Below are positions 1-30,747 of a stretch of DNA of 30,747 nt, piece by piece. The position numbers and the translations under genes are program-made. This DNA is from a virus. The stretch lies in IMG/VR virus record IMGVR_UViG_3300046820_000417, positions 1 through 30,747 of that record; one strand, 5' to 3'. Below the pieces are notes generated by a model. The model ran no database searches. It saw nothing but the letters and a program-made list of their open reading frames with translations, and had not been told where the DNA came from. The stretch's first letter is position 1. Each line of letters opens with the position of its first letter.

Positions 1-827
1 TCGTCACCTCTAAAATAAAAATCGTACTCACCAGACTGGAACCCTGGAGAGGTTTTGGAGAACTGGAGTTCCCACTTAATAGTTCTACCAATTTTTTCTT
101 CAATTAATTTATCTCCTACCTTGATCTTGCCCTTAATCGCTTGATTGTCTGACTCTGAAGAAAAGAGTTTAACAATACATGAGGAATAAAACTTAGTAGC
201 CTGACCACCAGAAGGCTGCTGGCTAGTATACATAGCATTAATATTATTACGAGACTGAGAAATGAGAACAAGCAAAGTTGGCTTAACTTTATTGTTTGCA
301 TAGTTAAGCATTTTCCATGCGTTACTAAAGTCACGAGATTCTGCTCCAATCTGCTTTGTGTTTTCCAAAGCCTTCATTTCATCTGTGTCCTTCTCAAAAT
401 AAATTGCAGGAAGCATAGACGTAATAGAGTCTACCACAATTAAATCAACTCCAGCATTCATTAGTCCTACGCCTACATCAACCATGTCGCTGATAGTTCT
501 TGCCTGTGAGTAGATTAGTTTTTCTGGATCCACTCCAAGAGATCTGGCCCAATCTTCTGAGTATGACATCTCTGAATCAATCCATGCACACAACTTACCT
601 TCTGCTTGTGCTAGAGCAATCATCTGAAGGCACATAGAAGACTTTGCAGACGACTTTGACCCCCAGATAAGAACTTGTCTACCATAAGGAAGCCCACCTC
701 CTAGTGCACGGTTTAAACCAAAACTTGGTGTTGGCTGATACTCATAGTTAACCCCAACCCCAGTTCCCAATCTCTTTCTCAACTTAGGATCAAGTTGTGC
801 CAATGCTTCTTCTACGCTAACCGACAT
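1..827 (-). CDS. RecA/UvsX-like recombinase, 3' end cut by window
   Basis: RecA-family ATPase expected to form filaments on ssDNA and catalyse strand exchange during phage replication and repair. About 275 residues are visible. An N-terminal PTPSFGLNRALGGGLPYGR segment is typical of the family. The P-loop follows at residues 56-63 (GSKSSAKS), then Walker B around 127-135 (VDLIVVDSI). A later stretch, SQSRNNINAMY...SGGQATKFYSS at about 190-216, matches the L2-loop region in which RecA proteins have NQ.R and PGG.ALKF. The P-loop has Ala where most RecA proteins have Gly; T4 UvsX-type proteins also vary here. The start is ATG at 827, with GGAGG six bases upstream. It overlaps the end of the polymerase gene by 11 bases, which suggests translational coupling. 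The frame is open to the window edge, so the C-terminus lies outside. Confidence 0.9.
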   Translation of the reverse strand, partial: MSVSVEEALAQLDPKLRKRLGTGVGVNYEYQPTPSFGLNRALGGGLPYGRQVLIWGSKSSAKSSMCLQMIALAQAEGKLCAWIDSEMSYSEDWARSLGVDPEKLIYSQARTISDMVDVGVGLMNAGVDLIVVDSITSMLPAIYFEKDTDEMKALENTKQIGAESRDFSNAWKMLNYANNKVKPTLLVLISQSRNNINAMYTSQQPSGGQATKFYSSCIVKLFSSESDNQAIKGKIKVGDKLIEEKIGRTIKWELQFSKTSPGFQSGEYDFYFRGD

Positions 828-3800
828 GTACATCCTCCAATGTTACTGTTCCGTCTTTAGTCTTTCCAAAATCAAACTTGTATGCCTTGCCCTCTTCAAT
901 ATTCATGTATGCCTTTGCAAAAGATGTAGGGAAAACTGTTATGGAATGCAAGTCTCTACTTGTATCCGCAAGAGTTAAAGATGCCATCTTCTTTCCAGTC
1001 TTTGTAATTCTTGGCTTAAATGAAACTACAAACATTTCATCATCCTTGTATGGAAGTTGCTTGTAACTCAAGAACTTTACAAGGGCGTGAGATGATTCTT
1101 TTATTTCATCAGATGGTATGAAAGATACAATCCTGTTATCATTACAAAGAACCAAGTAAGAACGACCAGTCTCAATAGTCGTATTTTCATCATCAAATAT
1201 GCCGACACTGCCAGTTTTGTCCAAAATTTCAACTCGTGACCATCCTGTTCCTCGCTTAATTGATTTTACCATACCCATAAAAATGTATGATCCTTTTTCT
1301 TCAAAGTCAACAATATCCTGAATAAATGCATAGTAGTGAGAAGGAATCGTAATATTAAACTCTGGAAGGTTTAGATACTCGTAAAGATTTTCCTTAATCT
1401 CTTGATCATTTCTAGGATTATCATTGAAAGTTGCAGCACCGATTGCTCTCAATGCCTGTAGTGCACGACTATTTACTCCGTTGCCTTTGGTAAATGTAAA
1501 TTCTTCAAGTTCTTTGTACGAACCGAATGGTCGTGCAGATATGTATCTTTCACCAATCTTGTCAGATATGAACTTGATAGCACTGAGTCCAAACCGAATA
1601 CCTTTACCCTCAATTTTAAAATCGATATCCGAATCGTTAATGTGAGGTAACTTAATGCTAATGCCCATTCTTTTTGCTTCAATAAGATATTCAGTTCTCG
1701 CATCTTTATCCTTTTCATTCTTTAGCACTGAGTACATAAACTCTAGTGGGTAATAATACTTTAACCATGCTGTCCAATAGGATAGCGTTGAGTATGCTAC
1801 TGCGTGAGACTTGTTGAATGAGTACCCTGCGTGAGCCTCAAAGTCATGCCACAAGTCACGAGCAATGTTTGGAGAAACAAACTTAGAGGCACCCTCTACG
1901 AACTTCTCTTTAAACTGATCAAATTCTTTAGCATCTTTTTTCTTGCCAATGATCTTTCTAACTTTATCTGCTTCCGACATGGACATACCGCCAAGGTGTA
2001 CGCATGCTTGCATAACTTGCTCCTGGTAAAGAATGCAGCCATATGTGTCCTCCGTAAATTGTTTTAGCACTTGGTGTGTGTAAGAAATATTTTGACGACC
2101 ATGCTTTCGGTCAACATAGTCTTTTCCGATAGTGTTCATTGCACCTGGACGAACAAGAGCATTAGATGCTGCAAGTTCATTTAGATTCTTGACACCCATT
2201 TTAACAAGAAGGTTTGTGTATGGTGCTGCTTCACACTGGAACACTCCCTTTGTATATCCGTCAGATAGCATCTGATAAACATTTGCATCATCCATCTTAA
2301 TTTTGAGGAGGTCAATCTTCTTGCCATCTCGCTCTTTAATAATATCGATTGTATTCTTAAGAACAGACAAAGTTTTAAGACCTAAAGCATCAATCTTAAT
2401 TAAACCAATTCTCTCAGCCTCTTCCATGTCAACACCAACAACGGGAATTCTTTCATCAGATCCAGTAGAAGATCTTGTTTCAAGTGGTGCATATCTAAAG
2501 ATTGGTTCCTTTGCAGTTACAACACCTGCTGCGTGAATACCTGTACCACGAATACGACCACGAAGTTGTTCACCATAGACTTCTACTTCTGGATACTTTT
2601 CACGGAACTCTCTGGTTGATTTTGCAGTACAGAAATCATCCCATGAGTCTACAGTTTTTAGTACTTTATTTACATCAGACAAAGGAATATTTAGCACTCG
2701 TGAAACATCTCTAACAATTCCCTTACCAGTAAATTCAAGGAAGGTGGCAATAGATGCAACATGTCGATACTGTCTAACAAGATAATCTTTAACTTCTTCA
2801 CGACGAGTATCCTGAATATCTGTATCGATATCTGGGAAGTCGTTACGCTCTGGATTAATAAAGCGGAAGAACAAAAGATTATGTTCAATAGGATCGATGT
2901 CTGTAATCTTTAGTGCATAACAAACAAGAGAGCCAGCAGAAGAACCACGACCTGGGCCTACCATAATCTCTTCCTTCTTAGCCCAGTTGATCATGTTACT
3001 TACAACAAGGAAATACGGAGCAAACTTCTTGTCCTTAATAATCTGCAACTCTTCTTCAAGTCTATCTAAGTACTCTTGATTCTCTGATAGGCCTCGCTCT
3101 GCCAAACCTTCTAGAGCAACTTTTGCAAGTTCCTTATCTGGACTCTTGTACTGTACTGGTAGAAGGTTCAACCCTTCCTGAATGCCATAGTCTCCTACTG
3201 TTTCTGCTAATAGGAGTGTGTTTGAGTATATGTCTGGTCTATCTATCCCCTGCGATTCCATCGCTGCTTTAATCTCTTCATATGAGAGCAGGTGGATATC
3301 AAACTTATTAAATGTAATCTGACGGTCTTCGCCATAGAGATAGTCAAGGCGCTCCATCATGTTGCCCTTTTTCTTTGACTTTTCATATGTTGCATCTTTT
3401 ACGAACTTGCCGTGTGTGTTCATGAGCAATTTAAACTCTTGAACTTCTTTTTGTGATGGATCAACATGGTGGCAGTCTGGTGTAACAATAACCTTGATAC
3501 CAAACTCATCTGCTAGTTCTATAAGATACTTATTGATGTGTGCTTCATTGTGAGGCATAACCTCAATATAGTAATCATCTTGAAAGCGTTCTTTAAACCA
3601 AGAGATATACTTCTTGGCAAGAGCAAACTCTTCTTCTTCCAATGCCTTAACTAAAACACTACTTGGGCAAGCAGAAGAAACGATAATTCCTTCTTTGTAT
3701 TTTTCTAATATTTCAAAATCAAACCTTGGCTTCTTAAAGAAACCATCTGTCCATGATAGTTCACTAATCTTGTTTAGATTTTCCAAACCAATTTTATTCT

Positions 3801-4092
3801 TGGCTAGAAGGATAATGTGATTATAGACAAGATCTTGCTGACCTTCTCTTTCAGACTTATCTCGTGTATCAGATATGTCTGCACACATGTATCCTTCTAG
3901 ACCTAGAATTGGCTTAATGCCCTTTGCTTTTGCAATACGGTGCAGTTCCCTATGCCCAGATAAAGTACCGTGGTCAGTGATGGCAATTGCTGGCATCCCT
4001 AACTCAACTGCACGGTCAACGTATTCTTCTGGAGTAGCAATCCCATCAAATAAACTAAAATGGGTGTGGACATGTAAGCCGACGTAGTTCAT
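817..4092 (-). CDS. dnaE: DNA polymerase III alpha subunit (family C, PHP domain)
   Basis: Replicative polymerase of 1091 residues, close to bacterial DnaE length (about 1160 in E. coli). The PHP domain covers residues about 1-280 with candidate metal ligands H7, H9 (HVH), D40, H41 (TDHGTLSG), E66 (GLEGYM), H92, C142, H181, D206 and H208 (PDCHH). The palm has GPGRGSSAG at 379-387 and PDIDTDIQ at 420-427, giving the catalytic pair D421/D423. The third acid is probably D568 in LIKIDALGLKTL. A helix-hairpin-helix-like region lies around 830-900 and an OB-fold-like region around 925-1000. No epsilon-type exonuclease gene is seen nearby; in non-proteobacterial DnaE proteins an intact PHP domain can proofread. 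The ATG is one base after the stop of the ssDNA-binding protein gene (TAA-T-ATG), so the two are probably coupled; the Shine-Dalgarno is weak. Confidence 0.96.
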   Translation of the reverse strand: MNYVGLHVHTHFSLFDGIATPEEYVDRAVELGMPAIAITDHGTLSGHRELHRIAKAKGIKPILGLEGYMCADISDTRDKSEREGQQDLVYNHIILLAKNKIGLENLNKISELSWTDGFFKKPRFDFEILEKYKEGIIVSSACPSSVLVKALEEEEFALAKKYISWFKERFQDDYYIEVMPHNEAHINKYLIELADEFGIKVIVTPDCHHVDPSQKEVQEFKLLMNTHGKFVKDATYEKSKKKGNMMERLDYLYGEDRQITFNKFDIHLLSYEEIKAAMESQGIDRPDIYSNTLLLAETVGDYGIQEGLNLLPVQYKSPDKELAKVALEGLAERGLSENQEYLDRLEEELQIIKDKKFAPYFLVVSNMINWAKKEEIMVGPGRGSSAGSLVCYALKITDIDPIEHNLLFFRFINPERNDFPDIDTDIQDTRREEVKDYLVRQYRHVASIATFLEFTGKGIVRDVSRVLNIPLSDVNKVLKTVDSWDDFCTAKSTREFREKYPEVEVYGEQLRGRIRGTGIHAAGVVTAKEPIFRYAPLETRSSTGSDERIPVVGVDMEEAERIGLIKIDALGLKTLSVLKNTIDIIKERDGKKIDLLKIKMDDANVYQMLSDGYTKGVFQCEAAPYTNLLVKMGVKNLNELAASNALVRPGAMNTIGKDYVDRKHGRQNISYTHQVLKQFTEDTYGCILYQEQVMQACVHLGGMSMSEADKVRKIIGKKKDAKEFDQFKEKFVEGASKFVSPNIARDLWHDFEAHAGYSFNKSHAVAYSTLSYWTAWLKYYYPLEFMYSVLKNEKDKDARTEYLIEAKRMGISIKLPHINDSDIDFKIEGKGIRFGLSAIKFISDKIGERYISARPFGSYKELEEFTFTKGNGVNSRALQALRAIGAATFNDNPRNDQEIKENLYEYLNLPEFNITIPSHYYAFIQDIVDFEEKGSYIFMGMVKSIKRGTGWSRVEILDKTGSVGIFDDENTTIETGRSYLVLCNDNRIVSFIPSDEIKESSHALVKFLSYKQLPYKDDEMFVVSFKPRITKTGKKMASLTLADTSRDLHSITVFPTSFAKAYMNIEEGKAYKFDFGKTKDGTVTLEDVHVG

Positions 4093-4093
4093 A

Positions 4094-4750
4094 TTACCAA
4101 TCTGCGTTGGTAGATGAAGTTACAGATGGGCCATCAAAGCCCAAATAGTACGCTTCTTGCTCGGCATAAGGAATCTTCTTAAGTGCTGACTCAAGAGGAT
4201 AAGGCTCAATGTCCTTCCAATCAAATGGTTCCTTGTCTGGTGCTGATGGAATAAGTGTGTAATTAGTTTCAGTTCCCTGACCATTACGCTTTAACTTCCA
4301 CAGTACGTTTGAGATGCTACCTGTTTCTAGTGCATACTCACGAATTGTATTGAATGATGACTGCTTGCTGATACCCATTGACCAGATAGCAACATAGGGT
4401 GCTTCGATTCCATCGTCAACTAGTACGTTGCAGTAGAAGCGAAGACGGCCACGCCATCCTGCCTTTGGATCCTTGCGGTGCATTTCTTCTGCCCAGTCAC
4501 GGCCTTCTGATTCCATTGTGTCTACAGCCTTGCGCTTGTAGTCCTTTGGATTTACGTGCTCCTTAACAACAAGTGCTAGTCCACGCTTTTCGTTATAGTT
4601 TGCAGAGTCTTCATCGAGTTCTTCAATGAAACGGATCTTTACTGATTGACCGTCTGCAAGTTTTAGCCACTTTACCTTTGGCCCGTCGTTTTCATACTTT
4701 GGCTTGTCGAGCAGGGCATTGATATTCTTAAGTCCCTTTACTACGCTCAT
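4094..4750 (-). CDS. Putative ssDNA-binding protein (gp32-like)
   Basis: A 218-residue protein in the position where phages keep the single-strand binding protein: after the primase and directly before the polymerase. The body (KWLKLADGQSVKIRFIEEL, WRGRLRFYCNVLVDDG, YVAIWSMGISKQ, LWKLKRNGQG) looks like the OB-fold core of gp32-type phage proteins. The usual gp32 CxxC zinc module is not apparent. The C-terminus is only modestly acidic (EPYPLES, EQEAYYLGFDGP), unlike the strong acidic tail of bacterial SSB. The start ATG has a clear AAAGGAG at the right spacing. The role is known from family and context; the assignment rests on pattern similarity and gene order. Confidence 0.72.
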   Translation of the reverse strand: MSVVKGLKNINALLDKPKYENDGPKVKWLKLADGQSVKIRFIEELDEDSANYNEKRGLALVVKEHVNPKDYKRKAVDTMESEGRDWAEEMHRKDPKAGWRGRLRFYCNVLVDDGIEAPYVAIWSMGISKQSSFNTIREYALETGSISNVLWKLKRNGQGTETNYTLIPSAPDKEPFDWKDIEPYPLESALKKIPYAEQEAYYLGFDGPSVTSSTNADW

Positions 4751-4773
4751 ATTATTCTCCTTTGGTTGTTATA

Positions 4774-5718
4774 TTAGTTTAGCATAAGAGATATAGATTT
4801 GTCAAACTGAAACTCTAAACTTCTAAGTTCTTCGTCTGGCATATCTCCTATGTCTTTATATTTTTTGCTTAGTTCAATAACGGAGACACGACTAGAAAGT
4901 TTTTCAACTATTCTATCTTTCATGTTTCCTCCCGCTTCATCGTTATCAGCAATAACAATAATGTTATTAAAATACTTCTGAAGCAATTCTATTTGTGTAC
5001 TTGACACATTTGCGCCAAGTGTTGCTACTGCTGGGAGCCCTACCTGATCAAGTCTAATTGCATCAAATGATGACTCCACTACATATACTCTATCAGATTT
5101 CTTAACTCTGTGCAAGTTAAAAAGTGTTTTACTTTTTGGAAGGCCTGGAGTATTTTTAAAATCTTTTCCTTCAATAGACCTACCAACAAAGCCAAGTGGG
5201 ATTCCATCTGGACTATGCACTGGCACAGTAACCATGTCTTGCTTTTCTGAGTAGCCCAAAGAAAACTTTATGCAAGAAGGTTTTTCTATCTTCCGATATG
5301 TAAAATAATTTCTTGCTCTTTCGGAAGCAACTAGATTATTGTGCAACCTCTTAATAATCAACTCATCAAAAGTTTTGTATTGCTCTTCTTTGACAAGCGC
5401 CTTATCAATTTCTACTGCAAGGTTTGTCACCTTCTCTTTGCTTTTAATAAATCTAGCAGACTCAAAGTATGTTCTACCAGATGTATGCATAACTAATTCT
5501 ATAAGGTCTGCAGACTTTTGACAAGAAAAACAGAAAAACATTCCGCTATCTTTTTGCACTTCTCCTGCTGGGGTTCTGTGGTTGTTGTGAAATGGACAAA
5601 AGATCATGAAGTCTGCATCAAGTTCAGACTCTACGGTAATACCCGATCCTGTAAGGACTCGCTTGACTTGCTCTGCGGAATAAAGATTGGAGTTGTTCCG
5701 TCTATTCCTGCTATCCAT
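4774..5718 (-). CDS. dnaG: DnaG-type primase (zinc ribbon plus TOPRIM, no helicase domain)
   Basis: Makes RNA primers at the fork and is expected to work with the DnaB-type helicase encoded just upstream. A CHC2 zinc ribbon lies at residues 41-66 (C41, H44 in CPFHNNH; C63, C66 in CFSC). An RNA-polymerase-like core follows, with VTVPVHSPDGIPLGFVGR at about 163-180. TOPRIM is at about 210-295, with E215 in VVES, D258 and D260 in ADNDEAG, and a later KDIGD. At 314 residues it lacks the DnaB-binding C-terminal domain of bacterial DnaG. The chosen ATG has AAGGA about eight bases upstream, and the next in-frame Met (residue 38) would cut into the zinc ribbon, so this start is preferred even though it overlaps the upstream gene by 88 bases. 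Confidence 0.93.
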   Translation of the reverse strand: MDSRNRRNNSNLYSAEQVKRVLTGSGITVESELDADFMIFCPFHNNHRTPAGEVQKDSGMFFCFSCQKSADLIELVMHTSGRTYFESARFIKSKEKVTNLAVEIDKALVKEEQYKTFDELIIKRLHNNLVASERARNYFTYRKIEKPSCIKFSLGYSEKQDMVTVPVHSPDGIPLGFVGRSIEGKDFKNTPGLPKSKTLFNLHRVKKSDRVYVVESSFDAIRLDQVGLPAVATLGANVSSTQIELLQKYFNNIIVIADNDEAGGNMKDRIVEKLSSRVSVIELSKKYKDIGDMPDEELRSLEFQFDKSISLMLN

Positions 5719-5987
5719 TCGCTTTTCCTTTTCCCTGCGTAAACTGCATGTATCGATAGTTCAAATTCAAAAAAGTTCTTTATCTCATTATACCTTATAG
5801 TGAAGTCTGGGTCAAGATCAATTCTTGGAACATACCCACTTAACTTCATTTCTGATGTCAATAATCTTATATACTCTTCTTTGAGCCTTCCGATCATCGA
5901 GTCATCATGAATTATTCCGTCAAGGCAAAAGCGCTTGATCGACTTATGATGGTATGAATCATTAGTGGTAGCACTCTTTTTTGACAT
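5631..5987 (-). CDS. Unknown protein between helicase and primase
   Basis: A 118-residue protein I do not recognise. It has a basic, polar start (MSKKSATTNDSYHHKSIKR), then IIHDDSMIGRLKEEYIRLL, a segment that looks folded, and an aromatic run NEIKNFFEFELSIHAVYAGKRKSEW. It follows the helicase stop by 12 bases and overlaps the primase start by 88 bases in another frame, long for this otherwise tidy gene set. No good Shine-Dalgarno precedes its ATG; instead TATAAT sits five bases away. Its position among replication genes suggests a replication accessory role, but that is only inference. It is unlikely to be a shadow ORF, because it fills the only space between helicase and primase and reads as a well-mixed protein. 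Confidence 0.7.
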   Translation of the reverse strand: MSKKSATTNDSYHHKSIKRFCLDGIIHDDSMIGRLKEEYIRLLTSEMKLSGYVPRIDLDPDFTIRYNEIKNFFEFELSIHAVYAGKRKSEWIAGIDGTTPIFIPQSKSSESLQDRVLP

Positions 5988-5999
5988 ACCATATTATAA

Positions 6000-7220
6000 C
6001 TACTTATCTTCAAAGTCTTTATATCTGTAGTATCCCTTGTCAAAGTCACACTGTACCAAGAAGTCTCCCATAAATCCGTTACGGTTCTTTCTAAATGCAC
6101 ACTCAATGATATCGCTATTGGTTCCACGGCCCAATGCGAGCACCCAGTCGGCATCGTATGCAATCTGTCTAGACCATGCCGTTTGGCCCAGTGTAGGGAC
6201 CGTAGAGAGGTCATTAACATCATCTGGTGTTGCAGACGAGATAGCGATAATAGGAACCTCTTCACCAATTGCCATTAGTTTAAGTTCACGAGAAAGATTC
6301 TTCATTCTTACCGTTTCATTGTCTGACTTCTGATTAGGAGCCATCAACTGAAGGTAGTCAACGATTACAAAGTCTGGCTTGTACTGATCAATCTTTCCAC
6401 GAAGAACAGATGGGTTGATCTCTCCACCACTATCATTTGAGATAATGTGAAACTCTGGCTTGCCTGCAAGATTCTTTGCATGCCAGTCCTTTAGCATATC
6501 AATCTCTATCTCGCCGTTACTTATTTTACGATGTGACCAACGACCCTCGCCCATAATCGTAAACACACGATTGCGGACTTCTGTCTCACTCATTTCAAGT
6601 GAGATGACCATCGGACTCTTTCCTTGCTTCCATGCTTGCACAGCAAAGTAAAGAGCCAGCCACGACTTTCCGATTCCTGGATAAGCAAGGAAGACACCAA
6701 GTTGTCCTGGCATAATTCCTGAAGGAAGATAGTTGTCAAACCCTGGAAGACCTGTCTTGATTCCAGACAAACCTAATGCTTGCTGCTTCTTAACATTTTC
6801 AAAGTATGCAATAGCAGACTCAAGATCCGTAACATCGATATCACGAATTGCTGCAGTATTCTTCTTTAGTTCTGATGTCTTAGTAATTAGTTCGTTAAGT
6901 GCGCCAGTTCCATTATTGTTTTGAATTTCGCTGGCTGCAGACCTGATAATATCTTTTAGGCTGTCTGTAAGGTATTCTCCCTGAAGTTCTTCAAGGTGAT
7001 GCTTTGTAGCGCCAACACCTGGTACTGGCTCAAAGTCTCTAAACTTTTCAGTAACTAGTTCTGCTGGAGGAAGAACCGAATTGTTTTCAAAATAAAGTCT
7101 AACAAAGTTCCAAATGTCTCCGTGGGTTCTTAAAAGATTGTCTACATTTGCCTGAAGCAGTACATGTATCTGCTTATCGTTTAAAACAGCCGTAAGTAGT
7201 TTTGCCTCTGTATTATTCAC
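6000..7220 (-). CDS. dnaB: DnaB-type replicative helicase
   Basis: Hexameric 5'-3' fork helicase of the RecA/DnaB superfamily, 406 residues. The N-terminal 130 residues match the helical collar domain. The ATPase core has Walker A AYPGIGKS at 179-186, an SLEMS motif at 207-211, Walker B FVIVDYLQL around 284-292, and the conserved arginine-finger region FRKNRNG at 376-382. A TAWSRQIAYDADWV motif at 347-360 matches the DnaB H4-like region. The start codon is GTG, eight bases inside the end of the upstream gene, with AAGGAG seven bases ahead; translational coupling with the 102-residue protein is likely. It is slightly shorter than bacterial DnaB (about 450-470 residues), as is usual in phages. 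Confidence 0.94.
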   Translation of the reverse strand: MNNTEAKLLTAVLNDKQIHVLLQANVDNLLRTHGDIWNFVRLYFENNSVLPPAELVTEKFRDFEPVPGVGATKHHLEELQGEYLTDSLKDIIRSAASEIQNNNGTGALNELITKTSELKKNTAAIRDIDVTDLESAIAYFENVKKQQALGLSGIKTGLPGFDNYLPSGIMPGQLGVFLAYPGIGKSWLALYFAVQAWKQGKSPMVISLEMSETEVRNRVFTIMGEGRWSHRKISNGEIEIDMLKDWHAKNLAGKPEFHIISNDSGGEINPSVLRGKIDQYKPDFVIVDYLQLMAPNQKSDNETVRMKNLSRELKLMAIGEEVPIIAISSATPDDVNDLSTVPTLGQTAWSRQIAYDADWVLALGRGTNSDIIECAFRKNRNGFMGDFLVQCDFDKGYYRYKDFEDK

Positions 7221-7521
7221 TTAGCCACTCCTTTGCCATTCTTCTACGCTCTGCTCTCTCTTCGTTGTCTTTAGCCTTGTCTTTTTGTGCCTGCAATATT
7301 TTTTCTGCATTGTATGCAAAGTAGTTCCAAGAAGGATTCTCTGCAACTGAAAAGTAATACTCAAGTATATCGTAGCATCCTGGCAGTGTGTATGATTCTA
7401 CAAGGGCATCGGATGCCCACTGCTCTACATTTAAGTTAAGGGATGGCTTTGATTCGTACCTTGCGGTATGATACTTGCTGTATCTTGAAAGCAAAGCCAT
7501 GCGGTCTTTGCGTTCAGCCAT
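7213..7521 (-). CDS. Unknown 102-residue protein, possibly helicase-associated
   Basis: I do not recognise a family. The first 65 residues look helical (VEQWASDALVESY, CYDILEYYFSVAENPSWNY). The C-terminal third is a highly charged likely coiled-coil helix (AQKDKAKDNEERAERRRMAKEW). It starts at ATG 7521 in a TAATG overlap with the 69-residue gene, with GAAGGA just upstream. Its last eight bases contain the GTG start of the helicase, so the two are made together. Small helical proteins directly before a phage DnaB are sometimes helicase loaders; that idea is inference from position and charge only. Confidence 0.75.
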   Translation of the reverse strand: MAERKDRMALLSRYSKYHTARYESKPSLNLNVEQWASDALVESYTLPGCYDILEYYFSVAENPSWNYFAYNAEKILQAQKDKAKDNEERAERRRMAKEWLSE

Positions 7522-7730
7522 TATCCTTCAGCAGCCTCCGATTGGGCTTCCAAAATCTTTGCAGTTAGTTTGTCTTCAACAAACTTGTAGACTCTTTCAA
7601 AAGCCTGGTCTGGAGTTTCTCCATTACGTCTTGAATCAACAATGCCAAGATCCAGTCTAAGTGATTGAAAGTTTCCTAGGTTTAGCGTGTACCCAAGTGT
7701 AACAGATACCTTTGTGTCTTCGTTTTCCAT
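7521..7730 (-). CDS. Small conserved-type phage protein, unknown function
   Basis: A 69-residue protein beginning MENEDTKVSVTLGY. A longer reading to an ATG at 7811 exists but would overlap the HTH gene by 68 bases, and only the ATG at 7730 has a good site, GAAGGG six bases upstream, so I use the short form. The pattern VTLGYTLNLGNFQSLRLDLGI, then an acidic helix DQAFERVYKFVEDKL, resembles a class of small beta-alpha proteins common beside phage replication and recombination genes; I know of no established function. It follows the HTH gene by 13 bases. Confidence 0.75.
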   Translation of the reverse strand: MENEDTKVSVTLGYTLNLGNFQSLRLDLGIVDSRRNGETPDQAFERVYKFVEDKLTAKILEAQSEAAEG

Positions 7731-7743
7731 TTTATACCCTTCG

Positions 7744-8286
7744 TTAAATAGACTCATTCCAAATTGGAACAAACCGTCCATCTTCTGTTTTCCTATATGT
7801 AAGTATACCATCGCCCATTCTTCGTGTCAACTCTTGCTTGCTGGGCGTAATATCATTTGTTATTAATTTGTCTTTCCTTGGCCTACCAATATGGTATGAA
7901 GCAAGTATATCACGAATCTCTCTCACTTGCGATTCAGAGTAATAGGATCTTACCTGAAAGCCCCTAGCGCCACCCTTTTGAGATCCCGTTGGAAATGGAA
8001 TGACTCCTCGTTTCATTAGTGATGGCATATACTTTTTATGACGATTAACTAAATCAGCAGTCTGCCCCACTGTGTATGCTCTTTCTCTTTTATTTTTAAA
8101 ATCACTAATTAAACAACTTTCAATTTGATCTTTTGTAATATTATAAACAGACATGATTCCATTAGAATGATTATAGTGATGTATTCTAACAAGGTCTCCA
8201 TTTAGAAACCAAACCTTTTTATTACCTGGTATTACAGGTGACTCATTGTATTTTTCGCTCTCAATAGTTCCTTTTTTAGTAACCAT
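7744..8286 (-). CDS. HTH DNA-binding protein, MerR-like
   Basis: A 180-residue putative DNA-binding regulator. Residues about 70-130 (AYTVGQTADLVNRHKKYM, then ESQVREIRDILASYH) fit a winged HTH of the MerR/excisionase class, with YTVGQTADLV as the first helix-turn and a basic wing segment (GSQKGGARGF). A GRPRKDK stretch at 134-140 resembles an AT-hook. The N-terminal 60 residues look like a small beta domain of unknown role. It starts at ATG 8286 with GGAGGG, and the first 55 bases overlap the zinc-ribbon gene. Lying at the boundary between tail and replication genes, it might control the replication module, but no operator was identified. Confidence 0.8.
   Translation of the reverse strand: MVTKKGTIESEKYNESPVIPGNKKVWFLNGDLVRIHHYNHSNGIMSVYNITKDQIESCLISDFKNKRERAYTVGQTADLVNRHKKYMPSLMKRGVIPFPTGSQKGGARGFQVRSYYSESQVREIRDILASYHIGRPRKDKLITNDITPSKQELTRRMGDGILTYRKTEDGRFVPIWNESI
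7802..7810 (-). promoter_or_regulatory. Possible extended -10 promoter before replication genes
   Basis: Minus-strand TGGTATACT inside the 3' end of the HTH gene. A start near 7795 would give a 65-base leader to ATG 7730. It shares the GGTATACTTA sequence of the 26061 site, but since it lies in coding sequence it is less certain. Confidence 0.4.
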
Positions 8287-8423
8287 TGTCCCTCCAAAGT
8301 GTGGCTAGGTGGATGAAAAAATACTCTCACTCCGCAACTCATACAGTATACTTCTAAATGATTTATCTCAGTATATTGTCTATCTACAAACATTCTGCCT
8401 TTGCATTTTTTACATGACATCAT
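8232..8423 (-). CDS. Small zinc-ribbon protein
   Basis: A 63-residue protein with two CxxC knuckles, C4/C7 in CKKC and C27/C30 in CMSC, spaced as in rubredoxin-like zinc ribbons. The C-terminal half is basic. The ATG at 8423 shares one base with the stop of the upstream tail gene (TGATG); a second ATG follows immediately and could also serve. Its 3' end overlaps the HTH gene by 55 bases. Such proteins often bind nucleic acid or a partner such as RNA polymerase; the specific role is unknown. This is the first gene after the tail module. Confidence 0.78.
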   Translation of the reverse strand: MMSCKKCKGRMFVDRQYTEINHLEVYCMSCGVRVFFHPPSHTLEGQWLLKKELLRAKNTMSHL

Positions 8424-8866
8424 CAGTTAGGGATTCCAACTATTATTAGGTTAATCCCAACGCTTGTATCTCCGCCAGTATTAAATTTAACTGTTCCCTC
8501 TACTCGTGAAGTTGAAACGCTGTTGATTGTTACTGTGACATCTTTTCCAGCATCCGTGCTTCCAATATTAATTGGCGTTACTGTAACAACTGGAGCGAAC
8601 TTAAAGTCTGTTCCAAAGTCATATGAGAAGGGTTTAGACGATCCTGCAGTCTGAGTTGTACTTGTTGTTACTTGTACATACCCGCCTATTACACGAGCCT
8701 CAGAGGCCTTTACGCTCTGCTTTCCAGATGTTGGAGTATCAACAGTTACATACTTGTATGTTGATGGAGATATCTGAGTAGACAGATCATTAATAGCCTT
8801 AACAATCTGATAGATATATGTTACATCTAGAGGTTGCCCTCTTTCGGGCACAGGTAAAATAGCCAT
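8423..8866 (-). CDS. Minor tail protein, candidate receptor-binding protein
   Basis: A 147-residue protein starting MAILPVPERGQPLDV. A short helix (TYIYQIVKAINDLSTQI) is followed by an all-beta region. The C-terminal half (FAPVVTVTPINIG, VTINSVSTSRVEGTVKF, INLIIVGIPN) has the rhythm of H-type-lectin-like or gp9-like receptor domains found at phage tail tips. An in-frame ATG 12 codons upstream (8902) would overlap the neighbouring gene; I prefer 8866. No Shine-Dalgarno is present, but an extended -10 sequence lies six bases upstream, pointing to a leaderless transcript. As the last tail gene it is a reasonable receptor-binding candidate; that role is inferred. Confidence 0.75.
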   Translation of the reverse strand: MAILPVPERGQPLDVTYIYQIVKAINDLSTQISPSTYKYVTVDTPTSGKQSVKASEARVIGGYVQVTTSTTQTAGSSKPFSYDFGTDFKFAPVVTVTPINIGSTDAGKDVTVTINSVSTSRVEGTVKFNTGGDTSVGINLIIVGIPN

Positions 8867-8872
8867 AATACA

Positions 8873-8881
8873 ATTATACCA
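8873..8881 (-). promoter_or_regulatory. Extended -10 promoter, leaderless, for last tail gene
   Basis: Minus-strand TGGTATAAT, six bases before ATG 8866, with the TAA stop of the upstream gene inside it. No Shine-Dalgarno is present. Spacing and surrounding bases (GGTATA.T, six bases, ATGGC) match the chaperone site at 26061. It could also drive the zinc-ribbon, HTH and replication genes that follow. Confidence 0.58.
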
Positions 8882-9305
8882 GAGACCTGACTCCAGAATC
8901 ATAAACCTTTAGAGATGCATTAATCGCTGGGTTTATTGATGCTAACTGGACTAAAACTCTAACAGAAGATGTCCCAGTTTTTAAAAATGAGTAACTAGTT
9001 CCTATAGCAATGCCAACATTTGAGTAGTCTCCTCCGTCAAATGAAACAAACACATCATACATTTCTTGCGTAGAAGTTCTTGACCCTTTAGACCAGTTTA
9101 CAAAAATTGTATTGCCCATGGGGACTAGATCACCTGGCAAAACTTGAACTGCTTCAGAGTTAACTAAGAATATCTGAGACCATGCGGACTTTCTGTTTTT
9201 ATCTTCTGATACCAGTCTAAACCTTGCGACTCTGCCATTTTCCGATGTTACTTTTCCAAGCAATTCTTTTTTTACAATAATGTTTTTTATTCCTGGATCT
9301 GCCAT
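8874..9305 (-). CDS. Minor tail protein, fibronectin-like
   Basis: A 143-residue protein rich in beta strands. The first 75 residues (GKVTSENGRVARFRLVSED, SAWSQIFLVN) and the second half (MYDVFVSFDGGDYSNV, VRVLVQLASINP) look like two fibronectin type III or Ig-like sandwiches. Such modules decorate tail tips and fibres and bind host surface carbohydrate. It begins in a TAATG overlap with the 455-residue gene, so translation is probably coupled. Its TAA stop lies inside the TATAAT of the downstream promoter. No enzymatic motif seen. Confidence 0.72.
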   Translation of the reverse strand: MADPGIKNIIVKKELLGKVTSENGRVARFRLVSEDKNRKSAWSQIFLVNSEAVQVLPGDLVPMGNTIFVNWSKGSRTSTQEMYDVFVSFDGGDYSNVGIAIGTSYSFLKTGTSSVRVLVQLASINPAINASLKVYDSGVRSLV

Positions 9306-10672
9306 TATACTACATCCAAACCAAATCTAAATTCAATATAGTTTGTTGTGTTGGCTGACTTGATAATTGTTTTTGCATCTGGAGTTTTTATAACTGAATA
9401 TCCAGTAAGTCCATATACAGAATTATTAGAGGTAACATTCTCAAGTCTAAATCCATCTAGACAAACATAAAAATCTGATGTAGGAGTAGTGCTGCCATCT
9501 TTTATAACGCAGGCATATATTCTGACCGTGTTAACTTCTGACCAAGAAAAATCTGTACTCTTCTGCAATTCCTGAATCTGCTTAGATACAACAAAGTACC
9601 TATTGGTTGCAAAATTATTTTTACTATCATCAACTACTGCTTCAAAGATTGCCCACTTACCACTCTTAAAGGTTCCTGTTGATGAAAATTCAACAATAAT
9701 TCTAACAGACTTTGGAAGTGTAACTGCTGAGCCAACCTTATTAACTACAGAAAATGCAAGTCTTAGTTCGTCTGTTGGAGAGTTTTTACTAAAATCTACA
9801 GAGGTGTTTGTTAACTGTATAAAGTTTGATCCTGCCTCTGCTGTTAAATTTCCACTCCCGTTTATTGAAATGTTTGCATTGTTTCCAGATATTGCATAAA
9901 TATTATTTAAAAACCTACATCTCTCATATCTATTAACTCTATTTGAGTTTGTAAATATTTTATTATCGGCGTTTGTCTGAAATACTGGATACACCTGATT
10001 AATAATATTTGTGTCCACATCATTGATTAAATATCCAGAAGAAACAAAAGTTCCTGTGACACTGGTTAGCGATGTGATTGTAAAAGATGTTGGTGTTGGC
10101 ACTGTTGCAATTGTGACATCTGATAAATTAAACACTGTTGGAGTAATTGCAGATATAGATATTCTAGTTCCTACGGTAAGTCCATGCTCTGCGTCTGTTG
10201 TATAAGTCAAAGTGGAACCAGAAGGTGATGCTGGTGATGATGTTGCATTTGTTATGCTAACAACACGATCATCTAGTGGCTCATAGATTGAAGGAATTTC
10301 TGTACCCTGAGAAGAATACTTCCAAGATTCTGACTCAGAAAATGAGTATACGCTCTTACTGTCAAATGCACCTGCAGCAGGATTAGATGCTGCAGAAAAT
10401 ATACCAACCTCTGTGATCTCGTATCTTTCCTGAGTTGGAAGTTCTGCTGTTAGAACAACCTTTGAAACTCCGCCTTCATCGACAAACCCACGAGAGATTA
10501 TTGGAACACGAAACATTTCAAAATCAAGAGCAGTCTTACCTGAATAGTCCCCAAGGGTTCCATCGGAGTCAATTGGGCGTGGGCCACAGCCTAACGCTAT
10601 ATGAGATGCATAAGATGGTGTCTGCCCCACAAGGTACTTTGCTAAAATATTTTTACCTGTATTAGTTATCAT
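9305..10672 (-). CDS. Tail fibre-like minor tail protein with FCCH-type insert
   Basis: A 455-residue structural protein. The N-terminus (ITNTGKNILAKYLVGQ, then SHIALGCG and ERYEITEVGIFSA at about 81-93) resembles the virion-attachment domain of phage tail fibres. Residues about 155-215 (TYTTDAEHGLTVGTRISI, ...VPTPTSFTIT) match the E1 FCCH-like beta module common in phage tail proteins, where an HGL motif precedes a G.. V.I strand. The remaining 235 residues are beta-rich with a jelly-roll character (SSTGTFKSGKWAIFEAVV, VRIYACVIKDG, FYVCLDGFRLENV), plausibly carbohydrate-binding. It starts in a TAATG overlap. Receptor binding is inferred. Confidence 0.78.
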   Translation of the reverse strand: MITNTGKNILAKYLVGQTPSYASHIALGCGPRPIDSDGTLGDYSGKTALDFEMFRVPIISRGFVDEGGVSKVVLTAELPTQERYEITEVGIFSAASNPAAGAFDSKSVYSFSESESWKYSSQGTEIPSIYEPLDDRVVSITNATSSPASPSGSTLTYTTDAEHGLTVGTRISISAITPTVFNLSDVTIATVPTPTSFTITSLTSVTGTFVSSGYLINDVDTNIINQVYPVFQTNADNKIFTNSNRVNRYERCRFLNNIYAISGNNANISINGSGNLTAEAGSNFIQLTNTSVDFSKNSPTDELRLAFSVVNKVGSAVTLPKSVRIIVEFSSTGTFKSGKWAIFEAVVDDSKNNFATNRYFVVSKQIQELQKSTDFSWSEVNTVRIYACVIKDGSTTPTSDFYVCLDGFRLENVTSNNSVYGLTGYSVIKTPDAKTIIKSANTTNYIEFRFGLDVV

Positions 10673-11217
10673 TAATTTCCTCCAGTATATATTGTATCAT
10701 CAAAGGTGTTTCCACTTGTTAGTATTTGTATCTCTGCCTGCTCGCCATCTTTAATGTTTATTAGATTAATTACTAGGTCTCCTGTAATTGGGTCTATATA
10801 TACAGATTTACAGTTTGGGACTTTTGTCCATTTAGTTTTATCTGGCTCCCCTGGCTTTTCTATTAGGTCATACCCGTTACCACATGCTGGTAGATGGTCT
10901 AAGATAGAAAGTGAAAGAGACTTGAAGTATGAGTCTGAAGCCTGAAGCCTCAAGATGTTGTTTGGATTATATTGTAGGTAGAGGTCTGTCAGATTTTTAA
11001 TTGGACTATACAATATTTTTTGACCATTAACAAGATCATGTCTAGAAATTGTTGCAAGTTCTTGTCCACCGATATCTTCAAAGATTAAGTCTGTCATTAT
11101 GTCAATAGACATCATGTCATCGTCCTGAATGATCAGATCTGGAGTAGCAATTTTTACCGACTTATTGTCTACTATTGTCTTTGGCTCTGGAAGATTTGGG
11201 GTTGCTCCTGTTGTCAT
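10672..11217 (-). CDS. Minor tail protein, unknown fold
   Basis: A 181-residue protein in the tail-tip cluster. The acidic N-terminus (IIQDDDMMSIDIMTDL) is followed by a beta-rich body. Residues about 110-145 contain two cysteines in PACGNGYD and PNCKSVYID; a disulfide is possible but unproved. The end, INIKDGEQAEIQILTSGN, looks like beta strands. TAATG overlaps on both sides tie it to the hub protein and the fibre-like protein. I do not recognise a family; the tail role comes from context. Confidence 0.7.
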   Translation of the reverse strand: MTTGATPNLPEPKTIVDNKSVKIATPDLIIQDDDMMSIDIMTDLIFEDIGGQELATISRHDLVNGQKILYSPIKNLTDLYLQYNPNNILRLQASDSYFKSLSLSILDHLPACGNGYDLIEKPGEPDKTKWTKVPNCKSVYIDPITGDLVINLINIKDGEQAEIQILTSGNTFDDTIYTGGN

Positions 11218-14200
11218 TAAACTACCTCACTTAAAAATACTGTCATATCTGGACCATCAGAACTCTTTGCATAATCTATATTATATATTACAAACCTACT
11301 TGAAGGAGATGATGCCATATTAACTCCGTTTTCTTCGTACTCTAGTGTAACAATATCTCCCAACTGTAGTGTTGGAATTGCAAAGATCTTAACGCCTACA
11401 GACTTTCTTGGCTTTGTTATTTTTTCAACAAGCCATTTCATTAAACTATTCGCTTCATCATAAGACTGAATATATGGAGCATTTACAGAAAAATCTCTTT
11501 TGCCGTAAGTCATTCTACTTAACTTAATATCCTGATAATCTTGCTTAAACTTGTATGGGTTTGAAATCAAAGTATCTGCAACAAACTGTGGATTTGACTC
11601 TAAACTATTTTTATTAAAATAGTCATCAACTGTTAGGCGATTTTCAGACTGCTGTGTAAAAGTTACACCCTGAACTCTTAGATAGTTTCCAGTTGTTTCA
11701 TCCAAACTTATTGCTGTATCTGTTGCATTGAATACGATAAACTCTGCCCCATATGACCCAGCCCTAAATCCTGAAACAACATACCCCTTAATCTTATTAA
11801 ATGTAGGAGATATCTTTGCAGTTAACGCTGGGAAAGCCTTATCATATTTAAAGTTAAATGTTGCTGCTTCTCTCATTATGCTTCCAAACTCTTCAAAGAA
11901 AATATTATATTTTGGTGCTTCTGATGTTCCTATTCCAGAAAGATATGTATTTTGAATTAAACCGCTTAGAGCATATTTTCTAAATGATTCATTTACATCA
12001 ATATCGGAATCTCCGAAGACTGAGTTAACTGGAGCACCCAAAGAGAATGTTGTATTTTGTGAATAGTTATTGCAAAGAGCATAAACATTTTCAAACATAA
12101 CTCTTGATGATCCTCTTGAGAATAATGCAATTCCAGAGTAAACTGGTAGAGGATCTGTGTCATCAACTGTCTTGATTATTTTACCATTTAGGTATAAATA
12201 AAATCTTCTTATATTTCCTATGTCCTGATACTCAACTGCAAGATCATAGACTGTGGGATTGTCTTCAGCAACAATTCTTGCCTGCCCAGTAAACTTTCCA
12301 TCGTCTACAGTTATCTCTCCTAAGCCCTCCCACAACTTTATGGGAATTGCTTTTCCATTATCAGATTTGACTTTATAGAAAAATACATTGCTAACGCTTT
12401 CTCTTTCATCTTTAGAAAGATTTCCTATTCCAAGCGCTGCTATTTCAAAGTAGTATCCGACATTGGTTGTAGAGTTTAGCATAAATGCAAGTCCACCAGA
12501 GCCACCAGATATATTAATATTCTTGTCTGGAGTACTTCCATTAACAACATAGTATGTTGCAGAACCATTAGATGTCTGCCCTCTATCCGAAGTGTTTTCT
12601 ATTTTTCCAACAATTCTCATTCTTGTTCCAAAATGTTTATACTTGTTATCTTCTAAAGACTTATGGACATATGATACAAAGTTTCTTGGTTTTTCTTTAG
12701 TAGTAAAGTTTGGTCCAGTAAGTGATAGTGCTGAAGACTGAATGGTTCCCTTTTGAAGAGTTGTTGCTGTGCTGACTTCTTCAAGGAAAGATGTTGACAT
12801 AAAGTTTTTAATAATTCCAGTTCTAGAAGAGGTTCGTGAAAGAGCATCAGAAGATACTCCAGAATCTGTTAACTTTCCAGATACAGCAATAGTTGTTGTT
12901 GGCAAAGTTAAGTCTTTTTGAAATAGATATTCTGATGACATATAGCATCCCTTTACGTTACTGTCTGATTTCCAGTAGTCTGCTATGCCAGCACTGTGTG
13001 CAACAATTGTAGTACCAAATTGACCACGGCCATGCTTTTGCACATCTCCGTTTTGTAGTTTTACGACACCATCTTTTTCAAAGTACTTTGGCTCAGAATA
13101 TATTCTTATAAGCCCTGTTGGATATATCTTGCCATTAAAAGGAAGTTTTGAAAAGTAGTTTTGGTAGTCCTCAGTAGAAGTTATCCAAACATTTCCAAAA
13201 CCAGAAACATTATACTGAACAGCATCATATTTTATTATCTCGCCCTGTGAATAAAAATACCCATTGTATCTTGTGATCCAGTATGCTGCTTCGCCTAGGC
13301 TTAAAGTATTATTTATTAGAATATTATTTTTAACCATTGGTACATCTGCTGTCAAATCTGAGTTAAGAGGAATGGCGCTAAGAACATAAGAGGACTGTGT
13401 TGCGACCTCATTATTAATTGATTTTGTATTTTGTGTTCCAGAAACCTCCCAAAGGAGTGCTGGCTTGTATGTGTAGTATCTTTCGTCATCAACAAGGCTT
13501 GCTTGTCTAAGAGAGCCTATAGACCTTTGGATATACCTTGTGCTATAGTTAATTGATCCATCATTGTATACCGAATTTTCTTGGGTAGATACCGACATAA
13601 TGTTTGCCAGTTTTGGCTTATTGGTTTTATTTTTTATCTCACCATCCTGCACAAAATCCTTAGTTCCCTTTAAAGCAAAAGTGGTTGGTCTTTCTGTTAA
13701 TGATGGCATTATATAATTTTTACTCATCATGACGAAATTATTGTATTCGTCAAAAAACATTGCTGTCTGTGTTGAGACTGCCAGATCCTGAAGAACCTGT
13801 GCAACACTGGTTTCTGGTGCAACAAAAAAGTATGGAATAATAATCTCTTTTTCGTTTGGAACTCTTTTAAATGTATAGTTAGAGAATCCAATATGATCTA
13901 AAAGCAAAGACACTGCAGAACTAACAGAAACCTCTGTCATCAAAATTTCTGGAGCAGTTATCGATTCAAGATACCAGTATAGATCTCTAAGTGATATAGA
14001 TACACGCTTTGTCATTAGGTCTTGCTTAGGAAATGAATCAGAATATAGTGTCTTAATTGGAACGTAGTAGTCCCAACCGTTCACATCAACTATTACTTCG
14101 TAAAACTTAAACTGTATGTGTCTGGCAATATAGTTAGCAATAATACTTGACTTATTGTTAGAGTTAAATGCTTGATCATGATCAAAAATAGTTATTCCAC

Positions 14201-15512
14201 CATTAGAGGCAATTAGTTGGCCAACTGGCAATCCAGAAACTCCAAGGTCTGATGCACTTTTATTTATAGAGTAGTCTAAAGTCTTGTCTGAAATATTAAG
14301 AACAAGTCTTGGAGAAATTTCAATAAGATCAAATGTTGAGTCTTTTTTATTCATTGTTTCAACGACTACTCTGATTCCGCTAATATATTCAAACTCTCTA
14401 AATTGCAACTTGCTATCAATCGGTCTAACAAAAACATCTGGAGAAGTAACATCTGTAACAAAGTTAGTTAGTCTATCAACTGTTTCATCCTGTATATACC
14501 AACCATACTTTGGTGTTATAACAACATACTCAGAACCGTCCCAAATATGAAAGGTACCTAAATCATTAGAATTATTCTTAATAAGATATGCATACCCAAT
14601 CACAGATTGCTCAGGAAGCAACTCAACACTCGTGTATGTTTCTGCAAACACAAAGGTGCTTCTCCACTCATCTGGAACAATTAGTCCGTATGCAATTTCT
14701 ACATACCCATCACTTTTGATTACTGGAGAGCCATCTCTTCTTGTTAATGCTGGATCAAATGAAAAAACATTCTCCCAGTTTCCATCTTTTAGAAATTGTA
14801 TTTTCCATTTGCTAGGGGTCTTTTGATTTGCTTCGCCATAAAATGGATCAGCGTAAGATCCAGTAGGGGATGAAAAAGGCCCAAGATTTTCTGTTCCAGT
14901 GTGTGTTTGCATTTTAACAACAACTCTGTTTGTAGGAACTTTTTCCTTGTACACAACAAATGGGCAAGCATCTTCTATTGAGTTTTGAGAACCTCTTACT
15001 TTTGACGCAATTCCATATTCCTGACCAGACTCAGTTCTGTAAGATGTCCAGTACTTAAACTTATCATTTTTATCTGGCATATAGTATCTTGGCCTATCTG
15101 CCATTACTAGGTTTGCATGGTGAACCATTGTTCCATTATCTTTAAAAAACACAGCCTTATTAATTCCAGACCTTGGTCTAAACTGACCAAAGCAGTCCTC
15201 AAGTGAGTAGAGGGTCTGCAACTTTTCTCTTTTACTTAAAAGAGTTGTTGGAACATCGTTATTATCAAATAAACCATCAACAACAACATCAGCATCTGTT
15301 GCGTTAGTATAAAAATTACCAGCGTCATTTATATCAAAACTTGTAGGTAGTGAAGAATATACTGAGCCTGACTGGGTTGGCCTATATCTATAGTTTCCTA
15401 TATGCTTGATGTTTGTAGGAATATTCATATTCCACTCTGCAGTTATGATTGATTTATTTCTTATTGTTGAAGATGTCTCTAAGAAATTTTGTAAGTCTTT
15501 ATCCTCAAACAT
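11217..15512 (-). CDS. Baseplate hub / tail-associated protein with ConA-like insert
   Basis: A 1431-residue tail-tip protein in the gp27/Tal position, after tape measure and Dit-position gene. Residues about 460-600 carry hub-like patterns: a beta region, SVSSAVSLLLDHIGF, then PETSVAQVLQDLAVSTQTAMFFDEYNNFVMM. The hub fold seems to resume near the C-terminus (ANSLMKWLVEKI, VKIFAIPTLQLGDIVTLEY). Between these, residues about 950-1147 look like a concanavalin/LamG sandwich (GLAFMLN, GYYFEIAALG, YDLAVEYQDIGNIRRFYLYL, SGIALFSRG), suggesting glycan binding. The long N-terminus is of unknown fold. No peptidase or lysozyme motif was seen. An ATG 33 bases upstream exists, but the ATG at 15512 forms the TAATG junction used throughout this cluster. 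Confidence 0.85.
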   Translation of the reverse strand: MFEDKDLQNFLETSSTIRNKSIITAEWNMNIPTNIKHIGNYRYRPTQSGSVYSSLPTSFDINDAGNFYTNATDADVVVDGLFDNNDVPTTLLSKREKLQTLYSLEDCFGQFRPRSGINKAVFFKDNGTMVHHANLVMADRPRYYMPDKNDKFKYWTSYRTESGQEYGIASKVRGSQNSIEDACPFVVYKEKVPTNRVVVKMQTHTGTENLGPFSSPTGSYADPFYGEANQKTPSKWKIQFLKDGNWENVFSFDPALTRRDGSPVIKSDGYVEIAYGLIVPDEWRSTFVFAETYTSVELLPEQSVIGYAYLIKNNSNDLGTFHIWDGSEYVVITPKYGWYIQDETVDRLTNFVTDVTSPDVFVRPIDSKLQFREFEYISGIRVVVETMNKKDSTFDLIEISPRLVLNISDKTLDYSINKSASDLGVSGLPVGQLIASNGGITIFDHDQAFNSNNKSSIIANYIARHIQFKFYEVIVDVNGWDYYVPIKTLYSDSFPKQDLMTKRVSISLRDLYWYLESITAPEILMTEVSVSSAVSLLLDHIGFSNYTFKRVPNEKEIIIPYFFVAPETSVAQVLQDLAVSTQTAMFFDEYNNFVMMSKNYIMPSLTERPTTFALKGTKDFVQDGEIKNKTNKPKLANIMSVSTQENSVYNDGSINYSTRYIQRSIGSLRQASLVDDERYYTYKPALLWEVSGTQNTKSINNEVATQSSYVLSAIPLNSDLTADVPMVKNNILINNTLSLGEAAYWITRYNGYFYSQGEIIKYDAVQYNVSGFGNVWITSTEDYQNYFSKLPFNGKIYPTGLIRIYSEPKYFEKDGVVKLQNGDVQKHGRGQFGTTIVAHSAGIADYWKSDSNVKGCYMSSEYLFQKDLTLPTTTIAVSGKLTDSGVSSDALSRTSSRTGIIKNFMSTSFLEEVSTATTLQKGTIQSSALSLTGPNFTTKEKPRNFVSYVHKSLEDNKYKHFGTRMRIVGKIENTSDRGQTSNGSATYYVVNGSTPDKNINISGGSGGLAFMLNSTTNVGYYFEIAALGIGNLSKDERESVSNVFFYKVKSDNGKAIPIKLWEGLGEITVDDGKFTGQARIVAEDNPTVYDLAVEYQDIGNIRRFYLYLNGKIIKTVDDTDPLPVYSGIALFSRGSSRVMFENVYALCNNYSQNTTFSLGAPVNSVFGDSDIDVNESFRKYALSGLIQNTYLSGIGTSEAPKYNIFFEEFGSIMREAATFNFKYDKAFPALTAKISPTFNKIKGYVVSGFRAGSYGAEFIVFNATDTAISLDETTGNYLRVQGVTFTQQSENRLTVDDYFNKNSLESNPQFVADTLISNPYKFKQDYQDIKLSRMTYGKRDFSVNAPYIQSYDEANSLMKWLVEKITKPRKSVGVKIFAIPTLQLGDIVTLEYEENGVNMASSPSSRFVIYNIDYAKSSDGPDMTVFLSEVV

Positions 15513-16150
15513 TATACTTCTTCCAAAGTAACTGAGACATTCCAATAATCAAAATTGGCTCCTCTTTTTTCTACAGAATATGTAAAACTAGATATAAACA
15601 TTTCTATAAGTTGGTTATATTGAGATAGGTGATCATATGGAGCCTCTGTGCCCTTAAATATACCTTTTCTGTCATAGGCAAGAAATACCCAGAAAGAGCC
15701 CTTATGTGCATCGTACCACTCAAGCATATCTGCTCCTCCTGCACCGCCATCTGTTGTGTATGGTTTGTATGGCGATAAACCAGTGGCTGGATCAAAGTTT
15801 GGGATATCTGAATGAGACCTTGATGGAATCATGCTCCAACTTGTGCTAAGTCTCATCTTGTCAGCAATGTGGTATGACCTCATGCGACCATTGATCATTC
15901 TTTCCCGTTTTTCAATACGCTCATCTGAAAAATCTAATGGAGACCTGTTGTCATCTGTAAGCATTAAGAACTGGTCTATAAGAGTTGGATCTTCTTCTGC
16001 TGTTGCATCAGCACCAACTTCTAGACCGTATGGAATGTACAAACCATTTATCAGGGTGCCAGAGTTTTCAGACCATAACATACCGCTAGGTCTGTTGTAT
16101 TTTTTTCTACTCTGCATGTAGGTGTATCTTGGATCAATATCATCTGCCAT
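15512..16150 (-). CDS. Minor tail protein in distal-tail (Dit) position
   Basis: A 212-residue protein between the tape measure and hub genes, where siphophages encode the distal tail protein. It begins MADDIDPRYTYMQSRKKY. The middle part has RMRSYHIADKMRLSTSWSM and the end EMFISSFTYSVEKRGANFDYWNVSVTLEEV, a beta pattern like that of tail-tube-related proteins. A Gly-rich loop (DGGAGGADMLEWYDAHKGSFWVFLAYD) recalls Dit-family N-domains, where DKGSFW-like turns occur. The start overlaps the end of the tape measure gene by 11 bases, with AGGGGGA upstream. The Dit call is from position plus weak sequence feel. Confidence 0.7.
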   Translation of the reverse strand: MADDIDPRYTYMQSRKKYNRPSGMLWSENSGTLINGLYIPYGLEVGADATAEEDPTLIDQFLMLTDDNRSPLDFSDERIEKRERMINGRMRSYHIADKMRLSTSWSMIPSRSHSDIPNFDPATGLSPYKPYTTDGGAGGADMLEWYDAHKGSFWVFLAYDRKGIFKGTEAPYDHLSQYNQLIEMFISSFTYSVEKRGANFDYWNVSVTLEEV

Positions 16151-19100
16151 TTATTCCAATCCCCCTGATTCTTCTGTCGTCTACCTGCTTAATTGTTGCC
16201 ATTACTGCCTGTGCAATTTCGTTTGGATTAGCATCTGTCTTTGCGTTAACAGTTAATGTATATGTATTATTATACACTGCTCCGCTAGGTGTATCGCCAT
16301 TATTAATCTTTTTGAGATTTTCTACTCCGTATGAGTCTACTGCGTACTTGCTCATTACAAACTCTCCTGGAGTTAGCATTGCTGGTATTCTATCTGTACC
16401 CTTTGCAAAACCACCAGCAGCAAAATACTTAGGTACGAATCCACCCTTTGATAGATATCCGTACTTTGCTTTTCTTTCTGCAACAATTTCTGCTGCTGTT
16501 TTTGGCTTTACTGCTGCTGCCATTTTTGCTGCTATAGATGCTGCACCAATTGCTCCACTTTCTTGTGAAGCAAGAAAACTTGGAACATTTATGTTGGCAT
16601 TGATTGCTGCAATTCTAGCAGCCTCTGCTGCTGCTGCATCTGCCTTAGCCTTGGCCTCTGCTGCTGCCTTAGCATCTGCTGCTGCTTTATCTGCTGCTGC
16701 CTTTGCTGCACGATCTGCTGCTTCTCTTGCTGCCTTTTGCTCTGGAGTTTCTCCAGGAACCACAGGGGCTGGAGTATAAGCAGCAGGAACAATTGGATCA
16801 TTACCACTTGCTTGCTGATTATTGTATCCCTGAATTAGTTTTCCTTGAGTATTCAAAGCAAGTTGCATTGACTCTATAAACTTCTTGCTGTTAATCATAG
16901 CCAGGTCTACCTGATTCTTAATGGCTTCCCATGCATCTCTTGTCTTTCCAAGCACAGTTAAGTTCTCAACATCCTTATCTAGTTGTACTTGCTTTAGGCG
17001 AATAAACTCTTGTGCTGGCTCTATCTTCTTTTCTTCAAGGTCAAAGATTTCATCCTGAAGTTTTTTAATGTCTGCTTCTAGTTCTTTTCTAGTTCTATAA
17101 GATTTTGTAGTCGGGTCATATGCCTTCACAGAGTTAAGTTCGTATTGTCTAGACTGTTCTACTGCATCCTTTTGTTTTGTTACTGCATCTGCTGCTTGCT
17201 GCGCTCTCATGTCTTGTGCTGCTCTTGCTGCTGCTGCAATATCTCCAGAGGTTAGCGCTTCAGCAAGAGATAGTTGCCCTCTTTGCTGATTAGTAATTGT
17301 AGCGTTAGCCTTCTCTACTTCATCTAAAGCCTTAATTCTTTCATCATATTTTTCATTAATTTTTTGCTCTTGATCTTCAATAGCCTTGAGAGATGCTTCT
17401 TTGTCATCAATTTTATATTGAATGCCAGCAATTGTGTTCTGTGCTTCTTCAATTATCTTTGCACTTTCCTTGGTGTCTAAGTTAAACTTTATCTGAAGAG
17501 CGGTTTCTTGAACATCAAATGCTTCCATTGCATTACCAAAACCTTCGTCAAACATGTCCTGCATAAACCCAATAGTATTCTTTAACTGATTTAGTCTCTC
17601 ATCAAAGTCAGAGATCATGCTATTTAGTTCTTTTTGAGCAGCCATAATCTGACCTCTGTCGGCACCCTTAGAAATTAAACTGTTCACTCTTGACTGCTGA
17701 GCAGCGATAGCGCTTTCCATTGCCTTTAGATTTTCATCAGAGCCAATTGCAAAAGCAGTTTCTGAACTATACTTGCTTCTTATTCTGTCCTCTTGTACCC
17801 TATCCTTTTTAAATTGAGCAATATCTGTTTTTGTTGCTTGAATTGCTGCAGACTTTTCTTGCGCTACGGCCAAACCTTTATATCTGCTAATCAAAGTTTT
17901 TAATGTTTTATCGTTAACTCCATTAGCAATTGCCTGCGCTATGGTCTTATCAGTTATTAAATCATATGCATTCGCTACTGGAACACCAAGTGCTGCTATT
18001 CTATTGAATGCCTTACTCTGGTCATCAAGTGCCTTAGACTCTGCTTCCATACTAGAGTTCCAGTCACCCATAGCAATTGAGTTCATAGCCTCTTGAATAT
18101 TTTTAGCATCTCTCTTTAGTGCAATAATGTTGCCCTTATTGTCAAACTTAAACAGGGAGTTCTTTCTCTTCTCGTATTCCTTTGGATCCATGCCAACAAT
18201 CATTTCTATAAAGTCTTGGCTACCGCCCAATTTTCTGATATCGTTCTCTATACCGCTAAATACATCTATGGTCTTCTTGCCACCAAACAGGCTATCTAAG
18301 GCCTTACGAGAGGCGCTCCAGCCTTCTGTGACCTTTATCTGGTTCTTTCTTACATCTCTCAGTTTCTTTACTAGATCATCCAATGGGGAGGACTCTACCT
18401 TACTTCCCCCGCCTTTGTCTCCTCCTGTGCTTACTGGAGCATTTGCATTTACCTGTACATTATCAACAACAGCCTTTTGGCCCTGAGCCTCTTTATACTT
18501 CTGAATTATATATGCCTTGCTTCCAGTAACGCCTGCTCCGCCAAGTGGACCACTCTCTTTTCTCCATGCCTTAAAATCTTCACTTTCAATAATTTGTGGA
18601 TCTGGAATATTAATTAATGATGCAATAGTAGTTGTATAAACCTTTTGCTGATCTTCAGTCAAGGTGTTAAAGTATGCCTCATCAAATGCTGCAGTTCCCT
18701 TAACCTCTGGCATAATTTCATAAACAAAAGTTGCAGTTAAATCTTTTTTGCCCTCAATTCCATCTAGCATTGTGTTTAGTTTCTCATACTGCTCTTTGTT
18801 TTTTGGATCTGTGTAGTAACTGACCATGACATCTGATGGGATTACTGCGTTAAGATTATTTAACTTGATTATGTTCTTTGTAAAGTCAAGAGCATCAGAG
18901 TCTTTTTCAAATGCCTCTACTCTTGTAATAAATGAAGTTTGAACCTCTTTATTAATAACCTTATCTGCTCCAAGAATATTCTGTGCTGCAACACCAATTG
19001 ACTCTGATGTTGCTCCACTAAACTTAGTAATTATGTTCATCATCTTTGGAGCAATATCTTTATTCTCTGCTGCCATACCTAATAGACTTCTAAATACTGC

Positions 19101-22100
19101 AGGAGGAATGTCTCCGCTTGCCATCTTTGCCTGAATTAAAAACTCTTGTCCACTATCAATAAGTCCGTCTTTTCTTAGGTTTCCTGCTTGTGTATTAACA
19201 ACATCCACATAAGCCAACTGATTTGGATCATCCTTGTACTTTGCAGATACAGCCTTCTTCATACCGCTCATCATTGACTCTTGCATGCCACCAGCACTGT
19301 TGTATTGAGAAACTATGTCTGCTTGCATTTTTGCTTGGGCTGCAGTTAGTTTATCTCTTTCTCCCATCTTGCCTTTTTCGCCTAAATACTTATTTTCAAG
19401 TTCTCGTGCTTCATTGATCTTACCTTGAAGTTTAAGTTCTTCAATCTTATTTTGATAGTACATATCCATAGAGTCAAGCATTTGCTTATTTTGTTCCATT
19501 GCAATTTTTGCATCTACTGCATATGCTGCTCCAAGTTGTCCTGCTTGGGCTGCGAACTTCTTTGAAGCAAAGTATCCTCCGATTGCTCCTGCTGCAGCGC
19601 CAATTCCACCACCAATAATTGCACCAACTGCGTTTCCAAGTACTGGAACAACTGATCCTAGCGCTGCTCCAAGTGTTGCCCCAATTGCTGCCCCACCTGC
19701 TGCTGACGCACCAATACCAGCCATCTGAACTGTCTTTTGTCCAGCCATCTTAGTTATTGGGTTGGCATTTTTAATATTGTCAAGACTGCCCTGCATTTTA
19801 GTAGCATTATCATTAATCATTTTAATTCTAACATTGTATGGATCTTTTTCTAGATTCTCTCCATTTGGACCAAGGAGAGTTTCTAGTTGTCCAATTACCT
19901 TTAGTCCAATAGACATATCTCCTGCTTGTCTTGCAGCGTTCATTGCTAAACTCTTTGCTTGACCCATATCCATAGCACCAGACATTATTGCTGCAGAAAG
20001 TTGACCTGAAAGATCTTGTGCTGCAACATTTCCCTTGCCTGCAGCATTTTGCTGTGAAATTCTTTCTGTTAGTGCCTTGCCTTCCTTGGTTTGAATAAAT
20101 GCTTCACCGTATGTTGTCTTTCCTGTTGCTGCACCAAGCATTGAGAATGAGTTTTGTCTTCTCAAATCCATTTGCTCTGAGGCTGTTACCTTACCGCTAA
20201 ACTTTGCAATTTCATTTATTGCAGAACTTGAACCTCTAAACTTTTCATTTTCTTCTAAAACCTTATTTGCTGCTTTATCAAAAGCCATTCTTAGAGCCAC
20301 AAAAGATCCAACTGTTGCTGTCAGACCAATTGCTACTGCAGCCATTGGACTCTTGAGCATCGGAAGAATCATAGCAAGACCCATCAATGGCATCATAACT
20401 TTCTGTGAAATTTCTCCAACCTTACCTGGAGCCATGGATCCAATCATTGCTACACCAGATGCAATTCCAAGCGCACCACCCATTCCCATTCCTGGGCGCT
20501 TACCTGCATCTATCTTTGCCTGTCTCTTTGCTTCTCTGTTTTCAACAAATGTCTTAACTCTACCAAGTGGGGTTCTCTTCTTTGCTTCTTCTGCAGCCCG
20601 TGCATCAATAACAGATTGCTGGTATGCTACCTTTGCTGCTAACTTACTTCTTTTTTCTTCTAGTGCAGCCTGCTTTCTTCTGCCTCGCATAACTGGGTCA
20701 ATTGGTCCAGTTGTTCCATAGAGTGCAGTCTTAGACGCATTGGCCTTTGCCTGTGTTTTTGCTTCTGCTCTCTGTCTTTTTTCTATTTGACGACGCAATG
20801 ATTTTGCATCAGCATCTACTGGGCCAGTTCCATAAAGCATTGTTCTTGAGGCTGCTGCTGCTGATTGAGAAAGCGTAGTTCCAATATTTGCTCCAACTGC
20901 CTTTGCTTCTGCAACTGATCCTCTTGCTCCATCAACAATTGCTGCTGTGGTTGTTGACATTGCTTCTGGAGCATTTGCCTTTCCACGCAATCTAGGTCTT
21001 TGGCGTACTGATGATTCAACTTCCTTTGAAGCAATTCTTGTATCTTTTATTCCTGAGTCAGACTTGAATTTACCATTGTTTGGTTCTGTAGGTATTGGCT
21101 TTGTGTTTCCCTTAGCATCTTCTTGAACCTCATCAGGCTTTACTAAGATACTGCTATGCTTTTGATGTAACTTTTTCCAGTCAACCTTTAGTCCTGCTCT
21201 AAGTCTTGCTAACATCTTAGTGTATTGAGGCTTTAGTGGATCATTGTCTGGCATATCTGCTAGATATGGGACCATTAGAGAAATCTGTCTTTTAATTTCA
21301 TCTCTCATGGCTTTATGATATTGATCTGGTGTTAGATTTAAAGCAATATCCTTAGTTGCATTTGCAAACCAATTAGGAGAGTTCTGTGGGTTTGCCTTAC
21401 TTTTTTCTGGAAGACCCTTTAGGTTTTCTTCTGCCATTTGCTCTAGAGATGGCATCTTCTTTGATAGTTTTCTCTCTCCAGAGGCAGAATCAAACACTCC
21501 TGCAGGTCCAACATCAGTTAAAATATTACCGCCTAAGTTTCCTGCTTTGAGATCTTTATCTCCACGAAGGTTTGCTGCCACTAACTGTCTAAAATATTGT
21601 TCCTGAGTAAATGTCTTTGGAATATTTTTTGTGTCAAAGTTTTTGTTAAATTCAGACTCTAGGACAATTATCTTTCTCTTCCCTTGTGGGTCTGAAGGAT
21701 CAATCATTGTTTTAATGTTTTGTTCTGGTGTATCAAGTCCCTGAACAACTCTGGCAAAGTCTGTTGCTCTCTTTTCTGCTATAGCATCTAGTTCGCTCAT
21801 CATTGGCTTTACAAATACTTTTTTGCCGTCAGGCCTCTCATAAAGACCACCCATGAAAGATGCCTCTTTAAAACTGTAACCAGATGATGGAGCAATTTGT
21901 TTTCCAAAGTCAGTAGGAGGAAGTTTTCCAGACACTGTTTTTGTTGCGGCATCTGCAACACGCTCTAGGACCGTCATCTTTGATTGACTTGGCAAGTCTG
22001 CTGCTCTTTGTGCTATGGCCTTTGCTCTTGCCCGTTCTGTTGCTGCGTTGCTCCTTGCTTGGCTTTTTTCATCTTGGCTAATGTTTACTCTATGGCCAGA

Positions 22101-24974
22101 ACCGAGACGATTCATGTTTACGACTGTTCCATCATTTAATGTTACTGTGGCTGATCCAGTTACAATCTTGCCAGCGTTGGTTTTTCCAGTTCCTTCTCTT
22201 TCCTGAATATCAAAACTTTTTATAGCACCCTTCTTTACTGCATCTTCTAAAATTTTTCTACTTTCTTCTGGAGTGTTTCCTAATCCTCTTCCAAGTAAGA
22301 ACTGAGTAGATGTATTGTATAGTTTTTCTGCTTGAGTGTATCCCGCAGTTTTTGCAATATCTGGTCTCTCTGCTGGGATTCTTTCTGTAAATATTTTCTT
22401 AACATAGTCATCATTAACATGTGTTATTTTTTTATCTGCCAAGTCTTGCTTGATCATCTCTATCATTGCCTTATCAAAAGGATCAGCAACGGCACCACTA
22501 ATCTTAGATGCTTCCCACTTATTTGGTCCTAACTTGTCCCAAGCATCTATAAAGTTTTGAGCAGGAATTCCAACACCAGAACTCATTGACATGTTCATTG
22601 ATGCTGGGAATGTAAACATTAATTTGTGCAAAGTTGCTGTAGTTGGCTTTAGACCTTGTGATACCAGAATTGCCTCAAGCGCTCTTAGTTTGGCCTTTTG
22701 ATCATCACCCATAAAAGGATTATTTTTAATGATATCGGAAATTAGTTTTTGCTCACTCTTTCCACCTACGTGTGTTTTTTGTGTTTGTCCATCTGCCGTT
22801 ACTTCAGGTGTTCCACCATTAAATCCTTGTACACGCTTTCCTGCAATCAACTGTGCAATCATTGGTCTGTTTGCTGGATCTTGTGCTGCCTTCGCTGGAA
22901 TAACCGCTTCTCCAGGAGTAAGCATTGTTGGAACTGTATCCCTGCTTCCGCTTCCTGGAACTTCTGTAGTTCCTGTAGAGTACTTCTTTAGTCCAGGAGT
23001 TCTTCCTCCACCTCTGACTGGGCCAGTGAATCCTGCCTGTGCTGCGATTGCTCTTCTATATGCTGCTGCAAGTGAGTTGACTGCAGTTGTTTCAGATGTA
23101 AATGTTTGTCTAAGTTTTTGGTGAACCTGATCAAGAGATGCTGCAACTGCTGATGCTTCTAATTGCTCTTTTGTTAGATAGTTAGTTTGCTCACCTAAAA
23201 CAGTGCTTGCATTTCCAGTTCTGTTGTACATGGACTTCATATTTGCAAATAGTTTAATTATGTTGGCAGCAGCGTTTGCTATCAAACCAAATGTCATCAA
23301 AAGTACTGGACCAATACCAGCAACTGCTACTGTAAATACAGTTAAGAACTTTTTTGTTCCGTCACCAAGATTATTAAACTTATCAAGAACTTTTCCAACA
23401 AACTCAAGGATAGGGGTTAGAGCCTTTAGGAACTGCTCTCCAACTGGAGCAAGAGCAATCTTAAGATCTTCCATAGACTTCTTAAACTTGTATGATGTTG
23501 TATTTTGTATCTTATCTAATTCTCGTTGTGACAAAATTGCAAGTTCTTCTGTAGTTGCTCTTGTAAGTCCTAGAACTCTTTGTGCCTGTGTTCCCTGCGC
23601 TGTTACGTTTTGGAATAGTGTAGAAAGTCTTGAGAACTGAAACTTACCAAATAGTTGTTCAATTGCACGAGCACGGTTAAGTGGGTCAAGTGTGTCAAGT
23701 GCCTGTGCAAAACCAACCACTGTTGCCTTGATGTCTCCCTTGTTTGCTTCAACAATTCCTGTAATGTTTACGCCAAGATCTTTAAGAAAAGCGCTTGCTT
23801 TCTTTGATGGATTAATTAAAGATGCCAGACCAGACTTGAGTGCGTTAGCACCTTCTGATGCATTAATTCCACCTTCCTTCATTGCTGTTAGGAAGAATGC
23901 AAGATCTTCTACATCTCCGCCAAGTTGTTGTACAACTGGTCCAGCCTTTGGAATTGCAATTGTTAAATCCTCAATAGAAACAACAGTTTGGTTTTCAACT
24001 GCGTTGAGGAAGTCAATCTTCTTTGCTAAATCTTCTGTTGCAACACCGAATGCATTTGTTACAGAAATAGTTGTTTCTAATGCTTGTGTCTGCTCTACTC
24101 CACCAAGTACTGCCAGTCTAGTGGCCTGTGCAACCTGTGCTGTTAGTTCTGCACCCATCTTGCCCATTGCTGCAGCATCAGCAGCCATCTTCATCGTATC
24201 TTCTACAGCAACACCGTACTTGGTATATTCCTTTGCAAGAGTCTGAATTTGCTTGATCATTGCATCAGTTTCTTCTTGCGTTGTAAACATTTCTCCGTAT
24301 ACACGCTTAAATCTAATTGCCTGCTCTTCCATTGCCATGAATGTCTTTGAGGCCTGTGCTCCAAGCATTGCAAGAGGAATTGTAAATCCAACCATCAACT
24401 GACGGCCTGCCCACTGAGTGTTCTTACCGAAGTTTAGAAGATTGGTTGATCCTTGCTTTAGTAGTTGATTTAGAAGTTGTTGTCTTTGTGCAGCAATGGC
24501 AGTTTGTGTGCCAAGGTTTTTCATGTCAAGGGTTAGAGGTCTTACAGCAATTGACTCTAGTGCTCCGTTAGCACCACGACCCAACTTAATATATTGAGTC
24601 TGTATATCTTTTACACGCTCTCGTGCAACCTTGTTAATTGTTTCAAACTCAGACTTAAACAGTCTACCAAAAGTTTTTGTTGCTGCTCCAGTGTATCTGA
24701 AGTACTCTCTAGATGTTAGTTTGTTACGCTCTAGCGCATCAGTGAAATGCTCTGTACTGGTTGTTACCTTTCGCATAGATGCCTGGAATTGTCCAGTTGC
24801 ATTTATTGCGTTCATCAAGTTCTGGGCTTGATTTGCAGATACCGCAGCAGCAGCGGTACCAGACTTTGCCATTTGTGTATGGAAGGCTGATATTTGACGT
24901 TGCAGAAGTTTTAGACTTGCTAAAGCATCAGACGTATCAATATTTACATGAATATTGGATTGAACATCAGCCAT
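16140..24974 (-). CDS. Tape measure protein with inserted kinase-like domain
   Basis: Sets tail length and lines the tube. 2944 residues; at roughly 0.15 nm per residue this predicts up to about 440 nm, less if inserts are not ruler. Residues about 185-450 match the phage minor-tail tape-measure core (NTQWAGRQLMVGFTIP, PKAGPVVQQLGGDVEDLAFF, LFGKFQFSRL). Hydrophobic segments lie at about 545-580 and 1495-1565; a glycine zipper (GAAIGATLGAALG..IIGGGIGAAAG) at about 1756-1806. Residues about 720-1280 are an insertion with a kinase-like part at 1018-1175. Two LYGT-GP(I/V)D repeats lie at 1378-1426. An Ala/Lys-rich helix lies at about 2744-2792, and an MLTPGE motif occurs at 684 and again near the C-terminus. 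The site GAGGTG precedes two ATGs; ATG 24974 opens this frame. Confidence 0.95.
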   Translation of the reverse strand: MADVQSNIHVNIDTSDALASLKLLQRQISAFHTQMAKSGTAAAAVSANQAQNLMNAINATGQFQASMRKVTTSTEHFTDALERNKLTSREYFRYTGAATKTFGRLFKSEFETINKVARERVKDIQTQYIKLGRGANGALESIAVRPLTLDMKNLGTQTAIAAQRQQLLNQLLKQGSTNLLNFGKNTQWAGRQLMVGFTIPLAMLGAQASKTFMAMEEQAIRFKRVYGEMFTTQEETDAMIKQIQTLAKEYTKYGVAVEDTMKMAADAAAMGKMGAELTAQVAQATRLAVLGGVEQTQALETTISVTNAFGVATEDLAKKIDFLNAVENQTVVSIEDLTIAIPKAGPVVQQLGGDVEDLAFFLTAMKEGGINASEGANALKSGLASLINPSKKASAFLKDLGVNITGIVEANKGDIKATVVGFAQALDTLDPLNRARAIEQLFGKFQFSRLSTLFQNVTAQGTQAQRVLGLTRATTEELAILSQRELDKIQNTTSYKFKKSMEDLKIALAPVGEQFLKALTPILEFVGKVLDKFNNLGDGTKKFLTVFTVAVAGIGPVLLMTFGLIANAAANIIKLFANMKSMYNRTGNASTVLGEQTNYLTKEQLEASAVAASLDQVHQKLRQTFTSETTAVNSLAAAYRRAIAAQAGFTGPVRGGGRTPGLKKYSTGTTEVPGSGSRDTVPTMLTPGEAVIPAKAAQDPANRPMIAQLIAGKRVQGFNGGTPEVTADGQTQKTHVGGKSEQKLISDIIKNNPFMGDDQKAKLRALEAILVSQGLKPTTATLHKLMFTFPASMNMSMSSGVGIPAQNFIDAWDKLGPNKWEASKISGAVADPFDKAMIEMIKQDLADKKITHVNDDYVKKIFTERIPAERPDIAKTAGYTQAEKLYNTSTQFLLGRGLGNTPEESRKILEDAVKKGAIKSFDIQEREGTGKTNAGKIVTGSATVTLNDGTVVNMNRLGSGHRVNISQDEKSQARSNAATERARAKAIAQRAADLPSQSKMTVLERVADAATKTVSGKLPPTDFGKQIAPSSGYSFKEASFMGGLYERPDGKKVFVKPMMSELDAIAEKRATDFARVVQGLDTPEQNIKTMIDPSDPQGKRKIIVLESEFNKNFDTKNIPKTFTQEQYFRQLVAANLRGDKDLKAGNLGGNILTDVGPAGVFDSASGERKLSKKMPSLEQMAEENLKGLPEKSKANPQNSPNWFANATKDIALNLTPDQYHKAMRDEIKRQISLMVPYLADMPDNDPLKPQYTKMLARLRAGLKVDWKKLHQKHSSILVKPDEVQEDAKGNTKPIPTEPNNGKFKSDSGIKDTRIASKEVESSVRQRPRLRGKANAPEAMSTTTAAIVDGARGSVAEAKAVGANIGTTLSQSAAAASRTMLYGTGPVDADAKSLRRQIEKRQRAEAKTQAKANASKTALYGTTGPIDPVMRGRRKQAALEEKRSKLAAKVAYQQSVIDARAAEEAKKRTPLGRVKTFVENREAKRQAKIDAGKRPGMGMGGALGIASGVAMIGSMAPGKVGEISQKVMMPLMGLAMILPMLKSPMAAVAIGLTATVGSFVALRMAFDKAANKVLEENEKFRGSSSAINEIAKFSGKVTASEQMDLRRQNSFSMLGAATGKTTYGEAFIQTKEGKALTERISQQNAAGKGNVAAQDLSGQLSAAIMSGAMDMGQAKSLAMNAARQAGDMSIGLKVIGQLETLLGPNGENLEKDPYNVRIKMINDNATKMQGSLDNIKNANPITKMAGQKTVQMAGIGASAAGGAAIGATLGAALGSVVPVLGNAVGAIIGGGIGAAAGAIGGYFASKKFAAQAGQLGAAYAVDAKIAMEQNKQMLDSMDMYYQNKIEELKLQGKINEARELENKYLGEKGKMGERDKLTAAQAKMQADIVSQYNSAGGMQESMMSGMKKAVSAKYKDDPNQLAYVDVVNTQAGNLRKDGLIDSGQEFLIQAKMASGDIPPAVFRSLLGMAAENKDIAPKMMNIITKFSGATSESIGVAAQNILGADKVINKEVQTSFITRVEAFEKDSDALDFTKNIIKLNNLNAVIPSDVMVSYYTDPKNKEQYEKLNTMLDGIEGKKDLTATFVYEIMPEVKGTAAFDEAYFNTLTEDQQKVYTTTIASLINIPDPQIIESEDFKAWRKESGPLGGAGVTGSKAYIIQKYKEAQGQKAVVDNVQVNANAPVSTGGDKGGGSKVESSPLDDLVKKLRDVRKNQIKVTEGWSASRKALDSLFGGKKTIDVFSGIENDIRKLGGSQDFIEMIVGMDPKEYEKRKNSLFKFDNKGNIIALKRDAKNIQEAMNSIAMGDWNSSMEAESKALDDQSKAFNRIAALGVPVANAYDLITDKTIAQAIANGVNDKTLKTLISRYKGLAVAQEKSAAIQATKTDIAQFKKDRVQEDRIRSKYSSETAFAIGSDENLKAMESAIAAQQSRVNSLISKGADRGQIMAAQKELNSMISDFDERLNQLKNTIGFMQDMFDEGFGNAMEAFDVQETALQIKFNLDTKESAKIIEEAQNTIAGIQYKIDDKEASLKAIEDQEQKINEKYDERIKALDEVEKANATITNQQRGQLSLAEALTSGDIAAAARAAQDMRAQQAADAVTKQKDAVEQSRQYELNSVKAYDPTTKSYRTRKELEADIKKLQDEIFDLEEKKIEPAQEFIRLKQVQLDKDVENLTVLGKTRDAWEAIKNQVDLAMINSKKFIESMQLALNTQGKLIQGYNNQQASGNDPIVPAAYTPAPVVPGETPEQKAAREAADRAAKAAADKAAADAKAAAEAKAKADAAAAEAARIAAINANINVPSFLASQESGAIGAASIAAKMAAAVKPKTAAEIVAERKAKYGYLSKGGFVPKYFAAGGFAKGTDRIPAMLTPGEFVMSKYAVDSYGVENLKKINNGDTPSGAVYNNTYTLTVNAKTDANPNEIAQAVMATIKQVDDRRIRGIGINGR
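16600..16745 (-). repeat. Ala/Lys-rich helical repeat near tape measure C-terminus
   Basis: Low-complexity stretch of GCA/GCT codons giving roughly residues 2744-2792 of the tape measure, a TolA-like Ala-Lys-Asp/Glu helix. It makes Gln- or Leu-rich shadow reading frames in other frames, which are not genes. Probably a single long helix. Confidence 0.7.
20700..20843 (-). repeat. Two-copy LYGT-GP(I/V)D repeat inside tape measure
   Basis: Two copies about 38 residues apart, TMLYGTGPVDAD and TALYGTTGPIDP, each followed by a basic helix. They occupy residues about 1378-1450. The role is unknown; they lie between the kinase-like insertion and the second hydrophobic segment. Confidence 0.6.
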
Positions 24975-24992
24975 CCATTAACACCTCTTTAT

Positions 24993-25319
24993 TTAGTTAT
25001 TTGCAAGGCTGCCAAGCAATGATGCGTCAGAAAGTTTAATTCCTGATGCCTCTTCGACAATCTTGTATACTGTTGGAAGGTCTAGATTTTCTTCTAGGGC
25101 TTCCTTGTCTTCTGCCAATTCTGGCTTGTATTGTTTCATTGCAATTTGTACACAGTCCATAAGCAAGTCCATAGACTTTTCATTATCTTCTGCAACCTTT
25201 GCGATATCCTCAAACTTCTTCATAAATGGACGAAGTAGAGAGATCTTGAGTGGTCTGACCTTGATCTTTGTACCATCGATCAGTGTTACGGTCTTTTCTT
25301 CTGTTGTGGCAGTTGCCAT
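24993..25319 (-). CDS. Tail assembly chaperone, short paralog (G-like)
   Basis: A 108-residue acidic helical protein directly before the tape measure gene, the position of lambda gpG-type chaperones that keep the tape measure soluble and guide tube polymerisation. It aligns over nearly its full length with the N-terminal half of the upstream 225-residue chaperone: both share SLID/TLIDG starts, PLKI, a long acidic helix ending MxQY.P, and the motif DLPTVY.I...A.GIK. It has its own extended -10 promoter and a strong AAGGAGG site. The stop is followed after 18 bases by the tape measure start. No slippery heptamer is seen near the 3' end and there is no room for a frameshifted extension, so this copy seems to supply only the short form. 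Confidence 0.82.
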   Translation of the reverse strand: MATATTEEKTVTLIDGTKIKVRPLKISLLRPFMKKFEDIAKVAEDNEKSMDLLMDCVQIAMKQYKPELAEDKEALEENLDLPTVYKIVEEASGIKLSDASLLGSLANN

Positions 25320-25345
25320 TTATTCCTCCTTATAAGGTTTAATCA

Positions 25346-25354
25346 ATTATACCA
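25346..25354 (-). promoter_or_regulatory. Extended -10 promoter for short chaperone and tape measure
   Basis: Minus-strand TGGTATAAT in the 57-base gap between the chaperone genes. The predicted start near 25339 leaves a short leader with AAGGAGG before ATG 25319. It would let the short chaperone be made in excess over the long paralog, as the G form usually is over GT. Confidence 0.6.
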
Positions 25355-25376
25355 TAGCGCAGGCTTATTTTTGCTA

Positions 25377-26054
25377 TTAATAAGTTTCATAATCAAGGCC
25401 CATGCCTATTCCAAAACCAGCCCTTTCAGCATTTACGCCTTGCAAAGCCAGAATATCATTTCCATTAGTTGCTGCACCTTTGCTAAATACTCTAGCCTTC
25501 ATGTCTTCCCACTCATTACCACTGCCAGAGTTCTTGTCTAAATCTACCCCTTGCATTGCAGCAGAAAATTTCTTGTCTGAATAATCTAACTCTCTTTTTA
25601 TTTGCAGGGTTGCTGTTAACTCCTGCATAGATAAGGAAGACTCTAACTCCTCATAGTCTTTCCAAATACCAAGCAAAAAAACCTCAGACTCTAGTTTTGC
25701 CAAGTCTAGTGTATCCCAGGTTGATCCGCTATCTACTGCTTGATTCTTTACTGTATTTTCTGATTTTTCATTAATTTTAATTCCCGCTGCAATATCGATT
25801 ATTTCATAGACTGTAGGAAGATCTATACTATCCTCTAATTCTTCTATTGTTTTTATTGATGGACAATATTGCTGCATAGCAACAAGAGCGCATTTTGCTA
25901 AAATAGCAACCGATTCATCGTCAGTTTCTGCATCTTTAATTTCTTCAAAAGTCTCTAAAAATTCTCTAAGATATTTAATCTTCAGTGGGGCAGCAATAAT
26001 AACGCTCTCATCTATTAATGATATTTTTTTAGTGTCATATACTTTTGTTGCCAT
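25377..26054 (-). CDS. Tail assembly chaperone, long paralog (GT-like)
   Basis: A 225-residue protein whose first 100 residues are paralogous to the short chaperone and whose last 120 residues (WDTLDLAKLESEVFLLGIW, LQIKRELDYSDKKFSAAMQG, then a glycine-rich YETY end) take the place of the T domain in lambda gpGT. In most siphophages G and GT come from one gene by programmed -1 frameshift; here the extension is in frame. The start used is ATG 26054. An ATG ten codons upstream exists but would reach into the terminator. No Shine-Dalgarno precedes ATG 26054, and an extended -10 (TGGTATACT) lies six bases upstream, so leaderless translation is predicted. Confidence 0.82.
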   Translation of the reverse strand: MATKVYDTKKISLIDESVIIAAPLKIKYLREFLETFEEIKDAETDDESVAILAKCALVAMQQYCPSIKTIEELEDSIDLPTVYEIIDIAAGIKINEKSENTVKNQAVDSGSTWDTLDLAKLESEVFLLGIWKDYEELESSLSMQELTATLQIKRELDYSDKKFSAAMQGVDLDKNSGSGNEWEDMKARVFSKGAATNGNDILALQGVNAERAGFGIGMGLDYETY

Positions 26055-26060
26055 TATATA

Positions 26061-26069
26061 AGTATACCA
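26061..26069 (-). promoter_or_regulatory. Extended -10 promoter, leaderless, for long chaperone
   Basis: Minus-strand TGGTATACT, six bases before ATG 26054. Transcription from a normal -10 would begin at or next to the A of ATG, and there is no Shine-Dalgarno, so a leaderless mRNA is predicted. It directly follows the UUCG terminator. Confidence 0.62.
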
Positions 26070-26070
26070 A

Positions 26071-26101
26071 ACAGAAAGGCCCAACCCCGAAGGATTGAGC
26101 C
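26071..26101 (-). terminator. Rho-independent terminator with UUCG loop
   Basis: Minus-strand hairpin: a 10-base stem (GGCTCAATCC / GGGTTGGGCC, including two G-U pairs) around a TTCG tetraloop, followed by TTTCTGTTT. It lies just after the stop of the major tail protein gene and before the promoter of the long chaperone. UUCG tetraloops are very stable. It should cap the tail-tube transcript and reduce read-through into the chaperones. Confidence 0.88.
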
Positions 26102-26120
26102 TCTCATATATTAAGTTGTA

Positions 26121-26777
26121 TTATGCTTCTAGTGAACGGTCTACGATCTTACCGTAAGACGCATTGTCGTTTGGAAGAAGACGGAATGAAACTTCAAACA
26201 TTGTTGCTTCATCACGCTTTGCAGATACTGTAACATTCTCAATTGAGAGTGCACGGTATGCTACGTAAATTCTTTCCTTTGGATCTAGAGCAGAACCAGA
26301 ACCTGGGCCTACTGCTACAAGTCCACGCTCTAGTGGAACATCTCCAATATCTCCAGCAGACATCTTCATTGCTTGAACGCCTGTTGATGGTGATGTTAGA
26401 TCTGTATCTGCTCCTGCAATTGCTACTAGAAGGTTTTCTAGTGTTGCTTCTGCAAAAGATGTATTTAGATTAACTGTCATACCTTGCTTGAAAAGACGAG
26501 CAACGTCGAGAAGTTGATCTACTGCTACATCACCAAAATCTGGCTGGAATGCGAGTTCCAAACCATTTGATGTGTAACCGATGTTTGTATAATTTTCATC
26601 TTCAGACAAAGTGTCCTTGTATGATGTTGCGGATGCTGTGAATACTGGAAGATCTGATGCTGCTTGAGTATCAGTAATCTTGCCAGTCAATGCTTCGTAT
26701 CCGATTGGACCTTCATGCGTAAATAGTGCTGCTGCACCTACGATGATATTGCTACTTGAACCACGGCTGTATGCCAT
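26121..26777 (-). CDS. Major tail protein (tail tube)
   Basis: A 218-residue protein with the length and pattern of siphophage tube subunits. Features seen: an N-terminal region with a GLELAFQPDFGDVAVDQLLD segment, central loops, and a C-terminal beta part (ERIYVAYRALSIENVTVS, AKRDEATMFEVSFRLLPNDN, YGKIVDRSL) typical of tube proteins with a late S.K.D....EV.FRLLP motif. The start is ATG 26777, with AAAGAGGTG at good spacing; the longer reading (to 26822) lacks a site and covers the promoter. The gene has its own promoter and terminator, which fits a protein needed in many copies. It sits between neck genes and chaperones, as expected. Confidence 0.88.
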   Translation of the reverse strand: MAYSRGSSSNIIVGAAALFTHEGPIGYEALTGKITDTQAASDLPVFTASATSYKDTLSEDENYTNIGYTSNGLELAFQPDFGDVAVDQLLDVARLFKQGMTVNLNTSFAEATLENLLVAIAGADTDLTSPSTGVQAMKMSAGDIGDVPLERGLVAVGPGSGSALDPKERIYVAYRALSIENVTVSAKRDEATMFEVSFRLLPNDNASYGKIVDRSLEA

Positions 26778-26826
26778 ATATTTCACCTCTTTCATTTTAT
26801 TAAAAGGGGGTTGTTTCCTCACCTTA

Positions 26827-26835
26827 ATTATAACA
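26827..26835 (-). promoter_or_regulatory. Extended -10 promoter for major tail protein
   Basis: Minus-strand TGTTATAAT with no clear -35. The predicted leader runs from about 26820 to 26778 and contains a CCCCCTTTT run and AAAGAGGTG. The AAAGGG just before the -10 can pair with CCCCCTTTT after it, so a weak hairpin overlapping the promoter is possible. Confidence 0.6.
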
Positions 26836-26842
26836 CCCTTTA

Positions 26843-27412
26843 TTAGAAAGTTATTGGAGATTCTCCTGGTATTATTCGCCTATCTGGGTGCCAGTCATAG
26901 TCTATTATTATCTTGTTTCCCGCATAAGTACGGGCTGTGCCGAAGTCTACAATATCTCTGGTTTCTTCAAGTTGATATATTTTAAAGTTATGAAAAAAGC
27001 ATGGCTCAGAATCATTACTCCACTTATCAACATTTTGACTTGCCCAACGGTTTATCTCTTGTGCTGAATCGTCGCCATAGTCAAGTAGGTCATTGACCTG
27101 CTGCTGAACAACTATCATGTTTCTTTGTGCATCATTTCCTACTGAATAAAAGTAGTAAAGCAATTGTTCACACTTAACATATGGGAAAGGAACTCTTCTC
27201 ATCTTGAACATTCTATCATATACGCCAAAGACCCCGTTACTTTGTGGAAATGTTTCTGTTAGGGAATCGATATCTGTTGGAAGTGTTGGGAAAAAATATG
27301 TTGTTCCAACTGGCTGAGACCCGCCTATAGAGTCGTCTGGATTAAAATTTGGACTTATCTTTGACGCTAAATATGCATTAATAATTGTAGGTGGATGATG
27401 AATATTAGCCAT
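26843..27412 (-). CDS. Tail terminator / tail completion protein candidate
   Basis: A 189-residue protein immediately before the major tail protein, the usual slot for the tail terminator. Visible features are a YDRMFKMRRVPFPYVKCEQLLYYFY segment, a helical AQRNMIVVQQQVNDLLDYG and a C-terminal YAGNKIIIDYDWHPDRR strand pair. It begins in a TAATG overlap with the preceding neck gene. The role is inferred from order and size; sequence identity to known terminators cannot be judged here. Confidence 0.68.
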   Translation of the reverse strand: MANIHHPPTIINAYLASKISPNFNPDDSIGGSQPVGTTYFFPTLPTDIDSLTETFPQSNGVFGVYDRMFKMRRVPFPYVKCEQLLYYFYSVGNDAQRNMIVVQQQVNDLLDYGDDSAQEINRWASQNVDKWSNDSEPCFFHNFKIYQLEETRDIVDFGTARTYAGNKIIIDYDWHPDRRIIPGESPITF

Positions 27413-28086
27413 TACGAACCAACTCCCGCATTAGCAATCCATCTGTATCCAGTAGAGAGGCCTTTGGATCTTCCAATTTTCTTTCCTGCTGGCATATTCT
27501 TTTTATATACATAAGGATTTTCTAAATATTTTGCAACGCCACTAACTCGTAAAAATGCTTGTGAAAAATATCTATTAAAAAACATATCAAACACTCTCTC
27601 AAATCCGCCCTCTACTTCTGTTCCTCCAGGATTATCTATCGTTACTGGTCCTTTTGTAAAAACAGTTTCTCCGTTATCTTCAAAAGCCAAGGCCTGTGCA
27701 ACCCTTGGTCTAATCGTAACTGGAATTCCTTCTTCCATAATTCTTGCTTTATCATAAAACGGAGTTCTTGAACCATTCCTGATAGATGTTGACTGACTAA
27801 AAGACGATCTAAAAGAAAGACCTAGGTTGCTGGTTGTGTAAGAGATATCGTAAAGTCTTGCGCTTGGACTACCTGTCTGATGCCATTCGTATATATGATG
27901 TAGCATTTGTGGGTTTACTCTTGCATTTGAGTCTATAAACTCTTTCATTAACTCTACTGTTTGTAGCCCTACTGTTTTTAGAAATACTGTCTTACCTCTT
28001 TGTACGCCCTCTAAAAATCCTATAGAGTAATCTATAATATTGTTCATTTCTTTTTTAAATTGGTTAGACGCAAATACGGCTCTCAT
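27412..28086 (-). CDS. Neck / tail-completion protein (HK97 gp10-like position)
   Basis: A 224-residue basic protein. The N-terminal helix (NQFKKEMNNIIDYSIGFLEGVQRGKTVFLKTV...) and a following VELMKEFIDS resemble HK97 gp10-type proteins, which start with a helical segment followed by a beta domain (LYDISYTTSNLGLSFRSS). The middle includes IMEEGIPVTIRPR, as seen in that family around the AxxxEfG-type turn. The gene overlaps the head-closure gene by four bases (ATGA) with AGGTG upstream. It is likely to join head and tail; assignment rests on order plus this pattern. Confidence 0.68.
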   Translation of the reverse strand: MRAVFASNQFKKEMNNIIDYSIGFLEGVQRGKTVFLKTVGLQTVELMKEFIDSNARVNPQMLHHIYEWHQTGSPSARLYDISYTTSNLGLSFRSSFSQSTSIRNGSRTPFYDKARIMEEGIPVTIRPRVAQALAFEDNGETVFTKGPVTIDNPGGTEVEGGFERVFDMFFNRYFSQAFLRVSGVAKYLENPYVYKKNMPAGKKIGRSKGLSTGYRWIANAGVGS

Positions 28087-28532
28087 ACATCACCTGTCTG
28101 ATTCTCTGATCTTCTAATAACCATGTTGTAAGACTCTACTGTTCCAAATGGTCCAGTGAATGGCTCGTATGTTGCTATCTCAAACAAAGTTCCTTTGCCA
28201 GATCTTGGCCCAGATGTTTCTATATAAATAAGATTTCCTTCTTGATCTTTGATGTCTGTTACAAGTATGTTTGTTAAAGCATTCTTGCTATCAAGAGATG
28301 AAATTCTTAAATCAGACTTTGATCTTCCAACGAGAATAGTATGCTGTGTGATATTGACATTTGGCTTTACTTCTTCTTTAAATGCTGAACCGCCAGATGT
28401 AAAACTGCAAGCAAACACTCTGTCTAAGACCCAGTGCTTCTTGATTGCTCCATACTGACCTTGCTCAACTATTGGGTGATATACAGATGCCTGCATTGGA
28501 AACATAAAATCTGGTGTCTCACAAACTGTCAT
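28083..28532 (-). CDS. Head-closure / stopper protein candidate
   Basis: A 149-residue, beta-rich protein in the head-to-tail joining cluster, between the adaptor candidate and the gp10-like protein, so the likely stopper. Residues about 15-45 (QASVYHPIVEQGQYGAIKKHW) and NVNITQHTILVGR fit the small beta barrel of head-closure proteins such as SPP1 gp16, with a region YGAIKK.W..D that is often seen in that family. Two N-terminal cysteines are present (C4, C42). It starts in a TAATG overlap and ends in an ATGA overlap, so it is coupled on both sides. Confidence in the exact role is moderate. Confidence 0.66.
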   Translation of the reverse strand: MTVCETPDFMFPMQASVYHPIVEQGQYGAIKKHWVLDRVFACSFTSGGSAFKEEVKPNVNITQHTILVGRSKSDLRISSLDSKNALTNILVTDIKDQEGNLIYIETSGPRSGKGTLFEIATYEPFTGPFGTVESYNMVIRRSENQTGDV

Positions 28533-29428
28533 TACAACACCCCAATTTTTGTAATAGACTTAACATACTTAGAAAGTATCTTGTCTACGATTATATTTCC
28601 CGTTCCTTCGAAAAGACCCTTGTCAAACTGAATTCTAAATTGATCTGTATTGTAAGAAGAAATAAATCTCTTATAGTAGTCTAACTTGCCACACTCAATA
28701 TCGTGAACAAGCATTTCTGTTGCTCTTACTATGTCAGATGGAACAGTTGTGTATCCGTGCTCCACCGTAATTCTATAATCCCAAGTCTTTCCAAAACCTC
28801 TGTATATAAATTGTGGATCTAAAGAGTCAGAAGATGCTGCTGGCAAAACAAGTGGTGCAGACTCTGCACGATTAATATTGTCTGTAGATTTTTCAACAAT
28901 TGCTGTTTTGTCTGATGTTACTTCATACTGTCTGTCTTCAACCAACTTGTTATTTTCATACACACTTAAAACTTTCTTTACATCATCCCAGATAGGCAAG
29001 TAGTCTGATCCAGTTCCTGTAAAGTTCAAAACCTTTTTTCTATAATAGAAACCGTCTGGAACAATTGAGTCAATTACTGCTCTAGCAATTTCCTCATTCA
29101 ACGCATATGCTGCAATGTCTGTTGCTGTTGTTGCCTTTGTTGATGGATCTACATATGGTCTAAATATTTCATACGTTTCGTCTTTGAGGTACTCTTCATC
29201 AGATGTTCCTTTTTCTGATACGATTTCAACTCTATAGGAAGAGTCGTACTTTCCTGGCAATAAGATTTCTAAAACTTCTCCTGAAGAAGAATCAGGGAAT
29301 GTAGATGTGGATACTGAAAGATCCGCCATATCTGTTATGGTGACAGTTATGTTTGATTCTGAAACTCCCGCAGGAATTATAAAATTAACAGGTACTGCTG
29401 CATATGGCGAAACTCTCAATATCTCCAT
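28532..29428 (-). CDS. Head-to-tail adaptor with N-terminal Ig-like domain
   Basis: A 298-residue protein downstream of the capsid gene. Residues 1-90 are a beta sandwich (VPVNFIIPAGVSESNITVTI, LEILLPGKYDSSYRVEIV) like the Ig-type domains found in phage connector proteins. Residues about 95-140 and 230-298 (IAAYALNEEIARAVIDSIV; TVPSDIVRATEMLVHDIECG; YNTDQFRIQFDKGLF) have the helical pattern of the gp6/gp15-type adaptor that docks below the portal. The start has only a weak GGG site, but the upstream stop is six bases away, so reinitiation is likely. Confidence 0.72.
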   Translation of the reverse strand: MEILRVSPYAAVPVNFIIPAGVSESNITVTITDMADLSVSTSTFPDSSSGEVLEILLPGKYDSSYRVEIVSEKGTSDEEYLKDETYEIFRPYVDPSTKATTATDIAAYALNEEIARAVIDSIVPDGFYYRKKVLNFTGTGSDYLPIWDDVKKVLSVYENNKLVEDRQYEVTSDKTAIVEKSTDNINRAESAPLVLPAASSDSLDPQFIYRGFGKTWDYRITVEHGYTTVPSDIVRATEMLVHDIECGKLDYYKRFISSYNTDQFRIQFDKGLFEGTGNIIVDKILSKYVKSITKIGVL

Positions 29429-29434
29429 CTTTAA

Positions 29435-29923
29435 TTACCCAAAAGCCTTCTGGACTTCTTCTGGTGTCGCAATGCGAACATGGTTACGGGTTAGCCACTT
29501 TTCTGCTTGTGCCTTTGTAACAATGTTATAGCCCTTAGAAATTGATCCAACTTCTTCCCATCGAACGCTCTTTGTTGAGTGAATTGCTACCTTGTCTGCA
29601 AGTTCTACTTCTGGCTTAGTTGCCTTCTTTGGTCCGTCTGCTGCCATTGATCCAATAGCGCCTGTCTTTGTAAAGCCTAGGGACTGAACTGGTTCTTCTG
29701 CTGCTGGTGCCTCTACGACTGCTGCTGGTGCTTCTACAACTTCTGCTGGTGTTTCGACAACTGGTGCCTCTACAACTGGTTCAGCAACTGGTGCTTCTAC
29801 AACTTCTTCAGTCTTGGCTACTGCTTCTGCAACCTGCTCTGGAGTTGACCAGTAGCCAACAGAAGCATTTTGCTCGTTTGCATTTTCTGCTGAAAGCGGA
29901 TTGTTATTGTTATTATTTTCCAT
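29435..29923 (-). CDS. Capsid-linked protein with Pro/Ala/Glu/Val linker
   Basis: A 162-residue protein encoded right after the capsid gene. Parts in order: an Asn-rich start (MENNNNNN), a predicted disordered Val-Glu-Ala-Pro repeat at residues about 41-79, and a compact C-terminal domain (VELADKVAIHSTKSVRWEEVG, GYNIVTKAQAEKWLTRNHVR, TPEEVQKAFG) that resembles a small module found beside capsid genes in other phages, of no certain function. The linker could project a domain from the capsid surface, or it may be a head-decoration or connector helper. It has its own extended -10 promoter and a strong AAGGAGG site, so it is probably well expressed. Confidence 0.74.
   Translation of the reverse strand: MENNNNNNPLSAENANEQNASVGYWSTPEQVAEAVAKTEEVVEAPVAEPVVEAPVVETPAEVVEAPAAVVEAPAAEEPVQSLGFTKTGAIGSMAADGPKKATKPEVELADKVAIHSTKSVRWEEVGSISKGYNIVTKAQAEKWLTRNHVRIATPEEVQKAFG
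29687..29803 (-). repeat. Val-Glu-Ala-Pro repeat linker
   Basis: Imperfect tandem units of the type VVEAPVAEP in the capsid-linked protein (residues 41-79). Proline and glutamate rich, so probably extended and disordered, a spacer between N-terminus and C-terminal domain. Confidence 0.75.
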
Positions 29924-29941
29924 TGTATCCTCCTTGTTTGT

Positions 29942-29950
29942 ATTATATCA
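29942..29950 (-). promoter_or_regulatory. Extended -10 promoter for capsid-linked gene
   Basis: Minus-strand TGATATAAT, a TGN plus TATAAT extended -10. No convincing -35 box is seen. The predicted start lies near 29935, giving a leader of about a dozen bases that includes AAGGAGG before ATG 29923. It lies just after the capsid hairpin. Confidence 0.6.
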
Positions 29951-29998
29951 TTAAAGTATTAAGGGGGACAGGAGAGTGAACTCCCGCCCCCCATTAAA
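29951..29998 (-). terminator. GC-rich hairpin after capsid gene, probable terminator
   Basis: On the minus strand, a GGGGG/CCCCC stem with an inner GGAG/CTCC helix forms immediately after the capsid stop, and flanking TTAA arms can extend it. The run of T after the stem is weak (TTAATACTTT), so it may be a partial terminator or an RNA-stabilising hairpin. It separates the abundant capsid message from the downstream promoter at 29942. Confidence 0.65.
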
Positions 29999-30013
29999 GG
30001 TACTGTTTACAGA

Positions 30014-30747
30014 TTATGAATCTGAAGCAGCGTCAGCGAATGCAATTGCATCCTCTTCTTCCCACTGAATACCAAAGCGGACGAATACTGTGTACTCAAT
30101 TGTGTCCTTCTTTGCTACGTATTCACGGTTTACAGTGATGTCACGCTGGAATCCCCATACACGGTTTGCAGGGAATGTCAAGTCGATATAGCCTGCTGGG
30201 TAGTAAGGAACTTCCTGAACTTCGATTCCGAGAACACGAGTTGTACGTGCTCCACCGAATGTCTGTCCGATACCATCAAGGTATGACTGACGGTTTGCCT
30301 GTGTTGATCCTGGGACCTGTCCAGCAAACGCTTCTGCAACTGCATCAGCAAGTGTACCGTTGTTCTTAACGATTCCACCGAATGCATCTGTACCTGCGTA
30401 GAACTTAAGATTGTTCTTAAGTGCACGGTACTTACGTGGCATTGCGTTGATGATGCCCTGCATTACATCAGGTGTCCAAGCATTATCTGCTACGGTCACT
30501 ACTGACTCATGTGCATCTCCGTTTGTCTTTACCTTGTTGATAAAGCCTGGCATGATTGACAAGAATGCTCCTGTTGAACCATCGCCATTGATAGCGAGAT
30601 CTTCGATATCATTTGCGAAAGCGTTGGTCATCAAGCGTACCAAGTGATCTTCTAGAGCGTCACCTTCTACACCATCTTCCAATGATTCTGCTGTTACTTC
30701 CCAATCAAGACGAATCTTCTTGGTAGTAAGTTCGACCTTAGAGAATG
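30014..30747 (-). CDS. Major capsid protein (HK97-fold), 5' end cut by window
   Basis: About 243 C-terminal residues are visible; the reading frame continues past the right edge. HK97-type features: FSKVELTTKKIRLDWEV followed by a helix (ESLEDGVEGDALEDHLVRLM) of the spine region, SIMPGFINKV, and a late A-domain pattern (GIEVQEVPYYPAGYIDLTFP, NRVWGFQRDITVNREYVAKKD, FVRFGIQWEEEDAIAFAD). An open frame starting at TTG 30682 is an artefact; the true start is to the right, outside the window. The stop is TAA at 30014, followed on the minus strand by a strong GC hairpin. Confidence 0.9.
   Translation of the reverse strand, partial: FSKVELTTKKIRLDWEVTAESLEDGVEGDALEDHLVRLMTNAFANDIEDLAINGDGSTGAFLSIMPGFINKVKTNGDAHESVVTVADNAWTPDVMQGIINAMPRKYRALKNNLKFYAGTDAFGGIVKNNGTLADAVAEAFAGQVPGSTQANRQSYLDGIGQTFGGARTTRVLGIEVQEVPYYPAGYIDLTFPANRVWGFQRDITVNREYVAKKDTIEYTVFVRFGIQWEEEDAIAFADAASDS

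Follow-up and report, generated by a model that had tools for sequence, protein, structure and literature searches.

A domain with a predicted kinase-like fold is a swappable cassette in the tape measure protein of a freshwater phage lineage

The tape measure protein (TMP) of a freshwater phage carries a discrete domain (residues 1018-1280) that is a swappable cassette in a slot of this protein, and structure prediction strongly indicates that the domain has a kinase-like fold. The window, i.e. the whole stretch of DNA analysed here, is a viral contig of 30.7 kb (30,747 nucleotides, IMG/VR record IMGVR_UViG_3300046820_000417), and all of its features named below lie on the minus strand. Our preferred reading, to which we give a probability of about 0.5, is that the domain is a kinase-like cargo cassette (HipA or PI3/4K type) which would be delivered with the TMP and would act on a host target at entry; delivery, catalysis and target are what we infer in this reading.

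The domain was placed by an earlier note at positions 21135-21923, and this location, the motifs quoted for it and the residue numbers K1056, E1067, D1141, N1146 and D1162 all proved correct. It lies inside a protein of 2944 residues (16140-24974), which we identify as the TMP because its residues 246-443 (23646-24239) match Pfam PhageMin_Tail (E 5e-25). This long protein is encoded between the tail tube/chaperone and tip genes, so that the gene order places tail genes on either side of it, and its N-terminal part is about 31-37% similar to annotated Streptomyces phage TMPs. On the basis of this similarity, the phage host is probably one of the Actinobacteria. The tail genes are adjoined by genes for a bacterial-type DNA polymerase III alpha subunit with a PHP domain and for a DnaB-like helicase (817-4092 and 6000-7220).

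Comparison of whole TMPs revealed that residues 1-720 and those from about 1490 onward are common to the lineage, while residues 720-1370 form a variable slot; in kinase-free relatives the conserved N-terminal part stops at about residue 720. Among 80 TMPs found via the N-terminus alone, the domain was present in 29, absent from 42 and could not be scored in 9 incomplete ones, which gives 29 of 71 evaluable proteins. Three of the kinase-free relatives (L288, L282 and L292) share 84-85% identity with the window over the N-terminal region and have unrelated sequence in the slot. Another one, L322, retains the upstream module and lacks only the kinase domain plus linkers, thus representing a natural empty site; this module (residues 720-1003, 21966-22817), which is partly common to L322 and the window, had no match in Pfam or PHROG. 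When presence and absence were mapped on a tree of the N-terminal region (a short search, with long branches flagged), parsimony required 10 gains or losses, at least 4 of which are forced by well-supported branches. Alleles are also exchanged between close relatives, as identity between L118 and the window is 92% for the N-terminus and 79% for the C-terminus, against 47% for the kinase domain.

By hydropathy, the slot is flanked by hydrophobic segments: residues 542-576 (23247-23351) on its N-terminal side, and residues 1531-1565 (20280-20384) together with a glycine-zipper-like stretch at residues 1757-1805 (19560-19706) on its C-terminal side. The last of these is matched by Pfam Gly-zipper_Omp with an E-value of 2e-4, just under the cut-off. 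A PGEAVI-type motif (residues 665-695, 22890-22982) lies close to where the variable slot begins. The TMP has two copies of a VP.MLTPGE[AF]V-like motif, at 22890-22982 and 16350-16442 (residues about 687 and 2869), and variants or extra copies of it are found in relatives at the borders of the slot, so it perhaps marks module boundaries.

No clear enzyme emerged when the other slot contents were scanned against Pfam and PHROG. These different contents, in L288, L282, L292, L302 and others, measure about 330-950 residues (TMP residues about 720-1170) and have no Pfam match. A slot content of 948 residues in L343 (11567-14410) matches phrog_8314 and, weakly and under the cut-off, DUF3626 (E 1e-4), and is possibly another cargo domain. 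With the slot subtracted, the TMPs of L288, L292 and L302 measure about 2170-2240 residues, a length also seen in the window; tail length may be set without regard to the slot.

In one of four scans of viral contigs, 385 relatives of the kinase-fold domain were detected, and every domain found sits in a very long open frame. All 63 long representative frames that were compared match the TMP of the window outside the domain as well, so that across more than 380 viral contigs the domain was seen only in TMPs. Neither the domain, in a scan of one genome per prokaryote species, nor the TMP N-terminus was found in bacterial or archaeal genomes, and tblastn of the domain against annotated phages gave no real match. 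Comparison of the domain with PDB sequences, Pfam, PHROGs, NCBIfam and PADLOC yielded chance-level matches to unrelated families only. Selection on the domain is purifying (dN/dS 0.11 in comparison with L002).

The fold was predicted with AlphaFold2 from an alignment of 80 homologous sequences, which resulted in a confident model of residues 1018-1280 with pLDDT 93.5 and pTM 0.91; folding from the single sequence gave an unusable model (pLDDT 45). The predicted N-lobe has five strands and a helix C, arranged as beta1 (1025-1029), a loop, beta2 (1043-1046), beta3 (1052-1057), helix C (1061-1076), beta4 (1085-1091) and beta5 (1101-1108), and is followed by the hinge, helix E (1124-1137), the catalytic loop, short strands and a C-lobe of about 100 residues, made of the helices at domain residues 160-260. 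This is the layout of the protein-kinase-like (PKL) superfamily, in a predicted model with modest E-values of its structure matches. In a Foldseek search of the PDB, the best 50 matches were kinases of many families or kinase complexes, among them WNK3, CtkA, AAK1, p38, JNK2, Pto, ABL, RIPK2 and BAK1, with two entries being kinase-effector complexes. These matches are weak, with a best E-value of 1.6e-3 (none pass 1e-3), TM-scores of 0.2-0.4 and a large rmsd on superposition. The highest probability among them (0.94) belongs to CtkA of H. pylori (PDB 3akk/3akl), which we take to be a HipA-like Ser/Thr kinase. The top matches among the predicted viral proteins of BFVD were phage virion proteins of ADP-ribosyltransferase/portal type (E 2.5e-5 and 6e-5, probability 1.00), and HSTV-2 gp16, named PI3K/PI4K, was also found there (E 1e-3, probability 0.98). 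The kinase-like fold in the TMP proposed by the earlier note is therefore borne out by the model and, with weak E-values, by its matches, and virion proteins with kinase-like domains, which it had mentioned, are indeed the best viral ones. By its predicted fold, the domain belongs to the PKL superfamily, with one defining residue missing.

The residues invariant among 119 distinct domains include G1032, S1034, K1056, E1067, R1137, D1139, D1141, L1142, N1146, D1154, G1156 and G1159. The candidate ATP-binding lysine K1056 (21807-21809) lies at the end of beta3, and E1067 (21774-21776), in the helix after it, is the candidate salt-bridge glutamate; the helix had been proposed to supply such a residue (E1061 or E1067). 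The stretch SFMGGLYERPDGKKVFVKP, previously described as glycine loop and strand with the lysine, is predicted to form beta2, a turn and beta3, so the lysine stands, while the glycine loop is likelier to be the one between beta1 and beta2 (1030-1042), with G1032-x-S1034 (21873-21881). KIIVLESE (residues 1101-1108, 21651-21674) is beta5/hinge-like, as had been suggested for KIIVLESEF, and its E1106 is kept in 118 of 119 domains. The candidate catalytic loop R1137-G-D1139-K-D1141-L-K-A-G-N1146 (21537-21566) presents a D-x4-N pattern, with D1141 and N1146 in the register of HipA D309 and N314. The catalytic asparagine may be N1146 or N1150, because the alignment with HSTV-2 gp16 runs four residues off the HipA register and pairs N1150 with the loop Asn of gp16. 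When the identities of 40 invariant columns were reshuffled, the ordered K/E/D-x4-N/D layout appeared in 148 of 200,000 trials (0.07%, p ~7e-4), for a pattern that was picked post hoc, with the data already seen.

The metal-binding Asp is a different matter. D1162 (21489-21491), to which this role had been assigned, is D in 36 of the 119 domains and is replaced in the others (70%) by S, A, G, K, Q, E or N, and it was thus ruled out as a general metal ligand. Aligned by eye with HipA FYD and HSTV-2 AID, its position is that of the DFG-type Asp after the catalytic loop; most members therefore lack this Asp and the canonical active site is altered. D1154 (21513-21515), invariant like its neighbour G1156, is a candidate alternative ligand, placed 8 residues after N1146 and so nearer to the catalytic loop than is usual for a DFG-type Asp. 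From these residues, either D1154 or D1139 may replace the metal Asp, or the domain may bind nucleotide only, as a pseudokinase. Loss of K1056, D1141 and D1162 throughout the homologues had been named earlier as grounds for giving up the kinase idea; the first two are kept in all 119 domains.

Sequence comparison gave quite a different picture from the fold. No kinase family was matched by the domain in Pfam, NCBIfam, PHROG, PDB-sequence or profile-profile searches, and none of 20 members had a match in Pfam, PI3/PI4 kinase (PF00454) included. The PI3/PI4 kinase motif DRH..N...DFG/DNG is not found, as the loop of the domain reads RGDKDLxxGN, with no H. There was likewise no match to the HipA family (PF07804), nor is there a HipB-like antitoxin gene beside the domain, which is internal to the TMP and has tail genes as neighbours. 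Scores against a profile built from nine HipA proteins (15.5) and against HSTV-2 gp16 (20.5) both stayed within those of shuffled controls; still, the best (non-significant) alignment with the HipA profile matches the catalytic loops residue for residue (D1141=D309, N1146=N314), the chance of which we roughly estimate as 1 diagonal in 700. The suggested affinity with HipA or PI3/4K thus holds for the fold, where these are the nearest kin, and not for the sequence. By the tests made, the domain is not a member of the HipA, PI3/PI4 kinase or polyvalent-protein kinase families.

It is nevertheless instructive to compare it with these systems. With HipA-type kinases (E. coli HipA, CtkA) the domain shares the fold match and the D-x4-N loop, as well as, by eye, an E...GLxxP plus hinge pattern following the glutamate helix; unlike them, it has no significant sequence or profile match, no conserved DFG-like Asp and no HipB-like partner, and it resides in a TMP. 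HSTV-2 gp16 and the uncultured Caudovirales ART/portal proteins are its best viral structure matches and are virion-protein fusions, too. A similar VFKP lysine and GNILxD strand are present in the PI3K/PI4K-like domains of phages and haloviruses, whose carrier protein, however, is not a tape measure. In gp16 the catalytic loop GNDDRHYGNILMDGDNKPWAIDSG matches Pfam PI3_PI4_kinase (E 1.5e-5) and GNDDRHYGN...AIDSG is kept, whereas the TMP domain has neither. This gp16 (L271, 10647-12119) is a halovirus virion-region protein annotated as hypothetical in HSTV-2 and as phosphatidylinositol kinase in HRTV-2 and HRTV-11. Kinase-fold domains in phage virion proteins are already known, and in polyvalent proteins a kinase domain is fused into a large phage protein that is presumed to accompany the DNA into the host (Iyer et al. 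2017, PMC5512222), much as here; those kinases, however, were described as lacking the whole C-terminal subdomain (PMC5512222), while the TMP domain has its helical C-lobe. Finally, in some siphophages the tape measure is expelled and becomes inserted in the envelope, and a peptidoglycan-cutting domain is built into several tape measures, such as those of T5 (pb2), mycobacteriophage TM4 and phiIPLA35 (PMC6116005). Such hydrolases cut the cell wall and are not ATP-dependent, in contrast to what we propose here, and no hydrolase signature was found in the TMP domain. A search of the open-access literature turned up no previous description of a kinase fold within a TMP.

How might such a cassette work? 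The N-terminus of a TMP points towards the head end and the C-terminus towards the tip (PMC9863714). During infection, the TMP would be expelled through the tail and inserted in the cell envelope, with the hydrophobic segments on either side of the slot lodging in the membrane. An ATP-using domain is sensible only where ATP is, and thus the loop between these segments would be exposed to the cytoplasm after entry, where the domain borne by it could refold. ATP would be bound via K1056, E1067 and the glycine loop; D1141 would act as the catalytic base and metal would be held by N1146 together with a further invariant acidic residue, D1154 or D1139, while phosphate would be passed to a host target, e.g. 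a defence, translation or membrane protein. We find it somewhat more probable than not that the domain performs an enzymatic transfer, while the chances that it acts on the host at entry seem about even, the cassette behaviour agreeing with this idea without proving it. On one hand, the scattered occurrence of the domain, the exchange of its alleles and its invariant active site are more in keeping with an effector aimed at the host than with a component of assembly. On the other hand, a folded domain of 260 residues may not fit the lumen of the tail tube, which counts against delivery; if the lumen is too narrow, the domain would be held unfolded or at an end.

The loss of D1162 combined with retention of the ATP-site Lys and Glu would also be expected of a pseudokinase or nucleotide sensor, in which ATP binding without phosphate transfer would trigger unfolding, membrane insertion or DNA release. 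We regard this as fairly unlikely, since D1141, N1146, D1139, R1137 and D1154 are all invariant and a pure binder does not need them, and since many close relatives manage without the domain, which is thus not needed for entry as such. SelO and SidJ have kinase folds that carry out different reactions (AMP transfer, glutamylation or the like), and the odd spacing of the invariant acidic residues D1139, D1141 and D1154, together with the non-conserved DFG-like position, might indicate such chemistry at a rearranged metal site, still in a host-directed virion effector; there is no direct sign of it, neither the sequence nor the top fold matches pointing to such families, and we deem it unlikely.

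That the domain was seen only inside TMPs could be taken to mean that the kinase regulates assembly or length in the cell that makes the phage, by acting on tail proteins or on the TMP that contains it. Patchy presence, allele exchange and alternative slot contents suit a host-facing role better, and this explanation seems to us quite doubtful. It is very improbable that the domain is no enzyme at all and serves as a structural filler or an insert of receptor-like kind, its predicted likeness to kinases being a coincidence: sequence-level kinase homology is indeed missing and Foldseek E-values are weak, but every top structure match is either a kinase or a phage protein that has a kinase-like domain, and the invariant residues occupy kinase positions.

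If the kinase-like cassette is delivered as we propose, infection may bring not just phage DNA but also an enzyme into the host. More broadly, we would tentatively picture a widespread lineage of freshwater phages which uses the TMP as an injection vehicle, with a membrane-flanked slot for interchangeable effectors, one of them from a novel family of kinase folds whose metal site departs from the canonical one and which would modify its host target at DNA entry; we hold this fuller picture to be possible and somewhat short of probable. The enzymes built into TMPs in the literature searched were all cell-wall hydrolases. If true, the kinase-fold cassette would mean that a TMP can bring effectors into the cytoplasm, where they act before any phage gene is expressed, and it would make the fate of the TMP during DNA entry, which is an old question, directly testable. 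As the family is large, the result would apply to many freshwater phages.
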